DNA of 64,000 nucleotides from the NCBI GenBank assembly GCA_001443365.1, contig LDXL01000001.1, positions 62,001 to 126,000 on the forward strand, given 5' to 3'. A program made the position numbers and the translations under genes. Below are positions 1 to 64,000 of this stretch, one piece after another. Below the pieces are notes generated by a model. That model searched no databases, had not been told where the DNA came from, and was given only the letters and a program-made list of their open reading frames with translations. Source of the stretch: Thaumarchaeota archaeon CSP1-1. GTDB taxonomy: Archaea; Thermoproteota; Nitrososphaeria; Nitrososphaerales; Nitrosopumilaceae. The stretch's first letter is position 1. Each line of letters begins with the position of its first letter.

Positions 1-74
1 TCTTCACTTTTTCCATTAGGTAATTTTGTACTTATTAGCTCAACATCTTTGTGAAGCGGACAAGTTTTTTTCAT
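1..74 (-). CDS. Small zinc-finger protein, copy 1 (partial)
   Basis: The ATG is complementary to 72-74 and the frame stays open to the window edge, about 24 codons. The start reads MKKTCPLHKDVELI and continues to PNGKSE. It matches the intact 38-aa protein at 12449-12565, so the missing part should hold a CPxC knuckle. The CPLH plus CPxC pattern suggests one zinc ion; the function is unknown. Compared with copy 2 at 4676 it has seven rather than six A residues after ATG, which keeps its frame intact. It is truncated only by the window boundary. Confidence 0.7.
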   Translation of the reverse strand, partial: MKKTCPLHKDVELISTKLPNGKSE

Positions 75-106
75 TCCAATTAAATCAAATGTAAAAATTT
101 TTCTTT
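1..106. repeat. Left arm of ~106-bp inverted repeat
   Basis: Read on the minus strand, 106 to 1 aligns with 4643-4748 on the plus strand. By eye there are only six differences: four substitutions and two 1-nt indels. It covers a small zinc-finger gene and about 30 nt upstream of it, and the true left end lies outside the window. The two arms bracket the copA/CBS block. Confidence 0.9.
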
Positions 107-123
107 AAATAAATAACAAATTA

Positions 124-564
124 TTATACAAGCTTTGACTTTTCTCGATCAAAATAAGAAACAACACTAGGTTTCCACATGTAAAAGAAAACTATGACAT
201 CCAAAACGATATGCGGTATTGCAAACAGATTGCCTATTACAAGAGTCGCACAATGAATAAGAAAATCCACTATCGATAGTACTATTACGGTTATTCTACC
301 CCAACTCTTTCCACTAAACAAGGCGTATGCTATAGTAAACTCTATTCCTGCAAGGATTCCAATAAAAACTACAAAACTTCCTCCCATAGCTGAAATCATG
401 TTATTCATCATGGAAGAATAGCTTCCTAACATTGCCATGAACGTTCCAATCATTGCAGCTGCTATTGACATGAGAATTGCAACAACAATAAAGGAAATAC
501 CAAGGATTGTAATGCCTATTGGTCTTTCTGATTGTGTGGCTGTACTTTTAGTAGTATCCGTCAA
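124..564 (-). CDS. Small four-helix membrane protein
   Basis: A 146-aa protein with a short polar N-terminus (about 15 residues rich in Thr/Ser) and four predicted membrane segments near residues 17-40, 62-83, 90-112 and 115-131. It carries a conserved-looking loop GKSWGR near residue 86 and the motif PHIVLDV before the last helix, then a charged cytoplasmic tail. No catalytic motif is visible. It is the last gene of a leftward three-gene unit with the Met-rich protein (34-nt gap) and the TRASH-like protein, divergent from copA. A role at the membrane in copper handling is inferred from neighbours only. Confidence 0.75.
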   Translation of the reverse strand: MTDTTKSTATQSERPIGITILGISFIVVAILMSIAAAMIGTFMAMLGSYSSMMNNMISAMGGSFVVFIGILAGIEFTIAYALFSGKSWGRITVIVLSIVDFLIHCATLVIGNLFAIPHIVLDVIVFFYMWKPSVVSYFDREKSKLV

Positions 565-598
565 AACAATGATACCTCAATTTTTTCTCCTGAAGCAT

Positions 599-1150
599 CT
601 ATGGGTTCATCATCCCTGGACTCATCATGCCAGTCATGTTTCCTTGCATCATTTGCCTCATTTCTTGCATGGTCTCCTGATTTTCTGACATGTGACCTAA
701 CATTTGCATTCTAAGAGTTGGATCGTTAATAATCACCTTCATCATTTCCTGCATGAACTCATGATTTTCTTTCATAGCTTGACTCATCAACTCTATGTGT
801 TGTGGGTCTTGAATCATCCACTGACGCATTTGCTCTGGATTTTGCGCCATGTATCCAAACATTTGTTGGCGCATCTGTGGGTCGCTCATCATATTATTCA
901 TCCAACTGTTCATGGACTGCGGATTTTGCATCATTGTGTTCATCCAACTATTCATTGCTTGAGGATTGTCCATCATGGTTTGATGCCACTGTGTCATCAT
1001 CTGTGGATTGTTCATCATTTGCTGCATCTGTTGTGGCATCATCATTGTAAAATTAGGTTGATTGTAAGATTGGAATGCTGCATATCCAATTCCAAGGCCT
1101 GCAAAAAACACTCCGACTGCTATGCCTATCCAGACCGATTGTGATGTCAA
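599..1150 (-). CDS. Met-rich membrane-anchored repeat protein, putative copper binder
   Basis: 183 aa. Residues 7-28 form a signal/anchor helix (WIGIAVGVFFAGLGIGYAAF), so the rest should face outside. About 41 residues are Met, clustered with Gln, Asn and Pro. From about residue 40 there are five or six imperfect 14-residue repeats of the form MMxNPQxMxxWMxx, and the C-terminus is MMSPGMMNP. Met clusters bind Cu(I), and the gene lies 3 nt after the TRASH-like gene and opposite copA, so external copper buffering is plausible. The NP-M repeat also resembles STI1-type helical repeats, so a chaperone-like role is an alternative. No close family recognised. Confidence 0.75.
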   Translation of the reverse strand: MTSQSVWIGIAVGVFFAGLGIGYAAFQSYNQPNFTMMMPQQMQQMMNNPQMMTQWHQTMMDNPQAMNSWMNTMMQNPQSMNSWMNNMMSDPQMRQQMFGYMAQNPEQMRQWMIQDPQHIELMSQAMKENHEFMQEMMKVIINDPTLRMQMLGHMSENQETMQEMRQMMQGNMTGMMSPGMMNP

Positions 1151-1153
1151 ATT

Positions 1154-1339
1154 CTAACAACATCCTCCACGTCTACGCGGATGTTTTCTTTCTTCCTCTT
1201 CCATTCTTTTTTCGTATTCTTCCTTTTTCTTTAGATATTGTTGAGAATGATCTTCAGAACAGAAATATCTTCCAAATCTTTTAGGCGCAGTTTTCTTATC
1301 GACCTCGATGCCACAGGTCTGACAGTGTTTTTCAAACAT
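1154..1339 (-). CDS. TRASH-like Cys-rich small protein
   Basis: 61 aa from the ATG at 1339. The frame stays open upstream to 1402, but a TATA-like element at 1354-1367 lies inside that extension and about 22 nt before 1339, so a leaderless start at 1339 is preferred. It contains CxxC (Cys6, Cys9), then FCSExH (Cys27, His31), the layout of TRASH/YHS metal-sensing knuckles. A charged Lys/Glu helix and a C-terminal RRRGGCC follow. It is the first gene of the unit with the Met-rich protein. A metal-sensing or metallochaperone role for copA is inferred. Confidence 0.6.
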   Translation of the reverse strand: MFEKHCQTCGIEVDKKTAPKRFGRYFCSEDHSQQYLKKKEEYEKRMEEEERKHPRRRGGCC

Positions 1340-1353
1340 GTTATCTATCAAAC

Positions 1354-1367
1354 AATTTATACAATTT
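1354..1367 (-). promoter_or_regulatory. TATA box of the leftward copper unit
   Basis: The minus strand reads AAATTGTATAAATT, centred about 22 nt before the ATG at 1339. This is the usual spacing for a leaderless thaumarchaeal transcript and is the reason for choosing the shorter TRASH-like protein. Confidence 0.5.
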
Positions 1368-1397
1368 AACACCTTGTGGTCGTTTTTAATGGTGAGA

Positions 1398-1409
1398 ATC
1401 ATAAATGAT
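1398..1409. promoter_or_regulatory. Short palindrome between divergent copper promoters
   Basis: ATCAT-AA-ATGAT, two perfect 5-nt arms, lies midway between the leftward TATA box (1354-1367) and the rightward AT-rich box before copA (about 1440-1452). A shared operator for both transcripts is possible; a 5-bp arm is short and may be chance. Confidence 0.3.
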
Positions 1410-1463
1410 AATGGTATTGTTCAACTAAAAGAAGAGATTCAATATTTAAAAAGTGACTGAAAA

Positions 1464-3641
1464 ATGGCAAAAGATCCAGTTTGTGGCATGATAGTAGATG
1501 AAAAAAGGGCACTAAATTCTGATATCGGAGGTAGAACTTTCTATTTTTGCAGCCCAGTCTGTCAAAAGACATTCCTTGAACCGGAAAAAGAACTGGCTAA
1601 AATGAAAAAAAGAATGTATGTGGCAGCTTCCGGTGCTCTGGCACTTGCAATCATAAGAGCCGGAGCTTATATCGCGCTTGCCGCAGGAGCTATTGCATTT
1701 ACGTGGGTTCCGTTTCCGGAAATTCCATTTCTATCTTATGGCTTACTTCTTTTCTTTATTGTAACACCAGTCCAATTCATTGGTGGATGGTCATTTTATG
1801 TTGGGGCATTTCATGCAATCAAAAGACGTACTGCCAACATGGATTTACTTATTTCAATTGGAACTCTTACAGCTTATATTTACAGTACAATCGTATTGTT
1901 CTTTCCTGATGTAATACCAACAGAAGAAAAGTACGTCTATTTTGAAGTTTCAGCTGTAATCATAGCCTTTGTACTTTTTGGCAAGTACATGGAAGAGGCA
2001 ATCAAAAAGAAAAGCTCAGCTGCTGTGAGAAAATTGTTAGATCTAAAACCTGCTATGGCAACAGTAATCAAGAATGGAAACGAGGTCCAAATTCCTGCAA
2101 ATCAGGTAGAGATAGGCTATATCATGATTGTAAAGCCCGGTGAGAAGATTCCAACTGATGGAATAGTAGTTGAAGGAGAATCTTCTGTAGATGAGAAGAT
2201 GATAACTGGAGAGAGTCTTCCGGTAGGCAAAACAAAAGGTGATGAAGTTATTGGCGCTACGGTAAACAAACATGGCTTACTAAAAGTAAAAGCAACAAAG
2301 GTTGGAAAGGAAACAGCACTTTCTCAAATAATCCATATTGTTGAACAAGCACAAGCATCTACGGCAAAGGTACAACGTCTGGCTGACTCTATTTCAGCAA
2401 AATTTGTTCCGGCTGTTGTAATTACTTCTGTTTTGACATTTGTGATTTGGACATTTGTACTTGGTGATCTTGTATCAGGCATACTAACATTTGTTGCTGT
2501 TTTGATTATAGCGTGTCCTTGTGCCCTAGGTGTAGCAACGCCAGCAGCCTTAATGGTTGGAGTAGGGAAAGGTGCAGAGTCTGGTATTTTGATAAGAGGG
2601 GCTGAATATCTAGAGCGTTCTCAAAAAGTCAACACAATAGTATTTGATAAGACTGGCACTCTTACAAAAGGAGAACCCGAAGTTACAGATGTTGTGACTT
2701 TTGGAACTTTGTCAGAAAAACAAATTGTTGAATTTGCTGGAGCAGTTGAATCAGGATCAGAGCATCCAATAGCACAAGCTGTTGTAAAAAGAGCAAAAAT
2801 GGAAAGAGCCACATTTCCTAATTTAGACAAATTTGAAGCGCTTAATGGTTTGGGTGTAAAGGCAATAGTAAATGGAACATCTGTATATGCTGGAAATCGT
2901 AAAATGATGAAAAAGTTTACCATTCCAACAGAATCTGTTGAAGAAAAGATGTCAAGACTAGAATCAGAAGGAAAAACCGCAATCATGGTTGCTATCAATA
3001 GCAAAGTTGTGGGAATTATTGCAGTAGCTGACTCTCTAAAAGAATCTTCCCCAAATGCAATTACAGCTTTGAAGGATCTAGGTATTGAGTGTATGATGAT
3101 AACTGGAGATAATGAAAAAACAGCAAAAGCAATTGCAAAAAGCGTTGGCATTGAAAAAGTAATTGCAAACGTTCTCCCTTCTGACAAGGCAGTTGAAATA
3201 AAGAAGCTCCAGTCAGAGGGAAAGGTCGTTGCGATGGTAGGTGACGGAATTAATGATGCACCTGCATTGGCACAGGCAGATATCGGAATTGCGATTGGAA
3301 GTGGTTCTGATATTGCAAAGGAAACTGGAGGAATCATTCTGATCAAAGATGACGTTATGGACGTATCAAGAGCCATCAAGCTCAGCAGGGCAACAATGAA
3401 AAAGATAAAACAAAATCTGTTTTGGGCATTTGCTTACAATTCTGGGGCCATACCAATTGCCGCAATTGGTTTGCTTAGTCCAATTCTTGCAGCAGCTGCC
3501 ATGGCTCTTAGCTCAATCTCAGTAATTGCCAATTCTTCTCTTTTAAAACGATACAAAATTACAAGTGGTGAAGAAAAATTGTTCCCTATGAAAACGATAA
3601 ACTCATCAACTAGGGAAAAAACAATTGAAATTACGCATTAA
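1464..3641 (+). CDS. copA: Copper-type P1B ATPase with N-terminal YHS domain
   Basis: 725 aa. An N-terminal YHS metal-binding domain (DPVCGM with Cys7, and CSPVC with Cys29/Cys33) replaces the usual HMA domain. The P1B core follows: actuator TGES near residue 250, the transmembrane metal site CPC near 351-353 in ACPCALG, phosphorylation motif DKTGT near 395, SEHP in the nucleotide domain near 432, and GDGINDAP near 592. The CPC motif indicates Cu(I) (or Ag(I)) export across the cytoplasmic membrane by ATP hydrolysis. It is transcribed divergently from the TRASH-like/Met-rich unit, which supports a copper role. Copper is also the cofactor of much of thaumarchaeal ammonia oxidation. Confidence 0.93.
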
Positions 3642-3755
3642 ATTATAACGGAGCTAATAGTAAGGTATAGGAACTGAATCTGTAAATTTCACATTTGATA
3701 ATTCTCTTCGGTCTTTTAAAGCCACCAAACATATAGAACTTTGTAAGGTGAGAAT

Positions 3756-4637
3756 ATGAAAACCTCAACAAAAGGGAAGAGTATTTCAGAATTAACTCTA
3801 GAAGAACTTTTTCCAGATACATTAACTGATACATCTTGTGTTTACGTTGATAAAGAAAGAGAAGTCTGGGTTGCCACCGAATTGTGTGCCCAGTATATAG
3901 AATCTACCATAGATGCTATTGTAGTTCGAGATAAAGGCAAACCCATTGGTATAGTAGGTGGCTATGATCTATTAGATCATTTACGAAAAAATCCAACACG
4001 TGATTTTCAATATCAACACAAAATAGAAAAAATTATGTTTAAAAAATTTCCACAAGTTGAAAAACAAACAAAATTCAAGGATTTGATAGAAAAATGGAAA
4101 GACACCCGAAGGGCTTTTGCCGTTATTTCTAAAAATTCCGGCGATTTTTCACCCATCTCTGCAAGAAAAATGCTTGAGGTTGGTACTAGATTCAAAACCG
4201 ACATTTCAGTTTCATCGATGCCAAAAAAGAAGATTATCACTTTTCAAGGAGATGAACCTTTGCGTAAGATACTTGATTTAATGTTTGATAATAAAACGCG
4301 AAAACTTTTACTGGTAAATTCTAATCAATTTATCAGTGATAGGACAATACTTGAAGGACTTTCAAGAATGATAAAGTTTCAAAAAGATATTGATAATTTC
4401 TTGGATGTTCCAATTAATCAGGTTACATTTGATCACATTAAGGTAATCACCGAAGATCTAAAGTTTGACCAACTTTGTTCGGTGATGAACAAGATGGAAC
4501 ATCCTTATGTAATCTATAAGGACATAATAGTCAGCCCATGGGATGTGTGTCTTGCTTTGGCTACAGAAGAATTGGTGGAACCACTTGTATCGAGATATCA
4601 AAAGAAATGTCCACATTGTGGCAAGAATATAGATTAG
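3756..4637 (+). CDS. CBS-like protein with C-terminal zinc ribbon
   Basis: 293 aa. Several CBS-like units are suggested by repeats such as DAIVVRDKGKPIGIVGG (about 50-65) and PYVIYKDIIVSPWDVCLAL near 250-270, where the latter resembles the closing strand-helix of a CBS unit. The tail CPHCGKNID adds one half of a zinc knuckle. The start is the ATG at 3756, preceded by GGTGAG at a good ribosome-binding distance. A paralog at 41481-42302 shares the overall plan (SLxELxPDxLTxTxCV at the N-terminus, KMEHPY near the C-terminus) but lacks the zinc tail. CBS proteins usually sense adenosine nucleotides; partner and target are unknown here. Confidence 0.75.
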   Translation: MKTSTKGKSISELTLEELFPDTLTDTSCVYVDKEREVWVATELCAQYIESTIDAIVVRDKGKPIGIVGGYDLLDHLRKNPTRDFQYQHKIEKIMFKKFPQVEKQTKFKDLIEKWKDTRRAFAVISKNSGDFSPISARKMLEVGTRFKTDISVSSMPKKKIITFQGDEPLRKILDLMFDNKTRKLLLVNSNQFISDRTILEGLSRMIKFQKDIDNFLDVPINQVTFDHIKVITEDLKFDQLCSVMNKMEHPYVIYKDIIVSPWDVCLALATEELVEPLVSRYQKKCPHCGKNID

Positions 4638-4642
4638 ATTCA

Positions 4643-4748
4643 AAAGAAAAATTTTTACATTTTGATTTAATTGTAATGAAAAAACTTGTCCACTTCACAA
4701 AGGCGTTGAGCTAATAAGTACAAAATTACCTAATGGAAAAAGTGAAGA
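4643..4748. repeat. Right arm of ~106-bp inverted repeat
   Basis: Inverted copy of 1-106, aligned with six differences by eye. It contains the frameshifted second zinc-finger gene. From about 4707 to 4748 the two arms are identical, which points to a recent duplication or to gene conversion. Confidence 0.9.
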
Positions 4749-4792
4749 TTATTGCCCTAAATGTCAGGAATTATTTGGAGAAAAGATATGAG
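4676..4792 (+). pseudogene. Small zinc-finger gene, copy 2, frameshifted
   Basis: The ATG at 4676 is followed by six A residues instead of the seven in copy 1. Read from ATG, the frame ends after 11 codons at TAA (4712). Read one frame over, the sequence gives KTCPLHKGVELISTKLPNG, then DYCPKCQELFGEKI and TGA at 4790-4792, matching the intact gene at 12449. No in-frame start codon lies between the upstream stop (4663) and the coding frame. It is either a recent pseudogene, a slippage-decoded gene at the A-run, or a sequencing error in a homopolymer. Confidence 0.75.
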
Positions 4793-4827
4793 TTTATTCT
4801 TGTCATCAAAAATAAACGTCAATTATA

Positions 4828-7209
4828 TTATAGATGAATTTGTATAGTTTGTTTCTTCCAACCTAGAGCAATACCTAATGCTGCCAAGTAAATCAAAATT
4901 CCCATACCCATTGCGTATGAAGCTCCATAAAGTATTCCAATAACTACTGACAAGACTGCACCTAATACAGAAAAGGCTCCATTAATTGCCCACATCCAAG
5001 GTATGTAGGTGGGCAAGTGAGATTTTAGTACACGCATTCCTGTAGGCAATGGCATTCCCATCAAAAACCCAATAGGTATCAAAATCCCTATACTTACAAT
5101 TACTTTAACTGCAAAATCTTCTGAGATTACAGAATAGATCACATTAGGCAAATTACCTATATAGAAAAATCCTATTGCCACTATTCCTGTAATAACAAAG
5201 GCAATGTTCTTCATTCCAATTTTCACAAATCTTGTACTCACAAGACTACCAACTCCACTTGACAATAGCATTGTAAAAAGTAAAATGGCAAATGTAGTAG
5301 TAGGATTTCCCAAGAGTAGAATTAGTTTTTGCAATAATGCAAGCTCAATTAGAATAAAACCTGCACCAAGTGCTGCAAAATAAATTACAATGCTGGATGC
5401 CTTGAGAGGACTTTTCTCTGAGCTTTTTCTTAACCAAATGAATGGAATTACAAGAAAAGCACCGACTATAATAATCGAAGTGTACAACAGGGTCTCCAGA
5501 ATAGACGGAATTGGTTTTTCAAATGATAAGAAAAATGGGCTATCATCTGTGACAGGATGGGCTTTTGTAGGGTATAGATCATAAAATTCTTGCAATGTCA
5601 TTTTTCCATCAAGCAGATACTGATAGGGTTCCAACATGATTTTGTCTGGGACCAATATTGGCTTGTAGCCATTTTCATCAAACGAGTTAGATAAAAATAA
5701 AATTTCAGATTGTGTAAAAGGAGTTTTTGAAAGAATTGCCATTGTAACGCTTGGATCCTTTGTTGTGGATTCTGATGAAACAATTACAATATGCTTGAAT
5801 GCTTCTTCTCTAGGAATACCATTTTTTTCTAATAGTTGGGTAAAAGTTGTTACAAATCGGGGTGAGTCGATAAGCCATCTGACGGCAACAATTTTACCAT
5901 CATCTGTCAGATGGTCAAAATATTCTTGAAAGCCTTCTATGGTATAAAGAAAATTTTCTGATACACCTAAACCCCCTGAAGAAACTGATGCCCATGTGTC
6001 AACAAAAGGTATGTAGATTATGTCAAATTTCTCTGAAGAACTAGATACAAAGCTTCTTCCCTCATCTACATTTGCGTGAACATGTTGATGATCATATAGG
6101 TTTCCTGCCTTTTCTCCGTAACTTTTCACTGTCTCAAAAATTATTGGATTTATCTCAACTGTTGTAACATCTGTACTTCCACTAGCAATTGCAGCAACAA
6201 CATCGCGTCCTCCCCCTGAACCAATAATCAAGACTTTGGGGTCATGTTTCATCTTAAAGGGCAGATATTGCATCCATGACGAAAGTTCTTTTCTGCTATC
6301 CGGATTTCCATCCCATGATATGATGTTGGTTCCAGCACCTCCATCAATGAATATCTTAGCAACTAGACCCTCTTCTGCACATTGAGATGGGTTACGAGAA
6401 TCTTTGGCAGGAATACAACTTCCAGAAATACCTTCCACTACATCAATTCTTGAAAAAGAGTTCCATTGGGTTCTTGCAATGTGTGAGCCTGGGTTTTCTC
6501 TTAAAAATATTGGCAGATCTTTGTTTGCAGTGGGATCAGTTGGAATTGAAAAGACTTGGGTGCTTTCATTAATTGCAACTAGTGATGATGCAAACACAAC
6601 AAAAACAAGACTGATAAGAATTTTTTTCCTGTTTTTTGTGGTAATAGAGAAAATCACAGTACAAATGGTGGCAATCAGTCCGACAAGAAGAGCAGTACCT
6701 TCTCCACCAAGCAATGATAAAAATAGGACAACTAGAATTGCCCCCGTAGAGGCGCCAATCAAATCAAATGCATAAAGCCTTCCTGCAACATGTGCAAATG
6801 CACTAAATGCAGTAGAGATTATCACCCCTACAAAAAAGAAAGGGATTGAAAACAAGAACATGAAAAGTGGGAGATAGGTCACCTGTGATGCAAGAGAGTG
6901 CATTACAAAAAGAGTAATTGGAATAATTATGCAGATTCCAATAGATGCTGCAATTGTAATGTCTCCAGCCCAGTTTTCCTTAATTTTCTTTAGCCTATAG
7001 TGAACTAACAAGCCAGAAGAACCAAGTCCAACCAAGGCAACAGAAACTGCAACAAATGCAAAGTGATACCATATAGCCGCAGAAAAGATTCTTGTAATTG
7101 CAATCTCAAGAACAAGACCTGCAAGAGACGTAAGAAAAATTCCCGCAAAAAGCAGTCGCTTGTTTATTGATGTTGGTGCCAATCCTAATTGAGACAAATC
7201 GTTTGTCAC
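4828..7209 (-). CDS. Membrane protein with spermidine-synthase-like domain
   Basis: 793 aa in three parts: about six or seven membrane helices (residues 15-215), a soluble Rossmann methyltransferase-like domain with IIGSGGGRD near 328-336 and TVEINP near 345, and a further set of helices from about 570 to the end. This matches the multi-pass spermidine-synthase-like proteins found in bacteria and archaea. Whether it transfers aminopropyl groups or acts in another SAM/dcSAM-dependent membrane reaction cannot be told. It stands alone, with the gene to its right (SIMPL) on the same strand 93 nt away. Confidence 0.8.
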   Translation of the reverse strand: MTNDLSQLGLAPTSINKRLLFAGIFLTSLAGLVLEIAITRIFSAAIWYHFAFVAVSVALVGLGSSGLLVHYRLKKIKENWAGDITIAASIGICIIIPITLFVMHSLASQVTYLPLFMFLFSIPFFFVGVIISTAFSAFAHVAGRLYAFDLIGASTGAILVVLFLSLLGGEGTALLVGLIATICTVIFSITTKNRKKILISLVFVVFASSLVAINESTQVFSIPTDPTANKDLPIFLRENPGSHIARTQWNSFSRIDVVEGISGSCIPAKDSRNPSQCAEEGLVAKIFIDGGAGTNIISWDGNPDSRKELSSWMQYLPFKMKHDPKVLIIGSGGGRDVVAAIASGSTDVTTVEINPIIFETVKSYGEKAGNLYDHQHVHANVDEGRSFVSSSSEKFDIIYIPFVDTWASVSSGGLGVSENFLYTIEGFQEYFDHLTDDGKIVAVRWLIDSPRFVTTFTQLLEKNGIPREEAFKHIVIVSSESTTKDPSVTMAILSKTPFTQSEILFLSNSFDENGYKPILVPDKIMLEPYQYLLDGKMTLQEFYDLYPTKAHPVTDDSPFFLSFEKPIPSILETLLYTSIIIVGAFLVIPFIWLRKSSEKSPLKASSIVIYFAALGAGFILIELALLQKLILLLGNPTTTFAILLFTMLLSSGVGSLVSTRFVKIGMKNIAFVITGIVAIGFFYIGNLPNVIYSVISEDFAVKVIVSIGILIPIGFLMGMPLPTGMRVLKSHLPTYIPWMWAINGAFSVLGAVLSVVIGILYGASYAMGMGILIYLAALGIALGWKKQTIQIHL

Positions 7210-7302
7210 GCAACAGATTCGTATATTATTCTTTCAACTAAATACTAGTAAAAGCGCTATCAAAAGCGCGGATCAAATAATTTAGTAAAAAAAGAAAGGA
7301 AG

Positions 7303-8085
7303 TTAGTTACTTCCAATTAGAAATATTACATTAGCAGTTGTAGTGACATCTTGATCAGATGAGAACACTGGTGTAGATGATTTGGCAAAAGAAGCATCAG
7401 CTCCATATCCTGATTCATAAATTGGCATTGGATATGGAATGCCAAATTCTGACAAGGAGATAGCCTTGACTCCAATTATTTTGTGATTAAGTGGTACAAG
7501 TGCCTTGTTTGCTCTGGATTCGGCATTTTTTACTGCTTGAGAAATAAGGTTATCCTTTACCTCAAGTTGTTTTTCTGGTGAAAGTGTAAAGTAAACACTA
7601 TCAACTCTGTTTACACCAGCAGCAACTGCGCTATCGATAATGTCTGCAGCAGAATCCAATTTCATGGTTTCAACCGTTACAATATTTGAAACTCTGTATC
7701 CTATGAGCAGTTGTGTGTATCTACCAGTAGCTTTATCCTCGTAGCTGTCATAGATTGGTTGAATATTCAGGCTAGATGTGTGTAGATCGTCCTCGCTTAT
7801 ACCTACACTTGTAATTGCCCCAATCACACTTGTCATTAGATTAGAGTTTGATTCAAGAGCTTGTCTTGCGGTTTTTTCTTGGGTTTCAACTCCAAATTGG
7901 ATGACCAGTAAATCAGGATCAACTGAAGTAGTTGCAGTTCCAGTTACCGAGATTACCTTTTCCCTTGACGGAAACGGAGTTGTTTCCTGGGCTGTCGCTT
8001 GATTATCTATCTGTGTAAGACTAACAGCAAACGCAAGTACTAGAACAATACCGGTGATTACTGCAAAGTCAATTTTTCTGTTCAT
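7303..8085 (-). CDS. SIMPL (DUF541) domain secreted protein
   Basis: 260 aa with an N-terminal signal/anchor (residues 5-25, IDFAVITGIVLVLAFAVSL). The mature part begins with ISVTGTATTSVDPDLLVIQFGVE, the typical opening of the SIMPL family, and contains the later family segment LISQAVKNAESRANKA near 185. SIMPL proteins are periplasmic or cell-surface proteins related to BP26 and the eukaryotic IRAK-interacting SIMPL; their molecular role is not settled. Divergent from the PLD-like gene at 8198. Confidence 0.85.
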   Translation of the reverse strand: MNRKIDFAVITGIVLVLAFAVSLTQIDNQATAQETTPFPSREKVISVTGTATTSVDPDLLVIQFGVETQEKTARQALESNSNLMTSVIGAITSVGISEDDLHTSSLNIQPIYDSYEDKATGRYTQLLIGYRVSNIVTVETMKLDSAADIIDSAVAAGVNRVDSVYFTLSPEKQLEVKDNLISQAVKNAESRANKALVPLNHKIIGVKAISLSEFGIPYPMPIYESGYGADASFAKSSTPVFSSDQDVTTTANVIFLIGSN

Positions 8086-8167
8086 GGGTTTGAGAAATGG
8101 GCTTGGGTATATATGAAATACGAATAATTGATTCGCATCATTCCATCGAATAGAATTTGAAATTTTC

Positions 8168-8175
8168 CTTTAAAT
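8168..8175 (+). promoter_or_regulatory. TATA box of PLD-like gene
   Basis: CTTTAAAT centred about 26 nt before the ATG at 8198, so the transcript is probably leaderless. Confidence 0.5.
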
Positions 8176-8197
8176 AAGAAACAGTCCATTTGTATGT

Positions 8198-8860
8198 ATG
8201 GGATTAAGGGATCTATCGCTAAAAGAGGAGTACAGGTCTGATAGAGAGAATCTTATTGAAGAATTTTTCCTTCCATGTCTTGATAATTGTATAGAATACG
8301 ACAGGGCAGTTGAATACGCATCACTCAAGAGTCTTACGGGATATTATTTTGGTTTGAAGAATTTTTTGACTAATAACGTGCAAATTAGAATCGTAACTGG
8401 GCATAGATTAAGAACGTCAGATCTAAACGTTTTATCAAAACTTTACACTAAAAATAATGCCAAGTTCGCGCTTAGCAGAAATCCTGCTCTAGAAAAAAAA
8501 TATCCAATCTTGAACGAGATGATCAAGACCAACAAACTCAAAATAAAAATTGCAATACCAAATTCCGAAGAGGTTTATGGTTCCTTTAGTGAGAAAATTG
8601 GAATTTTCCACGATGAAAATGATGATATGGTAGCATTTACAGGAACCTCAAATGAAACATTTGATCCTCAAAATAGGAACTTTGAATCAATTGATGTTTT
8701 TACCTCTTGGAATGATAAATCAAGAGTAGACATTAAGACTAAGGATTTTGAAAATTTGTGGCTAAACAAGACAAAGAATATTACGGTTTATGATTTTGAT
8801 TATGCAGTAAGGAATAACCTTCTTAATTATTCAGCAGAATGGGTTCTTAATGTATCGTAA
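8198..8860 (+). CDS. Stand-alone PLD-like domain protein
   Basis: 220 aa. The segment EKIGIFHDENDDMVAFTGTSNET (about residues 129-151) matches the K...GS.NET portion of phospholipase-D-like nuclease domains, such as those fused to superfamily 2 helicases in restriction-type systems. The canonical HxK reads SEK here, so the catalytic His of that half-site appears to be missing. No helicase, methylase or second HKD half is present, and the neighbours are a SIMPL gene and an EndA-like gene. It may be a degenerate binding domain or a nuclease subunit that works with a distant partner. Convergent with the EndA-like gene, 1 nt apart. Confidence 0.6.
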   Translation: MGLRDLSLKEEYRSDRENLIEEFFLPCLDNCIEYDRAVEYASLKSLTGYYFGLKNFLTNNVQIRIVTGHRLRTSDLNVLSKLYTKNNAKFALSRNPALEKKYPILNEMIKTNKLKIKIAIPNSEEVYGSFSEKIGIFHDENDDMVAFTGTSNETFDPQNRNFESIDVFTSWNDKSRVDIKTKDFENLWLNKTKNITVYDFDYAVRNNLLNYSAEWVLNVS

Positions 8861-8861
8861 T

Positions 8862-9434
8862 TCAAAACTTGAAGTTATTCGCATCCATTCTTTCTTTATT
8901 TTCTAGAAAATTCATTTTTGATATTTTATAGTAAATTACTTCTCCTCTCCTTTCAATAACAGCTATTATGGGTTCTTTTCCCATCTGTGTAATCTGTTCA
9001 ATCTTTTTTTGAAGCTGACCAATTTTTTCTTGTTTTCCTTCATTAAGACCAAATACCAAATATTTTGCGCCTTTTTCACCAAAGTCTCCTCTTTCATAAA
9101 CACGAAAATCCGATCCAAATCCAAACCCGTCTTTTACTGTATACCCCCTAGTTCTCAAATCTCGATAAATTAGAAATTTTGTTAATGATTCTTCGTCTTG
9201 TTTTATACATGTCTGCATCAATGAATCAAAATCAATTCTCTTTTTTCCTTTTGAAAGTTTGAGTTTGTCGCAGTATAGAAGATAAAGAGATTCAAAGGGT
9301 TTTAGAAAAAATTCTTTCTTGCTTAGTTCTCCATATCCTTTTTGTTCAAGACTCTGTTGCATAGCCTTACTTGTTATCAGAGTTTGATCTTGAACCAATT
9401 CCCCTTCAACCTGTGGTTCTGAGTCTATGGACAT
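8862..9434 (-). CDS. tRNA-intron endonuclease family protein (EndA-like)
   Basis: 190 aa. The C-terminal half carries the EndA fold signature: FLIYRDLRTRGYTVKDGF, then GSDFRVYERG and AKYLVFGL, and a final strand IIAVIERRGEVIYYKIS. EndA cuts bulge-helix-bulge introns from tRNA precursors, and the tRNA-Ser at 44860 needs such an enzyme. The Tyr of FRVY and a Lys before the last strand are present. The residue before AKYLV, normally the catalytic His, is Gly. This suggests either the structural partner of an (alpha-beta)2 enzyme or a divergent active site. A palindromic TATA at 9453-9462 fits a leaderless start at 9434. Confidence 0.75.
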   Translation of the reverse strand: MSIDSEPQVEGELVQDQTLITSKAMQQSLEQKGYGELSKKEFFLKPFESLYLLYCDKLKLSKGKKRIDFDSLMQTCIKQDEESLTKFLIYRDLRTRGYTVKDGFGFGSDFRVYERGDFGEKGAKYLVFGLNEGKQEKIGQLQKKIEQITQMGKEPIIAVIERRGEVIYYKISKMNFLENKERMDANNFKF

Positions 9435-9452
9435 AAGGAAGATTATAGGATT

Positions 9453-9462
9453 CCATATATGG
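9453..9462 (-). promoter_or_regulatory. Palindromic TATA box CCATATATGG
   Basis: Perfect 10-bp palindrome about 23 nt before the EndA-like start codon at 9434, the usual TATA spacing. Being symmetrical it could also fire rightward towards rpl10e. Confidence 0.4.
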
Positions 9463-9506
9463 GTGCGTCGAATGTGAAATCCACCAAAATTATGTTTTAA
9501 AGACTA

Positions 9507-9546
9507 ACCGTTAAAATATGGGCATCCAAGCTTAGCTTTTAACGGT
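9507..9546 (+). promoter_or_regulatory. Inverted repeat overlapping the rpl10e ribosome binding site
   Basis: Perfect 10-nt arms ACCGTTAAAA (9507-9516) and TTTTAACGGT (9537-9546) are separated by 20 nt. The right arm runs into GGTGAT (9544-9549), the Shine-Dalgarno sequence of the L10e gene starting at 9553. If the start of transcription lies left of 9507 the mRNA could fold and hide the binding site. If the TATA-like GTTTTAAAG (about 9495-9503) is used, the left arm falls in the promoter and the repeat would act as a DNA operator. Confidence 0.5.
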
Positions 9547-9552
9547 GATTTG

Positions 9553-10047
9553 ATGCACGGTGCAAATTATAGAAGAGGAAATGGTCAGCCTTATACCAGA
9601 AAAAAGTACATCAAGGGTAAGCCTCAGATAAAAATTGCAAAATTTGAAGGTGGAAAAGCAGGCGACTATGATTACAACGTTCAATTATTGTTAAATGAAA
9701 AATTGCAAATTACTCATACCGCAATTGAATCAGCAAGGCTTGCAGCAAACAAAAAAGTAGAAAATGTTGCAGGTGAAACAGGTTTCTATTCAAAGCTTCG
9801 AATCTATCCTCATGTGCTATTAAGAGAAAATAAAATGATTGCAGCAGCTGGTGCAGACAGATTACAGGAGGGGATGAGACGAGCCTTTGGAAAGGCACTG
9901 AATTTAGGTGCTCGTGTGAAAGCAGGCCAATGCATAATGGAGATGCATGTTAAAACAGAACATCTTGAATTGGCCAAAAAAGCGATGAAAGGCGCTTGTG
10001 TAAAGTTACCAGGAACTCCTACCATCAAAGTCATTCCATTAAAATAA
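9553..10047 (+). CDS. rpl10e: Ribosomal protein uL16 (L10e)
   Basis: 164 aa from the ATG at 9553; a TTG one codon earlier (9550) is possible, but the ATG sits better behind GGTGAT. Family features are the N-terminal NYRRGNGQPYTRKKYIKG, the GADRLQEGMRRAFGK segment near 110, and the GQ-I-M-M-V stretch near 130. It is a large-subunit protein near the peptidyl-transferase centre and the tRNA elbow. It is a single gene with its own promoter and an unusual inverted repeat in the leader or promoter. Confidence 0.95.
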   Translation: MHGANYRRGNGQPYTRKKYIKGKPQIKIAKFEGGKAGDYDYNVQLLLNEKLQITHTAIESARLAANKKVENVAGETGFYSKLRIYPHVLLRENKMIAAAGADRLQEGMRRAFGKALNLGARVKAGQCIMEMHVKTEHLELAKKAMKGACVKLPGTPTIKVIPLK

Positions 10048-10051
10048 TTAT

Positions 10052-10321
10052 TTATTTGAATTTTCCAAGAAACTCAGATTGTCGTGTTTTTAAAATTTCT
10101 AAAAATTCTAAAAACTCTGGTTCTGTTGGATCTCGTTTCAATATTCGCCTACATTGATAAAAAAATGAGTTGTATAATCTCCCAATGATTATACCAAAGG
10201 CAAAAGCATTATCTTGTACAGAAAGTTCATCCAGTGATTCAATAATTTTGTTAATTTCATCGGTTCTATCAAATGTTGCGTCAATCTTCTTTTCTATAAT
10301 TTCTTGAAGTTTATCATTCAT
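10052..10321 (-). CDS. Conserved-looking small helical protein
   Basis: 89 aa from the ATG at 10321 (MNDKLQEII); the frame is open to 10354 but the shorter start gives a better protein beginning. It is mostly helical and charged, with a short hydrophobic stretch AFAFGIIIGRLYNSFFYQ in the middle and a Lys/Glu-rich tail. No known domain recognised. It is convergent with rpl10e, 4 nt apart. Function unknown. Confidence 0.6.
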   Translation of the reverse strand: MNDKLQEIIEKKIDATFDRTDEINKIIESLDELSVQDNAFAFGIIIGRLYNSFFYQCRRILKRDPTEPEFLEFLEILKTRQSEFLGKFK

Positions 10322-10373
10322 AATATAGATAGAATCATCTAACATTAAAAACAATCTTAGAATTAGCAGTACG

Positions 10374-10383
10374 CTTTAATATA
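10374..10383 (+). promoter_or_regulatory. TATA box of tRNA-Gly
   Basis: CTTTAATATA centred about 28 nt before the mature 5' end of the tRNA at 10406. Confidence 0.5.
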
Positions 10384-10405
10384 GAAAATTAAATTTACCG
10401 ATTGA

Positions 10406-10479
10406 GCAGTTATAGTATAGTTTGGTTATTATGCGAGCTTGCCAAGTTCGTGGCCCGGGTTCAAATCCCGGTAACTGCA
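10406..10479 (+). tRNA. tRNA-Gly (GCC)
   Basis: The acceptor arms GCAGTTA and TAACTGC pair perfectly, with discriminator A at 10479. The anticodon stem CGAGC/GTTCG encloses the loop TTGCCAA, giving anticodon GCC. The T arm is CCGGG-TTCAAAT-CCCGG. The D stem is weak (three pairs plus a T-T mismatch). No intron and no encoded CCA. Confidence 0.95.
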
Positions 10480-10511
10480 TTTCAATTCTATTTTTCAAAA
10501 GATTAGATAAT

Positions 10512-11024
10512 TCAGATAGGGGGATTTTCTCCAGCCTTCAACCCTCGTCTAATTACATCAAGAGCGTTTGTTGCTCTCTCAGGTTTTGGAAGTTGAATCA
10601 TAAAGACATTTTCCTGACCAACCTGGGAATGTGGGGAGGATAATGCAAGCATGGATGTTTTTGCTAATGATTCAAAAAAATCAAGAGATTCATTTGCGTA
10701 AAGTAGAATTTCTTCATGAATATCACTATTAGAAAAATCTAATGAGATTTCCACAAAAACGTTTCCCATTGCATTTTGAAGAATATTGAGATTGGTATCG
10801 ACAGAGACTGGTCTTCCTGCAATCTTATCCATGATTTCAGAAAACCTTCTTTCCGTTAAAATTATGCACGGTACGTTGTTACTGTTATAGTTGAATGTAG
10901 TGACACTCTTGTGTACTTTGTTAAGTAGCGATTTGAATTTTGTTATAGCATCATCAGTTTGTTCTTTAGTAAATCCTGACAAAAAACAATTCTTACTAAG
11001 TTTATTTAATTCATCTTCTGACAT
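10512..11024 (-). CDS. Unknown 170-aa protein
   Basis: 170 aa, acidic, soluble, with no signal peptide, no membrane segment and no recognised motif. A central strand pattern VPCIILTERRFSEIMDKI and a later FVEISLDFS suggest an alpha/beta fold. It is followed on the same strand and separated by 3 nt from the CPA2 antiporter gene upstream (11028-12353), so the two are probably co-transcribed. A regulatory role for the antiporter would be pure guesswork. Confidence 0.7.
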   Translation of the reverse strand: MSEDELNKLSKNCFLSGFTKEQTDDAITKFKSLLNKVHKSVTTFNYNSNNVPCIILTERRFSEIMDKIAGRPVSVDTNLNILQNAMGNVFVEISLDFSNSDIHEEILLYANESLDFFESLAKTSMLALSSPHSQVGQENVFMIQLPKPERATNALDVIRRGLKAGENPPI

Positions 11025-11027
11025 TTT

Positions 11028-12353
11028 CTAGGCCTTTGATAGTTTTGGAATGACTTTATCGCCTACCCTAAATAAGAATGGCGTAATAAATGATGTAATA
11101 ATCGAGATTACTCCTACGAGAGGGAATAGAAAAGGACTTACTGCCCCAACATCTACTCCTGTCTTTACAATGACTATAGAAAACTCTCCTCTTGGGGCTG
11201 CAAGTGCAAAGGCTGAACGAAGCGATTTTTTTGCAGGTTGTCTAAATAACAGGCTTCCAAGTAGGTTGCCACCAAACTTCATTCCTATGGCTACAGCAAT
11301 TAGTCCTATTGCGATAAAAATATAATTTCCAATATGGCCAATGTCCATTAAAGCTCCAACTGATACGAAGAAGATAGCTACAAACATGTCTTTGATTGGA
11401 CTGGATAAAATTTTAGAAACTTCTGATGATTTTGATTCTGCAACTAAGACTCCTGCCAAAAATGCTCCTATAGCAACTGATAATCCAGCGATATTTGCTA
11501 TTAATGCATAACCAAAACACACTCCCAAAACACTTAGCAGCAGAATTTCTCTGTTTTCTGCACTTGCAACTCTGTCTATAAGAGGTGGGATTACTTTGGT
11601 TCCAATTGTAAATGTCCCAATAAATAATCCTGCAGCAACTGCGACTGCAAGTGAGATACTTTCAAGTGAGACTGTTCCAAGCAGAGCTACTGACTGGAGT
11701 GATGAGATTAAAATTACTGCGATGACATCTTCGACAATTAAAATTCCTAAAACAAGTATCGAAGATTCTTTTTTTACTATTCCAAGATCTTCAAATATTT
11801 TAATAATTATTGCAGTACTACTAATAGAAAGAGCCGCTGCGATAAAAAGTGAATCCATAAAATTTAACCCCATTAGATTTGCGGCATAAAATACTGCACC
11901 CAATGTTGAAAACAAGCCAAGTGTTCCTATTCCGATAGATATTTTTCCAATAGATCGGATTTTTGCATAAGGAAATTCTATTCCTATAACAAAAAGTAAC
12001 AGTATTACACCAATTTCAGAAAAAAGATTCAAAGCTGTAATGTCAGAAAGTATTCCTACTCCCGTAATACCTGCAGATGGAGGCACTTCCTCTGGTAGAA
12101 ACCATGTCCATAATGGAGAAAGAGGTCCAATTAACATCCCTGCAAAGAGATATCCAATGATCAATGGTTGCCTAATTTTGAAAAAAGCAAGAGTAACAAT
12201 TGCTGCTAAGATCATAATTATTGCAAGGTCTGTTACAAAGTTTGAGTGTGGAAGCTGAAATGGATTAATTTTATCTATAAAGCTGAAAAGTCCTTCATTT
12301 ATGGAATCTGTCAAGCCGTTTTGTGCTTCAGCTTGTAGGAAAAAATTTTCCAT
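11028..12353 (-). CDS. CPA2-type cation/proton antiporter
   Basis: 441 aa. About 12 hydrophobic helices begin at residue 40 (FVTDLAIIMILAAIVTLAFF). The CPA2/Kef signature is clear: QPLIIGYLFAGMLIGP near 63-78, SEIGVILLLFVIGIEF near 112-127, and SISSTAIIIKIFEDLG near 175-190. It exchanges Na+ or K+ for protons at the cytoplasmic membrane. There is no C-terminal RCK/TrkA domain, so gating is not nucleotide-controlled within this chain. The N-terminal 35 residues are polar and may precede the first helix outside. Confidence 0.88.
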   Translation of the reverse strand: MENFFLQAEAQNGLTDSINEGLFSFIDKINPFQLPHSNFVTDLAIIMILAAIVTLAFFKIRQPLIIGYLFAGMLIGPLSPLWTWFLPEEVPPSAGITGVGILSDITALNLFSEIGVILLLFVIGIEFPYAKIRSIGKISIGIGTLGLFSTLGAVFYAANLMGLNFMDSLFIAAALSISSTAIIIKIFEDLGIVKKESSILVLGILIVEDVIAVILISSLQSVALLGTVSLESISLAVAVAAGLFIGTFTIGTKVIPPLIDRVASAENREILLLSVLGVCFGYALIANIAGLSVAIGAFLAGVLVAESKSSEVSKILSSPIKDMFVAIFFVSVGALMDIGHIGNYIFIAIGLIAVAIGMKFGGNLLGSLLFRQPAKKSLRSAFALAAPRGEFSIVIVKTGVDVGAVSPFLFPLVGVISIITSFITPFLFRVGDKVIPKLSKA

Positions 12354-12448
12354 CTGATCGTAGTATATGATTTCATTTAAAAACAGTTTTATTTCATTAG
12401 AAATTCTTCTGGCAATCCATATACTAGAATCAGTTTTAATTATACCAG

Positions 12449-12565
12449 ATGAGAGCCACCTGTCCCCTTCACAGAGATGTTGAACTAATTCATACTAAGC
12501 TGCCAAATGGAGAAACCAAAGATTACTGCCCCAGATGCGAAGAACTGTTTGGAGAAAAGATATGA
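12449..12565 (+). CDS. Small zinc-finger protein, copy 3 (intact)
   Basis: 38 aa from ATG 12449 to TGA 12563. The order is TCPLHRDVELI, then TKLPNGETKDYCPRCEELFGEKI. Cys5/His8 and Cys27/Cys30 can form one C-H-C-C zinc site. It is the only intact complete copy of a three-member family in this window (others at 1-74 and 4676-4792). It is less similar at DNA level than copies 1 and 2 are to each other, so its duplication is older. Function unknown; the size and fold suggest a nucleic-acid or protein adaptor. Confidence 0.7.
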   Translation: MRATCPLHRDVELIHTKLPNGETKDYCPRCEELFGEKI

Positions 12566-12631
12566 TTCTTCTCACCCACGAGTATTATGATCATGTTTTG
12601 GATCCTTTATAGCTGGTCTAATTCTGTTCGT

Positions 12632-13306
12632 TTATCTTAGTAGCTCCTTAGCCTTTACAAATATTGAATTCCACTGTGACCAAGTTAGTCTACCAGTTTG
12701 GGTATTTTGTCGGCTAGGATGATAGGAACAAATTATGAATTTAGTTCTATGCTTAAACACATACCCATGAGAAAATTTCTGTCTCTTGATTCCTAAAATT
12801 CTGCAAACAGTTGTAAATGCTATTCTTCCTAAACAAATAATTATTTCCAAATTTTGAAGAAACACAAATTCGTTTTTCAAATACTCTGAACAATTTTTTA
12901 ATTCAATATCAAGTGGTTTATTTTCTGGTGGGGCACATCTAACAACAGCAGTAATGTATGCATTAATTAAACAAAAACCATCAGTCTTATGGGAACTTAC
13001 TGGTTGAGTTGCAAAACCATTTTCAAATAGGACCTTTGCTACCCAATCCCCTGATGAATCCCCAGTAAACATTCGGCCTGTTCTATTTCCACCATGTGCT
13101 GCTGGTGCCAAACCTACAATCAAAATTTTGCCATTAACATCTCCAAAACCCGGTAGCGGTTTACCCCAATACTTTTCATCTTTAAATCGCTTTATCTTGG
13201 TCTGCGAAATTTCTTTAATGTATGAATTTAATCTTGGGCATTTTTTACATTTGATTATTCTTATGTTCAGAGCTCTGAGAGTTCGGGATCCCAATTTTTC
13301 CACCAA
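12632..13306 (-). CDS. Family 5 uracil-DNA glycosylase (UDGb)
   Basis: 224 aa. Motif A reads GLAPAAHGGNRTGRMFTGD (residues 65-83), the signature of type-5 UDGb enzymes, which lack the polar catalytic residue of other families. Motif B is SYHPSRQNTQTGRLT near the C-terminus. Cys20, Cys23, Cys124 and Cys139 are placed to bind the 4Fe-4S cluster of thermophilic/archaeal UDGs. It removes uracil, and often hypoxanthine, from DNA in base excision repair. Full length for the family. Confidence 0.93.
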   Translation of the reverse strand: MVEKLGSRTLRALNIRIIKCKKCPRLNSYIKEISQTKIKRFKDEKYWGKPLPGFGDVNGKILIVGLAPAAHGGNRTGRMFTGDSSGDWVAKVLFENGFATQPVSSHKTDGFCLINAYITAVVRCAPPENKPLDIELKNCSEYLKNEFVFLQNLEIIICLGRIAFTTVCRILGIKRQKFSHGYVFKHRTKFIICSYHPSRQNTQTGRLTWSQWNSIFVKAKELLR

Positions 13307-13590
13307 ATAAAATGAACACGACTTTACTTGTTATTATAGGTTGAACACTTGTCATAGCTTGCTCTATGTAGCTTTTAGATATTTTTTAACGATTCTAGTT
13401 TTACTTTCAAGGTTTGAATCCAGTCCCCCGTACCCTCATAGGGACTAGAACTATTAGTTCGATTCCTCCAAATCAACAAGTCTATTCTGGACAATAGTTT
13501 GATCAGATATCTATTGGCATCTGACACATTTTCTATCTGAATCCAATGCCCAATCAAGGATTAATAGTAGAAACCCTTTCAAAATTTACC
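13307..13590. other. Gene-poor stretch
   Basis: I see no convincing coding region here. A hairpin AGTCCC/GGGACT lies in the 13410-13445 area, and a competing 7-nt pair TTCTAGT/ACTAGAA spans it. A fragment resembling a tRNA T-loop (GGTTTGAATCC) is present but does not pair as a T arm. A 60-codon minus-strand open frame (13375-13557) shows no protein character. Confidence 0.4.
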
Positions 13591-13652
13591 GCAGAGTGAT
13601 GAGTAGGTCATCTGAAACTAATGTGGAAAAATGACCTGGGGTATCTGACTGC
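13591..13652 (+). ncRNA. Candidate C/D box sRNA
   Basis: The order is terminal stem GCAG (13591-13594), C box GTGATGA (13596-13602), D' box CTGA (13612-13615), a degenerate C' box such as ATGTGGA (13621-13627), D box CTGA (13645-13648) and terminal stem CTGC (13649-13652), which pairs perfectly with GCAG. The 62-nt size and box order fit archaeal 2'-O-methylation guides. The guide next to D would be about GACCTGGGGTAT. The C-to-D' spacer is only 9 nt and C' is imperfect, which lowers certainty. Confidence 0.45.
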
Positions 13653-13770
13653 TCTTTGAGTTTAGTTTTAGGATAAAGTTCCACTGGAAACACATGTATT
13701 AGTATAGAGTAAGATATGACCATTTTTTTGTGCCAGAAATGGTAACTTTACAATTACCTAGCTATTAATA

Positions 13771-13784
13771 GTACGGTACCGTAC
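13771..13784. promoter_or_regulatory. 14-bp palindrome upstream of small zinc-finger ORF
   Basis: GTACGGTACCGTAC is perfectly self-complementary, and TACCGTA repeats again up to 13788. It ends 9 nt before the ATG at 13794. The position suggests an operator or leader element for that small gene. Confidence 0.45.
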
Positions 13785-13793
13785 CGTAATTTC

Positions 13794-13901
13794 ATGATAG
13801 TATGTGAATACTGCCCAGAAAAGTTCGTTGAAAACATGAATGGATTGGTTGAAAAAACCTTCCATGAGCTACTCCATGAACCAGAAATGGTTAACAAGTA
13901 G
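13794..13901 (+). CDS. 35-aa C2H2-like miniprotein
   Basis: ATG 13794 to TAG 13899. It reads MIVCEYCPEKFVEN and later TFHELLHEPEMVNK. Cys4/Cys7 and His24/His28 give C-x2-C-x16-H-x3-H, close to a classical zinc finger with a slightly long linker. It is isolated in a gene-poor stretch between the candidate sRNA and the coiled-coil gene, behind a 14-bp palindrome. Too short to classify; the ordered Cys/His spacing is the main argument that it is real. Confidence 0.5.
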   Translation: MIVCEYCPEKFVENMNGLVEKTFHELLHEPEMVNK

Positions 13902-13967
13902 CTACCAATATTTTTTATTTGATTTCTAACCTAACTTTTTTATCAGCATAACATCTTCTAATGTAAG

Positions 13968-15314
13968 ATGGCAACAAAAACCAAAAAAATAGATTCAAAG
14001 TCTACTACGAAAAAGGAACCAAAATCCCCCAAAACCAAAAGTTCTACTAAGGAACCAACGTCAACTACTCTACTAAAAAGAGTTGCTGGTGTTTCTGACT
14101 CTACAAAAACATTATCTAAAGAAATCAAAGCAATGACAAAGATTTTTTCTGAAAATCAGAAAGTTCTCGTTTCTATGAAAAACATGATTGATTCTTTAAG
14201 CTCTGCATTAGAACAGATTCAAAAACAGTCAAGACGAATTAACATTATTGAAGAAGATACTCAAAAGATATTCTCGGGTTTAAGCCAAGTGAGAGGACAG
14301 TCAGATTTAGTTTTAAAAATTAATAATCAAACATCTAGATTACAAGATCAAATAAACAAGATAACAGAATCACAAAAAGCTTCGCCAGAAACAAAAAACA
14401 TTATGCAAAAAGTATCAGATAGCTTCGAGTCAATAAGAAATAACTCAAAAATGATTATGACAATTTCTGAAAGAATTGATAATGTAAGAGATGACTTGAA
14501 AAAAGTATCTGCAAAAGCAGAAACTTCTTCCATTGTTGGTTCAGATATTGGAGAAATTAGAAAAAAAATTGAATCAATTTCAGGAAAAGCCGAAAAAATT
14601 GAATCGCTGGGAGGAATTATCAATAACTTAAAACAAGAATTAGAATCTGTTGTTTCAAAAGCAAACTCAATGACAGGAATAACAGAACAATTAGATGAGA
14701 TGAAAAGAAATATTCAATCAATTTCAAGCAGAACAGGAAATATTGGTGGAGACATGATAAATATCAAAAATGAATTAGGAAATATAGCCTCAAAAACTGA
14801 TGAAAAAATCTCAGGTTTATCATCCATTCTTAATCGCTCTGATGCGTCCTCTTCAGAATTTCATAAAAAAACTAACCAAATCATTCAAGAATTACAAGGT
14901 ATCAAAAGTGCCTCAAACAAGTCGTCAGAATACACCTCAAAAGAAATGGTAGGCCTTTTGAAATTATCCGAGTACCAGTCAAATATTAGAATGCAGGCTG
15001 AATCAAAATATGGTAGCTTGGCGGATCTTGAAAAAATGGCTACCCAGACAGCTCAGATGGTCAATTTGTTTGATAAATTGTCTATCGAATCCAATGAAAA
15101 GATGGTTCTTCCACATGAAGTGAGACAATGGGCTGTAAGCAAAATCCTAGATTGCGCCGACAGATGGGAAATTAGATTTACTGATGTTTTCCAGCTGCTG
15201 GTAAATCAATTGGGTCGGGATTTATTAAAAGAATCATTAAGAATTCAGCAAGTTAGAGACATCTTTGGAATAAGAGCTGTTGATGAAATTAGACAGGATC
15301 TAAATATTTCTTAG
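13968..15314 (+). CDS. Long coiled-coil protein
   Basis: 448 aa. Residues 1-35 are a Lys/Ser/Thr-rich basic tail, and residues 40-330 are heptad-rich with repeated SISxKAEKIES-like blocks, predicting an extended coiled coil. The C-terminal 110 residues (from about 335) look globular, with EVRQWAVSKILDCADRW near 385 and FQLLVNQLGRDLLKES near 410. No known domain recognised. A DNA- or membrane-organising role is possible from the basic head plus coil plus globular end. It ends 4 nt inside the convergent GT2 gene. Confidence 0.75.
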   Translation: MATKTKKIDSKSTTKKEPKSPKTKSSTKEPTSTTLLKRVAGVSDSTKTLSKEIKAMTKIFSENQKVLVSMKNMIDSLSSALEQIQKQSRRINIIEEDTQKIFSGLSQVRGQSDLVLKINNQTSRLQDQINKITESQKASPETKNIMQKVSDSFESIRNNSKMIMTISERIDNVRDDLKKVSAKAETSSIVGSDIGEIRKKIESISGKAEKIESLGGIINNLKQELESVVSKANSMTGITEQLDEMKRNIQSISSRTGNIGGDMINIKNELGNIASKTDEKISGLSSILNRSDASSSEFHKKTNQIIQELQGIKSASNKSSEYTSKEMVGLLKLSEYQSNIRMQAESKYGSLADLEKMATQTAQMVNLFDKLSIESNEKMVLPHEVRQWAVSKILDCADRWEIRFTDVFQLLVNQLGRDLLKESLRIQQVRDIFGIRAVDEIRQDLNIS

Positions 15315-17347
15315 ATACCATCAGTTGCATCAGAAGTTTGTAGTTGTTGTTTCTTTTTATTAAGTACTGCAAATATAGCTAAAATTGCTGCAATCCAAAC
15401 TGCACTCAAAACTATATTGATAAAACTCACATACATGTATGGAGTTGCATCCATTAGATTCTCCTGAAGAACGAATGCCCTATCACTAACAGCATCCATT
15501 CCTGTATGAAATGAAGAGCTGTCTCTAGGTACAGTTGCGGTTTTTTCTACACTAGCAATCATAGAATCCAAGTCGTTTTGAATTCTTCCAAAGTCTGTAG
15601 AATCAGTTGGAAACACCCAAACTGGATTTCCTTCTTCTGGCAAATATTCTTTGATTGCTTTAAGATCATCTAGTATTGAATTAGGATCAGATGAAACCAT
15701 AATTCTATCTAAAAGACCACGAGAAAGATCAACTGGATAAACATCATTTTCGTATCCAGTCATTGCCATATATCCAGCAAATGTAATTAATCCAATTATT
15801 CCTACCAATGAGAGTTTGTAAAAGATGTTTGCCATTTTTTCCTCCTTTGTTTGTGTATGATTCGTTTGAGATATGTGTCTTTTAAATCTTGAATGAGATA
15901 TGCTCATGTGAGCAATATAGAAGAATCCTACTGCATGCAGTCCCAATATTGGTACAAAAACAGGATTATTTGAGAAAATTGCTACAAGAATTCCAAAAAG
16001 ACCATATATTCCAAAGAAAATCTCAAGTAAGGTAGTTTTTGTAAATGGTAAATTGTAAGCCTTGTCTCTCCAGGCATCAGAATTTTTTATTATTCCGTAT
16101 TTAGGAGTCCTCAAAAATTCGTTTTTCTTTCCCAGTATTGCATCAAAAACTGCAACAGTGTTGTTTACAGACATTCCTATAGAATACACCAGAAGGTATG
16201 GGAGCGCTTTAGCTTTGTATTTCCAGTTCTTCTTCCATAGTCTATGGATAACTAGAAGATACGCACCAGGACCCATTGCCAAGTATGCAGCAATTGTAAT
16301 TGCAGGCAAGAAGCTTACAATATACAAATTGACTTGAGAAGCTAAAAGAATTGGAAGTGTAAGAAATTGAATTAACATCAATGGAAATACTATATGTCGT
16401 GTTAGCTGAACAAAGGCTTGAAGTTTCGCTTCAATTGCAATCCTGCGCTTTAGAAGTATTTCAGTAAGTAGTTTAATTGCACATTGCATAGAACCTTTTG
16501 CCCATCTAAACTGTTGTCGTTTAGCACCATTCATCTGTACTGGCAATTCTGCATTTACAACAATGTCTGGTAAGAAGACGCATTTCCATCCTTTCATTTG
16601 AGCCCTATAACTCAGATCTAAATCCTCTACCAGAGTAGATGTATGCCATCCTCCAGAGTCATCAATACATTCCTTTTTCCAAATTCCTGCCGTGCCGTTA
16701 AAATTCATAAATAAATTAGAATTACTTTTTGCTTTTTGTTCAATAAGAAAATGAAAGTCTAGACTAAGAGCTTGTGCTTGTGTGAGGGCAGAATAGTTTT
16801 CATTTAGATGTCCCCATCTACATTGAACAAGTCCAATATCGGGTTTAGCAAAATACGGAATTGCTTTTTTAAGATACCAACTTGGTGGTATGAAATCTGC
16901 ATCAAAAATTGCAACAAACTCTGTATTAGTAAATTTCATTGCATGTTTAAGAGACCCCGCCTTATACCCAATTCTATTTCCTCTTCTAACATGAATGATA
17001 TCATATCCATTTTTCTTGTGTTCATTTACGAGTTCTTCTAATAATTCAACTGTGTCATCGTCAGAATCATCTAATACCATAATTCGCATTTTTTCTTTAG
17101 GATAATCCATAGCACATACAGCATCTACCAGTCGTGCAGCAACATACTTTTCATTGTATATTGGAAGCTGAATTGTTACTGAGGGCTCGTCAAATGGAAT
17201 TATACTGTATTTTTCTTTACGACGACCAGATAGGAATGCTAAATAATAGAAATTGCAAGTATATGCAGTTATTAGAATCGCTGCTATGATGAAAAGATCA
17301 AATATGAAAAATGTAAAAGAATTGCCAGCCATCCCTAATATTGGCAA
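15311..17347 (-). CDS. Membrane GT2 glycosyltransferase, cellulose-synthase-like
   Basis: 678 aa. A membrane helix (10-30) precedes the GT-A domain with LDDSDDDT near 92, DADF near 150, VEDLDLSYR near 240 and QQFRWAKG near 279. The D, DxD, ED and QxxRW set belongs to processive GT2 enzymes of the cellulose/hyaluronan synthase group. Helices follow from about 300 to 500. A segment from about 520 is unusual: a helix, about 90 polar residues probably outside the cell, then a last helix near 645-668. It likely makes an exported beta-glycan; the sugar is unknown. Confidence 0.88.
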   Translation of the reverse strand: MPILGMAGNSFTFFIFDLFIIAAILITAYTCNFYYLAFLSGRRKEKYSIIPFDEPSVTIQLPIYNEKYVAARLVDAVCAMDYPKEKMRIMVLDDSDDDTVELLEELVNEHKKNGYDIIHVRRGNRIGYKAGSLKHAMKFTNTEFVAIFDADFIPPSWYLKKAIPYFAKPDIGLVQCRWGHLNENYSALTQAQALSLDFHFLIEQKAKSNSNLFMNFNGTAGIWKKECIDDSGGWHTSTLVEDLDLSYRAQMKGWKCVFLPDIVVNAELPVQMNGAKRQQFRWAKGSMQCAIKLLTEILLKRRIAIEAKLQAFVQLTRHIVFPLMLIQFLTLPILLASQVNLYIVSFLPAITIAAYLAMGPGAYLLVIHRLWKKNWKYKAKALPYLLVYSIGMSVNNTVAVFDAILGKKNEFLRTPKYGIIKNSDAWRDKAYNLPFTKTTLLEIFFGIYGLFGILVAIFSNNPVFVPILGLHAVGFFYIAHMSISHSRFKRHISQTNHTQTKEEKMANIFYKLSLVGIIGLITFAGYMAMTGYENDVYPVDLSRGLLDRIMVSSDPNSILDDLKAIKEYLPEEGNPVWVFPTDSTDFGRIQNDLDSMIASVEKTATVPRDSSSFHTGMDAVSDRAFVLQENLMDATPYMYVSFINIVLSAVWIAAILAIFAVLNKKKQQLQTSDATDGI

Positions 17348-17404
17348 ATGATAGTTTTGTATTTATATTTGTGAGGAATGAGTCGATAAAAATACTAAAA
17401 ACTA

Positions 17405-18358
17405 CTATTTCATCTCAAAAATCTTGATGGCTTGAGGTGGACAAACACCTTCACAGGCAAGACAGAATATGCAATCTGGTTCTCTTGCCATAAGTGGTTT
17501 CTTTTCAGAGGCAGGATTGCCTGGTGTATCAAACCATTCGTAGACATTAACAGGACAAGCATCGATGCACCCACCATCTGCAATACAAATATCATAGTCA
17601 ACTGAGACAAACTCTCCCCAGACACCCATTATTCCATTATCAGCACCAACTCGTCCCCATGTCTTTATTGGATAATTTGCTGGAGTTTTAAACGGGGCAG
17701 ATTGTCCCATCTTCACTTTGTATTCCACATCAATTGGTCCAGGTTTAATTCCACCGCCCTTCCACTCTTGGCCGACTTTACCACCAGCTTCTGGTTTCTC
17801 TTCTTTTATTACAGGTATTGGTTTAGCATCTGGTACAATTTTTGCAAGAGGAGTCATCTCCTCTAATTTTTTTAATGCGTCATCTTCTGAAATTTTTTCA
17901 GATTTTACAAGACTTTCCACCATCTTGTCTGCAAGAATGGTATTTCGTAAGATTGTATCAATTATCATTTTTGCGAAATGATCTGCTTTCTTTCGGTAAT
18001 CTTTCACCCATTGTGGGTCTCCAAATTTTTCTATAGGAAATATTTGATAAATAATATCTACAACTTCGCCAGTTACAATTTCAACAGTTATGTTTAGTTC
18101 AACTTGTTCGTAACCCTTAGCATCAGGGTCAGGCATATTTTCTTCTTTCCAGGAATACGTAGCATAAATTCTGTCTGCATAAGTATCCATAGCAAATGTA
18201 TTTTTCATGCCGTCATGAACTGATTGTATTTCTATAGGTTCATCTAGTTTTATTGGCAATCGATAAAGACCAAGTTTGTATCCATGTAATGGATAAACCC
18301 CTCTTTTAGCAGTTGGAGCCTCCATCGTGTAAACTCGGTCTTTAAGTAAAAGGGACAT
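17405..18358 (-). CDS. Ferredoxin fused to a large N-terminal domain
   Basis: 317 aa. The last 75 residues are a Sulfolobus-type ferredoxin: CIADGGCIDACPVNVYEW, the loop DTPGNPASEKK, then CIFCLACEGVCPPQAIKI, enough for two Fe-S clusters. The first about 150 residues form a separate beta-rich domain I do not recognise (EVVDIIYQIFP near 105). A helical region and a Pro/Lys/Gly-rich linker near 185-215 follow. Sulfolobus zinc-ferredoxins have only a short N-terminal extension. It is third in a leftward operon after rhodanese and an unknown 101-aa gene, suggesting electron transfer in sulfur or Fe-S chemistry. Confidence 0.85.
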   Translation of the reverse strand: MSLLLKDRVYTMEAPTAKRGVYPLHGYKLGLYRLPIKLDEPIEIQSVHDGMKNTFAMDTYADRIYATYSWKEENMPDPDAKGYEQVELNITVEIVTGEVVDIIYQIFPIEKFGDPQWVKDYRKKADHFAKMIIDTILRNTILADKMVESLVKSEKISEDDALKKLEEMTPLAKIVPDAKPIPVIKEEKPEAGGKVGQEWKGGGIKPGPIDVEYKVKMGQSAPFKTPANYPIKTWGRVGADNGIMGVWGEFVSVDYDICIADGGCIDACPVNVYEWFDTPGNPASEKKPLMAREPDCIFCLACEGVCPPQAIKIFEMK

Positions 18359-18401
18359 TTGCTTTGAATGATTTGAGATTGCTTAAAAATCTTATCTAGT
18401 C

Positions 18402-18707
18402 TCAGTCATCCGGACAAGTAAGTTCTCGCAGATCTTTGTATTTTTTTTCCATGGCCTCAGCGTGGACAAGCACTTCATTTAGATTGTATAGATTTTTTGG
18501 AAAATACCATCTAATTGGAACCCAGTGTCCAATTCCATCCATATCGTGTATCATTCCTTTTTCTGCCTCGACGTTAAGTTTTTCATCAATTGATCTTTCT
18601 CTAACTGTTAGTCCTCTCTTTGTTTTATCTTCCATAATTAGATCAGTTTTGCTATCTTTAATGAAATAAAAACTTCCTTTTTTGAGAATGGGTAATTCTT
18701 GGCTCAT
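18402..18707 (-). CDS. Unknown 101-aa protein in rhodanese-ferredoxin operon
   Basis: 101 aa, soluble and charged, with one Cys near the end (LTCPDD). Motifs include KKGSFYFIKDSKTDL at the N-terminus and HWVPIRWYFPKNLYNLNEVLVHAEAMEKKY in the second half. It starts directly after the stop of the rhodanese gene (18708) and ends 43 nt before the ferredoxin start. The tight order argues for a shared pathway. No family recognised. Confidence 0.75.
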   Translation of the reverse strand: MSQELPILKKGSFYFIKDSKTDLIMEDKTKRGLTVRERSIDEKLNVEAEKGMIHDMDGIGHWVPIRWYFPKNLYNLNEVLVHAEAMEKKYKDLRELTCPDD

Positions 18708-19553
18708 TTATTTTTCAACAGGGTTACCAATCATGTTTCCCCATTCAGTCCAAGAGCCATCATAATTTCTAACTTTTGGATAACCAAGTAAATATTTGAG
18801 TACAAACCATGAATGTGATGATCTCTCACCAATTCTGCAATAACAAATTACATCCTTGTCTGGAGTAACTCCTTTTGATAGATAATTTTGTTTTAGCTCT
18901 AGAACTGTTTTGAATGTTCCATCTGCATCATTTACTGCGGTAGCCCATGGGATATTATTTGCACCTGGAATATGTCCACCTCTTTGTGCATGTTCCATTG
19001 GATATTCTGGAGGTGCAGTAATTTCACCAGTAAATTCTTTTGGAGATCTTACATCAACCATTACCGTATCTACTCTTTCAAGTGCACGTTTTACATCAAA
19101 CAAATATGCACGTAATCCTTCATCTGGGGGACCAGCAGCATATTGTGTATTTGAAATATTTGGTTCTTCTGTAGTGTACTCCCTATTTTCTAATTCCCAT
19201 TTTTTTCTTCCACCATTCATTATTTTGAGATTTTCATGACCGTAATACTTGAAAACCCAAAATACAAAAGCTGCAAACCAGTTGTTAAAATCACCATAAA
19301 GAATAACTTCAGTATCAGCTGTTATCCCATTTTTTCCCATTAATTCTTCGAATTGTTTCTTGTTGATGATATCTCTAGTAATTGGATCATTAATGTCACG
19401 TTTCCACCAGATTAAACTGGAACCTTTAATGTGGCCTTTTCTATATCCGTTTTCAGGGTCATAATCTACTTCAACGAATTTTCTATTATTCCCTGGTGGG
19501 TTTTTAGATACCCATTCAGTGTCAACTAAAACTTCGGGTTGTGCGTAACTCAT
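18708..19553 (-). CDS. Two-domain sulfurtransferase (rhodanese/TST)
   Basis: 281 aa with two rhodanese domains: an inactive N-terminal one (about 5-125; GDFNNWFAAFVFWVFKYYGH in the active-loop region without Cys) and a catalytic one (about 145-281) with VICYCRIGERSSHSWF, where the persulfide-forming Cys is residue 239. It moves sulfane sulfur from thiosulfate or 3-mercaptopyruvate to an acceptor. The active loop CRIGERS is of the thiosulfate type. It leads an operon with an unknown protein and a ferredoxin fusion. Confidence 0.92.
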   Translation of the reverse strand: MSYAQPEVLVDTEWVSKNPPGNNRKFVEVDYDPENGYRKGHIKGSSLIWWKRDINDPITRDIINKKQFEELMGKNGITADTEVILYGDFNNWFAAFVFWVFKYYGHENLKIMNGGRKKWELENREYTTEEPNISNTQYAAGPPDEGLRAYLFDVKRALERVDTVMVDVRSPKEFTGEITAPPEYPMEHAQRGGHIPGANNIPWATAVNDADGTFKTVLELKQNYLSKGVTPDKDVICYCRIGERSSHSWFVLKYLLGYPKVRNYDGSWTEWGNMIGNPVEK

Positions 19554-19649
19554 TATTTATCAAAAGTCAAAATTCATACTTATTTGTTTGTTAGTATTCC
19601 TAGCCACAAAGACTATGATTTTTAAATGAAGTGAGATGAAGAGTTTTGT

Positions 19650-20465
19650 TTGAAGTTAAACAAAGTAGGAGTTGTAAGCAAGTTTGGTTCTAAAGAATCG
19701 GAGGAAGCAGCAAAGAAAGTTGTAAAAAAATTGATCGCAAAAAAAATAGAGGTTTTCACAATTGCTCCTGTTTCTGTCCCAGGAGCAAAAAAAGTTGAAA
19801 CGATTGAAGAGTTGAAAAATAAAAAATTAGATTTGGTAATAACTTTAGGGGGGGATGGGACTACCTTACGTACCTTTAGACATCTTGAAGATGAAACTCC
19901 TGTACTTGGAATAAACGTTGGCGGTAATAGGGGAATTTTATCAGAAATAACCATTGAAGAAATAGACAAGGCAATTAAACAAATTATAGATGGAAAGATC
20001 TGTTTTGATAAACGTGTTAGGGTTGTTGCTTCTTGTGGAGGGGAAGAATTTCCACCTGCTCTAAATGAAATTTACATCAACAGGAAAAATCTTACAAAGA
20101 CGGCGGAAATTGAAATCAAATTTCAAGATGATACGGTAAAACAGAAAATGGATGGAGTTATTATTGCCACACCAAGTGGTTCAACAGGTCATTCTTTTTC
20201 ATTAGGCGGACCGATTTTACATGAAAGTCTTGATGTTCTAATAATTACTCCTGTAGCACCTGTTTACAGACTTGAATCCATTGTTGTACCTGACGAAAAA
20301 ATTGATGTTATATGTTCTCAGGATTGTAATATTGTAATGGATGCACAAGTTGTAAAATCAGCGGGTTTTGGGGAACCCATTACTATAAGAAAATATAAAA
20401 AACCAGCAGTCTTTGTTCGACTCAAAAAACAAGGACTAAGACAGATGAGTAAACTTGGTTTTTAG
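19650..20465 (+). CDS. nadK: NAD kinase
   Basis: 271 aa from a TTG start at 19650; the ATG at 19636 is out of frame and stops at once. Motifs are ITLGGDGTTLRTF near 66-78, GINVGGNRGIL near 90-100 and TPSGSTGHSFSLGGPI near 173-188. It phosphorylates NAD to NADP in the cytoplasm. It overlaps nob1 by 11 nt, so the two are translationally linked. Confidence 0.93.
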   Translation: MKLNKVGVVSKFGSKESEEAAKKVVKKLIAKKIEVFTIAPVSVPGAKKVETIEELKNKKLDLVITLGGDGTTLRTFRHLEDETPVLGINVGGNRGILSEITIEEIDKAIKQIIDGKICFDKRVRVVASCGGEEFPPALNEIYINRKNLTKTAEIEIKFQDDTVKQKMDGVIIATPSGSTGHSFSLGGPILHESLDVLIITPVAPVYRLESIVVPDEKIDVICSQDCNIVMDAQVVKSAGFGEPITIRKYKKPAVFVRLKKQGLRQMSKLGF

Positions 20466-20958
20466 AATTTTAGATGCAAGTGCATTTTATGCTGGCATAC
20501 CATTTGGATCGCAAATAGAGTGTTACACTACTCCATTAGTATATGATGAAATTAAACACATTAAAAAAAATCATGACGCTTTAGGTATTTTATTAGAAAC
20601 CAAAAGACTCCAGATAATTGAACCAGAAAAAAAGTATAAAGATCTTGTAACAAAAATGGCAAAAGCTACAGGTGATTTCCAAAAATTATCAAAAGAAGAT
20701 ATTTCTTCTATAGCTCTGTGCCTTCAGCTTAATGGCGAGCTAATAACAGATGATTTTGCAATTTCAAATGTTACAAAAAGTCTTGGATTGATGGTTGCCC
20801 CATTAATGACATCAGGCATAAAAGATGTAGGAAGTTGGATTCATTATTGTCCTGGTTGTCACAAAAATTTTTCGGGTTCTTCTGAATGTCCTATATGTGG
20901 CAGCCAACTTCGAAAAAAATTGCTCAAGGATAAATCTTCAATTCCCTTAAACAAATGA
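20455..20958 (+). CDS. nob1: Nob1-type rRNA endonuclease (PIN + zinc ribbon)
   Basis: 167 aa from TTG 20455. The PIN domain has the acidic residues Asp7 (ILDASAFY), Glu near 32 and ITDDFAI near 97. A C-terminal zinc ribbon carries Cys132/Cys135 and Cys145/Cys148. Nob1 cleaves the 3' end of pre-16S rRNA during small-subunit maturation. The end of the Zn ribbon is followed by a Lys-rich tail that may contact rRNA. The 11-nt overlap with nadK indicates coupled translation. Confidence 0.92.
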   Translation: MVFRILDASAFYAGIPFGSQIECYTTPLVYDEIKHIKKNHDALGILLETKRLQIIEPEKKYKDLVTKMAKATGDFQKLSKEDISSIALCLQLNGELITDDFAISNVTKSLGLMVAPLMTSGIKDVGSWIHYCPGCHKNFSGSSECPICGSQLRKKLLKDKSSIPLNK

Positions 20959-20966
20959 TATCATAA

Positions 20967-21650
20967 TTAATCGTGAAGCGTTTTTTGGTTTGATTTTTTC
21001 ATGTGTTGACTCTGGCTTTCAAGCATATTTCTTATTTTTTTAGCCTTGGCTCCACCTAGTCCTTCAATTTTTGCAAGTTCTGTGGATGAGGCGGTAAATA
21101 CTTTCAATGGAGAACCAAATTTAGCAAGCATTCTTTTTGCTGTTTTTTCTCCAACTCCAGGAAGACTGCAAAGTGCTGAAAGTTGTTGCCTTTGAAGATC
21201 ATTAGATTTTCTAATTTTTTTAAGAAACGGGCCTTTAGAAGATTCTTTCCTTGAAGACAAAGATACTAACAATTTAGCTGTATGAGAAGCATCTGGTGTA
21301 GGTATAATCGGGATTTTAAAATCAATTGCAATTGATGAAAGTGCTCCATAAAATACTAGTGGATTCTCTGTAATATTTTCGATTTCATCTACGTTTCCTT
21401 CCATCAGAATTATAGGATTTTGAAAATGTTCTTTTAATCTCGTACATTGATCAAATAGTCTTCCATCGAAAATTGAAGATACTAGATCATTGATAGTTTT
21501 TCTTTCGACTACAGTTTCTGGAGCTACAATATAATCACCCAAGGGCAACATTTTCATCTCTATGTTAACACCTACAGCTTTGAGAAGATCAGGTATTCCG
21601 CTTTTTTTTTCTCTTTCATCTACAATTATGCGCAACTTCTCTAATTTCAT
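20967..21650 (-). CDS. XPF/ERCC4-type structure-specific nuclease
   Basis: 227 aa. The nuclease motif VERKTINDL lies at 48-56, with the accessory acidic residue in IIVDERE and LPLGD (35-39). A tandem helix-hairpin-helix region is at the C-terminus (LCSLPGVGEKTAKRMLAKFGS and LAKIEGLGGAKAKKI). It is the short archaeal XPF form without a helicase domain, acting on branched DNA such as flaps and stalled forks. The last residues (QKTLHD) do not form a clear PCNA-binding box. Confidence 0.92.
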   Translation of the reverse strand: MKLEKLRIIVDEREKKSGIPDLLKAVGVNIEMKMLPLGDYIVAPETVVERKTINDLVSSIFDGRLFDQCTRLKEHFQNPIILMEGNVDEIENITENPLVFYGALSSIAIDFKIPIIPTPDASHTAKLLVSLSSRKESSKGPFLKKIRKSNDLQRQQLSALCSLPGVGEKTAKRMLAKFGSPLKVFTASSTELAKIEGLGGAKAKKIRNMLESQSQHMKKSNQKTLHD

Positions 21651-21679
21651 AAAAATAATTTGTTAGTTTTGTTAATATC

Positions 21680-22084
21680 TTATTTGGATGAATCAGTTTT
21701 TGTCGTTTGTTGTGTGTTTGTAGTTCCCGATGTAGCTCCCCTCATCATTTCATTAATCTTTGATTCTTGCTCTTTAAGACTCTCTTTTACTCTTTCTTCC
21801 TGCTTTGAAAGAACTGTTACCCTAGTTTTTGCAAGTTCTTTTCTTTCTTCCAGATCTGCTATCAAGTCAGTTTTGTTAGATTTGATTAGAATTGAACCTG
21901 CATGTTTGTAAACGGTATCATCGTCTGCAGCTTTTTTAAGCTCTTCTAATGCTTTTTCAGTCTCCATATGTTCAATCTCTAACTGTTGTTTTTGAAACAT
22001 AATAGATTGAAGACTTTGCTGTGATTGTTGCATTTTTGATAATTGTTCTTGCAACCATGGTGGAATTTGTTGACCAGAAGACAT
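21680..22084 (-). CDS. pfdB: Prefoldin beta subunit
   Basis: 134 aa. It has the two-coil prefoldin layout: an N-terminal PPWLQEQLSKMQQSQQSLQS coil, the linker with ADDDTVYKHAGSILI near 53-67, and a second coil to about residue 115, ending with a Thr/Ser-rich tail. It forms the hexameric chaperone with the alpha subunit at 53961-54383 and passes unfolded proteins to the thermosome. It is last in the leftward SBDS-exosome-eL43-Pcc1 operon. Confidence 0.92.
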   Translation of the reverse strand: MSSGQQIPPWLQEQLSKMQQSQQSLQSIMFQKQQLEIEHMETEKALEELKKAADDDTVYKHAGSILIKSNKTDLIADLEERKELAKTRVTVLSKQEERVKESLKEQESKINEMMRGATSGTTNTQQTTKTDSSK

Positions 22085-22108
22085 CGAGTCACTAAATCCT
22101 ATGTTTTC

Positions 22109-22354
22109 TTATAATCTTACCGATTCAATAGAGTCAAAGCTTGCCTGAAGTAATCGAAGAGTAGAATTTAGATTTGCTCTTAATTGTGGAATTTGATTTG
22201 ATTTTATTGTAATTATTAATTTTTTATCAAATGAGATTTTTGTCTCTGTTGGATTTTCTGGATAAAATTTGTTATCAGTATTTATTGAATGAAATATGGC
22301 CTTTGTTTTTTCTTTTGCGTCAATCTCAATTTTTGCGTTAAAGCTTAACGTCAT
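22109..22354 (-). CDS. pcc1: KEOPS complex subunit Pcc1
   Basis: 81 aa. It has the Pcc1/CTAG fold pattern: strand ending in KAIFHSINTDNKFYP, the strand KKLIITIKSNQIPQLRANLNSTLRLLQAS in the helix region, and a short end. It dimerises the KEOPS complex, which makes the t6A modification of tRNA. It overlaps the end of the eL43 gene by 17 nt, indicating translational coupling. Confidence 0.88.
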   Translation of the reverse strand: MTLSFNAKIEIDAKEKTKAIFHSINTDNKFYPENPTETKISFDKKLIITIKSNQIPQLRANLNSTLRLLQASFDSIESVRL

Positions 22355-22550
22355 ATGCAGTTCCGGCTATTTTAAAACCACATTTTTTACATAGCCAAAT
22401 TCCTACCACTTGTCTTCCAAATTGAGTAGAGCCACAATCTGGGCATCTTCTTGTTGCTTTTAAAATATTATGAACTTGAGTAAACTGTTTTCTGGGTTTA
22501 ATTCCGTATCTTGCTCCAAGACCTTTTAATGATGATTTTTTCTTTGCCAA
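22338..22550 (-). CDS. rpl37ae: Ribosomal protein eL43 (L37Ae)
   Basis: 70 aa. A basic N-terminus (MAKKKSSLKGLGARYG) precedes a C4 zinc ribbon, RCPDCG and LCKKCG. It is a large-subunit protein located near the exit region. Operon order is SBDS, Rrp4, Rrp41, Rrp42, eL43, Pcc1, prefoldin beta, which is the classical archaeal exosome superoperon. Confidence 0.95.
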   Translation of the reverse strand: MAKKKSSLKGLGARYGIKPRKQFTQVHNILKATRRCPDCGSTQFGRQVVGIWLCKKCGFKIAGTAYDVKL

Positions 22551-22555
22551 CTTTA

Positions 22556-23371
22556 CTATCTACCCTGCCTTAATTGTTCAATCTTCTGCCTTATTTTTGC
22601 TCCTACAGATATTGCAATTTCTGAACATTGTATAATTTGTTCAGGGGTAAAGCCATCATCTCCTCCTTTTTGCAAAGCACAAATGTTTCCATTTGAATTA
22701 GTGGTAATAGTGATTCTAGCATCCATACATGCCCATTCATCTGCATTTGGATCAACTAGTATATAGTCACCAATCCTAGCCATAGTTACAGCTACAGGAA
22801 TTGTTGTGATTGGTGGATCAGATTTTTGTCCTTCTACTAGAGTTGGTTTGTCATTTATCATCTCCCATTTTGGAATTTTACATGTTAGTATAGCTGCTGT
22901 AGATGCGCAAGAACAAGCATCAAACAAGTTACCGTCATGATCTGTTACGCTATTATCTGCAAAAATTCCTATTACCGTTTTGTCTTTTTCTAAAACTAGC
23001 TGGGATAAATCGACCATTCCACTTTCTCTTATACCTCTATCTACAACTCTTGCAAGTTCAATTACATCCTCACCTGGTGGACCTGGTTCTGCAGTAGGAT
23101 GTGCTAAAGGTAAGATCTCTGCAGTACAAATGAAAATTCCTTTATCACCCATATCTGGAAAGGGTCTATCAGGTTGGATCTTTATACCTGTAACTACTTC
23201 TGTATCACCCAAACGTACACGTGCAGAACCATCAGCTTTTGGAATTACTCCTGTTTCAATAACAAGTGGACGTGGTTCATCAAATCTTCTACCATCATAT
23301 CTTTGTCCTTTCTCTAACAAATCATTAATTTTATTTCGTTTGAGTTGATCGATAACAAATGTAGAAGTCAT
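22556..23371 (-). CDS. rrp42: Exosome subunit Rrp42
   Basis: 271 aa RNase-PH fold. GQRYDGRRFDEPRP near 22-35 and GVIPKADGSARVRLGDTEV near 42-60 open the domain. It is the non-catalytic partner that alternates with Rrp41 in the hexameric ring and binds RNA. It starts 3 nt after the end of rrp41. Confidence 0.95.
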   Translation of the reverse strand: MTSTFVIDQLKRNKINDLLEKGQRYDGRRFDEPRPLVIETGVIPKADGSARVRLGDTEVVTGIKIQPDRPFPDMGDKGIFICTAEILPLAHPTAEPGPPGEDVIELARVVDRGIRESGMVDLSQLVLEKDKTVIGIFADNSVTDHDGNLFDACSCASTAAILTCKIPKWEMINDKPTLVEGQKSDPPITTIPVAVTMARIGDYILVDPNADEWACMDARITITTNSNGNICALQKGGDDGFTPEQIIQCSEIAISVGAKIRQKIEQLRQGR

Positions 23372-23373
23372 TA

Positions 23374-24108
23374 TTATTGCTCACCATTTGCAAAAAATTT
23401 GTCTTTTAATGCCTGCTTTTGAATTTCATAAACCTGTTTACATCCTTCTATTCCTGTTTCTAGGCATTTTTTGAATTCCGCAGGAGTCAAAACTCCATCT
23501 AATTGTAGCAATGTAACTTTCCCAAGGTTTGGCATATAACCAATAGGCATGTCAGCTTGACCAGCCTGATCTTCTTCATTGTTAACATCCAAAATTATTG
23601 TATCTGCTACTTTTCCTGCAGCACAAGCAGAAACCATGTCTCTCATTGGGATTCCAGCGTCTGCAAGTGCAACTGATGCCGCATCAAGAGCTGCACATCT
23701 TGTTCCTCCATCTGCTTGAAGAACTTCAACATAAACATCAACTGCAGTTCGTGGAAACTTTTCAAGCATTACAGCAGGTCTAAGTGCTTCTTTGATTACC
23801 TTACCAATTTCAATTTCTCTTCTAGATGGAGCAGGGTTTTTTCTTTCAGTTACAGAAAATGGGGACATGTGGTATCTACATCTGATTATTCCAGTATCAG
23901 TGTCTGACATGTGTTTTGGATGAACGTCTCTTGGACCAAAAACACCAGCTAGTATTTTATTGTCTCCAAATTCAATATACGCAGAACCGTTAGCATTTTT
24001 TAGTACTCCTGCTTTTATGGAAATATTCCTAGTTTCGTCTACTTTTCTTCCATCACAACGAATTCCATTTTCATCTAGTAAGACTAGATCTGAATCTCTT
24101 CCACCCAT
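23374..24108 (-). CDS. rrp41: Exosome subunit Rrp41 (catalytic)
   Basis: 244 aa RNase-PH fold with GIRCDGRKVDETRNI near 15-29, GSAYIEFGDNKILAGVFGPRD near 41-60 and GGTRCAALDAASVALADAG near 134-152. The acidic pair in ILDVNNEEDQAGQADMPI near 172-189 holds the phosphorolytic site. It degrades RNA 3' to 5' using phosphate or adds A-rich tails. Neighbours rrp4 and rrp42 follow the usual order. Confidence 0.95.
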   Translation of the reverse strand: MGGRDSDLVLLDENGIRCDGRKVDETRNISIKAGVLKNANGSAYIEFGDNKILAGVFGPRDVHPKHMSDTDTGIIRCRYHMSPFSVTERKNPAPSRREIEIGKVIKEALRPAVMLEKFPRTAVDVYVEVLQADGGTRCAALDAASVALADAGIPMRDMVSACAAGKVADTIILDVNNEEDQAGQADMPIGYMPNLGKVTLLQLDGVLTPAEFKKCLETGIEGCKQVYEIQKQALKDKFFANGEQ

Positions 24109-24110
24109 AA

Positions 24111-24791
24111 TTAAACACTGTTTGATTCTAACATTGCCTTTACTTTATCTGTTAAATTAGCCATATGTGCTTGCTCATCTATCATTTGAATTGCTTTTTT
24201 GGCCTTTAATAATCCATCTGGATTTTCGCATGCAACAACTACTAATCCATTTTGTCCAATTGTAATAGTAGCATGAGTTGCCATCTCAATTGCTTGAATC
24301 ATAGTTCCTTGCTTTCCTATCAATCTTGGTACTTTGCTTGGCGAGATTTTTACAAGTTCTCCTGAATCAATTTTGCCAAGTTCTCTATCTGCTATTGTAA
24401 TTAGTGGATCTCGTGATCTATCAAAGTTTACAATTCTAGCTGCAATTAAATCTCCTTTCTTTAGCTTTGATGTCATCTCATCGGTATCAGGTTGAAAATT
24501 TCTTCCAAAGACATCAGAACCTGGAAGCATTCCTACATAGCACGAATTAATATCGGCTTCCCAGGAAAGTGAGCTGTGTGAAATAATTTTACCAATTACC
24601 AAATCTTCACTTTTTGGAATGTATTTTCCAGTTAATGGTATAACTTTTACACTGTCATCATATATTTCAGAAATTCCTACTTTGGTTGCAATAATTTTTT
24701 TACCTTCGAGAATTACATTTTGTTCTGGCCTGTATGGTCCAGTTGTTATTACTTCACCAGGAATAACGAATCTTCTTTTGTTATCACCCAT
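24111..24791 (-). CDS. rrp4: Exosome cap subunit Rrp4
   Basis: 226 aa with three domains: an N-terminal beta part (VIPGEVITTGPYRPEQNVI), an S1 domain (about 65-145; VGMLPGSDVFG), and a KH domain (about 148-210; PSKVPRLIGKQGTMI). It caps the Rrp41/Rrp42 ring and threads RNA into it. The start overlaps the SBDS stop by 1 nt. Confidence 0.95.
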   Translation of the reverse strand: MGDNKRRFVIPGEVITTGPYRPEQNVILEGKKIIATKVGISEIYDDSVKVIPLTGKYIPKSEDLVIGKIISHSSLSWEADINSCYVGMLPGSDVFGRNFQPDTDEMTSKLKKGDLIAARIVNFDRSRDPLITIADRELGKIDSGELVKISPSKVPRLIGKQGTMIQAIEMATHATITIGQNGLVVVACENPDGLLKAKKAIQMIDEQAHMANLTDKVKAMLESNSV

Positions 24792-25480
24792 TATTTCGCT
24801 ACCTCAATAGAAGCTGTACCTTTTGTAATGGATCCTAATCTATCAATCACGTTTGGCCTTGCAGCTGCAGGTATTTCTAGTATTGCTTTTAAAGAACCAT
24901 TTGATTGCCATTCTTCTTTTTGTAAAGTCCCAGTCGACTTTAAAACTGAATAAGATTGCGCTGCAAATTGCGCGGGAACAATTATTTCTAAAATTAAATT
25001 TTCTGATTTTAAAGGAATTATTGAACGGAGTTTTTCTACCACATCATTAATTTGTTCTTCAACAGTTTTGTGAGGATCAATAGAAACCCTACCATCTTCC
25101 ATGGCTTGTTCAATTCTAAGTGGTGGATGTGGCAAATGCGATTTTGGATCAACAAAGGTTTTTGCAACATAGTTAACAATTTGTTTTCGTTTTTCTGAAG
25201 TCATCTTACGTCTTTGATCAGTAGTTAAGTTCAGCTCTCCTTTTTGGATAATTCTTTCAGCAATTGCTGTAGCATCTTCTGTTTTGAAGGCCTTTAGTAA
25301 TTTTTCTGAAGATGCTCTAGTTCCTTTACTAGAATCAGTATAAATTTCATCAGAAACTAAAATTGATGAAATATCTTTTCTTTTACCAAGCTTATATTCT
25401 AAAGCAGGATCTGGTTTAACTAGAATTTCGAATTTTTCACCTTCAAATGAATATCGTACAACAGTGACTTTGTCTACCAT
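24791..25480 (-). CDS. sbds: Ribosome maturation protein SBDS
   Basis: 229 aa. The N-terminal FYSH domain has YSFEGEKFEILVKPDPALEYKLGK near 10-33, followed by a helical middle with VNYVAKTFVDPKSHLPHPPLRIEQAM near 107-132 and a ferredoxin-like C-terminal domain. It helps release eIF6 from the 50S subunit. It leads the leftward operon and is divergent from rpoD. Confidence 0.95.
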   Translation of the reverse strand: MVDKVTVVRYSFEGEKFEILVKPDPALEYKLGKRKDISSILVSDEIYTDSSKGTRASSEKLLKAFKTEDATAIAERIIQKGELNLTTDQRRKMTSEKRKQIVNYVAKTFVDPKSHLPHPPLRIEQAMEDGRVSIDPHKTVEEQINDVVEKLRSIIPLKSENLILEIIVPAQFAAQSYSVLKSTGTLQKEEWQSNGSLKAILEIPAAARPNVIDRLGSITKGTASIEVAK

Positions 25481-25570
25481 GACTAATCTAGATACTATCA
25501 GACTTGGATATTTATCTCTACATTACAACTCGCTAGATTTTTATTTGGATTTCAGAGTTTTTCATTAAGT

Positions 25571-26212
25571 TTGCCTTCTTTAGAAGTTATTAGTCAAAAT
25601 AAGCAAAAAATGTCAGTAAAGCTCAAAGGAATACACTTACAATATGCTAACGCATTACGAAGAATTTGTCTAAACGGAGTTCCAGTTTTTGCTATAGATA
25701 CTGTGGATATTATTGAAAATTCATCAGTCTTGGCAGATGAAGGAATTGCGCATAGACTTGGAATGATTCCTCTAAGTACAGATACTTCAAGATTTGTAGA
25801 GCATTCAAAATGTAAATGTAATAGTGAATCTGGTTGTTCAAATTGTAGAGTTATGTTAATGATAGATTCTGGAGACACAGATTCAACAAGAACTATTACT
25901 TCAAGCGAATTAACGTCTGAAGATGAATTCGTAAAACCTACATCAGATAAAATTCCAATAGTAGTAATAGCCCCTGGTCAACGCCTAAAAATCGAGGCGT
26001 ATGCAAGATTAGGACGGGGTACAGAACATGCAAAATGGAATTCGTCAAATATTGCTACATTGATTAATTCTGATAATGAGGATGAATATGTTCTAACAGT
26101 AGAAACAACAGGTGCTATTTCACCTCAACAGATTATACTTGGTGGTGTCGAAGAGCTATCAAGAAGACTAGAAGAATTCAAACAGATATTGTCAGATTTG
26201 AAATCAGAATAA
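25571..26212 (+). CDS. rpoD: RNA polymerase subunit D (Rpo3)
   Basis: 213 aa from TTG 25571; the next ATG would cut off the conserved first strand LEVISQNKQKMSVKLKG. The dimerisation domain has ANALRRICLNGVPVFAID near 27-44. A CxCx5CxxC loop (CKCNSESGCSNC, about 78-90) resembles the zinc loop of eukaryotic Rpb3. The extra Fe-S domain of Sulfolobus RpoD is absent, which explains the short length. It assembles with subunit L at the start of polymerase assembly. It leads L18e-L13-S9. Confidence 0.94.
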   Translation: MPSLEVISQNKQKMSVKLKGIHLQYANALRRICLNGVPVFAIDTVDIIENSSVLADEGIAHRLGMIPLSTDTSRFVEHSKCKCNSESGCSNCRVMLMIDSGDTDSTRTITSSELTSEDEFVKPTSDKIPIVVIAPGQRLKIEAYARLGRGTEHAKWNSSNIATLINSDNEDEYVLTVETTGAISPQQIILGGVEELSRRLEEFKQILSDLKSE

Positions 26213-26252
26213 GCATACATATTATATTTGGGTTAAAAAGGTCAATATTCAA

Positions 26253-26600
26253 ATGACTAATCAGGTTGTTATACAAATGGTAAAGCTGCTCAAGCAAGCT
26301 TCTATAAAAAATGATGCGCCGATTTGGTCCAAACTAGCTAAACTCGCATTAAAAACATCTTCTGCAAGACGAGTTGTAAATTTGACTAAGATCAATGATG
26401 TCACCAAAGAAAATGATGTAATTGTTGTACCAGGCAAAGTATTAGGAACAGGTAATGTTTTGCATAAAGTAACATTAAGTTCTTTTTCAATTTCAAACTC
26501 TGCAGCAAAAAAAATTATAGAGTCAGGCGGCAAGATAATTAGTTTTTCAGAAATGATTGAAAAGTTCCCAACCGGAAAAGGAGTGAGCATTATTGGCTAG
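26253..26600 (+). CDS. rpl18e: Ribosomal protein eL18 (L18e)
   Basis: 115 aa. Family features are IWSKLAKLALKTSSARRVVNLTKIN near 23-47, VIVVPGKVLGTGNVLHKVTLSSFS near 52-75 and a C-terminal GGKIISFSEMIEKFPTGKGV. It is a large-subunit protein in the usual rpoD-L18e-L13-S9 order. It overlaps L13 by 8 nt. Confidence 0.94.
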   Translation: MTNQVVIQMVKLLKQASIKNDAPIWSKLAKLALKTSSARRVVNLTKINDVTKENDVIVVPGKVLGTGNVLHKVTLSSFSISNSAAKKIIESGGKIISFSEMIEKFPTGKGVSIIG

Positions 26601-27060
26601 CAAACAAGAAAAAGTAGTTGAAATGAAAGGCAGACCTATTGTAATAGATGGAACTGATCTTATTGCTGGAAGACTATGCTCAAACGTTGCAAAATTGTTG
26701 CTGCAAGGAAATAATGTATCGATAGTGAATTGTGATAAGATAATGATGAGTGGTAAACGAAAAAGCATAGTAGGAGAATACAAAGCTTTTCTTGAAATAG
26801 CTAGCATCTTACATCCAAAACATGGACCATACCATCCTAGAAGACCTGACACAATTATCAGCAGAATGGTTAGAGGTATGCTACCAAGAAAAAAACCATC
26901 TGGAGCAACAGCCTTGAAAAGATTACGTGCATACATTGGAGTTCCAAGGGAACTAAAAACTTTTGAAAAGATTCAATTTGATAATGCCAAGATTAGAAGA
27001 TCAAACGCATATTACACAAGTATAGCTGAACTTGGAAGAACCATAGGGTGGACAGAATGA
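26593..27060 (+). CDS. rpl13: Ribosomal protein uL13
   Basis: 155 aa from TTG 26593. IVIDGTDLIAGRLCSNVAKLLLQG near 16-39 and RMVRGMLPRKKPSGATALKRLRAYIGVP near 92-119 identify uL13, an early-assembling large-subunit protein. It overlaps rps9 by 4 nt (ATGA) if S9 starts at 27057. Confidence 0.94.
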   Translation: MASKQEKVVEMKGRPIVIDGTDLIAGRLCSNVAKLLLQGNNVSIVNCDKIMMSGKRKSIVGEYKAFLEIASILHPKHGPYHPRRPDTIISRMVRGMLPRKKPSGATALKRLRAYIGVPRELKTFEKIQFDNAKIRRSNAYYTSIAELGRTIGWTE

Positions 27061-27503
27061 CTTCAAAAACTGAGATTTATTATGCAACTAGGAAGACAGC
27101 AAGAGCCCATGTCTATATTACCAAAGGGGTTGGCAAAGTTAGAATCAACAACGTACCAGTTGAAATGATTCCCCAAGAAACTGCACGTGAGGTAATTTTT
27201 GCTCCGCTAGAAATTTTTGGAGATTTAAGAAATAAGGTTGATATCTCAGTAAGAGTAAAAGGTGGAGGTTTTATGGGGCAGGCAAGTGCTGCAGCAACTG
27301 CCATTTCAAGAGCACTAATTGGTTGGACAAAAACAAAAAAAGAACCACGAGATCATCCCCTAACTAAATCAGTCAGAGATGATTTGAGAAAAAGGATTGC
27401 CGAATTTGACAAATATCTCATAAGTGGAGATGCAAGAAGAAAAGAACCAAAAAAATTCGGTGGACCTGGAGCCAGAAGAAGAAAACAAAAGTCATATCGT
27501 TAG
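27057..27503 (+). CDS. rps9: Ribosomal protein uS9
   Basis: 148 aa from ATG 27057 (a GTG at 27048 would add three residues). It has YYATRKTARAHVYITKGVGKVRINN near 7-31, VRVKGGGFMGQASAAATAISRALI near 64-87 and the basic tail GGPGARRRKQKSYR that reaches the decoding-site tRNA. It is followed 2 nt later by a nucleotidyltransferase instead of the rpoN/rpoK genes found in this place in many archaea. Confidence 0.94.
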   Translation: MTSKTEIYYATRKTARAHVYITKGVGKVRINNVPVEMIPQETAREVIFAPLEIFGDLRNKVDISVRVKGGGFMGQASAAATAISRALIGWTKTKKEPRDHPLTKSVRDDLRKRIAEFDKYLISGDARRKEPKKFGGPGARRRKQKSYR

Positions 27504-27505
27504 AC

Positions 27506-28231
27506 GTGAAAGCAATAATTTTAGCTGGTGGCAAAGGTACAAGAGCAAGACCGTTTACAGATTTTTTTCCAAAAGCATTGATACCAGTGGAAGGAAAGCC
27601 GTTAATTGATCATATTGTCAGTTATCTTTCTTCATTTAGATTCATTGATGAGATACTGATTGTTTCTGATTTTAAAGGTCTGGGGGGACAGATAAGGCAT
27701 TACTTTGAAAATAGGATAAACGGTACAAAAATAAAATTTGTTCAAGACTCTGGAAGTGGAACTGCTGGAGATCTGCTTCACGCATCAGGTTCATTAAAAA
27801 ATACTCCAGAATTTCTCTTGTGGTTTGTAGATAATCTGTGTGCCATAGACATAAAAAAAATGACTGAATTTTTCAAACAAAATAAAAGCCTAGCGTGTAT
27901 AGCAACAAGAACCACAAGAAAAGAAGAGACTGGTTTTGCAGTAGTAAAAGATGATATTATTACAGAATTTAAAGAAAAACCAACTATCAAAATGAAGATG
28001 GCAGAATGTTTAGGAATCTATGTTCTTGGGTCAGACATTCTAAAAAAGATTCGAATGAAACGTAGTCATGAAGAGCTAAATCTATCGTTTGATATACTTC
28101 AAGAATTAGCAAAGCAAGGAAAAGTTAGTGCTTTTGATATTGGAAAAAAACCTTGGTTAGATGTCGAGTCACCAGCTATGCTTGAACGAAATAAGAAAGT
28201 AGTTAAACAAATCATAAAAGAGATGAAATAG
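27506..28231 (+). CDS. Sugar-phosphate nucleotidyltransferase
   Basis: 241 aa from GTG 27506. ILAGGKGTRARPFTDFFPKALIPVEGKPLIDH (5-36) is the nucleotide-binding signature of NTP-transferases. A substrate loop with DSGSGTAGDL and a metal-binding WFVDNL (D/N replacing part of the usual GD) follow near 75-110. It makes an NDP-sugar (GDP-mannose-like or dTDP/UDP-glucose-like), probably for glycoprotein or lipid glycans. The left-handed helix domain common in archaeal homologs is absent. It is co-directional 2 nt after rps9 and overlaps leuD (convergent) by 20 nt. Confidence 0.85.
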   Translation: MKAIILAGGKGTRARPFTDFFPKALIPVEGKPLIDHIVSYLSSFRFIDEILIVSDFKGLGGQIRHYFENRINGTKIKFVQDSGSGTAGDLLHASGSLKNTPEFLLWFVDNLCAIDIKKMTEFFKQNKSLACIATRTTRKEETGFAVVKDDIITEFKEKPTIKMKMAECLGIYVLGSDILKKIRMKRSHEELNLSFDILQELAKQGKVSAFDIGKKPWLDVESPAMLERNKKVVKQIIKEMK

Positions 28232-28796
28232 TAGATTTCTTTTCATATTCTAAAATTTTATCTTGGTATTTTAGTGTCAAGGCAATTTCATCTAATCCAT
28301 TGAGAAGATTTTTCTTTTTGTATTCATCAATTTGGAATGGAATTATTTCGGTATCTGTTTTGATTATTTGGTTTTCTAAATCAACCTCAATTTCTGTCTG
28401 TATTTTTAAAAGCTTTTCTACAATTTTGGAATTAAGAATTATTGCAAGTAATCCATTTTTGAAACAATTACTGAAAAATATATCTGCAAATGATGGAGCA
28501 ATAATTACTGAGAATCCATAATCTTGTAATGCCCATACTGCATGCTCTCTGCTAGAACCACAACCAAAATTATCTTGAGTAATTAGAATTTTTGAATTTT
28601 TGTATTTTGGATCATTCAATATAAAGCCAGAATTTGGTTTTTCATCACTATTGAATCTCCAATTATAAAATAGAAATTTTCCGAACCCAGTTTTTTGAAT
28701 TAATTTTAAAAATTGCTTTGGTACAATTTGGTCTGTGTCTACATTAACTTTATCAAAGGGAGTAACAATACTTTTTATTTTTTTAAATCTGTCCAT
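28212..28796 (-). CDS. leuD: 3-isopropylmalate dehydratase small subunit, bacterial type
   Basis: 194 aa. VNVDTDQIVPKQFLKLI near 18-34 and [19 protein letters not shown] near 75-93 are the swivelling-domain motifs. The long C-terminal domain fits the bacterial LeuD form (about 200 aa), unlike the short form at 30227. With the large subunit just upstream it isomerises 2- to 3-isopropylmalate in leucine synthesis. It starts directly after leuC ends. Confidence 0.9.
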   Translation of the reverse strand: MDRFKKIKSIVTPFDKVNVDTDQIVPKQFLKLIQKTGFGKFLFYNWRFNSDEKPNSGFILNDPKYKNSKILITQDNFGCGSSREHAVWALQDYGFSVIIAPSFADIFFSNCFKNGLLAIILNSKIVEKLLKIQTEIEVDLENQIIKTDTEIIPFQIDEYKKKNLLNGLDEIALTLKYQDKILEYEKKSTISSLL

Positions 28797-30209
28797 TTAG
28801 TTCAAATCCATTTCACGTACATCAACAAAATGTCCTTTGATAGCAGCTGCTGCAGCCATTACTGGACTAACCAGATGTGTACGACCTCCTACTCCTTGTC
28901 TTCCTTCAAAATTTCTATTTGATGTACTTGCACATCTTTCACCAGGGCCAAGAATATCTGGATTCATTCCAAGGCACATACTACATCCTGATTCACGCCA
29001 TTCAAAGTTTGCATCGATAAAAATTTTATCAATTCCAAGATCTTCTGCCTGTTTTTTAACCATTTGTGAACCTGGTACCACCATAGCACGAACTTTAGAT
29101 GAAACTTTTTTCCCTTTAACAACCTTTGATGCTGCTATAAGATCCTCTAAACGTGCGTTTGTACAAGAACCAATGAAAACTCTATCAATGTATATATCAG
29201 TAATTGGAATTCCTGGTTTTAGATCCATATACTGTAACGCTTTTTCTACTCCTTTTTGTTGACTCAAATCCTTAGCAAATTCTTCAGGAAAAGGAATTTT
29301 CTCAGTTACATCAGATACCATGGCGGGATTTGTACCCCAGCTTACTTGAGGTGCTAAATTTTTGGCATCTAGGGTAAAACTTTTATCAAATTTTGCGTTT
29401 GAGTCTGTTTTTAAATTTTCACGCCATTCAGCTACCAATTCCTCATAATTTTTTGGAGTGTATTTTTTTCCTCGTAAATATTCAAAAGTTTTTTCATCTG
29501 GAGCAATTAGACCAGCACGTGCTCCTGCTTCAATTGACATATTACAAATCGTCATTCTTTGTTCCATACTAAGTTCAGATATTGTCTCTCCACGATATTC
29601 TATGACTGTACCAGCCCCACCTGCAGTTCCAATTCGTCTGATTATTGAAAGTATGATGTCTTTTGCAGTCACGGCAAAAGGATTTTTTCTTTTCCCTTCT
29701 ACCCTAATCTCAAATGGTTTGAGTTTTTCCATCCAAATTGTTTGTGTTGCTAAAACATGTTCGACTTCACTTGTTCCAATACCAAATGCTAAAGCCCCAA
29801 AGGCTCCCTGTGTTGAGGTATGACTATCGCCACAAACAATTGTACTACCTGGCAGAGTTATTCCTAGTTGTGGCCCTATAACGTGAACTATTCCTTGATT
29901 TGGATTATTGATTCCAAACAATTGGATTCCAAAATCTTTACAGTTTTTTTCTAAGGTTTTGATTTGAATTGAAGATACTTGGTCTACAATAGGCAGAGAT
30001 CTATTACTAGTTGGTACATTATGATCTTCGGTAGCTATAGTGAGATCAGGTCGTCTTACCTTTCTGTTGTTCAATCTTAATCCTTCAAAAGCCTGAGGGG
30101 AAGTAACCTCATGAATTAGATGCCTATCGATGTAAAGTAAAGAAGGGCCATTTTCTTCTTCTAGTACTAAGTGTGAATCCCAGATCTTTTCAAATAGTGT
30201 TTTTGACAT
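28797..30209 (-). CDS. leuC: 3-isopropylmalate dehydratase large subunit, bacterial type
   Basis: 470 aa, the usual length of bacterial LeuC. Motifs are [16 protein letters not shown] near 26-41, [27 protein letters not shown] near 129-155, [13 protein letters not shown] near 350-362 and [11 protein letters not shown] near 408-418, which together supply the 4Fe-4S cluster Cys ligands. It works with LeuD at 28212. It is third in the leftward operon leuC2-leuD2-leuC-leuD. Confidence 0.93.
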
Positions 30210-30226
30210 TACTCCTGTTCCTCAGA

Positions 30227-30709
30227 TTACGGCTTGAATTTGAACAGTCCGCCTGCCGCTATAATTTTTCCAATAATTTCTGAGAATGGTTTCATTTGAT
30301 ATTTTTTATTTTTTGTATGATTATTGATTTCGTTGGTAGCGACATTTATCTCAAGCTCATCACCATTGGAAATATCCTTGTATGCATCCTCGTCTATCTC
30401 TATTGGTAAAAGAAATGCTCCATCTACGGCATTTCTATAAAAAATCCTAGCAAAAGATAGTGCCAAAACTGCCTTAATTCCAGAGTGGGTTAAAGCTATT
30501 GGAGCATGTTCCCGAGAAGATCCACAACCAAAATTTCTTCCTGCAACAATGAAATCACCTTCTTTTACTTTGGAATGAAAATCAGGGTCAAGTCCTTCCA
30601 TTGCATGTGTTGCAAGCTCAGCATAATCATGAATCTTAAGATATGTACCAGGAAGAATTACGTCAGTATCTATATTGTCCTGTTCATATTTGATTACATT
30701 ACCTTTCAA
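30227..30709 (-). CDS. Aconitase-superfamily small subunit, archaeal type
   Basis: 160 aa. [17 protein letters not shown] near 8-24 and [19 protein letters not shown] near 59-77 are present. The short length and pairing with a 423-aa large subunit match archaeal LeuD/HacB forms. It may act on isopropylmalate, citramalate or homoaconitate; the substrate-loop just after TDVILPG cannot settle this by eye. It overlaps its large subunit by 4 nt. Confidence 0.88.
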
Positions 30710-31977
30710 TTCAAATCCCTCGGATCTGTTATTTTACCAGTTACAGCTGATGCAGCAGCCACCAATGGAGAAGCAAGATAGGTTTGAGATTCAACATGAC
30801 CCATTCTGCCTGGAAAATTTCTATTCGTCGTACTAATACAGATTTCGTCTTTTGCTAGAACACCCATATGTGCTCCACAACAGGCTCCACAAGTTGGTGG
30901 ACCTACCATTGCTCCTGCATCTAGAAATATTTTAATGAATCCATTTTCTAATGCTTTTTTGTAAATAGAAATTGCTGCAGGCAATATCTCGGTTCTAATT
31001 TTGACTTTACGACCTTTGAGAATTTTTGCGACAGCTTTTAGGTCTTCAAATTTTGCACCTGTACAAGAACCAATGTAAGCTTTGTCTAATTCTATTGAAG
31101 AAGTTTCCCTCACAACTGAAACGTTTTGGGGCGAGAATGGTTTTGCAACAGTTGGTTCCATTTCTGATCCGTCATACTCGAATATTTTTGCAAACTGGGC
31201 ATTAGAATCTCCTTTTAATGCAGTATAGTTTGTTGCTCCTCGCTCTGCAAGGTGATCAGTAATTTTCTGGTCTGGCTCAATAATTCCATTTTTAGCTCCG
31301 GCTTCTGTCGTCATATTTGTTAGGGTAAGTCGTTCATCTACAGACATTTCATAAACTCCAGTTCCTCCAAACTGCATTGCCTTGTATGCAGCACCATCAG
31401 TTCCGATATCACCAATTATCCTTAAAATGAAATCTTTTGCCATTACATGTTCTGGGAGTTTTCCATTTAGCTTAAAATACAAAGTCTCAGGAACTTTGAA
31501 CCAAATTTTTCCATTTAGCAAGACATATGCCATATCAGTATGTCCAAGACCACAAGCAAAGGCACCAAGAGCACCAGTAGTATTAGTATGTGAATCGCCA
31601 GCCACGTATACTTCTCCTGGAAGCACCAGTGCCTCTTCGTGGGACAAGGTGTGGCAAATACCATATTGACCCAGACCATACTTGAAATGTTTTTCAATTC
31701 CATAATTTTTTGTAAAGTTTGATAGTTTTACAATGTTTTCAGCAGAAACCTTTTCTGCAGAAGGAACAAAATGGTCTTCTGCCACCCATACCTTTGAAGG
31801 ATCCCATAACTTATCAACACTAATTCCTTGTTTTTGTAATTTTTCAAATACCTTAATGACACCAGGTCCTGAAACATCATGCAGCATGGCTTTATCCACA
31901 TTTACAAAAACAACTTCATCAGGCTCTACACTTTCGTTTTTGGAAGCACGTGCAAGGATCTTTTCGGTAATATTCAT
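30706..31977 (-). CDS. Aconitase-superfamily large subunit, archaeal type
   Basis: 423 aa. VFVNVDKAMLHDVSGPG near 23-39, VAGDSHTNTTGALGAFACGLGHTDMAYV near 124-151, YIGSCTGAKFEDL near 300-312 and PTCGACCGAHMGVL near 360-373 carry the Fe-S ligands. It belongs to the archaeal LeuC/HacA group of about 420 aa, separate from the bacterial LeuC in the same operon. Candidates are isopropylmalate isomerase, citramalate isomerase or homoaconitase. Confidence 0.88.
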   Translation of the reverse strand: MNITEKILARASKNESVEPDEVVFVNVDKAMLHDVSGPGVIKVFEKLQKQGISVDKLWDPSKVWVAEDHFVPSAEKVSAENIVKLSNFTKNYGIEKHFKYGLGQYGICHTLSHEEALVLPGEVYVAGDSHTNTTGALGAFACGLGHTDMAYVLLNGKIWFKVPETLYFKLNGKLPEHVMAKDFILRIIGDIGTDGAAYKAMQFGGTGVYEMSVDERLTLTNMTTEAGAKNGIIEPDQKITDHLAERGATNYTALKGDSNAQFAKIFEYDGSEMEPTVAKPFSPQNVSVVRETSSIELDKAYIGSCTGAKFEDLKAVAKILKGRKVKIRTEILPAAISIYKKALENGFIKIFLDAGAMVGPPTCGACCGAHMGVLAKDEICISTTNRNFPGRMGHVESQTYLASPLVAAASAVTGKITDPRDLN

Positions 31978-32043
31978 AATCGAAAAGGCTTTTTCTTGAG
32001 ATTAAAAGCTTTTCAGAAGGATAAAAAGAAAGAAATCTGAAAG

Positions 32044-32817
32044 ATGGGTATGTCATTGACAGTTTCGCCAATTAGAGTAGAGAGAAAAGAAAATGAATTT
32101 GACCTTTTTGATACTATTACAAAATCAATAGAGAAGAAAGGATATTCAATTAAGGAGGGAGATGTCATTGTTATTTCTAGCAAATTCGTTTCAAATGCTC
32201 AAGGGAGATTATTAGAATTAGATTCTGTTAGAACTTCTAATCAAAGTAATGTACTTTCTAAAAAATTTCGAATCAAACCACAATTTGCCGAAGTTATCAT
32301 CCGTGAATCTGATAAAATTTTTGGTGGGATTTCTGGATTTGTTATATCTTCATCAGATAATATTTTAGCTCCTAATGCTGGAATTGATAAATCAAATGCA
32401 AAGAAAGGAAAAGTTATTCTTTATCCATTTGATCCTTATTTGGTAGCTGAACAACTACGACGAAAATTTTTCTTGAAATATTTGATTCATGTTGGTATTA
32501 TCATAGTTGATAGTAGATTAATGCCATCCAGAGTAGGAACTACTGGTGTTGCAATTGCTTGTTCTGGAATTGAACCAGTACTAGACATGAGATCACAAAA
32601 AGATTTAGAAGGAAATCCTCTTAAGGTGACCTTCCAGGCTGTTGTTGATAATTTAGCATCGATTGCAAATCACAAAATGGGAGAAGGTTCAGAATCACAA
32701 CCTATTGCAATAGTAAGGGATTCTGGTGCAAAGTTAACTGATAGAAAAATTAAACCAAATGAGGTAGCAGTATCTCACGAGCAATGTGTTTATGTTCGCG
32801 GTTTGAAAAATGCTTGA
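32044..32817 (+). CDS. cofE: Coenzyme F420-0:L-glutamate ligase
   Basis: 257 aa. It begins with a beta strand and DTITKSIEKKGYSIKEGDVIVISSKFVSNAQGR (near 25-57), typical of CofE, and continues with GVAIACSGIEPVLDMRSQKDLEGNPL near 176-201. The enzyme adds gamma-linked glutamate to F420-0 using GTP. No other F420 gene is nearby. An alternative start two codons later (32050) is equally good. It diverges from the leucine operon. Confidence 0.9.
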   Translation: MGMSLTVSPIRVERKENEFDLFDTITKSIEKKGYSIKEGDVIVISSKFVSNAQGRLLELDSVRTSNQSNVLSKKFRIKPQFAEVIIRESDKIFGGISGFVISSSDNILAPNAGIDKSNAKKGKVILYPFDPYLVAEQLRRKFFLKYLIHVGIIIVDSRLMPSRVGTTGVAIACSGIEPVLDMRSQKDLEGNPLKVTFQAVVDNLASIANHKMGEGSESQPIAIVRDSGAKLTDRKIKPNEVAVSHEQCVYVRGLKNA

Positions 32818-32880
32818 TTAAAAATAAATAACTTTTAAAAAATAGTTTAATACAGATTTGTTAAATTTTAATCAGCAGTG

Positions 32881-32888
32881 CTTTAAAT
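32881..32888 (+). promoter_or_regulatory. TATA box of tail-anchored protein gene
   Basis: CTTTAAAT centred about 27 nt before ATG 32912; a leaderless transcript is expected. Confidence 0.5.
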
Positions 32889-32911
32889 AGAGGGTATTTT
32901 GGGCATAAATT

Positions 32912-33463
32912 ATGGAGTACTTGACTACATACCCCAAGACAATATCCTTCTTTGATGGATTAAGAGATATGGTAAAGGCAGATGGGGCATCAGGAGTTGA
33001 GCAACTCACAGTAGTTGTAAAGAAAAATGTTGATGAACTTCTAAAAATCTTTTCTAAAGAAGGATTTACTGGAGTAAAATTTGAACACAAACAACCATTT
33101 CAGATTGGACATGGTCTCTCTTTGAAGCTCAAAAAGCCATGGGAGATGCATGTAAGATTAGTTGAAATGAAAAAAGGACTAATAGCAATACAGGCAGAAG
33201 TTGAAGTTTCAAGAGATTATCTACAACATCTATTTTGTCAAAGAACTCCTGTCATTTATGAAATAGAATCACTTATGAAAAAGTACCAAATTGATTATAA
33301 AATTTGGAATAACAGAATCCGAAAATACGTTAAAACTATATTTGATAATTATAAAATAAAGCTAAATACTCCAAATATTCCGGTATTAGCATGGAAACCA
33401 TTGGTATTTGTGATAGCAACTGTTGGCTCATTTTATCTATGGAAATATATCCAAACAATTTAG
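32912..33463 (+). CDS. Unknown tail-anchored membrane protein
   Basis: 183 aa with a soluble N-terminal part (1-155) and one C-terminal helix (about 160-178, WKPLVFVIATVGSFYLW), so it is a tail-anchored protein facing the cytoplasm. The soluble part has two beta blocks, VEQLTVVVKKNVDELLKIF and GLIAIQAEVEVSRDYLQHLF, suggesting an alpha/beta domain. No family recognised. Confidence 0.7.
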   Translation: MEYLTTYPKTISFFDGLRDMVKADGASGVEQLTVVVKKNVDELLKIFSKEGFTGVKFEHKQPFQIGHGLSLKLKKPWEMHVRLVEMKKGLIAIQAEVEVSRDYLQHLFCQRTPVIYEIESLMKKYQIDYKIWNNRIRKYVKTIFDNYKIKLNTPNIPVLAWKPLVFVIATVGSFYLWKYIQTI

Positions 33464-33602
33464 AATTTTTATTTAGTAAAATCATTTTTAATTAAAGTTC
33501 GAATCTGGGAGAGAGGGTTTTGCTATTTTAGTTGTCTCTCGAGAATTATGGTTTGAATCCTAGGCTTCCCAATCAATAAAGTTCTATTTTTGGACTTATG
33601 TT
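33464..33602. other. Spacer with tRNA-like fragments
   Basis: It contains GTTCGAATC (about 33498) and GGTTTGAATCC followed by GGCTTCCC (about 33549-33570), which resemble tRNA 3' halves. A cloverleaf cannot be closed: the T stem and acceptor each have two mismatches. Most likely a decayed tRNA or chance. Confidence 0.25.
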
Positions 33603-33911
33603 CTATTCCGAAACCTTTTCTTCCAAATATGCTGTTACTCGTTTTTGGATTTGTTCTTTATTACGAGTAATTTCTTGATGTATTCTATAAAGTAATTCCA
33701 TACCCAATCTTTTATTATGTTTATGAAAGTATGTTGTTGAATATTCTTGTTCCTTACTTCCAAGTAACCAACCAATAATAAAATCAGATTCGTTTTGTGG
33801 GTTCCATGAAGATCTTAACATTGGATAGTAAACTTCAAGGAACCCATTCAAGTCACCTTCAATACCTTTAAGATCATGTTTAACAAATTCGAAAAATTCT
33901 TCATCATTCAT
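33603..33911 (-). CDS. Unknown 102-aa protein
   Basis: 102 aa, acidic and helical. It starts MNDEEFFEFVKHDLKG and holds a middle SDFIIGWLLGSKEQEY and the Arg/Lys-rich GMELLYRIHQEITRNKEQ. The middle loosely echoes the small helical protein at 10052 (AFGIIIGRLYNSFF). No known family; alone on its strand. Confidence 0.65.
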   Translation of the reverse strand: MNDEEFFEFVKHDLKGIEGDLNGFLEVYYPMLRSSWNPQNESDFIIGWLLGSKEQEYSTTYFHKHNKRLGMELLYRIHQEITRNKEQIQKRVTAYLEEKVSE

Positions 33912-34013
33912 AATTTGATGCTATAATTGATCCCTCATAAAGTATTACTGAATTAAAGGAGAATGAAATTTTTTAGTATGTAATACACATTGCTTCTTAT
34001 TGGGGTAAAATAG

Positions 34014-34160
34014 ATGTCAATTATGTCAGAAGAACGAACAATGTACCCATGTACATGTGCTGATTGTGGCAAAGACTCGCAAGTACCTTTTCAACCAAAA
34101 GAAGGTAGACCAGTATATTGCCAAGAATGTTTACCAAAACATCGTAGTAGAAGATTTTGA
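34014..34160 (+). CDS. 48-aa zinc-ribbon miniprotein
   Basis: ATG 34014 to TGA 34158. It contains CTCADCGKDSQVPFQP, then GRPVYCQECLPKHRSRR. Two CxxC pairs (CADC and CQEC) spaced by about 17 residues form a compact C4 zinc ribbon of the kind seen in short archaeal and bacterial proteins with a GRPVYC(x)C pattern. The basic tail suggests nucleic-acid contact. The ATG at 34023 or 34041 could also be the start. Confidence 0.7.
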   Translation: MSIMSEERTMYPCTCADCGKDSQVPFQPKEGRPVYCQECLPKHRSRRF

Positions 34161-34250
34161 GCTAATTCTGTTTAAAATAATTTAAATCAAATTATCTTAT
34201 AACAATTTTTTACACACCTTTTTTCTTTTTTAATCCAGAAAATTAACTTG

Positions 34251-34259
34251 GCTTATATA
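34251..34259 (+). promoter_or_regulatory. TATA box of small ORF at 34281
   Basis: GCTTATATA lies about 25 nt before the GTG at 34281, which supports that GTG as a leaderless start over the upstream ATG codons at 34263 and 34266. Confidence 0.4.
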
Positions 34260-34280
34260 GCTATGATGGTATTATATTGT

Positions 34281-34418
34281 GTGCCGCAATTACATATCAC
34301 CAATGAAACAATGACTAGAATGAAAGATATCACAGGAATTAACCATGCACGAGATGGAGACTATATGGTTAACGAAATGATTGACATTTTAGAAAAGAAA
34401 TTAAGAGATCAAAGATAG
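34281..34418 (+). CDS. 45-aa unknown miniprotein
   Basis: GTG 34281 to TAG 34416. It reads MPQLHITNETMTRM and ends MVNEMIDILEKKLRDQR. The strand-then-two-helix order (PQLHITNETMTRM, then HARDGDYMVNEMIDILEKKL) looks like a ribbon-helix-helix DNA-binding monomer. The start is chosen from TATA spacing. No other evidence. Confidence 0.45.
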   Translation: MPQLHITNETMTRMKDITGINHARDGDYMVNEMIDILEKKLRDQR

Positions 34419-34603
34419 ATAATTACCTGTTATCTTCCATTCTTATTACTCTCTCAAATATTTCATATACGTTCACCCTTTCCCCTAAAGTCATGATTTC
34501 ATCATCGGGGTTTGGCTTGGACGTACATAACCAATATCTTGTAATGTTGATTATTTTTAAAAGGTATCAATAACCTGGGTATTTATCCAGCTCATCTGTA
34601 AAG

Positions 34604-34738
34604 ATGCGACTCATGGTTACATGTGATAAATGTTATAATGAACATCATGATCAATGCATGGGAAAATCAGACATGTTTGATTGTGATTGCAAGTGTTTCA
34701 ACCAAAACAAGGTAGAAAATCTACATGGAAATTCTTGA
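34604..34738 (+). CDS. 44-aa Cys/His-rich miniprotein
   Basis: ATG 34604 to TGA 34736. It contains TCDKCYNEHHDQC, then FDCDCKCFNQNK, with seven or so Cys/His ligands in a short span. It overlaps the following gene by 14 nt in another frame, so the two are probably one transcript. A metal-binding role is inferred from the ligand density only. Confidence 0.55.
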   Translation: MRLMVTCDKCYNEHHDQCMGKSDMFDCDCKCFNQNKVENLHGNS

Positions 34739-35030
34739 AGAAAAGGTTCTCCTATGGCTTGAAAGTGCAAGATTTGTTAAATCCAAGCCTGGAGTGTATG
34801 TTCTTTATGATAAAAAGCTAAATGCATTATACATTGGAGAAAGTGAAAATCTTCAGAATGAATTTTCCAAGTATGTTGATACAAACTTTGAAAATAATAC
34901 ATGTAAACAAAAAACTCATACTTATCAAAGAACGTTTATTGAAAATCCTAAAGAACGAAAAAGACAGCTCTTAGAAGATTATAAGAAAAAACATGGAGAG
35001 TTTCCATGTTGTAATGTGAATACCGATTGA
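34725..35030 (+). CDS. GIY-YIG-like small protein
   Basis: 101 aa from ATG 34725. GVYVLYDKKLNALYIGESENLQNEF (about 23-47) matches the GIY...YIG core of that nuclease fold, with GVY and YIG. The later conserved Arg and Glu of active nucleases may be in the helix RKRQLLEDYKKK, but the chain is short and the activity uncertain. Cys residues near the end (FPCCN). It is translationally coupled to the upstream Cys-rich miniprotein. Confidence 0.65.
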   Translation: MEILEEKVLLWLESARFVKSKPGVYVLYDKKLNALYIGESENLQNEFSKYVDTNFENNTCKQKTHTYQRTFIENPKERKRQLLEDYKKKHGEFPCCNVNTD

Positions 35031-35133
35031 AAATCAATTCAAATCTCTTCTTTGAATAACTCCAGTTATTATAGAAAAAATTTGTAAATAATAGAACCTT
35101 TAATTATAATTTTAAAATTCTTCTAAGTGGAGT

Positions 35134-35664
35134 TTGGATTCGTTAACAACTCATCTCAAATATTATGGCATTTCGCCTTGGGAGATTGAAGTAATCTATG
35201 GTTTATTCAAAGACAGATTCCAGGTAGAACAAGAAGAATTAGAACAAGTAGAACCTGAATTTGTGAGTATGTTAAACGTACCAATTCCACTTGCGTTTAA
35301 TGAAGAATTTTTCAGATGGTTTGATTATAGAAGATGGGAAAAAGTAAAAGCAATTTTCAAAGAGATGAAGAGACGGCGTGGTAGTGGAAATGCTCTAAAA
35401 ATTGATGTTAGTTTTAGTGGAAATCCAAAAATAAGATTCATGATAGATTCAGAAGATAATCAGTGGTTCAATAATGCAGTAGAAAAAATTGATTTTGTAT
35501 TAGAATTGCTTCCATATCATCTTGATCCGGAAAAATTACCAAATGACGTTACAGAAATTATTTATCAATATGATCCAGAAGCAGCTAGATGGAGACTAAA
35601 TATAGCATTTGTTAAGGAAAAAAAATTTGTTTTTACTGGAAATGGTTGGAAAATAGTTACTTGA
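35134..35664 (+). CDS. Unknown 176-aa protein
   Basis: 176 aa from TTG 35134. Soluble, acidic. A helical N-terminus (ISPWEIEVIYGLFKDRF), a charged middle FRWFDYRRWEKVKAIFKEMKRRRG, and a beta-rich second half IRFMIDSEDNQWFNNAVEKIDFVLELL and IIYQYDPEAARWRLNIAF. No family recognised. Converges with the next gene, overlapping by 8 nt. Confidence 0.7.
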   Translation: MDSLTTHLKYYGISPWEIEVIYGLFKDRFQVEQEELEQVEPEFVSMLNVPIPLAFNEEFFRWFDYRRWEKVKAIFKEMKRRRGSGNALKIDVSFSGNPKIRFMIDSEDNQWFNNAVEKIDFVLELLPYHLDPEKLPNDVTEIIYQYDPEAARWRLNIAFVKEKKFVFTGNGWKIVT

Positions 35665-36091
35665 GATCTTTTTCCAAGGGTTCAAGTAATGCGTGAAATT
35701 CTTTGTATTTACTTTCTAAGAATTTCAATGATTCAAGAAGTTTTTTTGATTTTCCATACTTATAACGAATCATTTCACGGTGATGCCAAAAGTTTTTGTC
35801 ACCTTCAATTGCAATAGTGGTAAAATAATCAGGCCCTTTGATGATATCTGGTACTTTTATGCTATATGGGAAAAGAAGATCTACTATAAACCATTCATCG
35901 CCATCAGGATAATCACAACCTGTCTCTACATCAAAAAAAACATGTAATAGATTTGATTGCATAAGACCATCATCTGTTATTGTGGGATGCTTTACATTAG
36001 ATTTTTTAAAATCAAGGTTTAGAAGTTCTGGTTCAAAGTATCCCTTAATAATTGATTTCCTAAATATTTTATTTACATCTGTAATATTCAA
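35657..36091 (-). CDS. Unknown 144-aa protein
   Basis: 144 aa, soluble. A beta-rich middle VFFDVETGCDYPDGDEWFIVDLLFPYSI near 51-78 is followed by FTTIAIEGDKNFWHHREMIRYKYGKSKKLLESL and a helical end. No known domain. Between a hypothetical gene and the 2-oxoacid oxidoreductase genes, on the same strand as the latter but separated by about 60 nt from their end, so it is not obviously part of that operon. Confidence 0.7.
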   Translation of the reverse strand: MNITDVNKIFRKSIIKGYFEPELLNLDFKKSNVKHPTITDDGLMQSNLLHVFFDVETGCDYPDGDEWFIVDLLFPYSIKVPDIIKGPDYFTTIAIEGDKNFWHHREMIRYKYGKSKKLLESLKFLESKYKEFHALLEPLEKDLK

Positions 36092-36153
36092 TGATAACGT
36101 AAACTCTCCCTAAACTTGCTAATAATTCATTAGGTAGTAGTTTTGAGGGTTTT

Positions 36154-37119
36154 TTACACCTGTAATGAATCTAAAATTTTAGAAACGTCAGTTATAGGTT
36201 TACCATTAGAGGAAATTTTTTGTTTGGCGGGGGGATTTTCGAGATAATTAGGGATTTTATCCATCAATCTTTCAGCATATGGGGTTATAATCTCATTTTT
36301 ATAAAATATCCCAGTAGGAATTTTTGTGCCCCATTCAAGGGATTTTATTAATGCCTGGGATAGTTTTTCATTTATTTCTGATTCTTCTTCATAATGCACT
36401 ATTGGATCATACCCTGTATCTTCTAATTTGTAAATCCTAGAATGTGTTTCTTTTGCAGATTCATCTGTAATGTCGGTGCCAGCATACCAATCTCTAGTAT
36501 TAATGTCGTTATAGGTAGGACAAGGTTGTAAAACATCTAAAAATGAAAGTCCTTTGTGTTTTATGGCAGCTATTATGAGATCTTTTAGGTGTCTTACATC
36601 ATATGAATAACCACGTGCTACAAATGTAAACCCGCTTGCTACTGCCAATCCAATTGGATTTACATTGTAATTTGTGTTAGGGGATGGTAACGACTTGGTT
36701 TTCTCTCCTAATCTAAGAGTTGGAGAAGCTTGTCCTTTAGTTAGACCGTATACACCGTTATTAAAAATAATGTATGTCATATTGATGTTTCTACGTCCAG
36801 CAGCTACAAAATGACCTGCTCCAATTCCCAAACCATCTCCATCTCCTCCGGCAGCTACGATAGTCATTTCTGGATTAGATATTGCAGCACCTTGTGCAAA
36901 AGTCAAAACTCGTCCATGTAAGGTATGAATTCCAAATGTGTGTATGAAATGCGAAGTTTTACCAGAGCATCCAATCCCAGAAAAAATTGCGGCTTTATGT
37001 CTAGGAATGTTCATTTCTGCTAACGCCATTTGGATTGCATTTACAATTCCAAAATCACCACAACCTGGACACCAGTCGTTATGAACTTCAGTTTTGTAGT
37101 CAGAAAGTTTAAGCGCCAT
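36154..37119 (-). CDS. 2-oxoacid:ferredoxin oxidoreductase beta subunit
   Basis: 321 aa. It holds the thiamine-diphosphate binding part: [10 protein letters not shown] near 16-25, [10 protein letters not shown] near 48-57 and [39 protein letters not shown] near 92-130. CPTYN near 200 is a family motif. With the gamma-alpha chain (37109) it converts 2-oxoglutarate or pyruvate to acyl-CoA with ferredoxin, or the reverse. The 11-nt overlap shows coupling. Substrate not resolved. Confidence 0.93.
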
Positions 37120-39019
37120 GCGTCAAAATCTCCCGTTTCTTTGCCTTGTTCCCTAAAATCTTTTTTAAAGAATCATAAATCTCAGTACTAGTCATGGATC
37201 TACCAGTATATTTTAAGATAAAATAATCAACATCTCTTCCTAAATTTTGTTTAAACAAAATTCCAAGCTGACCAGTATGATTTGCCTCTACATCGATGAT
37301 TGTTTTTACATCTTTTAGAAGAGATTTAACATACTCAGTTGGGAATGGATGTAATAGCTTTATTTGGATGAAACCGACGTTAATGTTTTCCTTTTTTAGC
37401 ATATCTATTGCATCAAGAATTGGTCCTTTTGTAGAACCCCAACTAATTATACAATGATCAGCCATTCCGAATGATACAACCTGATCCTCCTTAGGAATTT
37501 GGTTAAGAATTAGGTCAAATCTTGAGAGGCGTTTATCCATCATCTGAATTCTCATATAAGGATCTTCAGAAATGTGTCCATATTCATCACTTTCATCACC
37601 AGTATTCCAGAATATCCCATCCTCTAGACCAAGTTTAGATCTTGGGGATATTCCATCTGATGTTTGTTCAAATCTCTTGTAGGGTTTTTGTTTTATCTTA
37701 TCTAGTAACTTTCCTCTATCTATAGTGACTTTCTCAGGATCAAATCTTTTACAAGTTATAACAGAGCTTGCAATGAATTTGTCTAACAGATGAATTACGG
37801 GCACTTGAAAAATGTCTGCAAAATTGAAGCATTTACCAGTATCATAAAAACTCTCTTCTATAGCGCCAGAAGCATAAACGATACGAGGAAATTCTCCATG
37901 TCCAGCGTTAATTGCAAATAATAAATCATCCTGACCATGTCTTGTTGGAAGACCAGTAGACGGTCCACTTCTTTGATAGTTAGTAATAACTACAGGAACT
38001 TCGTTTATTCCTGCCCATCCTAATGCTTCAGCCATCAGTGAAAAACCTGGGCCGGATGTACAAGTAGAAGAACGTGTGCCAGTAAGTGCGCCTCCAATCA
38101 TCATACCGATTGCTGAAATCTCATCTTCAGTTTGTACGACTACAGTAGAACCTGGCCTATCTTCTTTTACATTTAGAATTTCATTTGATTCTAAGTAGAC
38201 ACTTTCGTCTGATGCAGGGGTAATTGGATAATATGGTTGAAACCGACAACCACATACCATTTTTCCTATTGCTGTTCCCTGATGTCCCTGTACTAAGATG
38301 GTGTTTGGTTCTTTGGAAACAGAGTTTGGCGAGAAATTTATTTTATCAAATTTAGCAGTCGCATAATTGTATGCATAGTTTGCTACTTGTTTGTTTATTT
38401 CAGCAACCTTTGGTTTTTTTGAGAATATGGATTCAATAGAATCTAAAAGAGGTTTAGAATCTAGGCCGAGAATTCCCAGGGATAGAGAAACTCCTATCAC
38501 ATTGAACATTCTTATCATTCCTTTTAGTTTTGGATTATTGGTATCCTCTGCGAGTTTAGATAGTATTTCTCTAAAGGATACAGGGAGAAGCGTTACACCT
38601 CGTTCTTTTGCAGTTTCTAAAATTCCCTTTATAGAAAATTCCTTGTTTTTTGATTCTAGGTATTTTTCCAATCGTGATTTGAAATAAATATCCAGAGTAT
38701 GCACTTCATCAATTTTAGTCTCCTCCAAATCAGAATCATAAATTATTGCTCCACCTTCAACAACCTCGTCTGCATGACGAAAAATTGTCTCTCCATCAAA
38801 TGCAACCATTAGATGTACATCATTTACATTAGAATGAATTTTTTTATCAGAAATTCTTACTGCAAAATAACTATGTTCGCCTTTGATATTAGAATAAAAT
38901 TCTCTCTTGCCAAAAACTTGATAACCAATTCCTGCGCATACTTTTGAGAAAATATTGGCCCCGGATTCAACACCACTACCTTGAGGTCCACCAATTAACC
39001 ATGTAAGATCTGTATTCAT
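37109..39019 (-). CDS. 2-oxoacid:ferredoxin oxidoreductase gamma-alpha fusion
   Basis: 636 aa. Gamma domain first (1-190: [18 protein letters not shown] near 8-25), then the alpha domain with [14 protein letters not shown] near 267-280 (the YPITP motif contacts substrate/TPP) and [24 protein letters not shown] near 318-340. This gamma-alpha arrangement is the two-subunit Sulfolobus-like form. It works in central carbon metabolism, including the incomplete TCA cycle of thaumarchaea. Confidence 0.93.
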
Positions 39020-39069
39020 GTTTACTTTGAACTATCAGTGGTTATTAATAACGTGATTACCAAATTAAG

Positions 39070-39216
39070 CTAACCACCAGTTGCAGCATCAAATAAAGCG
39101 CACTCACATTTGTCACGTTCTCCACAATATGGACACACACAAACACATTTCTCTATAGAGTTCCCACATTCAATACATATAGCAAATTCTTCATTATTTT
39201 TAGTATCTGAACCCAT
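39070..39216 (-). CDS. 48-aa Cys-rich miniprotein
   Basis: The ATG is complementary to 39214-39216 and the stop to 39070-39072. It contains CIECGNSIEKCVCVCPYCGERDKCEC with nine Cys in about 26 residues, enough for two zinc sites. It begins MGSDTKNNEEFAI and ends ALFDAATGG. It lies between the oxidoreductase operon and the hydroxyacid dehydrogenase, upstream of the former on the same strand with a 50-nt gap. Function unknown. Confidence 0.65.
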   Translation of the reverse strand: MGSDTKNNEEFAICIECGNSIEKCVCVCPYCGERDKCECALFDAATGG

Positions 39217-39266
39217 AGCTTTCCTAAAACAAGATCTTATAAATGGTTTAAGGTATTTTATTTACT

Positions 39267-40250
39267 TTGTTGAGAAGAGGTAGATCTAAAAAATTGCGAG
39301 TTTTGCTAACCCGTACTCTACAAGATTTTGCTGTTAAAGAATTACAAAGGCATTACAAAATTGAGATTCATTCTGGCCCTTTCCCTATGCCTAAGAAAAA
39401 ATTGCTATTAAAAATTAAAGAACAAGATGGATTGATTTGCTTTCCTTATGACAACATCGATAAGGAGGTAATCCAGGCTGGAACTAAACTAAAAACAATT
39501 AGTGCATTTAGTGTTGGATACGACCAAATCGATTCAAAATATGCAAAAAAAAGGAAAATCAAAATTGGTTATACTCCAAATGTTCTTACAGTTGCAACAG
39601 CAGATCTTACCATTACATTGATTCTTGATTTACTTCGCAGAGTAACTGAGGGAGATCGTCTTATTCGCGAAGGAAAATGGAAAGAGGTCTTTGGTGCTGA
39701 TACCTATGTAGGTGAAGAGGTGGATGGAAAAACATTGGGGATTCTAGGATTTGGCAGAATAGGAAAGGCTGTAGCCAAGAAGGCTCAAACCTTTGGAATT
39801 AAAGTGATATATCATAACCGAAATCGTCTTCCTTTAAGGCAAGAAAAGGCTCTCAGAGTAAGATTTGCAACTCTAAATGAGTTATTTTCAAAAAGTGATA
39901 TTGTTTCTATTCACGTTCCTTATTCTGCTGAAACCCATGAACTAGTCAACAAGTCTTTGATAAAGAGAATGAAAAAAAGGGCATACCTTGTTAATACAGC
40001 AAGGGGTAAGATAATAAAGGAACGCGATTTAATATTTGCACTAAAAAGAAAAATCATTGCTGGAGCTGCACTAGATGTATTTTATCATGAACCTATTGGG
40101 AAAAATCATCAATTTGCAAAAATGCAAAATGTTGTTTTATCGCCACACATAGGAAGCTCCTCAATTGTAACAAGAGCAAAGATGGCAGAGATCACAGTTG
40201 AAAATTTAAAGCTTGGACTAGCAGGAAAAAAACCGATTTATTCAGTTTGA
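39267..40250 (+). CDS. D-2-hydroxyacid dehydrogenase
   Basis: 327 aa from TTG 39267. NAD-binding GKTLGILGFGRIGKAVAKKA near 154-173. The catalytic set is Arg in NTARGKII near 248, Glu near 276 in FYHEP, and His in LSPHIGSSS near 294. It belongs to the glyoxylate/hydroxypyruvate/phosphoglycerate dehydrogenase group; the lack of an ACT domain argues against classical SerA. Likely reduces a 2-oxoacid such as glyoxylate. Alone, next to the CofE-like and CBS blocks only by chance. Confidence 0.9.
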   Translation: MLRRGRSKKLRVLLTRTLQDFAVKELQRHYKIEIHSGPFPMPKKKLLLKIKEQDGLICFPYDNIDKEVIQAGTKLKTISAFSVGYDQIDSKYAKKRKIKIGYTPNVLTVATADLTITLILDLLRRVTEGDRLIREGKWKEVFGADTYVGEEVDGKTLGILGFGRIGKAVAKKAQTFGIKVIYHNRNRLPLRQEKALRVRFATLNELFSKSDIVSIHVPYSAETHELVNKSLIKRMKKRAYLVNTARGKIIKERDLIFALKRKIIAGAALDVFYHEPIGKNHQFAKMQNVVLSPHIGSSSIVTRAKMAEITVENLKLGLAGKKPIYSV

Positions 40251-40640
40251 TAATTCATGAACAAATTTTATAGTTTGCTGAGAACCATATTTTTGAAATA
40301 AGTCATCGTAAAGTTTTTTTCTTGTTGAATTAAGATTCATTTCTTTGTCATACATTTTTGCAAATACAGTAGAAAATTGTTTTTCTCCGTTTTTATCAAA
40401 GAACCTTATACTATAGCTCATTCTGTCTGTTTTTTGTTCTTTGATAAATCTAGCTTCAGAAATAGTGCTTGAATCAATATGCGTATGGCATGGATCATCG
40501 TTATCACCAATAGTGATCCATTTATCTTTCTGACGAATATTGAGTGAATTACTTTTCATTTCAATTATTGCTCCTTCAGATCTTACAATTATTAGAATGT
40601 CATCAATCTTGATTATGTCTGAAAGAAGTTCTTTGAGCAT
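40242..40640 (-). CDS. Possible HutX/ChuX-like protein
   Basis: 132 aa. A segment THIDSSTISEARFIKEQKTDRMSYSIRFFDKNGEKQF and MYDKEMNLNSTRKKLYDDLFQKYG resembles heme-carrier HutX/ChuX proteins (HxD...ARF...RxSYSIRFFD). The match is by pattern only and the N-terminal half is short. Such proteins bind heme or related ligands. Convergent with the dehydrogenase (9-nt overlap). Confidence 0.5.
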   Translation of the reverse strand: MLKELLSDIIKIDDILIIVRSEGAIIEMKSNSLNIRQKDKWITIGDNDDPCHTHIDSSTISEARFIKEQKTDRMSYSIRFFDKNGEKQFSTVFAKMYDKEMNLNSTRKKLYDDLFQKYGSQQTIKFVHELSN

Positions 40641-40697
40641 ATGATTACATTCTAAACTAATGTAAATAAACTGATGTTAGTTTTTTCTTCGTTGTTT

Positions 40698-41033
40698 TTA
40701 TCGTTTTTTTGATTTTTTCTTTATGGTTTTTGGTTTTAAACTTTTTAGTTCTTTTTCTAATCTTTTTACATATAGTTCCAAGGATGCCCCCCAAAGTAAA
40801 ACTGAACTAAATGCATTACGACTTGCAACCAAATTATATGCAATTTTGTCAGCATCTAGAGGAATATCTTTTCCTAAAAGCTCAGTAGATTCTTCAGTTT
40901 CTTTTCTAAATGCTTGAATTGCTTCTTTAAATTCATCTAATGAAATTTTTTCAGATGTTTTTTTCCATCTTTCAAACATTTCAGAATTTTCATCAATTCT
41001 TTTTGCTAGCTCCTCCTCTGGCCTCATGCCCAA
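40698..41033 (-). CDS. Unknown helical 111-aa protein
   Basis: 111 aa, almost all helix. An acidic N-terminus (MGMRPEEELAKRIDENSEMFERW) and FKEAIQAFRKETEESTELLGKDIPLDADKIAYNLV precede a hydrophobic stretch ASRNAFSSVLLWGASLELY and a Lys-rich tail (LKPKTIKKKSKKR). It could be a small adaptor. No family recognised. Confidence 0.65.
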   Translation of the reverse strand: MGMRPEEELAKRIDENSEMFERWKKTSEKISLDEFKEAIQAFRKETEESTELLGKDIPLDADKIAYNLVASRNAFSSVLLWGASLELYVKRLEKELKSLKPKTIKKKSKKR

Positions 41034-41110
41034 AAATCATAGATTAATTAGATATTTACAAGTTTCTTGGAAAACCTAATTTAAGGCACATTAGCCTCAG
41101 ATGTTTTAAA

Positions 41111-41374
41111 TTATAATTGAATTAAATCGTCTGGGTCTGAACGTACACAATCTGTACCAACCGCCTTGAGTTCGGAGAATTTTATTTTTCCTTGTGGTAT
41201 CTTCCCTGCTTGTTGAAGAATTACTAATTTTTCTGATATTCTATCTTTGTGATTTTTACAAGTTACTCCAACCATATATTCATCATTTGTTTCAACTACA
41301 GATATCACAAACTCTGGAGGGTTTACACAGTCCTTGCCTTTTTCTTTTATAGAACAACGATCTGGTAGCAACAT
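41111..41374 (-). CDS. Unknown 87-aa Cys-containing protein
   Basis: 87 aa. Cys7, Cys16, Cys39 with His42 (CKNH), and Cys76 may form a zinc site. It begins MLLPDRCSIKEKGKDC and has an FVISVVETNDEYMVGVTCKNHKDRI strand. No known family. Confidence 0.6.
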   Translation of the reverse strand: MLLPDRCSIKEKGKDCVNPPEFVISVVETNDEYMVGVTCKNHKDRISEKLVILQQAGKIPQGKIKFSELKAVGTDCVRSDPDDLIQL

Positions 41375-41480
41375 ACCAAATCTGTTTTAAGATGATATTA
41401 AGCTTCATTACCTAAGAACCAACAGTGAAAATCATAACTGTTTTTAATTATTGTGGAATTAAATTGAATATAGGAGCCAC

Positions 41481-42302
41481 ATGGTAAAACAACCGATTTC
41501 TAATTTATCACTTGATGAGCTACTACCTGATTCACTAACCTCCACTCTTTGTGTCAATATAGAAAAAGGAACAAAAATCTGGGTTGTTACTGGAATGCTT
41601 GTTCAGTATTTAGAATCATTTACTGATACAGTTGTTGTGCGAGATAAGGACAAACCTGTAGGAATTGCAGGGGGGAAACATGTTATTCAAAAACTTGTTG
41701 ACAATCCAACTTCGGATTTGTTTGATAATACAAATGTTGAAGATATCATGACGACAAAGTTCATAAAAATTTCAAAACGAACTAAACTTAGAGAATTATT
41801 AGATTTTTGGAAACAAACAAGAATTGCATTTGCCATTATTCCAAATGAGTTTTCTGATTATTCTGAATTATCAGCTAGAAAATTACTGGAAATAGGAATG
41901 CGTTGTAAAACAGATGTTTCAGTTTGTGATCTTCCAGAAAAAAAACTGGTGACATTTACCAAAGACTTTACCATAGGGAACATTATCAATTCAATGCTTG
42001 AACATGGAACAAGGAGGTTGCTTCTTGAAGGTACAACAAAATTCATCAATGATCGCATAATTTTAGAAAAAATTGCTGGTGACTTGAAATACCTTCGAGG
42101 AACTGATAATTTTTTGAATATTCCAGTAAGTGATTTCCCATTTGGTGAGGCAAAAGAGATTTCAGAAGATCTTCCAATTTCTGAAGTATCAAAACTCCTG
42201 TACAAAATGGAACATCCTTACATAGTATATGGGAAACGGGTAGTAAGTCCATGGGATATTTGCCTTTGTTTGCTATCAGATAAATTGACAGAATACGAAT
42301 AG
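41481..42302 (+). CDS. CBS-like protein, paralog without zinc ribbon
   Basis: 273 aa. It shares with the protein at 3756 the opening LSLDELLPDSLTSTLCV, the block DTVVVRDKDKPVGIAGG near 53-69, and the closing KMEHPYIVYGKRVVSPWDICLCLL. The CPHC tail of the copper-linked paralog is missing. A ribosome-binding sequence AGGAG is placed before ATG 41481. The two paralogs probably sense the same type of ligand but in different partners. Confidence 0.75.
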   Translation: MVKQPISNLSLDELLPDSLTSTLCVNIEKGTKIWVVTGMLVQYLESFTDTVVVRDKDKPVGIAGGKHVIQKLVDNPTSDLFDNTNVEDIMTTKFIKISKRTKLRELLDFWKQTRIAFAIIPNEFSDYSELSARKLLEIGMRCKTDVSVCDLPEKKLVTFTKDFTIGNIINSMLEHGTRRLLLEGTTKFINDRIILEKIAGDLKYLRGTDNFLNIPVSDFPFGEAKEISEDLPISEVSKLLYKMEHPYIVYGKRVVSPWDICLCLLSDKLTEYE

Positions 42303-42333
42303 GCCTTAAGATGTTTAAAGAATTGTAATAATG

Positions 42334-43653
42334 CTAATTTTCAATTACAATATCTTCAAATTTCCAAAATGATTCCTTAGGTTTTTGAATATAATCAAGA
42401 ATCCCTTTTTCCTGCAACTGTCTTACAATAAAGGCCGAATATGCAGGAGCACCGGTTGCTCCAGGTGAATTGTAATTAATTATATGAAATGAATTTTTTC
42501 CGTTAAGTTCTAAGATATCTGACATAAACGTCCCTTTTGGAGTAATAATTGGTGTCCTTATTCCAGCAGTACCATGTTCTGAAAAATATTCAGGTCTTAT
42601 GGAAGGAATAAACTGTTGAACTCTGTATACCATCGCTGATTTTGAAACCGAACTCAAAAATTCCTTTGAGATTAATTTTAAAAAAGAACGATTTGTAAAA
42701 AGTTTCATTACATTTCCGCTAAAGATTTCACGGATTTTAGATACAGCCTGGGTTAATTCACCAGTATATCCTTCATAGGTTTCAGGAGTCATTACAGGAA
42801 CTGCATTTGGTCCAATTTCCGTCCTTCCGTCTGCTCGTTTGATCCAATGAGGGTCTAAGAATGGAAATTCGGAAAACCTTGCTACAGAGTAAACGTTAGT
42901 TTTAACCAAATCTGCATATTTTTTGTCAGCTACCCAATATTCTCCACGAAAATGTAGATCATTATATTGTAATGCCAAACCGAATTTTTTTGCGATGTCA
43001 AGTGAATTACCACCACTACAGTTTATGATAAATTTTGAAACAAGAGTTGAATTGTCAGAAAATGTTAGTTTTACTTCTGAATTTTCTTCTACGTCTTTTA
43101 CATGATGATTGAATAGAAACTTTGTTCCATTTTTTTCGGATTCTTTTTGGAGTTCTTTTGTAAAAATTCCATAATCAGTTGATACATCACGCTTACAAAA
43201 AAGACCTGAATAAGCTTTGAGATTTGGTTCTTTTTTTGTTAATTCTTTTGAATCAAGTAGTTCTAGCTGTCCCTCGGGAATTCCATTTTCTGCTCCCCAT
43301 TTTAGATACTTTTCAAGAGTTTTGTGTTGTGGCTCTTTGATAGCTACCTCAATAGTTCCTACCTCACTCCATGGTAGATTTTTCTTTTTTGCTAGTATTT
43401 CCCATAAATCATGTGATATTAGTGAAGAGATTGCAGATACCTTCCTTTTTTTTGGATCAAGATAAAATGGTGCATGAACAACACCAGTGTTTCTACTGCT
43501 TGTATGCTTAGCGACAGTATTTTCCTTTTCAATTACACATACTTTGATATCATAAAGTGTTGATAACCAATATGAGATAGTGGTTCCAAGAATTCCCCCT
43601 CCAATTATTGCAATATCATATTTTTCCAATGAATTACTTTGAAGTACATACAA
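42334..43653 (-). CDS. FAD-dependent oxidoreductase (LhgO/DAO family)
   Basis: 439 aa. A Rossmann motif IAIIGGGILGTTISYWLSTLYDIKVCVIEKE (about 15-45), SSRNTGVVHAPFYLDP near 52-67 and a C-terminal GIRTPIITPKGTFMSDIL near 366-383 place it with L-2-hydroxyglutarate oxidase-like and glycerol-3-phosphate/D-amino acid oxidase enzymes. Substrate unknown; the SSRNTGVVHA stretch favours the L-2-hydroxyglutarate group. The start could lie a few residues later. Confidence 0.85.
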   Translation of the reverse strand: MYVLQSNSLEKYDIAIIGGGILGTTISYWLSTLYDIKVCVIEKENTVAKHTSSRNTGVVHAPFYLDPKKRKVSAISSLISHDLWEILAKKKNLPWSEVGTIEVAIKEPQHKTLEKYLKWGAENGIPEGQLELLDSKELTKKEPNLKAYSGLFCKRDVSTDYGIFTKELQKESEKNGTKFLFNHHVKDVEENSEVKLTFSDNSTLVSKFIINCSGGNSLDIAKKFGLALQYNDLHFRGEYWVADKKYADLVKTNVYSVARFSEFPFLDPHWIKRADGRTEIGPNAVPVMTPETYEGYTGELTQAVSKIREIFSGNVMKLFTNRSFLKLISKEFLSSVSKSAMVYRVQQFIPSIRPEYFSEHGTAGIRTPIITPKGTFMSDILELNGKNSFHIINYNSPGATGAPAYSAFIVRQLQEKGILDYIQKPKESFWKFEDIVIEN

Positions 43654-43717
43654 TTAATTGATTTTGAAAAAGCGGAAAGAGAGTTAGAATATTAGTTAAA
43701 ATCCATACGTAAATTAT

Positions 43718-43725
43718 GATATATA
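43718..43725 (+). promoter_or_regulatory. TATA box of Cys/His miniprotein
   Basis: GATATATA, centred about 26 nt before ATG 43748, which supports that short gene as real and leaderless. Confidence 0.5.
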
Positions 43726-43747
43726 CTAGAACAAATCAGACTTTTGC

Positions 43748-43885
43748 ATGGCAAATATGAAATGTGTATCCTGTGGAATTGGATTCTTTTCTCCTACTGG
43801 TTCTGACAAATGTTCTAGATGTGCAGCAAAAGAACCACAATCTGAAGGAAGTCATGATTCCTGTGGTTGTGGACATAGCCACTAA
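43748..43885 (+). CDS. 45-aa zinc-ribbon miniprotein
   Basis: ATG 43748 to TAA 43883. It reads MANMKCVSCGIGFFSP, then KCSRCAAKEP and the tail SCGCGHSH. Cys6/Cys9 and Cys22/Cys25 form a C4 zinc site; the CGCGHSH end could bind another metal such as nickel or copper. A TATA box at the proper distance supports expression. Confidence 0.65.
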   Translation: MANMKCVSCGIGFFSPTGSDKCSRCAAKEPQSEGSHDSCGCGHSH

Positions 43886-43934
43886 TTCTTTTTTTCTTTC
43901 ACTATACAAAAATCATAATTCAAATTTTGCATGT

Positions 43935-44246
43935 TTAGAAATCCTTTGGAATATGATTATTTTGTTTTAGCCAATCTACTTGTGGCAAAGTAAATCTCCA
44001 TAAAATATCTCCTCTTTCAGCTTGTTTGAAATCCCACGGAGCAATTATTACAATATCATTATCACGAATCCAAATTTTGCGTTTTAGTTTTCCTCTAATT
44101 CTACCTCTTCGAGTAATGCCATCAGAACATTTTACAATGAGGTTTTCACCTCCAAGCATTTTTAGTACTCTGCCAAAAAGTTCACCTTGTTCAGGTAAAC
44201 GAATTGTTTTTAATTCGCTTTCACTTTTGACTTGACGTTTTCCCAC
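43935..44246 (-). CDS. eif1a: Translation initiation factor aIF1A
   Basis: 103 aa from GTG 44246; the ATG 4 nt upstream is out of frame. The OB fold includes GELFGRVLKMLGGENLIVKCSDGITRRGRIRGKLKRKIWI (about 20-59). Basic N-terminus and a hydrophilic end. It binds the A site of the small subunit in initiation. TATA-like ATTATATA (minus strand, 44268-44275) is about 25 nt before the GTG, so the transcript is leaderless. Confidence 0.94.
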   Translation of the reverse strand: MGKRQVKSESELKTIRLPEQGELFGRVLKMLGGENLIVKCSDGITRRGRIRGKLKRKIWIRDNDIVIIAPWDFKQAERGDILWRFTLPQVDWLKQNNHIPKDF

Positions 44247-44267
44247 CCATCTGCATTGTGCAGTGTG

Positions 44268-44275
44268 TATATAAT
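44268..44275 (-). promoter_or_regulatory. TATA box of aIF1A
   Basis: The minus strand reads ATTATATA about 25 nt upstream of the GTG start at 44246; this supports the GTG as start codon. Confidence 0.5.
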
Positions 44276-44352
44276 TGTGGAGTCAAAATTGAGAGTACAA
44301 GTGATATAATTAGAAAAATAAACAGGTTCGAATGATTACTGAACAGTATGTA

Positions 44353-44460
44353 TTATTTTGGGTGTTCTCTCATATAGTAATCATCAACACATTCTTTACA
44401 ACAAAATTCACTACTAAATAATTCAAATTCCTTCCCACAGTTTTTACATTTTAAATTCAT
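44353..44460 (-). CDS. 35-aa zinc-knuckle miniprotein
   Basis: The ATG is complementary to 44458-44460 and the TAA to 44353-44355. It reads MNLKCKNCGKEFELF, then EFCCKECVDDYYMREHPK. Cys5/Cys8 and Cys21/Cys24 (CCKEC) give a TRASH/zinc-ribbon-like site. It follows the basic miniprotein by 30 nt on the same strand, so the pair is likely co-transcribed. Confidence 0.6.
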   Translation of the reverse strand: MNLKCKNCGKEFELFSSEFCCKECVDDYYMREHPK

Positions 44461-44490
44461 AGTTACTAATCTTAAAAAAAAGAATTGATT

Positions 44491-44601
44491 CTAACGTTTT
44501 CTACTTCTACTTTTAGAACCTTTCTTTGCTGCTGCATTTCGTTTTCTAGTACGAGCAGCTTTTTTTGCTGCAGCGCTACGCTGAGCTTTTGTCTGTGCCA
44601 T
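44491..44601 (-). CDS. 36-aa Lys/Arg/Ala-rich basic protein
   Basis: The ATG is complementary to 44599-44601 and the TAG to 44491-44493. It reads MAQTKAQRSAAAKKAARTR, then KRNAAAKKG and SKSRSRKR. Over 40 per cent is Lys/Arg, and the AAAKK repeats resemble histone H1-like or small ribosome-associated tails. It probably binds DNA or rRNA. A TATA box inside a palindrome lies 22-38 nt upstream and a longer palindrome further up, suggesting tight control. Confidence 0.6.
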   Translation of the reverse strand: MAQTKAQRSAAAKKAARTRKRNAAAKKGSKSRSRKR

Positions 44602-44622
44602 CTTACAATATAGAACTTATCC

Positions 44623-44639
44623 CTAGTCTTATAGACTAG
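44623..44639 (-). promoter_or_regulatory. Palindrome enclosing the TATA box of the basic protein
   Basis: CTAGTCT-TAT-AGACTAG: perfect 7-nt arms with the TATA-like core at the centre, about 29 nt before the ATG at 44601. A repressor bound here would block TBP. Confidence 0.5.
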
Positions 44640-44663
44640 AAGTGTACATTTTTTACGTCATTA

Positions 44664-44699
44664 TACCATTTACAGAAGTTCAAACTTCATGAAATGGTA
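44664..44699. promoter_or_regulatory. 36-bp near-perfect palindrome
   Basis: TACCATTT, ACA, GAAGTT-CA-AACTTC, ATG, AAATGGTA: outer 8-nt arms and inner 6-nt arms pair perfectly, separated by symmetric 3-nt interruptions. It lies 63-98 nt upstream of the basic miniprotein and about 160 nt from tRNA-Ser. It could be an operator for a dimeric regulator, a terminator-like hairpin or the relic of a small mobile element. Confidence 0.6.
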
Positions 44700-44736
44700 A
44701 TTACCTAAAACAAGAAGTGATACTAAATCTTCTTCA

Positions 44737-44835
44737 ATGTCGCAAAAAATAACATTAGAAATTTATCAACACCAGATAAAACATGGACAAATTCATCTAT
44801 TGAATTTAGGAAAGTTCCCTCTAAGAATTACGTAG
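44737..44835 (+). CDS. Possible 32-aa ORF
   Basis: ATG 44737 to TAG 44833, reading MSQKITLEIYQHQIKH and ending GKFPLRIT. No Cys pattern or family; only an open frame in a gap of about 250 nt between the basic miniprotein and tRNA-Ser. Reported with low confidence. Confidence 0.15.
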   Translation: MSQKITLEIYQHQIKHGQIHLLNLGKFPLRIT

Positions 44836-44859
44836 TAAGGGCTCAACGGTAACGTAAGG

Positions 44860-44958
44860 CGCCGGGAGAGAGATTTGAACTCTCGAACCCTTGCGAGTAC
44901 GCGCTCTATGGTATAGTTATTTCCAGGCGCGCGCCCTACCAGGCTAGGCGACCCCGGC
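44860..44958 (-). tRNA. tRNA-Ser (GGA) with 15-nt intron
   Basis: Acceptor arms GCCGGGG and TCCCGGC pair (last pair G-T) with discriminator G. D arm GCCT/GGGC, anticodon stem CGCGC/GCGCG, T arm GAGAG-TTCAAAT-CTCTC, and a long variable arm ACTC-GCAA-GGGT fit class II tRNA-Ser. The anticodon loop is 22 nt; removing 15 nt (44906-44920, minus strand ATAACTATACCATAG) after position 37 leaves CTGGAAA with anticodon GGA. Position 37/38 is the canonical archaeal intron site. Confidence 0.93.
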
Positions 44959-45029
44959 ATTTTATTCGCCAGAGTAACTGCTACAAGACTGATTATATAA
45001 TAGGTTATACTGGTGAAAAATTTTACGGA

Positions 45030-45473
45030 TTATTTGTGGATGTTTATTGTAATTGATTTTTTGACAGTTAATGCTTCATCAGTTCCACTTGAAGTAATCT
45101 TGTATGTTCCTGCTGATGCTGGATCGCCATCATTTTTGATCTGGTTCCATACGAAAATTATTTCTTGTTTTGGTTCAAGAGTGGATATAACCTGTGCAGC
45201 AATTGGAGTATAGAGTACTCTTCCATCCAATCCAGTAATCTGTAGGCCATAGGATGCATCAGAGAAGGTCAAGGATCTAGTTCCCGAATTGATTATTTTT
45301 ATTTTAATTTCTTCGGCTTGATCAAAATCTGTTTTATCAGTTACAATAGAAAGAGAGGAGCCTTCTACAAATTCTAATTGCTCTCCATTTTTTTGAGTTA
45401 CTAAAAACAAACCAACTAAAGCTCCTGCTGTAATGCCAATAACTACTGCCAAAATCAGACCTCGTGGAAACAT
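45030..45473 (-). CDS. Membrane-anchored beta-sandwich surface protein
   Basis: 147 aa. A signal anchor (residues 3-25, PRGLILAVVIGITAGALVGLFLV) precedes an outside domain with SLSIVTDKTDFDQAEEIKIKIINSGTRSLTFSDASYG, PKQEIIFVWNQ and GTYKITSSG, the pattern of Ig-like or intracellular-proteinase-inhibitor (BsuPI-like) sandwiches. No catalytic residues. Its role is unknown; it may be a surface adaptor. Confidence 0.7.
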   Translation of the reverse strand: MFPRGLILAVVIGITAGALVGLFLVTQKNGEQLEFVEGSSLSIVTDKTDFDQAEEIKIKIINSGTRSLTFSDASYGLQITGLDGRVLYTPIAAQVISTLEPKQEIIFVWNQIKNDGDPASAGTYKITSSGTDEALTVKKSITINIHK

Positions 45474-45499
45474 CTTCAGAATCCTATCGTAAATGACTT

Positions 45500-46498
45500 T
45501 TATTTGTTAGTAGATTGTTTTGAGTGCCACCTTTTAGGATAGGTGCTAGGAGCCATTATGATTCGTTTTGTCTCAAATGCGTATCCCTTTGTATTTTCCT
45601 TAATATCAGCTTCAGATAACAGTGATTTTGCAAGAGCCACAACTTCTCCTTTTTGGGTATAGATAGCCACAAGATCATCTTTTTTGAGATTAGGTGAGAC
45701 TTGTAAAACTCCAGGAATTGCTAGTTGAGCCCCGTGACATAATGCATCTACTGCAGAATCACGGATTACAACTGATTTTAATTCACTTAATACATGTTCA
45801 ATAGGTCTAATTAATTCCAAAAGTTTAGAATCATCTTTTTTTTCAGTCCATAAAGAATATGCATTTGCAAGCTCATGAAGAGTTACAAGATGTGAGTTTT
45901 CTGTAAATTGATGAACTCTTGTACGACGTAGCTCAATCATAGTAGCACCTGGACCTAATATTTCACCAATATCATAGATTAGCTTTCGAATGTATGTACC
46001 AGCTTCGCATAAAATTCGTAAGAGTAATAGACGTTCTTTTTGTTCTAACAATTCAAGCTCGTAAATGGTTCGTGTTCTTGTTTGCCTAAGAACTGCAGAA
46101 CGCTGTGGAGGTTTTTGATAAATTTCTCCGGTAAATTCTTCTAAAACTTTTTTTAGTTTTTCTTTAGAAGGCAACGAATGTAATCTACCTAATGCATGGT
46201 ACTCCTTTGGTCCATAAAGCAAGACCTCTAATGCTTTGGTACCGTCTCCCAAGCCCATTGGTAAAACTCCAGATACTTGAGGATCCAAAGTCCCACTATG
46301 ACCTGCTTTAGGAATTTTTAAAATTCTTTTCAACCATGCTACAGTCTCATGACTCGTTGGTCCTGGAGGTTTGTCTAGTAAAATAAATCCATACTTTAGT
46401 AGCTGATCTAAACTTCGTTTATCATAATATGTACCATAATTGTTGTCAGTAATATCCTGATCAATTTCTGTAAGATTTTGCAATTGTTTTAGAGTCAA
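45500..46498 (-). CDS. cbf5: tRNA/rRNA pseudouridine synthase Cbf5
   Basis: 332 aa. The TruB catalytic motif is AGHSGTLDPQVSGVLP near 65-80, with Asp72 as nucleophile. LLDKPPGPTSH near 40-50 is the other N-terminal motif, and a PUA domain fills about 250-325. It is the enzyme of H/ACA ribonucleoproteins and also makes tRNA Psi55. It overlaps cmk by 4 nt and is last in the leftward super-operon. Confidence 0.95.
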   Translation of the reverse strand: MTLKQLQNLTEIDQDITDNNYGTYYDKRSLDQLLKYGFILLDKPPGPTSHETVAWLKRILKIPKAGHSGTLDPQVSGVLPMGLGDGTKALEVLLYGPKEYHALGRLHSLPSKEKLKKVLEEFTGEIYQKPPQRSAVLRQTRTRTIYELELLEQKERLLLLRILCEAGTYIRKLIYDIGEILGPGATMIELRRTRVHQFTENSHLVTLHELANAYSLWTEKKDDSKLLELIRPIEHVLSELKSVVIRDSAVDALCHGAQLAIPGVLQVSPNLKKDDLVAIYTQKGEVVALAKSLLSEADIKENTKGYAFETKRIIMAPSTYPKRWHSKQSTNK

Positions 46499-47055
46499 AG
46501 CATCTCTTTCACAGTGGATTTTGCAATTTCGAGAACCTTTGTGGCATCAAGTTCATCAGTATCGATAATTTTATCAAATATACTCAAGTTCTCACCAAAA
46601 TCAAAGTTGTATAATTTCTTGTATAGTTTTTTGTTCTCTTCATATCTCTTTTTTACAATTGCAAGAGCTTCTTTTTCATCCATATTATCTCTAGTTTTCA
46701 TTCTTCTTGCACTGTTTTCAAGCGTTCCAGCGAGCCAAATTTTGATACCATCGTCTACAAGCCAAGGTAGAGTATAACTGGTTATCACTATATTTCCTTT
46801 CAAAAAAAGTTCTCTTAGTTTGTTATCCACTTTTTTATCAAATTCAGGATTTTCACTTCGTTGACTTAAAAATTTCATTCCTTCAGACGTGTCCCACCAA
46901 TCATCGCCGTCTGTTTGGAAACCTTGTTCCTTAGCAAGCTCCTTTAGAATGTCACCACCTCCAAGGTAAGTTAAATCAAATTCTTTTGCTAGTCCTTTTG
47001 CAACGGTAGTTTTTCCAATCGCAGGAGGGCCGGAAATAATTACTGATTTCTTCAA
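46495..47055 (-). CDS. cmk: Cytidylate kinase
   Basis: 186 aa. P-loop SGPPAIGKTTVAKGLA near 8-23 and a lid with RRMKTRDNMDEKEAL near 117-131. It phosphorylates CMP/dCMP. In archaea cmk usually sits between rpl34e and rpl14e; here it directly joins the EMC3-like gene and cbf5 with 4-nt overlaps. Confidence 0.92.
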   Translation of the reverse strand: MKKSVIISGPPAIGKTTVAKGLAKEFDLTYLGGGDILKELAKEQGFQTDGDDWWDTSEGMKFLSQRSENPEFDKKVDNKLRELFLKGNIVITSYTLPWLVDDGIKIWLAGTLENSARRMKTRDNMDEKEALAIVKKRYEENKKLYKKLYNFDFGENLSIFDKIIDTDELDATKVLEIAKSTVKEML

Positions 47056-47675
47056 CCTATATCCATTGAGGTTTTGGTAAGCTTCATTATAATGCCACTA
47101 AACGCAATTGATGTCAAAAAATACCAAGCCCAAAAATAAAGTTCGTTTTCTTGTTTACATATTTCACCGTCAACTTTTTCAGCAGTACAAGTAAGTTGGA
47201 AAAAATCTCCAGGTATTACGTTTAAAGAAATAGGAGAAATAGCCACGGTATAGGCAAACATCTGTGGTAAGACGAAATAAAATATCAATAATAGAGGAAT
47301 AATTGTAATCATCATAGGCCTCATATTCATTTGCATCATTTCCATGCTCATCTTATTCATGTATGGAGATTTTTTGTTCAAGTTTGCAATTCTTTCTTTA
47401 TCCTTAGAACGAAATGCTGCCATACGTTCCTTCTGCCAAGATCTTGTTTCTTGCATTATTCTTTTTAGCTTGACTCGATCAACTAATTTTCTCCTTACTC
47501 CTGCATTGAAAAGATTAAGCAATATGGAAATTCCTAGAATTCCTAAAGCAGATGGAAGCATTCCTTTGATAAGTGGATCTGCGCTTCCAAGTGGACCTTG
47601 CTGTAGTCCAAATAAATCATCTTGCAGGAAAATTGAATTTAAAAAGTGTAATACAAAACTAAATTCTGGAGTCAT
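47052..47675 (-). CDS. EMC3/TMCO1-like membrane insertase (DUF106)
   Basis: 207 aa. Three membrane segments at about 40-57, 122-145 and 180-200, with a basic coil between the first two (VDRVKLKRIMQETRSWQKERMAAFRSKDKERIANLNKK). This is the archaeal Oxa1-superfamily (DUF106) layout, related to EMC3. It helps insert membrane proteins beside SecY, which precedes adk upstream. Overlaps adk and cmk by 4 nt each. Confidence 0.88.
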   Translation of the reverse strand: MTPEFSFVLHFLNSIFLQDDLFGLQQGPLGSADPLIKGMLPSALGILGISILLNLFNAGVRRKLVDRVKLKRIMQETRSWQKERMAAFRSKDKERIANLNKKSPYMNKMSMEMMQMNMRPMMITIIPLLLIFYFVLPQMFAYTVAISPISLNVIPGDFFQLTCTAEKVDGEICKQENELYFWAWYFLTSIAFSGIIMKLTKTSMDIG

Positions 47676-48262
47676 ATCTCTATTGCAGATATCACAGTGT
47701 TGGCTGCTTCTTCAACCTTTCCTTCAGTATTGAGGACTGGTTTCATAGGAGAGCCTGAAAATACAGAACAGCTTGAAAGCATTGCATCATGAATTGCCAT
47801 CTCTTTTTTGATACTGTCAATTGATACAATATCACGATTGCGAGTTGTATCCTTCATTCTACGATTATAGATTTCTTCAGGTCGAGCATAAACTGAAATA
47901 AAATTAGATGGTTTTATTATTTGTAAAACGTGATAGGGCAGCCCTGGGTAAAATCCTGCGTTAGTTGCAATGAACGCATGAGTATCAATGATTACTAGAT
48001 CATCTTTTAATTTTGCAATTTTTTCAGCTGCTAATCTTTGAAGATTTTTTTGTACATCCATTGGAAGTTTTCTTAACTCATCTCTATCTTTAATGCCAAT
48101 TTTTTTGGCTTCTTCAAACATTGCTGTTCCAAAACTTTGTACACTAACACTTTTTTTTCTATTATTTAGAATTTCCACAATTTTAGAAACAAGGGTAGAT
48201 TTCCCAACACCGGGAATTCCAACCATTACTACTTTCTTACTTTCTGCCAAGTAATGCACCAA
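47672..48262 (-). CDS. adkA: Adenylate kinase, archaeal type
   Basis: 196 aa. P-loop VGIPGVGKSTLVSKI near 14-28; archaeal trimeric AdkA class. The start at 48262 overlaps secY by 26 nt; a TTG at 48250 giving MAESKKVVMVGIPG would be a usual AdkA beginning and is equally possible. It interconverts ATP, AMP and ADP. Confidence 0.93.
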   Translation of the reverse strand: MVHYLAESKKVVMVGIPGVGKSTLVSKIVEILNNRKKSVSVQSFGTAMFEEAKKIGIKDRDELRKLPMDVQKNLQRLAAEKIAKLKDDLVIIDTHAFIATNAGFYPGLPYHVLQIIKPSNFISVYARPEEIYNRRMKDTTRNRDIVSIDSIKKEMAIHDAMLSSCSVFSGSPMKPVLNTEGKVEEAANTVISAIEI

Positions 48263-49667
48263 GCCGTGGCATAACCACTTCTACTTGTTCCTTGATTAGT
48301 TGGTTGTAATAATTAATCAAGATATCCACCATTAACAGTATTCCAATTCCAGATCCAAATACTCCCAACACATCAGAAACTCCTGCTAACAATCCAAGTA
48401 TAGCTGAACCGATTATAGTAACCGATGGGATGTATTTGTTAAGCAAGACCTCTATTGGTTCATTTGATCGTCTAAAGCCTGGCACCTGCACATCTGCATC
48501 AAGAAGATTCTTTGCAGCACTTTTCGGAGAAAGTCCTCCAAGTTCTACCCAAAGTTTTCCAAATACAATTACTATAGCAATCATAAAAATTACATAACCA
48601 ACTGCTCTTAACGGATCTAATGCAACAACATCCAGTCCCCTGGGCGGAGTAATATAGTAAATCAATCCTCCAATTGGTGTGGATGGACTCGTTGGATCAA
48701 ACTGTGCTAAAATATTCATAAAGGCATTATTGTTTTGAGGATTAACGTTAGCCCAAAGCATTTGTCCTATAAAGACAGCATTTGCAGTAAGTGCTGATGC
48801 TAAAATTACAGGAATGTTTGATACGTACATTAGTTTGATTGGATAAACTGCAGAAAATCCCCTATATTTTGTTGAGACAATTGGAATTTCTATCTTCATT
48901 CCTTGTGTATATACAAGAATAAGTAAAATCCCTGCAGTAAGACACAGTCCGAATATACTTGGCAGTTGGTTATACCTAAAGAATACATTTGCAAGATCTC
49001 CTGCCATTGCTGATTCTCCTATAAACGGGAATATTCCTATAGAGAATCCATCACCAGCTGGGAGAGGACTAAACATACTCCAAAGAATTTGCTGAGCAAC
49101 GCCTGCCATAATGAAAAGGCTGATTCCACTACCTAGTCCCCATCCTTTCTGAACAGTTTCATCCAAAAACATGATAATTATCGACGCGCCCATAAGCTGT
49201 CCAATTAGTACATACAGATGGGATGGTTCTGCCATACCTGGACCATATACAGCAATTCCATAAACCGCTGATTCAGCAATTATTACAATGTATGTTACAA
49301 GCTTTGTAGCTGTTTGAAACACGCCACGCTCCTCTGGCTTTTTAAAATCAAATTTTAAAATGTCAGAACCTCTCAATAGCTGCATCAACAATCCTGCAGT
49401 TACTATTGGTCCAATTCCTAGCTCAACTAAGGTTCCTTGTTGGGATGCAAAAATTACTCTTGCAAAAGCAAGAAAGTCAAATTCTGGTGTTGTTGCACCA
49501 AAAAGCGGTGTTTGACCCATTATCATGTAGATGAGTAGAATACCACCACACCACAAAAGCCGTTTTTGTAGTGAGAGTTTCTTTTTAGGTTTTGGGACTT
49601 GAGGAATATATGGTTCTGTTTTTGTTACTATTTTTCTGAGAAACGCAGTAGCGCTGCCTTCAGCCAT
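48237..49667 (-). CDS. secY: Protein translocase subunit SecY
   Basis: 476 aa with ten hydrophobic helices. SecY markers are LLMQLLRGSDILKFDFKKPEERGVFQTATK near 90-120, TKYRGFSAVYPIKLMYVSNIPVILASALTANAVF near 264-297, and the C-terminal YNQLIKEQVEVVMPRLGALLGRK. It forms the SecYE channel with SecE at 60959. Overlaps L15 by 8 nt. Confidence 0.96.
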   Translation of the reverse strand: MAEGSATAFLRKIVTKTEPYIPQVPKPKKKLSLQKRLLWCGGILLIYMIMGQTPLFGATTPEFDFLAFARVIFASQQGTLVELGIGPIVTAGLLMQLLRGSDILKFDFKKPEERGVFQTATKLVTYIVIIAESAVYGIAVYGPGMAEPSHLYVLIGQLMGASIIIMFLDETVQKGWGLGSGISLFIMAGVAQQILWSMFSPLPAGDGFSIGIFPFIGESAMAGDLANVFFRYNQLPSIFGLCLTAGILLILVYTQGMKIEIPIVSTKYRGFSAVYPIKLMYVSNIPVILASALTANAVFIGQMLWANVNPQNNNAFMNILAQFDPTSPSTPIGGLIYYITPPRGLDVVALDPLRAVGYVIFMIAIVIVFGKLWVELGGLSPKSAAKNLLDADVQVPGFRRSNEPIEVLLNKYIPSVTIIGSAILGLLAGVSDVLGVFGSGIGILLMVDILINYYNQLIKEQVEVVMPRLGALLGRK

Positions 49668-50085
49668 TGTTTGCTAACACCTCGCCCCCTGCTTGCTTTA
49701 CTTTTTCTTGTGCTGATGCAGTTGATTGATTGATCTTTACTGTGTATGCATTTGTTACTTGGCCTCCGCCTAGAAGTTTGTCATATCCCATACTGTTTAG
49801 GTCGAGAATATTTTTTTCTCCTTCCTTTGTTCCAGATTTTGCAAACAAGTCATCAAGGTCACGAACACTAGTCCATTTTTTTATGATATTTGGGTGAGGT
49901 GGATGAGTAGAATCATGACCAAAATGATCTGGGAATTCCTTTAACATTGTATGAACATGATGCTTTAGCAACCCTGATTGACCAAGGCCTCCTTTATGGC
50001 CACTTGCTCTATGTTGTCCAACTTGGCCCCAACCATGAGTTCTTGAACCTCTAAGTTTTCGAGTCTTTCGTAATCTTGTAGGCAA
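49660..50085 (-). CDS. rpl15: Ribosomal protein uL15
   Basis: 141 aa. N-terminal TRLRKTRKLRGSRTHGWGQVGQHRASGHKGGLGQSG (3-38) is the loop that reaches rRNA, followed by the globular domain with VTNAYTVKINQSTASAQEKVKQAGGEV. It sits between L30 and SecY as in other archaea. Confidence 0.95.
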   Translation of the reverse strand: MPTRLRKTRKLRGSRTHGWGQVGQHRASGHKGGLGQSGLLKHHVHTMLKEFPDHFGHDSTHPPHPNIIKKWTSVRDLDDLFAKSGTKEGEKNILDLNSMGYDKLLGGGQVTNAYTVKINQSTASAQEKVKQAGGEVLANNG

Positions 50086-50086
50086 G

Positions 50087-50554
50087 TTACATCATTCTCC
50101 TGATTAGTGTGTTTAATTCTTTATTGTGGCCAAGAACACCTTTTTGGCCATACAATTTTTTGGTACTTCTTTTAAATCCCTTTTTAGGAGGTGCCAAGGC
50201 AAACCAAGGTTTTAGTGGACTAAGTTTTGATAATGAGGATTTTCCTTCAGTAAGCGAAGATGCAAGTTCATCTATAGTCTTAAAGCCAATCTCTGCAAGG
50301 TCATCAGGAGTAATTTTTTTGTATCCTGCTTTTCTTCCTTTCTTGTCTAACAATTCCTTTGTTGTTGAGATATCGATTTCTTGCCAAGAAATATAATGCT
50401 GAATTTTTTTTAACATTCCCAATGTGTTATCTTTAGCTGGAATAATAGTAGCTCTGAATTTCTTATCCAATTTTAAGAGTTTTAATGTAGTCACAGCCCA
50501 GTGTGGTACGTCTGCTTGTCCTGTAATTCTTAAAACCAAAAAAGCCTGTGCCAT
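50087..50554 (-). CDS. rpl30: Ribosomal protein uL30
   Basis: 155 aa. AFLVLRITGQADVPHWAVTTLKLLKLDKKFRATIIPA opens the protein as in archaeal L30 (longer than bacterial L30), and PPKKGFKRSTKKLYGQKGVLGHNKELNTLIRRMM closes it. Confidence 0.95.
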   Translation of the reverse strand: MAQAFLVLRITGQADVPHWAVTTLKLLKLDKKFRATIIPAKDNTLGMLKKIQHYISWQEIDISTTKELLDKKGRKAGYKKITPDDLAEIGFKTIDELASSLTEGKSSLSKLSPLKPWFALAPPKKGFKRSTKKLYGQKGVLGHNKELNTLIRRMM

Positions 50555-50559
50555 GCTAT

Positions 50560-51207
50560 TTATCCTTGACTAAATGTTTGACTGAGACATTGTAGTAGAG
50601 CCTTTGATGTTGAATTCATAGTAGCAGTTGAACCCTTAGCAGTAGTCCAAGCATCCTTCAGACCTGCAAGTCTCAAAAGATTTCTAATCTTTCCTCCGGC
50701 AACTAATCCTAGTCCTCTAGGTGCAGGTAAAATTTCAATTGTTACGCTTCCACCCCTTCCACGAACTTTGAATGGGACAGAATGTAGTTTATCACATCTA
50801 CATTCCCAGCTTCCACATCCTAATTTTACGGGACTTACGTTAAGATATGCTGCGTTGGTTGCTTTTTCAATGGCAATTCTCATCTGTTTTGATTTCCCAC
50901 GACCTACACCTAACCAGCCATTTTCATTACCGGCAGCTACTAATGCCTTAAATCTAGTTGATTGACCATTTGGTGTCATTTTTTGAACAATGCCAACATC
51001 GATAACTTCTGTTTTCAGATCTGGTAAGAGTTTTTTCATTATACCTGCTTCCTGAATTCTATATCCATTTTCTAAAATTTCTTCCATGGCGGTAATTTCT
51101 CCAGAAGCAACTTTTTTTCCAAGGTTAGTTTTTGGAATCCAGACTTCTTCTTCTCTTGGTTTTCGTTCTCTTCTTGGGCGTTGTTGTCGTTGTCGTGTTT
51201 GACTCAT
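50560..51207 (-). CDS. rps5: Ribosomal protein uS5
   Basis: 215 aa. An Arg/Gln-rich N-terminus (residues 3-20) is unusual for its length; the double-stranded-RNA-like domain follows with VGIVQKMTPNGQSTRFKALVAAGNENGWLGVGRGKSKQMRIAIEKA near 75-120 and ILPAPRGLGLVAGGKIRNLLRLAGLKDAWT near 163-192. A small-subunit fidelity protein. Overlaps L18 by 4 nt. Confidence 0.95.
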   Translation of the reverse strand: MSQTRQRQQRPRRERKPREEEVWIPKTNLGKKVASGEITAMEEILENGYRIQEAGIMKKLLPDLKTEVIDVGIVQKMTPNGQSTRFKALVAAGNENGWLGVGRGKSKQMRIAIEKATNAAYLNVSPVKLGCGSWECRCDKLHSVPFKVRGRGGSVTIEILPAPRGLGLVAGGKIRNLLRLAGLKDAWTTAKGSTATMNSTSKALLQCLSQTFSQG

Positions 51208-51692
51208 ACAGATTTTACCTCACTATCAATAGTTGATTTTACTTTTTCAACATCATTTTTTACCTTCAAATGTTGACCTTTGATTCTCTCTTCTGAAGGA
51301 AAAGCTTCGGGAGATGCAGGTATTTTCAGGCCAGCGTCTAGTACACCCTTTAGTGCAGCGGCCATTCTTTGTGTATACTTGTCAGTACCACGGTATAGGA
51401 TAGCATCTTTGCTGCCTTTTACCAGTGCTTTTTTACCAGCAAAGTAACCTGTAAGATAAGCAGCTGGTATACTTTTTCGTGAGCCATTCCAGCCTTTTTT
51501 AATTAAAAATCGAGAATGTGCAGATGCAATTACTTTGTCGCCTAATAATTCAGGTTTGTGTAATTGGACTTGAATATTTTCATTTGAAATTTTAACAGTA
51601 ACAAAATCTCTTTTACTTTTAAGTAAAGCTGTCCTTCGTCGATAGTTAGTTTTCTCATCTCTCAATCTACGTAATATTTTTGAATAGACCAT
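51204..51692 (-). CDS. rpl18: Ribosomal protein uL18
   Basis: 162 aa. YRRRTALLKSKRDFVTVKISNENIQVQL near 17-44 and SIPAAYLTGYFAGKKALVKGSKDAILYRG near 75-103 match archaeal L18 (5S rRNA binding). It starts the ribosomal part of the super-operon 35 nt after argF. Confidence 0.95.
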   Translation of the reverse strand: MVYSKILRRLRDEKTNYRRRTALLKSKRDFVTVKISNENIQVQLHKPELLGDKVIASAHSRFLIKKGWNGSRKSIPAAYLTGYFAGKKALVKGSKDAILYRGTDKYTQRMAAALKGVLDAGLKIPASPEAFPSEERIKGQHLKVKNDVEKVKSTIDSEVKSV

Positions 51693-51727
51693 CTATACGC
51701 AGAAATTTGAAATTGCTCTTATAAACG

Positions 51728-52642
51728 TTAGATGCCTAATAGCGACACCAAAAGAGCTTTTTGAGTATGTAATCTATTTTCTGCTTGGTCCCACACCACA
51801 GATTGTGGACCGTCAATAACAGAACTTGTGACTTCGTGTCCTCTTTTAGCAGGAAGACAGTGCATAAAAATTGCATTTGTTTTAGCTTTTTTCATTAAAG
51901 ATGTATTTACCTGAAATTTTGGAAGAAACTTTTTTTCTCTTTTTGTATCTATGTTATGAATTGATGTAAATGTATCAGTCATCACAACGTCTGCATTTTT
52001 TATTGCAATTTCAGGATTGGTGATAGTTTCAATTTCAATATTCATTTTTGATTTTTTGATAACTTGCCTATCGGGTTCAAATCCTTTGGGAGTTGCAATA
52101 GATATGTTGATTCCTGATTTTGAACATCCGTAGATGAGAGAATTACAAACGTTGTTGCCATCTCCAATCCACGCAATTTTTAGTCCTTGTAATTTTTTCT
52201 TTTTTTCTTTAATGGTCATAAGATCTGCCAAAGTTTGGCATGGATGAAATGAATTAGATAGTCCGTTAATCACTGGTACAGTTGAATTTTTTGATAGAAT
52301 TTCAATCATTTTATGGTCATAAACTCGTGCCATAATGATGTCTGTATAACGTGATAATGTGCGTGCAGTATCTTCAATTGATTCTTCACGCGATAACTGA
52401 AGCTCATTTGAGGATAAATTCAAGGCATGACCGCCCAACTGGAACATGCCAGTTTCAAAACTTACTCGTGTCCTAGTTGAGGGTTTTTGAAAAATCATTG
52501 CTAATGTCTTATTTTTGAGAATAGGTTTTGTCTTGCCATTTTTTAGTTCTTTTTTTAATTTAATTCCAAAATCTATAATGTGTGAAAGTTCATTGTTATT
52601 TAGTTCCTCAAGAGTGAGCAAGTCTTTTGTTTTTAATTTCAT
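51728..52642 (-). CDS. argF: Ornithine carbamoyltransferase
   Basis: 304 aa. Carbamoyl-phosphate motif PSTRTRVSFETGMFQLGG near 53-70, FHPCQTLADLMTIKEK near 130-145 and the ornithine-binding HCLPAKRGHEV near 263-273 distinguish it from aspartate carbamoyltransferase. It makes citrulline for arginine. Its place between ftsY (4-nt overlap) and rpl18 is unusual for a biosynthesis gene. Confidence 0.94.
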   Translation of the reverse strand: MKLKTKDLLTLEELNNNELSHIIDFGIKLKKELKNGKTKPILKNKTLAMIFQKPSTRTRVSFETGMFQLGGHALNLSSNELQLSREESIEDTARTLSRYTDIIMARVYDHKMIEILSKNSTVPVINGLSNSFHPCQTLADLMTIKEKKKKLQGLKIAWIGDGNNVCNSLIYGCSKSGINISIATPKGFEPDRQVIKKSKMNIEIETITNPEIAIKNADVVMTDTFTSIHNIDTKREKKFLPKFQVNTSLMKKAKTNAIFMHCLPAKRGHEVTSSVIDGPQSVVWDQAENRLHTQKALLVSLLGI

Positions 52643-53949
52643 TTCTTAAACCTACCAAATAGCGAGTGTTTCTTTTTAGGTTTTTCTGAATCATCTTTCA
52701 TTTTTTGTGTATCTACCTCTTTAGAGTTATCATATGGTTTTGGTCTCCCATTTGAAATCCATTTCTTTATTTTAACAGATAGTTCTTGTGCTTGTTGGTC
52801 ATTTTCTGGTGGTGGAGCATCAAACAAGTCTGCATAAAGATTAATGTCTTTTGTGTCCAGTCCTTCAAAAGGATCAGAGTCCTTTGATGGTTTGATTTCA
52901 TCATATTCTTCGGTGATTTGTGACTCCCTTGAAGACTCTTCAATTGCTTGTGATTCAGGTATAGTTTCTTCTACTTGTTTTGAATCTATTTTAGATTCTG
53001 TTTCATGGACTTTCTCTTTAGTAATAGAAATCTCACTTTCGTCATGTTTACCAAACACAGTTTCAAGAAACAATTCTTTATCAAAAGTTTTAAGATCTTT
53101 GTATTCCTGTCCAACCCCTACATAAAGAACCGGTGTCGAAGTAACTTTAACAATAGATAGAGCCGCTCCACCACGTGCATCTGCATCACTTTTTGTTAAG
53201 ATGGCTGCATCAAATTTTGTGTGTTTATGGAATTCTTTAGCTTGATTAACAGTATCATTTCCTGCTAAAGAATCCCCAACAAAAATTTTAAAATCGGGCT
53301 TTACAACATTTATAATTTTAGCAATTTGGTCCATTAAATTTTTGCTTGTCTGCATTCTTCCAGCAGTATCAACTAGAACACAATCTATCTTGTGTGATTT
53401 TGCATATAGTACTGCATCTCTTGCAACAGCAGCAGGGTCTGAACCATAGGTTTGTGCAACTATCTTTAGATTTAGTCTGCTTGTATGTTCTTTTAATTGT
53501 TCAATAGCACCTGCCCTAAATGTATCAGCTGCTGCAACTACTACTGAGAATTTTGATTTCTGTAATAGATAAGCAAGTTTTGCTAGTGTAGTTGTTTTTC
53601 CTGTCCCGTTAATGCCCACAAATAAAATAATGTAGGGTTGACCTGAAGCTCTTTTTGAAGTAATTTTTGAAAAAATATCAATTTTTCCAGCAGAATCAAA
53701 CAAGCTAGAAATAGTTTGAATAAGACTGTCTTTTACAAATTTTTCTATTTCTTTTTTATTTATCTTTGTTCCAATCAGTTTTTTCGTTAGATCAAATTTT
53801 ATTGAATCTATAACTTCTGTGGCTACGTCGGATTCCAATAGTGAAATTTCTAACTGGAATAATACATCTTCAATATCTTTTTCCTTAAGTTCCCTTTCAC
53901 CTAAACTTTTAGCTGCGCTTGAAAAAGCATCACGTAAATTTTCAAACAT
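52639..53949 (-). CDS. ftsY: SRP receptor FtsY with acidic C-terminal extension
   Basis: 436 aa. The NG GTPase comes first: GINGTGKTTTLAKLAYLLQ near 109-127, VLVDTAGRMQTSKNLMDQI near 190-208 and TKSDADARGGAALSI near 252-266, ending near 295. An acidic tail of about 140 residues follows (from HDESEIS on), ending KKKHSLFGRFKK. Usual FtsY has its acidic domain in front; here it is behind. The basic end could tether it to lipid or SecYE. Overlaps argF by 4 nt. Confidence 0.95.
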   Translation of the reverse strand: MFENLRDAFSSAAKSLGERELKEKDIEDVLFQLEISLLESDVATEVIDSIKFDLTKKLIGTKINKKEIEKFVKDSLIQTISSLFDSAGKIDIFSKITSKRASGQPYIILFVGINGTGKTTTLAKLAYLLQKSKFSVVVAAADTFRAGAIEQLKEHTSRLNLKIVAQTYGSDPAAVARDAVLYAKSHKIDCVLVDTAGRMQTSKNLMDQIAKIINVVKPDFKIFVGDSLAGNDTVNQAKEFHKHTKFDAAILTKSDADARGGAALSIVKVTSTPVLYVGVGQEYKDLKTFDKELFLETVFGKHDESEISITKEKVHETESKIDSKQVEETIPESQAIEESSRESQITEEYDEIKPSKDSDPFEGLDTKDINLYADLFDAPPPENDQQAQELSVKIKKWISNGRPKPYDNSKEVDTQKMKDDSEKPKKKHSLFGRFKK

Positions 53950-53960
53950 CTTGTTTACCT

Positions 53961-54383
53961 TTACTGATTTTTACTTCGTGATGCTTGAATAAGACGATTC
54001 ATTTCTTGTTTTCCTTGTTCTAAATTCGCCATCACATGTTGTTTTTGTGTACTAGTATCTCTTAATGCTACTTCCATTTCTTTAATTCTCGCTTCGATAA
54101 AATTAATTGTAGAATTCTTATCTTTTTCTATAGCTACTCCAGCACCCAAATTTAATATGAATTTATCATCTGATGAAATGTTTGCTTTTACAAATGAGCC
54201 CATGCCAATTGGAACAAGTGTAGATGATTCTGGTTTTTCACTAATAGATTTTATTGATTCGATAGCAGAGGAAGCTTCTCCGATAATTCTAATTAGAGAT
54301 TCTTCTTTTTGTGTTAATTCACCAAAATAATTTTCTAGCATTTGCATTTGATACATCAATTGTTGAGCTTGCTCTTCACTCAT
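53961..54383 (-). CDS. pfdA: Prefoldin alpha subunit
   Basis: 140 aa. An N-terminal coil (AQQLMYQMQMLENYFGELTQKEESL) and a beta linker with VPIGMGSFVKANISSDDKFILNLGAGVAIEKD near 56-87 are followed by the second coil. This is the alpha partner of the beta subunit at 21680. It leads the leftward super-operon 11 nt before ftsY. Confidence 0.93.
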   Translation of the reverse strand: MSEEQAQQLMYQMQMLENYFGELTQKEESLIRIIGEASSAIESIKSISEKPESSTLVPIGMGSFVKANISSDDKFILNLGAGVAIEKDKNSTINFIEARIKEMEVALRDTSTQKQHVMANLEQGKQEMNRLIQASRSKNQ

Positions 54384-54482
54384 TTACAACAAAATCTTTC
54401 CAGATGGCTATAAATGCATTCATATAAAAAATTAATTTAAAATTAAATTCAATAATAAAAAATAAAATAAAAAATTAGATGA

Positions 54483-55103
54483 TTATTTTGCTTTAGAAAG
54501 TCTGTTATCTACTTCGTCCCAATTGACGACATTCCACCATGCAGAAATATAGTCAGGTCGTTTGTTTTGGTATTTTAGATAGTATGCATGTTCCCACACA
54601 TCCAATCCCAACAGTGGTACAAGTTTCTCAGTAAGTGGGCTCGTTTGGTTTGGCATCGCTTTGTATTCGACTTTTTTTGATTTTTTATTATAGACAAGCC
54701 ACCCCCAACCGCTTCCTTGAATTGTTGCAGTATTTTTTGAGAATTGTTCTTTAAAGTCGGAGAAATTTCCAAACGATTTGTTAATGGCGTCAGCGATTGC
54801 ACCGCCAGGGGTTCCACCACCATTTGGTTTCATGTTGTTCCAAAACAGCTTATGGTTATCGTATCCTCCTCCATGGAAGTTTATTGCACCTCTTACATTT
54901 TCAGGAACTTTCTTTAGATTACCCAGAATTTCCAAAAGATCCTTATTTTGTAGATCTGGTTTAAGTTTTTCCAAGGCGTCATTTAGTCCGTTGGTATAAG
55001 CTTGGTGATGTTTTGAGTGATGGATTTCCATAGTTTTTGCATCAATGTGTGGTTCTAAAGCATCGTATGCATATGGCAATTTTGGTAGTTCGTATTTTGT
55101 CAT
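54483..55103 (-). CDS. sod: Fe/Mn superoxide dismutase
   Basis: 206 aa. [17 protein letters not shown] (from His28) and [16 protein letters not shown] near 77-92, with [28 protein letters not shown] near 165-192, supply three His and one Asp metal ligands. It removes superoxide in the cytoplasm. Iron versus manganese cannot be told by eye. Single gene. Confidence 0.95.
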
Positions 55104-55182
55104 AGTTAGTCATCAATCTACATCAAGATAATTTATTGGTTTAGTAAGGAATGTATTTTTTAGACATCAATATAGGTAAAAA

Positions 55183-57222
55183 ATGATGAGATATTCAAAC
55201 AAAATTTTTTTCTTTTCAGTAATTCTAATATTTGCAATAATCAGTTTTCAGTTTTTTAAAGAGGATAACAATTTTGAAATTTTCTTAGATAAGAGCGTGC
55301 CCTACATAGGTACAACGCATCCAATGGAATTAGGCTTTGATGGGACAGGAATTAAAATTGCTGTAATAGATACAGGGGTTGATTATAATCATCCTGATCT
55401 TTTTGGATTTGGCAAAGATGGTAAGGTTATAGGAGGTTATGATTTTGTAGACAATGACAACTCGCCAATTGATACAAATGGTCATGGAACAGAGGTTGCA
55501 GGAATTATTGCAGCTGATGGACAATTACAAGGGGTTGCACCAAAATCAAAAATTTTAGCTTATAGGGTTTCAGAGAATGGTGAATCTGTTTCATCAGATT
55601 TGATAATTAAAGCTATAGAACAGGCAATTTTGGATGAAGCAGATGTCATTAACATTAGTTTAGGAGTGAATTTAACTAACAAAAAAATCGATAATACTGT
55701 AAACAAAGCAGTAGAACAAGGAATCATTGTAGTAGCAGCTGCAGGAAATAATGGACCTGATTTAGGAACAATTGGAAGTCCTGGAATAAATCCAAATACG
55801 ATTACTGTTGGCGCTACTTACAACAATATCACTGCAAGTTTAGTCTCAACTTTGGAAGTTGAGAGTAAAAAGTATCAAGTATTACCAATGGTGGGAACAA
55901 GTCCATTAGACAAACCTATCACAGCAGAAATTCATTTTGGTCAATATGGTAGAGAAAGGGATCTTGTAGACTTGGAGATAAAAGATTCTATTTTGCTTGT
56001 TGAACGCGGAAGTGATCTAGAAGGCGAGATTGTGTATTTTTCTGACAAAGAGAATAATGCTGCAAAGTTTGGAGCAAAAGCCATAATCGTTTACAATAAT
56101 GAACATGGATTATTTTTTGGCGAGCTAACCCATGAGTTAGCAGGTCCTGATTATCAACCAACTATTCCTGCTTTATCAATGTCAGGAGAAGAAGGTATGA
56201 TATTAAAAAAACTTATTCAAAACAAAACATCTGGAACTTTAAATGTATTTTACCATCCAGATTTTGTTGCACACTTTAGCTCAAGAGGGCCAGTTTCACC
56301 ATTCTACATTAAACCTGATCTTGTTGCACCAGGTGCTTTTGTTAATACCACACTTATTGACGGAAAATACAATTTTACTAGTGGGACAAGTTTTGCAGCA
56401 CCCCATGTATCAGGTGCTGCAGCACTCTTGTTACAAAAAAGAAATGATTTGCAACCAATTGAAATAAAATCCCTTTTGGTAACTACTACTAATTCTGTTT
56501 TAGATGCATATGGAAACCAATTTCCAGTTGAAATAGCTGGTTCAGGACGTCTTAATTTGACCCAAGCTTTTGATGCAAATCTGATTATCAAGCCAACCAA
56601 TTTGATATTTAATGTATCACCTGAAAAGAATGTTCAAAGTCAATTCTTACAAATAAAAAGTATTGATGGAAATAATGAAAATATCAAAGTTAGTTTTATT
56701 GGAAATGACTATGTAGATTTTGATTACAAGTTGGAAAATGATCGTCTAAATATCACAGCCTCAATAAATAAAGAATTTTTTGGGGAAGTGCAAGACAAAG
56801 TTTTCATTGAACAGAATGGAGTAATCTATAACATTCCAATTGTATCTCATCTGACTAATGCAACTATAGATGTAGTTGAACAAAATGGAGAAATGAATTT
56901 TAAAATTTCATCACCTGAGGAGTGGTCTTATGCAAAAATTTCAGTTATTGACAAAGATAACTCAGTAATAGATACCACTTCTGCTACACCAACTAAAGAT
57001 GCAACAATAACTGTCTATAATCCTGGAGTATATTGGATCGAATCAAAGATTATGATTGATGGAAAAACATTTGATGCAAATGATATAGTTGAAGTAAAAT
57101 CAGCTACAGAAACAAAAGGGTTAGATCTTTTTCATCTAATAAAAATCCCCTATAAACCAATTTTAATCATATTTTCAGTTGTAGTCATTATAGCTTTGGT
57201 AGGATTGAAAATTAGAAGATAA
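55183..57222 (+). CDS. Surface subtilisin-like protease
   Basis: 679 aa. N-terminal signal (5-22, KIFFFSVILIFAIISFQFF). The S8 triad is Asp near 62 (VIDTGVDYNHPD), His near 101 (NGHGTEVAG) and Ser near 403 (SGTSFAAPHVSGAA). A PA domain is inserted at about 260-350. A beta region follows and a C-terminal helix (656-676) anchors it to the membrane. No pro-domain of normal size is visible between the signal and the catalytic domain. Confidence 0.93.
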   Translation: MMRYSNKIFFFSVILIFAIISFQFFKEDNNFEIFLDKSVPYIGTTHPMELGFDGTGIKIAVIDTGVDYNHPDLFGFGKDGKVIGGYDFVDNDNSPIDTNGHGTEVAGIIAADGQLQGVAPKSKILAYRVSENGESVSSDLIIKAIEQAILDEADVINISLGVNLTNKKIDNTVNKAVEQGIIVVAAAGNNGPDLGTIGSPGINPNTITVGATYNNITASLVSTLEVESKKYQVLPMVGTSPLDKPITAEIHFGQYGRERDLVDLEIKDSILLVERGSDLEGEIVYFSDKENNAAKFGAKAIIVYNNEHGLFFGELTHELAGPDYQPTIPALSMSGEEGMILKKLIQNKTSGTLNVFYHPDFVAHFSSRGPVSPFYIKPDLVAPGAFVNTTLIDGKYNFTSGTSFAAPHVSGAAALLLQKRNDLQPIEIKSLLVTTTNSVLDAYGNQFPVEIAGSGRLNLTQAFDANLIIKPTNLIFNVSPEKNVQSQFLQIKSIDGNNENIKVSFIGNDYVDFDYKLENDRLNITASINKEFFGEVQDKVFIEQNGVIYNIPIVSHLTNATIDVVEQNGEMNFKISSPEEWSYAKISVIDKDNSVIDTTSATPTKDATITVYNPGVYWIESKIMIDGKTFDANDIVEVKSATETKGLDLFHLIKIPYKPILIIFSVVVIIALVGLKIRR

Positions 57223-57228
57223 TTTTAT

Positions 57229-58836
57229 TTAAGGAAGTTTTGGTCCTGCGTTACGGATTTCCTGAGGAACGTTTTTGAATTTGTTAAAGTTTTCAACAAA
57301 CATTTGGGCAAGTTTCTTTGCTGACAAATCATAAGAGTCCTTGTCAATCCAAGTATTTTTTGGATCTAATATTTCAGAAGGAACATTTGGACATTCTGTT
57401 GGAATGTCTAAATTGAATAGATCGTCATGCCTGTACTTGACAATATCAAGTGCGCCAGTTAGTGCTGCTGTGACCATCGCCCTGCTATATTGTATTTTAA
57501 TTCTATTTCCAGAGCCATAAGCTCCTCCTGACCATCCAGTATTAATTAGATAGACTATTGTGTTATGTTTTTTTATTTTTTCACCAAGCATTTTTGCATA
57601 AACAGAAGCTGGTCGTGGCATAAAGGGAGCAGCAAAGCACTCTGAGAAAACGGCTTTTGGTTCTTTGATTCCTCTTTCTGTTCCTGCAAGTTTACTTGTG
57701 TATCCAGACATGAAATGAAACATTGCTCCTTCTTTTGTCAATTTGGATACTGGTGGCAATACACCCAATGCATCTGCAGTTAAAAAAATTACCACTTTAG
57801 GATGTCCACCAATACTTGGGATAATAGAACCTGGAATGTAATCTAGTGGATAAGCTGCTCTAGTATTTTCAGTAAGGCTACTGTCATTAAAATCAGGTTT
57901 CAAAGTTTGTTTATCAATGACCACATTTTCCAGAACTGCTCCTGATTTTATGGCATTCCATATTTGTGGTTCGGATTCCTGATTGAGATTGATACATTTT
58001 GCGTAGCATCCTCCTTCAAAATTGAAAGCTCCTTTATCTGACCAGCCATGCTCATCGTCACCAATTAGCATCCTAATTGAATCAGCGGAAAGACTCGTCT
58101 TGCCTGTACCTGATAAGCCAAAGAATAATGCAGTATCGCCATCCTTTCCAATATTTGCTGAGCAGTGCATTGGAAAGACTCCACGTGAGGGAAGTATGTA
58201 ATTCATAACAGAAAACATTGATTTTTTCATCTCACCGGCATAGCTAGTACCCCCAATCAGTACTAGTTTTTTGGATAAATTAATTAGAATAAACACATTT
58301 GAACTTGTACCGTCTACTTCTGGAATTGTTTCAAAGTCATTGATGCACATCAACGTGAATTCTGGTTCGTGGGATTCTAATTCTGCAGCTGATGGTCTTA
58401 CAAATAACTGCCTTGCAAAAAGATTTTGCCATGCATGATCATTTATCACTCGTATAGCTAATCTGTTTTCTAGATCAGCTCCTACAAACCCATCAAAAAT
58501 AAAAAGATCCTTTCCATCTACAAAATTTTTCATTTTTTCAAAAATTTTATCAAATTTACCAGGAGGGAACTGATGATTTACTTTTCCCCAATCTACATTT
58601 TCATGTGTTTCGTCATCAAATACTATGTATCTATCGTCTGGAGATCTTCCAGTATATTTCCCTGTCTTGACAGATAGAGATCCAGTAGCTGTAAGAATTC
58701 CCTCATTTTTCTGGACAGCAATTTCAACTAATTTTGCCACAGGAAGATTTCTATGTACAGTAGATGGTGTAATGCCAAAGTCCTCTAGCTGTGTTGTGAA
58801 TTTACTTGTGATGGTAGATTTTGGGTTTTCAGTCAT
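57229..58836 (-). CDS. pckA: Phosphoenolpyruvate carboxykinase (ATP)
   Basis: 535 aa. The kinase-1a P-loop GLSGTGKTSLSAD near 239-251, upstream KTGKYTGRSPDDRYIVFDD near 57-75, and RIKIQYSRAMVTAALTGAL near 444-462 are present. It converts oxaloacetate to PEP with ATP for gluconeogenesis. The ATP-type (bacterial/plant) enzyme is used rather than the GTP type. An 8-nt-arm inverted repeat lies about 48 nt upstream. Confidence 0.95.
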   Translation of the reverse strand: MTENPKSTITSKFTTQLEDFGITPSTVHRNLPVAKLVEIAVQKNEGILTATGSLSVKTGKYTGRSPDDRYIVFDDETHENVDWGKVNHQFPPGKFDKIFEKMKNFVDGKDLFIFDGFVGADLENRLAIRVINDHAWQNLFARQLFVRPSAAELESHEPEFTLMCINDFETIPEVDGTSSNVFILINLSKKLVLIGGTSYAGEMKKSMFSVMNYILPSRGVFPMHCSANIGKDGDTALFFGLSGTGKTSLSADSIRMLIGDDEHGWSDKGAFNFEGGCYAKCINLNQESEPQIWNAIKSGAVLENVVIDKQTLKPDFNDSSLTENTRAAYPLDYIPGSIIPSIGGHPKVVIFLTADALGVLPPVSKLTKEGAMFHFMSGYTSKLAGTERGIKEPKAVFSECFAAPFMPRPASVYAKMLGEKIKKHNTIVYLINTGWSGGAYGSGNRIKIQYSRAMVTAALTGALDIVKYRHDDLFNLDIPTECPNVPSEILDPKNTWIDKDSYDLSAKKLAQMFVENFNKFKNVPQEIRNAGPKLP

Positions 58837-58883
58837 ATTGGCTCTCTAATATTGCTGTGCAGTAAACAAATACTAAATAAATC

Positions 58884-58914
58884 ATAAGGAATTGCTTTGA
58901 TTAAATTTCCTTAT
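58884..58914. promoter_or_regulatory. Inverted repeat between pckA and rpl32e
   Basis: ATAAGGAA (58884-58891) and TTCCTTAT (58907-58914) pair perfectly with a 15-nt spacer in the divergent promoter gap. It may be an operator for pckA or for the ribosomal genes. Confidence 0.35.
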
Positions 58915-58985
58915 AATCCCTCTCAAAGTTGGTTTGGGGTTTCCGTGCAGGAACCTATTTATTTAAAAATTCGGGATTCAACTTG

Positions 58986-59393
58986 ATGCCCATAAATAAG
59001 GATAAACTGGAACTACGAGAAAAAAGTGCAAACAACAGACCTGAGTTTGCTAGACCAGAAAGTTGGCGATACAAGAGATTAGAATCGAATTGGAGAAAAC
59101 CAAAAGGCATTGATAGCCATCAACGAAAACAGAAAAGTCGTCGTGGAAGACCAGGAATTGTAAAAGTAGGTTATGGAGGTCCTAAAATTGCACGCGGTCT
59201 TCACCCATCTGGGTATACAGATAATTTAGTTTTCAATCTAAATGATATAGAAAAATTTAATCCTAAAACTGATGGTTTGAGAATAGGCCACAGTGTAGGT
59301 ACAAAAAAGAGAAAAGAAATCATTGTAAAAGCTATAGAAAAAAAATTCAAAGTATTCAACGCGAGAGTGTCTGCAAGTGGTAGTAAATCTTAG
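58986..59393 (+). CDS. rpl32e: Ribosomal protein eL32
   Basis: 135 aa from ATG 58986. The frame is open 57 nt further up, but TTTAAAAA (58962-58969) lies there as the TATA box for a leaderless start. SWRYKRLESNWRKPKGIDSHQRKQKSRRGRPGIVKVGYGGPKIARGLHPSGY is the eL32 signature, and the C-terminus has RIGHSVGTKKRKEI. It overlaps eL19 by 17 nt. Confidence 0.95.
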   Translation: MPINKDKLELREKSANNRPEFARPESWRYKRLESNWRKPKGIDSHQRKQKSRRGRPGIVKVGYGGPKIARGLHPSGYTDNLVFNLNDIEKFNPKTDGLRIGHSVGTKKRKEIIVKAIEKKFKVFNARVSASGSKS

Positions 59394-59832
59394 AGCAAAA
59401 AAAAGGCTAGTTTCCCGAATTATGGGAGTAGGGATTCATAGAGTTAGATTTGATTCTGATCGTCTTGACGATATTGCTGATGCGATTACAAGAGACAATA
59501 TCCGAAGTCTAATCACAGCAAATACTATCAAAATTAAACCAATTGTTGGAACATCTAGAGGAAGAGCACAGTTTAAGAAAAGTCAGAAAAGAAAAAGAGG
59601 TCCAAAACCAGGTTCAAAGAGAGGAACAAGAGGGGCGCGTATGGCAAGAAAAGAAATTCACATTATCAAAGTTCGTGCATTACGTTATCGATTAAAGGTT
59701 GCAAAGGAGAGAAAAGATATTACAAATAATGAGTTTTGGACTCTCTACAAAATGGTAGGAGGAAATACTGTAAGAAATAGTGCACACCTTAGAAGTTTAA
59801 TGGAAGAAATTAAATCTAAACGTAAATCTTAG
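59377..59832 (+). CDS. rpl19e: Ribosomal protein eL19
   Basis: 151 aa from GTG 59377. LRAKKRLVSRIMGVGIHRVRFDSDRLDDIADAITRDNIRSLI near 5-46 and RGRAQFKKSQKRKRGPKPGSKRGTRGARMARK near 62-93 are family marks. It bridges the two ribosomal subunits. Coupled to eL32 by overlap; convergent with the next gene by 4 nt. Confidence 0.94.
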   Translation: MVVNLRAKKRLVSRIMGVGIHRVRFDSDRLDDIADAITRDNIRSLITANTIKIKPIVGTSRGRAQFKKSQKRKRGPKPGSKRGTRGARMARKEIHIIKVRALRYRLKVAKERKDITNNEFWTLYKMVGGNTVRNSAHLRSLMEEIKSKRKS

Positions 59833-60128
59833 AATTTATAGAATTTTTTATTCCATTCTAAAATTTTTCCGTCTTGAATTTTTATTCCTTCTTTTTTTAA
59901 CATATTAGTTTTAACTTTTACCCCATATGCATAACCACCGATTTTTCCATCTGATTTTACAACGCGATGACATGGAATTATTACGGGAAATGGATTTTTT
60001 TTCATGATTTGCCCGATGGCTCTTTGACCATTTTTTAAGCCGACTGCTTTTGCTAATTCTGAATATGTTGTAACGTTACCCTCAGGGACTTTGGTGAGTT
60101 TTTTGTATACTAATTCAGAAAGATTCAT
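59829..60128 (-). CDS. Methylated-DNA-protein methyltransferase C-terminal domain
   Basis: 99 aa. TTYSELAKAVGLKNGQRAIGQIMKKNPFPVIIPCHRVVKSDGKIGGYAYGV contains the PCHRV active site with Cys53. Only the C-terminal MGMT/ATL domain is present, with no N-terminal domain. The Cys argues for true repair of O6-alkylguanine rather than an alkyltransferase-like protein (which has Trp). Overlaps the upstream deacylase gene by 4 nt. Confidence 0.9.
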   Translation of the reverse strand: MNLSELVYKKLTKVPEGNVTTYSELAKAVGLKNGQRAIGQIMKKNPFPVIIPCHRVVKSDGKIGGYAYGVKVKTNMLKKEGIKIQDGKILEWNKKFYKF

Positions 60129-60901
60129 AGTCTGATAACCTCAAGATTAGTATTATTTAGCATATCTAAAACTTTTTGTTTATTTTGTCCGAGTCCTTCC
60201 CAATCTAATAGTGCAGTTTTTGCCATGTTGTTTCTATCTAATATATGAGAAAAAAGTTCCTCGTCTAGAAAATCTAAAGCATGTTTTGGGATAACAGTGC
60301 CTAAAGCAAATTTACCGTGTATGAGTTCCTTTGTAAATTTGTCTGGATAATGGGTTCCGCCAAAACAAATAGCAACAGGATTTGATTTTTGTTCACTTTT
60401 CATTATCTCAACTACAATTTTTGCAATAGAATTACAAAGAATAGAGTCATTCCATTGTTTTTCTGTGGTTCCAATTTCTATGAATATGGATGGTTTGTTC
60501 AAATCAGTAGGACCGTGATGAGTCGCTTCAATAGTAATTTGAAACTCTGAAAAATCATTTCTGTTTTGCCATAGTTTTTGTAGATAAGATTTTTGGATAT
60601 GGGGATGTGGAATGGCAACTTGTCTATTATTTCCTCCAAACTTTGCTTCAGAAAAATTACCGGTACTGTGACAAGTAAGAGCTAAAACACCAGATTCAGC
60701 AGCATGTTTTGATAAAAATACAAATCCATCATATGAGAATTTTTCTTCAAGCCAATCAGCGGAAATTGCCGGGGTTGGGATTATTAGAAGATCAAAATAT
60801 TTACCTCGATAAATTTCTCCATCATTTTTCATTTCTTGTGATATGAATTTGGCCATGTTATGACCTGCTGGGTCATCTCGGTACGCAACTAGCAATTGCA
60901 T
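60125..60901 (-). CDS. dtdA: D-aminoacyl-tRNA deacylase (DTD2/GEK1)
   Basis: 258 aa. Family marks are YRDDPAGHNMAKFI near 7-20, VFLSKHAAESGVLALTCHSTGNFSEAKFGG near 81-110, TIEATHHGPTDLNKPSIFIEIGTTEKQW near 146-173 and CFGGTHYPDKFT near 202-213. It frees tRNAs charged with D-amino acids. Coupled with the methyltransferase-like gene downstream. Confidence 0.93.
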   Translation of the reverse strand: MQLLVAYRDDPAGHNMAKFISQEMKNDGEIYRGKYFDLLIIPTPAISADWLEEKFSYDGFVFLSKHAAESGVLALTCHSTGNFSEAKFGGNNRQVAIPHPHIQKSYLQKLWQNRNDFSEFQITIEATHHGPTDLNKPSIFIEIGTTEKQWNDSILCNSIAKIVVEIMKSEQKSNPVAICFGGTHYPDKFTKELIHGKFALGTVIPKHALDFLDEELFSHILDRNNMAKTALLDWEGLGQNKQKVLDMLNNTNLEVIRL

Positions 60902-60958
60902 TAGATAAAAGATATAAGGACACTTTATTAATCACAGGCATTGAACCTGAGAAATACC

Positions 60959-61114
60959 ATGCGAAATATGGTAAATACAATGAAACTTGCCAAAAAATCC
61001 GATAAAGATGACTATATGCAACATCTAAGATTGGTTTTTTTAGGAATGATTTCAATTGGCATTATTGGATTTATTATTCAATTCGTATTTTCTGTAGCAA
61101 CATTTGGACGTTAG
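60959..61114 (+). CDS. secE: Protein translocase subunit SecE
   Basis: 51 aa from ATG 60959 (a TTG at 60941 would add six residues). Amphipathic part KKSDKDDYMQHLRLVFLGM then one helix ISIGIIGFIIQFVFSVATFG, the SecE/Sec61-gamma pattern. It clamps SecY (48237). SecE-Spt5-L11 order is conserved, which supports this short gene. Six nt before spt5. Confidence 0.85.
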   Translation: MRNMVNTMKLAKKSDKDDYMQHLRLVFLGMISIGIIGFIIQFVFSVATFGR

Positions 61115-61120
61115 ATAAAA

Positions 61121-61645
61121 TTGACAGAAGAAACACATGAGATAGTAAAGGCAGATGAAGAACAACCTAGTGTAAAACAACCTACAACAAATTCAGGAAC
61201 AGATACCAAATCTCATCTTTTTGCAATTAGGACTACAGGTGGTCAAGAAAAAGTTGTACTTAACCTCTTACAAAATAGAGTAAATACAAAAAAAATCAAT
61301 ATTCAATCAGTATTGTTAATTGATAATTTGAAAGGATATGTAGTTCTAGAGGCTATTGATGCAAATGAGGCCTTTAATGCTATTCAAGGAGTGAGACATA
61401 TTCGCGGACAATTAAGAGGAGAGCTAGAATTCAAAGATATTGAGGGATATTTGGTAAAAAAATCTACGGTTTCAGAACTTGCTGTGGATAAGGTAGTAGA
61501 GATTATTGGTGGTCCGTTCAAAGGAATGAAGGCTACTGTTACAAGAGTGGATCACGATAAAGAGGAAGCTACAGTTATTTTGTTAGATGCACCATATCAG
61601 CTACCAGTTACGGTAGATGCAAACTACTTGAAGCTTAGTGCGTAG
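61121..61645 (+). CDS. spt5: Transcription elongation factor Spt5 (NusG family)
   Basis: 174 aa from TTG 61121. A polar acidic tail of about 28 residues precedes the NGN domain (about 30-112; FAIRTTGGQEKVVLNLLQNR and GYVVLEAIDANEAFNAIQGVRHIRG) and a KOW domain at 120-174 (VDKVVEIIGGPFKGMKATVTRVD). It clamps RNA polymerase on DNA together with Spt4. Confidence 0.94.
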   Translation: MTEETHEIVKADEEQPSVKQPTTNSGTDTKSHLFAIRTTGGQEKVVLNLLQNRVNTKKINIQSVLLIDNLKGYVVLEAIDANEAFNAIQGVRHIRGQLRGELEFKDIEGYLVKKSTVSELAVDKVVEIIGGPFKGMKATVTRVDHDKEEATVILLDAPYQLPVTVDANYLKLSA

Positions 61646-61673
61646 CAAGGATTAAATTTTCATTATAAAGTGT

Positions 61674-62162
61674 ATGAATATGGGAGAACTACAGAAAATT
61701 TCAGCATTGGTAACTGGAGGACAAGCATCTGCAGGTCCACCACTAGGTCCATCTCTAGGTCCCATGGGAGTTAACATAATGGAAGTGATTAACACAATAA
61801 ATGAAAAAACAAAAGATTTTGAGGGAATGAAGGTTCCTGTAATAGTTTCTGTTGATCCTGAGACCAAAAAATGGGAGATTGAAATAGGTATTCCTTCTGC
61901 AGCTGCGCTAATTCTTAAAGAAGCTGGAATTCAGAAGGGTTCTGGTACTTCAGGAACTAACTGGGTTGGAGATATTGGGATGGATGGAATCGTTAAGGTG
62001 GCCAAGACAAAATTTGAAAAATCCTATGCTAACTCTCTAAAATCCGCAGCAAAAGAGATAGTTGGTACATGTTTATGTTTAGGTATTAAAGTAGAAGGAA
62101 AAACACCCAAGGAGTTTACTGCAGAAATTAATGCTGGTAAATGGGATGAAAAATTTAAGTAA
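61674..62162 (+). CDS. rpl11: Ribosomal protein uL11
   Basis: 162 aa from ATG 61674 (ATG 61680 possible). ALVTGGQASAGPPLGPSLGPMGVNIMEVINTINEKTKDF near 11-49 is the N-terminal signature and KSAAKEIVGTCLCLGIKVEGK near 124-144 the C-terminal rRNA-binding part. In the L11-L1-L10 stalk cluster; here an Lrp gene on the other strand separates it from L1. Confidence 0.95.
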   Translation: MNMGELQKISALVTGGQASAGPPLGPSLGPMGVNIMEVINTINEKTKDFEGMKVPVIVSVDPETKKWEIEIGIPSAAALILKEAGIQKGSGTSGTNWVGDIGMDGIVKVAKTKFEKSYANSLKSAAKEIVGTCLCLGIKVEGKTPKEFTAEINAGKWDEKFK

Positions 62163-62169
62163 ATTATTT

Positions 62170-62622
62170 CTATGTAAGATAAACAGGATCTTTGTCGGTT
62201 TTTTGTAATTCAACAAATGTTTCAGTGTTTTGGATCCCATCAATTTTGCCAATTTTTTCAATAACAATAGTGTGTAATGCTTCTAGGTTTTTGGCATAAA
62301 CTCTTACTATAATATCAAATCTTCCAGTAACTTCAGAAATTGAAGCTATTTCTGCCGTTTCCATCAAAGCTTTATGAATTTGTTCTTTTAATTTAGGATC
62401 ACGGTTAATTCCAACAGAAGCCTTTACATCTATACCTAAAAGAGAATCATCAATAACTATGGTAAATTTTTTTATGAGTTTCTTTTTAACCAATCTTTTA
62501 ATTCGGCTATAGAGAACTGATGCATTAATGCCTAGTTTTTTTGAGAGATTTGGAACGGAAATACTAGCATCCTTAGTCAATTCAAAAAGTATTTTCATAT
62601 CCAAGTCATCATAACGGTGCAA
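62170..62622 (-). CDS. Lrp/AsnC-type transcription regulator
   Basis: 150 aa from TTG 62622; a later ATG would cut the first HTH helix. HTH domain first (LDMKILFELTKDASISVPNLSKKLGINASVLYSRIKRL), then a RAM/ActR ligand domain (KASVGINRDPKLKEQIHKALMETAEIASISEVTGRFDIIVRVY). It binds DNA as dimers or octamers and senses amino acids or effectors. It is inserted between L11 and L1. An inverted repeat (62698-62721) lies about 80 nt upstream. Confidence 0.92.
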   Translation of the reverse strand: MHRYDDLDMKILFELTKDASISVPNLSKKLGINASVLYSRIKRLVKKKLIKKFTIVIDDSLLGIDVKASVGINRDPKLKEQIHKALMETAEIASISEVTGRFDIIVRVYAKNLEALHTIVIEKIGKIDGIQNTETFVELQKTDKDPVYLT

Positions 62623-62697
62623 TGCTTAGGAAATTTTTTCTAATAGGTAATAAATGTAAGTTTTGTATATATTGTTCCTGTAATTTTCAGTTTATTA

Positions 62698-62721
62698 TTA
62701 GAAAAGAAGAAATTTTTCTAA
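62698..62721. promoter_or_regulatory. Inverted repeat between lrp and rpl1
   Basis: TTAGAAAA and TTTTCTAA arms with an 8-nt spacer lie in the divergent gap, about 76 nt from the Lrp start and 68 nt from the rpl1 ATG. Lrp proteins often bind AT-rich palindromes in their own promoters. Confidence 0.35.
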
Positions 62722-62788
62722 AACCTTTGATTTTTGCCTAGAACATCCCTAAACGATTTTAAGTAGGTTTTCCAGAAAATGTGGCGTA

Positions 62789-63442
62789 ATGATTACAGAA
62801 GCTCAACTAAAAGAAATGATAAAGGAAGCAAAATCTGCAGATAAGGAACGTAAATTTAAACAGTCCTTAGAATTGATTATGGTTTTCAAAGATATTGATG
62901 TAAAAAAAGGATTTTCTCTTAACGAAACAGTTCAGCTACCAAAAACAAATTCTCCAGCTGCAGTATGTGTTATGGCCTCTGGAGATATGGGATTAAAGGC
63001 AAAAAGTGCAAAGGCAGATAGAGTAATAGATAATGATGAATTAAATCGATTAGCAGCCAACAAAAGAGAATCCAGAAAAATGATTAATAGTTTTGATTTC
63101 TTTTTAGCAGACACTAAGCTTATGCCAGTAGTTGGTAAGGTATTAGGTCAAATCCTAGGTCCAAGAGGAAAGATGCCCATACCAGTTCCTTTCAATGCCC
63201 CCATAGAATCATTTCTTGATAGATTTAGATCTTCAGTCAGAGTTAAAGTTAAAAATTCATTATCAATGTCTTGTAAAATTGGAGATGAAACAATGGAAGA
63301 TTCTGACTTGGCATTAAATGCAAATGCTGTAGTAAGTGCAGTTGAAAAAAAATTACCCAACGGTGATAAAAATATCAAAAGAATTATGGTAAAGACTACA
63401 ATGGGTAAGATAAGCAAACAACCTCTGCTGGTGAAGAAGTAG
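62789..63442 (+). CDS. rpl1: Ribosomal protein uL1
   Basis: 217 aa. ERKFKQSLELIMVFKDIDVKKGFSLNETVQLP near 21-52 and VGKVLGQILGPRGKMPIPVPFNA near 114-136 are the markers. It is the L1-stalk protein and a translational repressor of its own operon in other archaea. Starts the L1-L10 part with its own promoter (GATTTTAAG about 62755). Confidence 0.95.
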   Translation: MITEAQLKEMIKEAKSADKERKFKQSLELIMVFKDIDVKKGFSLNETVQLPKTNSPAAVCVMASGDMGLKAKSAKADRVIDNDELNRLAANKRESRKMINSFDFFLADTKLMPVVGKVLGQILGPRGKMPIPVPFNAPIESFLDRFRSSVRVKVKNSLSMSCKIGDETMEDSDLALNANAVVSAVEKKLPNGDKNIKRIMVKTTMGKISKQPLLVKK

Positions 63443-63443
63443 A

Positions 63444-64000
63444 ATGCACGAAAATAGAACTAGATATCCTAAAAGAAAAACACAGTTGTATCAACAGCTT
63501 CAAGAAATGCCAACGAAATATGATGTGGTAGCACTTGTCCGAATGGAAAAAGTCAGATCTTCTCAGTTGTTACCTCTTAGAAAGAAATTCAAAGGGGAAG
63601 TTGAAATAATGAGTATTAAAGACAAGGTTGCAAAGAAAGCACTTGAAACTCTAGATATTCCAGGAATAAAAAATATTATTGAGGATCTTACTGGCCAATG
63701 CCTTTTCATGTTTACAAACATGTCACCTTTCAAGCTGAATGTATTACTTGGTAAAAATAAGATATTACTACTTGCACGAGCAGGAGATATTGCAAGTAAG
63801 GATATTGTTATTCCAGCAAAAAATACTGGAGTTGCACCTGGTCCTATTCTTACTGATTTTAAGGAAGCTGGAGTTCCGACAAAAATTGATCAAGGAACAA
63901 TTTGGATTACTAAAGATACTACTCCAGTCGAAAAAGGCGGAATTATTTCTCCAAAGTTGGCTACACTGCTAGGAAAACTTGACATAAAGGCAGTTGAAGC
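63444..64000 (+). CDS. rpl10: Ribosomal protein uL10/P0 (partial)
   Basis: Starts at ATG 63444, one nt after the L1 stop, and remains open to the right edge (185 codons seen). It begins MHENRTRYPKRKTQLYQQL, has the rRNA-binding LLPLRKKFKG and the block GDIASKDIVIPAKNTGVAPGPILTDFKEAGVPTKID typical of archaeal P0. The stalk tail that binds L12 lies beyond the window. Confidence 0.92.
   Translation, partial: MHENRTRYPKRKTQLYQQLQEMPTKYDVVALVRMEKVRSSQLLPLRKKFKGEVEIMSIKDKVAKKALETLDIPGIKNIIEDLTGQCLFMFTNMSPFKLNVLLGKNKILLLARAGDIASKDIVIPAKNTGVAPGPILTDFKEAGVPTKIDQGTIWITKDTTPVEKGGIISPKLATLLGKLDIKAVE

Follow-up and report, generated by a model that had tools for sequence, protein, structure and literature searches.

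A metal/redox island at tRNA-Glu(CTC) with an inverted zinc-finger gene pair in a Nitrosopumilaceae-type ammonia-oxidising archaeon

A ~9.9-kb insertion lies directly 3' of tRNA-Glu(CTC) in the lineage of a Nitrosopumilaceae-type ammonia-oxidising archaeon and, from its gene content, would be a metal and redox-stress island. We think it quite probable that two inverted copies of a zinc-finger gene inside this island owe their likeness to a recent duplication or to the overwriting of one by the other through conversion, that the right-hand copy is now decaying, and that the resulting inverted repeat is a by-product of this history and no switch. The parts are of ordinary kinds; what is new is the particular case, in which a copper island at a tRNA site contains a small gene duplication in inverted orientation. 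The DNA analysed (the window, 64,000 nucleotides) corresponds to C1:62001-126000 of the source genome, G000, whose assembly comprises 1.36 Mb in 10 contigs.

The insertion between tRNA-Glu(CTC) and the SIMPL gene

The ends of the insertion were located with an empty site in the same-genus genome G001 (same-genus genomes are incomplete, at 63-84%), where C68:9741-9858 matches C1:59273-59390 of G000 and the match resumes from position 9858 at C1:69278 onward. In G001, G005, G012, G004, and G018, which represent five genera, tRNA-Glu(CTC) and the SIMPL gene are convergent, direct neighbours 25-60 bp apart, and the 9.9 kb in G000 is thus a derived insertion. The preliminary description treated the inverted zinc-finger copies as brackets around the copper genes as a unit; the real boundary is that of the insertion, which extends about 2.5 kb past each repeat arm (Table 1).

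The GC content of the insertion is not distinct (0.365 vs. 0.349). All of its large ORFs are accounted for and none is an integrase, and no match to PF00589 (Phage_integrase) was found in the whole G000 genome, while all 14 control genomes matched. Between the two ends of the insertion in G000 there is no direct repeat, and no convincing end repeat, direct or inverted, was seen. With neither an integrase nor direct repeats at its ends, how the insertion arrived is unproven. In G002 different DNA fills this site, and a 14-bp direct repeat, AGCATTACTATTTG, flanks it on either side; the reading comes from two contigs (C22:20174-20501 and C40:1-454). Occupied by the copper island in G000 and by other DNA in G002, and empty in G001 and four other genera, the gap separating tRNA-Glu(CTC) from the SIMPL gene resembles a hotspot of integration. 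A 53-nt end sequence (G000 C1:59391-59443 and G002 C40:377-429) is 83% identical between the two insertions and sits at opposite, inverted insertion ends; it is possibly an element end.

Table 1. Features of the tRNA-Glu(CTC) insertion and its surroundings. Positions are window positions unless prefixed with C1.
Feature	Position	Strand	Remark
tRNA-Glu(CTC)	C1:59306-59381		Left neighbour of insertion
Insertion, ~9.9 kb	C1:59391-69278 (window part 1..~7278)		Between tRNA-Glu(CTC) and SIMPL gene
BNR, YtkA-like, and DsbA-like genes	Left of window		Part of insertion
Left repeat arm (copy A)	1..106, on to C1:61948, 53 nt left of window	-	
Copy A, zinc-finger gene	1..74; CDS C1:61961-62074	-	Intact, 38 aa, C2HC; N-terminal part in window
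Multi-pass membrane protein, 146 aa	124..564	-	Weak DUF7144 similarity
Met-rich protein, 183 aa	599..1150	-	
TRASH-like small Cys protein	1154..1402	-	True start may be internal
YHS-domain copper P1B ATPase (CopA type)	1464..3641	+	CPC motif
CBS-domain protein	3756..4637	+	C-terminal zinc ribbon
Right repeat arm (copy B)	4643..4801	+	94-95% identical to A
Copy B, zinc-finger frame	4676..4791	+	Pseudogene-like; A missing after ATG, D10 to G, no in-frame start
Membrane protein, 793 aa	4828..7209	-	Spermidine-synthase-like domain; last gene of insertion
SIMPL/oxidative-stress-type gene	7303..8085	-	Right flank of ancestral empty site
Copy C, zinc-finger gene	12449-12565 (about C1:74449-74562)	+	Intact, diverged third copy, 76% aa; inside separate ~1.3-kb insertion

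The island's gene order would read BNR, YtkA-like, DsbA-like, zinc finger, membrane, Met-rich, TRASH-like, CopA, CBS-zinc ribbon, zinc-finger copy, and spermidine-synthase-like, and the genes between the repeats are those named in the preliminary description. The CopA translation carries CPCALG and MALSS motifs and scores 585 bits against TIGR01511 (cut-off, 397), so that by family score and Cu(I) motifs it is a predicted P1B-1 copper ATPase. It is similar to the CopA-type P1B-1 copper-exporting ATPases PDB 3j09 and 3rfu (E 6e-177 and 1e-159), with which it has the CPC motif in common, but its N-terminal domain is YHS where these known ATPases have HMA. Going by the families, CopA would export copper, and the divergent TRASH/Met-rich/membrane operon may supply its periplasmic or sensing partners.

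The inverted zinc-finger copies and their origin

Window positions 1-106 (minus) and 4643-4748 (plus) had been described as inverted, near-identical copies differing at six places. Our alignment agrees and resolves the six places into four substitutions and two single-base indels. Once sequence left of the window is included, the repeat is longer than first noted, at 159 vs. 160 nt (C1:61948-62106 vs. C1:66643-66801, the latter at window 4643-4801), with 152 of 161 aligned columns identical (six mismatches and two internal indels; about 94-95% identity) and a longest identical run of 66 nt. In a search of the genome against itself the two arms match at E about 1e-64, and no further full copy occurs in the 1.36-Mb assembly. 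The shared tract has sharp ends, past which there is no diverged homologous sequence.

Both arms had been thought to carry a 38-aa zinc-finger gene. This holds for the left copy, A, which is intact (MKKTCPLHKDVELISTKLPNGKSEDYCPKCQELFGEKI, 38 aa), and fails for the right copy, B, which is frameshifted. The run of A after the ATG has six bases in copy B, at window 4679-4684, and seven in copy A; the ATG frame therefore reads MKKLVHFTKALS-stop, ending after 12 residues, and the zinc-finger frame of copy B contains no ATG, GTG, or TTG start codon. Copy B also has a D10G change at a residue that copy C and most relatives keep as D. In the present assembly, then, copy B no longer has an intact reading frame and is in decay; a sequencing error in the homopolymer could, however, account for the single missing base, and copy B would then be intact.

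The coding sequences of A and B differ at four positions, two of them third positions (of 38), and conservation is about as high in the 32 nt upstream and the 10 nt downstream. Such near-identity at third positions and in non-coding flanks is more than protein-level selection alone can account for, and it supports the earlier suggestion of gene conversion, or a recent duplication. By either route, the sequence comparison indicates a recent event. The A/B identity (~94%) exceeds the roughly 70-85% of orthologous DNA among same-genus genomes, and the event is thus probably younger than those species, dating from after the split of this lineage from the same-genus genomes. At codons 10 and 33, judged against copy C, the derived state is in B, so that all polarisable changes are in the right copy. 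We propose that a recent duplication produced a second, inverted copy of a ~160-bp stretch comprising the zinc-finger gene and ~32 nt upstream of it, or that one copy was overwritten by conversion; the left copy would have remained intact, and the right copy, behind the CBS gene, would have lost its frame and begun to decay. The protein itself probably belongs to the accessory cargo, as a small protein with a regulatory or redox role.

Copy C and a family-4 UDG-like gene make up a ~1.3-kb insertion (window ~12390-13741) that is absent at that place from G001, G002, and G003. UDG-like DNA is present elsewhere in G001 and G002.

Alternative readings of the repeat

Could the likeness of A and B have arisen otherwise? 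Across the zinc-finger family the Zn ligands are invariant and the C-terminus, FGEKI, is conserved, as purifying selection on the protein would produce, but we give this reading virtually no weight and reject it: between A and B, conservation extends equally to third positions and to the non-coding DNA on either side, and copy C, on which the same selection presumably acts, differs from A at 27 coding positions, including 15 of the 38 third positions. A tentative alternative, which we hold to be a good deal less probable than the account above, is that no new duplication took place and that two zinc-finger genes of older date, one beside the Met-rich/copper operon and one behind the CBS gene, underwent gene conversion. 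Both settings occur in relatives, the zinc finger adjoining a Met-rich gene in L147, L151, L153, L155, and L163 and lying directly behind or near a CBS gene in L156 and L161. However, the sharp ends of the shared tract, with no diverged homology beyond, are the pattern expected of simple duplication. It is highly improbable that the copper block was mobilised as a unit by a composite or MITE-like element with the repeats as its ends. Inverted copies do flank the block, and copy C likewise lies within an insertion, but neither terminal repeats nor a target duplication are evident for the 160-nt unit, it has no further copies, and the insertion's real ends are well outside the arms. The empty-site comparison, which puts these ends at tRNA-Glu and the SIMPL gene, led us to reject this reading.

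The preliminary description also raised flip-flop inversion. The copies would then be the arms of a reversible 4.5-kb segment, whose orientation would change with respect to the DsbA-like gene on one side and the spermidine-synthase-like gene on the other. The arms, 160 nt long and 94% identical with a 66-nt identical run, could recombine, and the CBS gene is plus, the same as copA, in the window and minus relative to copA in the relatives L065, L068, and L069. However, the divergent core and its own promoters would be internally the same after a flip, which would bring in no obvious outward promoter; L069, the relative with both BNR and CBS genes, fits neither flip state; the PF00589 search of the genome detected no tyrosine recombinase; and copy B is in decay, with the two arms growing apart in sequence. 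The two predicted states appeared in none of the relatives in which we compared block orientation, and no other genome among the relatives searched combines these flanks with this block. Invertible DNA segments of the phase-variation type, like this one, have inverted, near-identical arms around a gene block; the present case differs from them in having no recombinase of this kind, no apparent switching promoter, and one decaying arm, and in that both orientations were never seen among the relatives' genomes compared. Inversion of this type is therefore unsupported, and we regard it as improbable. A rare RecA-type or general homologous inversion between the arms is possible in principle. That the two copies recombine at low frequency, flipping the copper block or shuttling sequence by conversion, such that small repeated cargo genes actively reshuffle metal-gene order, seems to us slightly less probable still than a flip-flop.

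Relatives and integrated elements

Across 250 family genomes, CopA orthologues (E below 1e-200) were found in 22 and the zinc finger in 16. The named CopA relatives nearest to that of the window are from Nitrosotenuis, Nitrosarchaeum, and Nitrosopumilus, and the divergent TRASH/copA core is kept at eight loci in the genomes of six relatives. Homologues of the zinc finger adjoin or lie near Met-rich, CBS, UspA, multicopper oxidase, Trx, CcdA, and BNR genes (the UspA, multicopper oxidase, Trx, and CcdA neighbours were named from their sequences, without a family search). No relative of the zinc-finger family was found in IMG/VR viral contigs. The family is likely a patchy, sporadic cargo of such islands. 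In L162 (8986-9522), a CBS-domain protein has the same zinc finger fused C-terminally, which ties the family to CBS proteins. In L158 and L159 (around 8996-9108), the zinc-finger frame starts a few bases past the stop of a ferredoxin-like gene, which suggests that the two genes form an operon there.

The nearest known counterparts of the island are the integrated elements of thaumarchaea, 57% of which lie in tRNA genes and whose commonest genes include UspA, CBS, a Zn-ribbon arCOG, and multicopper oxidase (PMC6563490). The cryptic integrated elements (CIE) range from 2.6 to 98 kb and are mostly under 20 kb (PMC6563490). The island is like CIE in its insertion at a tRNA 3' end, its size, its patchy occurrence, and its cargo of CBS, Zn-ribbon, metal, and redox genes (PMC6563490). 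CIE are recognised by a derived insertion at a target that is empty in relatives, by flanking att direct repeats, and by an integrase gene. The island in G000 shows the first; unlike CIE, it has no att direct repeats or integrase that we could find, and it is thus at most a decayed or passively acquired CIE relative. A literature search for copper islands in Nitrosopumilus returned no direct match.

The inverted duplication as such is a local curiosity; if inversion were shown, it would exemplify the shuffling of accessory metal genes by repeats. Ammonia-oxidising archaea depend heavily on copper. Altogether, our analysis documents a predicted copper-export island in these archaea, located at an apparent hotspot of integration next to tRNA-Glu, and identifies a sporadic family of tiny zinc-finger proteins as likely island cargo.

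What the first reader, a model, noticed from the sequence alone, without database searches (positions are those of the whole stretch)
44491..44699. Basic 36-aa protein under two palindromes
The TATA box of this Lys/Arg/Ala-rich miniprotein sits at the centre of CTAGTCT-TAT-AGACTAG, and a 36-bp near-perfect palindrome lies 63-98 nt upstream. Such a design points to tight repression of a DNA- or RNA-binding peptide.
Basis: partly seen in the sequence, partly recalled or inferred. Interest (0 to 1): 0.6.

Follow-up and report, generated by a model that had tools for sequence, protein, structure and literature searches.

The report
Tiny basic archaeal gene; palindromes unconserved
The 36-residue, strongly positively charged protein is a real member of an unnamed protein family found only in ammonia-oxidizing archaea of the Nitrosopumilaceae, but the two palindromes that drew attention to it are not shared by its relatives, which instead share a different promoter motif.

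Summary
In detail: a 36-aa ORF (44491-44601, minus; 8 Lys, 7 Arg, 10 Ala, no acidic residue) lies downstream of a perfect 7-3-7 palindrome on its TATA box (44623-44639) and a 36-bp imperfect inverted repeat (44664-44699; 14 of 17 pairs, so not near-perfect).

The gene is real. Its core (invariant TRKRNA) is under purifying selection and belongs to an unnamed family found in 113 of 400 genomes of the order, all in one family, 1-5 copies per genome. Most members carry a long histone-H1-like Lys/Arg/Ala tail; this one lacks it. In four genera a copy is followed by a ~35-aa Cys4 zinc microprotein.

Neither palindrome is kept in relatives, neither recurs convincingly in the genome, and such palindromes are common in this window. 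What is conserved is ACGTAAAAAnTGTACAC upstream of TATAAGA, with the TATA box 31 nt from ATG in 13 of 17 promoters.

Best reading: a tail-less member of a lineage-specific, H1-tail-like nucleic-acid-binding family, expressed from a conserved promoter. Function is inferred from composition. In passing I found an abundant dispersed 22-bp repeat near some relatives.

The parts
44491..44601 (-). 36-aa basic protein gene, tail-less member of the TRKRNA family (pI about 12, 15 Lys/Arg, no Asp/Glu)
44626..44634 (-). TATA box TCTATAAGA; centre 31 nt from ATG, a distance kept in 13 of 17 relatives' promoters
44642..44658 (-). Conserved upstream element ACGTAAAAAATGTACAC
44623..44639 (.). 17-bp palindrome (7-3-7) over the TATA box; not conserved
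44664..44699 (.). 36-bp imperfect inverted repeat; single copy, not conserved
44474..44481 (-). U-tract between the two genes, a likely terminator or attenuator; a T-tract is kept in G001, G005, G026 and G280
   Evidence: function inferred
44353..44460 (-). 35-aa Cys4 (CxxC...CCxxC) zinc microprotein gene, downstream neighbour also in g1, g3, g20 and g12

Best explanation
44491-44601 is a short, tail-less member of a Nitrosopumilaceae-specific family of Lys/Arg/Ala-rich proteins with the core (S/T)KAxRSAAAKKAARTRKRNA. Most members continue into a low-complexity, H1-tail-like basic tail. The protein most likely forms a positively charged helix that binds DNA or RNA with little sequence specificity, as a nucleoid or RNP accessory factor. 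It is transcribed with a very short leader from an archaeal TATA promoter that carries a conserved upstream element (ACGTAAAAAnTGTACAC), probably a site for an activator or a TFB variant. The downstream zinc microprotein gene is its usual neighbour in this subgroup. The two palindromes are lineage-specific sequence, not the family's operators. Shown: family, conservation, promoter conservation, palindrome non-conservation. Inferred: nucleic-acid binding, use of the element, short leader.
For: Family and invariant TRKRNA core; dN/dS 0-0.21 between the window core and six relatives; composition pI 12, no acidic residue; AF2 helix 5-35, pLDDT 88.6, single sequence; conserved element and fixed TATA-ATG distance, element exact only at this locus in 12 genomes; gene pair in four genera; palindromes absent in relatives and not repeated in the genome.
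Against: No binding data and no profile or structural relative of known function. The family is patchy even within Nitrosopumilaceae (113 of 400 genomes of the order), so it is not essential. A single-sequence helix prediction for an Ala/Lys/Arg peptide is weak evidence. G001, in the same genus, has the gene pair behind a different promoter, so the element is not universal.
Confidence: 0.55

Rival explanations
1. One reading: both palindromes are operators for dimeric repressors that tightly repress the gene in this lineage (a newly gained control).
For: Both palindromes lie within 100 bp of one start codon, one on the TATA box; a repeat as good as the larger one is rare in shuffles of this promoter alone (0.3%).
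Against: Neither is kept in 16 relatives; neither is repeated elsewhere in the genome; similar palindromes are frequent in the window.
Confidence: 0.12
2. The peptide is a ribosome- or RNA-associated small protein (in the manner of eL41 or bTHX) rather than a chromatin factor.
For: Size and charge resemble tiny ribosomal proteins (general knowledge); in this genome it sits beside aIF1A, tRNA-Ser and TruB genes.
Against: Length varies from 34 to about 140 aa, several paralogs per genome, patchy distribution; no match to any PDB chain, ribosomal proteins included; the pair is not beside aIF1A in the other genomes checked.
Confidence: 0.18
3. The basic family binds polyphosphate or another polyanion and organises granules, as AlgP does in Pseudomonas.
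For: AlgP has an H1-like Lys/Pro/Ala tail and localises to polyP granules (PMC9239181); the long family members have similar tails.
Against: The window protein lacks the tail; no sequence relation to AlgP was shown; no data on polyP in this lineage were examined.
Confidence: 0.08
4. The 36-bp repeat is a diverged copy of the dispersed repeat ACATTTGATACGAACTGT found beside relatives, i.e. a recombination or mobile site.
For: Similar distance upstream; that repeat lies upstream of several homologs in other genomes.
Against: Local alignment to the repeat is no better than shuffles (P = 0.13); the genome has no copy of the repeat at up to 3 mismatches and the 36-bp repeat is single copy.
Confidence: 0.03

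Closest known systems
Histone H1-like bacterial proteins (AlgP, chlamydial Hc2) and the eukaryotic H1 C-terminal tail
   Same: Lys/Ala-rich, low-complexity basic tails of variable repeat number; small size (PMC9239181, PMC2848022 for AlgP and Hc2; here)
   Different: No Pfam match to any of them; an invariant TRKRNA N-terminal core; the window member has no tail at all
Candidate archaeal nucleoid proteins defined by size and charge (e.g. the 74-aa Lys-rich protein of M. luminyensis, PMC7613761)
   Same: Small, basic, lineage-specific
   Different: No abundance or nucleoid-fraction data for this family; no sequence relation tested
Tiny basic ribosomal proteins (eL41, bTHX)
   Same: Very short and very basic (from general knowledge)
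   Different: Variable length and copy number, patchy distribution, no PDB sequence match
MYM/FCS-type and other small treble-clef zinc fingers (for the neighbour protein)
   Same: CxxC...FCCxxC pattern; sub-threshold zf-FCS hit (E 0.071)
   Different: Below the Pfam cut-off; no convincing fold match (best E 1.5)

Membership tests
TRKRNA family (unnamed, defined here) | N-terminal core with invariant TRKRNA, in Nitrosopumilaceae | tested here: met
TRKRNA family (unnamed, defined here) | Long Lys/Arg/Ala-rich tail after the core (present in most members) | tested here: not met
   Window member ends 10 residues after the core; the 34-37 aa subgroup shares this. A feature of most members, not a requirement.
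Histone H1 / Hc1 / Hc2 families | Match to the Pfam or NCBIfam models | tested here: not met
   No hit for the window protein or three long or mid-length members
Nucleoid-associated protein (functional class) | Binds DNA non-specifically and is abundant in the nucleoid | not testable with these tools
   Needs biochemistry and proteomics; composition is only compatible
Ribosomal protein | Sequence match to a solved ribosomal chain | tested here: not met
   Profile search of all PDB chains, E up to 10: none
Palindromic-operator repression | Operator conserved upstream of orthologs or repeated across a regulon | tested here: not met
Archaeal TATA promoter | TATA box at a fixed distance from the start, conserved between relatives | tested here: met
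   31 nt to ATG in 13 of 17, 32-33 in four

The most novel reading that the evidence does not exclude
The TRKRNA family is an undescribed class of archaeal linker-histone-like chromatin proteins that forms a notable part of the nucleoid in some Nitrosopumilaceae, where histone is scarce (below 0.06% of the N. maritimus proteome, PMC7613761), with short tail-less forms like this one acting as competitors or caps.
Probability: 0.2. Interest if true: 0.65.

Novelty: new variant of a known kind. Interest (0 to 1): 0.33.

Why it matters
Nitrosopumilaceae are abundant marine archaea, and N. maritimus has very little histone (PMC7613761). A lineage-specific, multi-copy, H1-tail-like family without any Pfam or NCBIfam model is a testable candidate for part of their nucleoid proteins. 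The conserved promoter classes (GTAAAAA...TGTACAC here; TGTGACTT-TACCATATAA for many long paralogs) give concrete sites for transcription-factor work.

Tried and rejected
Operator or regulon model: no conservation and no convincing further copies. 36-bp repeat as a mobile unit: single copy, no real similarity to the dispersed repeat (P = 0.13). Intrinsic-terminator reading of the 36-bp repeat: no T-run on either side by inspection. Viral origin: none of 179 pattern matches in the viral contigs encodes a relative. Known family: no Pfam, NCBIfam or PDB hit. Fold match for the zinc microprotein: best E 1.5. Bacterial hits (Solirubrobacteraceae, Shapirobacteria) are probably low-complexity lookalikes and were not pursued. 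Literature searches found no description of this family in the papers held; most subscription papers are not held.

Full report
What is there. The window lies in a Nitrosopumilaceae genome (named relatives are Nitrosopumilus, Nitrosarchaeum and Marine Group I records; that G047 is N. maritimus SCM1 is my inference from its 1,645,259-bp length). On the minus strand the order is TruB/Cbf5, a 147-aa hypothetical, an intron-containing tRNA-Ser(GGA) at 44858-44958, the 36-aa gene, a 35-aa zinc microprotein gene and aIF1A.

Chance. In 64 kb, perfect 7-3-7 palindromes number 17 against 8.5 +/- 3.1 in shuffles (pooled spacers 0-8: 77 against 74), and 36-mers with at least 14 of 18 pairs number 4 against 0.8 +/- 0.9. 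The 36-bp repeat is single-copy in the genome. Variants of the TATA palindrome at up to 3 mismatches are no commoner than the reversed control pattern (12+20 against 27+26).

The gene is real. A protein search of 81 related genomes and a DNA search of 250 genomes of the family found orthologs and paralogs. Over the 20-codon core, the window sequence against six relatives gives dN/dS 0-0.21; some other pairs have too few synonymous changes to be informative. A profile search of 400 genomes of the order found members in 113, all in family f1, 10 genera, usually 1-2 and up to 5 per genome. The family is not universal: many near-complete relatives have none.

The family. Twenty aligned members share an N-terminal core with invariant K14, T18-A23 (TRKRNA) and K26. 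Most continue with a low-complexity tail rich in Lys, Arg, Ala, Pro, Ser or Thr, up to about 130 aa in all, often in short repeats. The window protein belongs to a 34-37 aa subgroup ending in KKGSK plus a basic cluster. Its own-genome paralog on contig 8 has 55 aa. No Pfam, NCBIfam or PDB relative exists. AF2 on the single sequence gives one helix, residues 5-35, pLDDT 88.6; a lone-helix prediction for an Ala/Lys/Arg-rich peptide is weak evidence of structure in the cell.

The partner. A 32-36 aa CxxC...CCxxC protein follows the gene in genomes of g1, g3, g20 and g12, with a conserved T-tract between the two where the pair is close. In the other genomes examined aIF1A was not found beside the pair, so the pair, not the wider neighbourhood, is the conserved unit.

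The promoter. Ten aligned promoters of this subgroup share (A/G)CGTAAAAAnTGTACAC or a close variant, about 10 nt of pyrimidine-rich spacer, and CTATAAGA. The centre of TATA is 31 nt from ATG in 13 of 17 promoters and 32-33 in the other four. Mean information is 1.16 bits per column over the element and 0.52 over the region of the 36-bp repeat (an ungapped alignment of related sequences, so a relative measure only). The outer four pairs of the TATA palindrome average 1.3 of 4 in 16 relatives; the best inverted repeat in their upstream 110 bp is 9-12 of 17 pairs, the level of shuffled sequence (10.9). In 12 genomes the element is exact only at the window locus; its one-mismatch copies in G160 and G280 lie at orthologous promoters. 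Within the genus, G001 carries the same gene pair (84% identical DNA) behind a different promoter, so promoters have been exchanged.

Interpretation. The most economical reading is a non-specific nucleic-acid-binding peptide, the tail-less form of an H1-tail-like family, expressed from a conserved TATA promoter with its own upstream element. The background that N. maritimus histone is below 0.06% of the proteome comes from PMC7613761. Binding, partner and regulator are inferred. The palindromes may still matter in this one lineage, which I cannot exclude, but no evidence here supports them as operators.

Noticed in passing
G005, G026, G041, G183, G012 (e.g. L064, L151, L028, L006); absent from the window's genome: A dispersed 22-bp repeat, (TTA)ACATTTGATACGAACTGT(T/A)AAC, with 127, 109, 96, 85 and 33 copies (up to 3 mismatches) against none for the reversed control pattern. 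Copies often stand in runs of one orientation a few hundred bp apart between unrelated small ORFs, and lie just upstream of several basic-family genes. It has short inverted ends (TTAACA...TGTTAA) and looks like a recombination or cassette-type site; nature unknown.
   Followed up: partly
window 43930-44246 and G000:C4:29704-30012 (L100): The aIF1A gene is present twice with 317 bp of 100% identity and unrelated flanks; the contig-4 copy sits beside translation genes (aIF2-beta-like, Rio1-like kinase, KH protein). Recent duplication, gene conversion or an assembly artefact.
   Followed up: partly
window 44858-44958 (-): tRNA-Ser(GGA) with a 15-nt anticodon-loop intron, missed by the default ARAGORN run.
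   Followed up: yes
L015, L018, L019-L023, L026, L032, L144 and others: Long paralogs share another conserved promoter, TGTGACTT(T/G)TACCATATAA, across genera; two further promoter classes occur in other members.
   Followed up: partly
window 43748-43885 (+): A 45-aa Cys-rich ORF (MANMKCVSCGIGFFSPTGSDKCSRCAAKEP...CGCGHSH), another likely metal-binding microprotein nearby.
   Followed up: no
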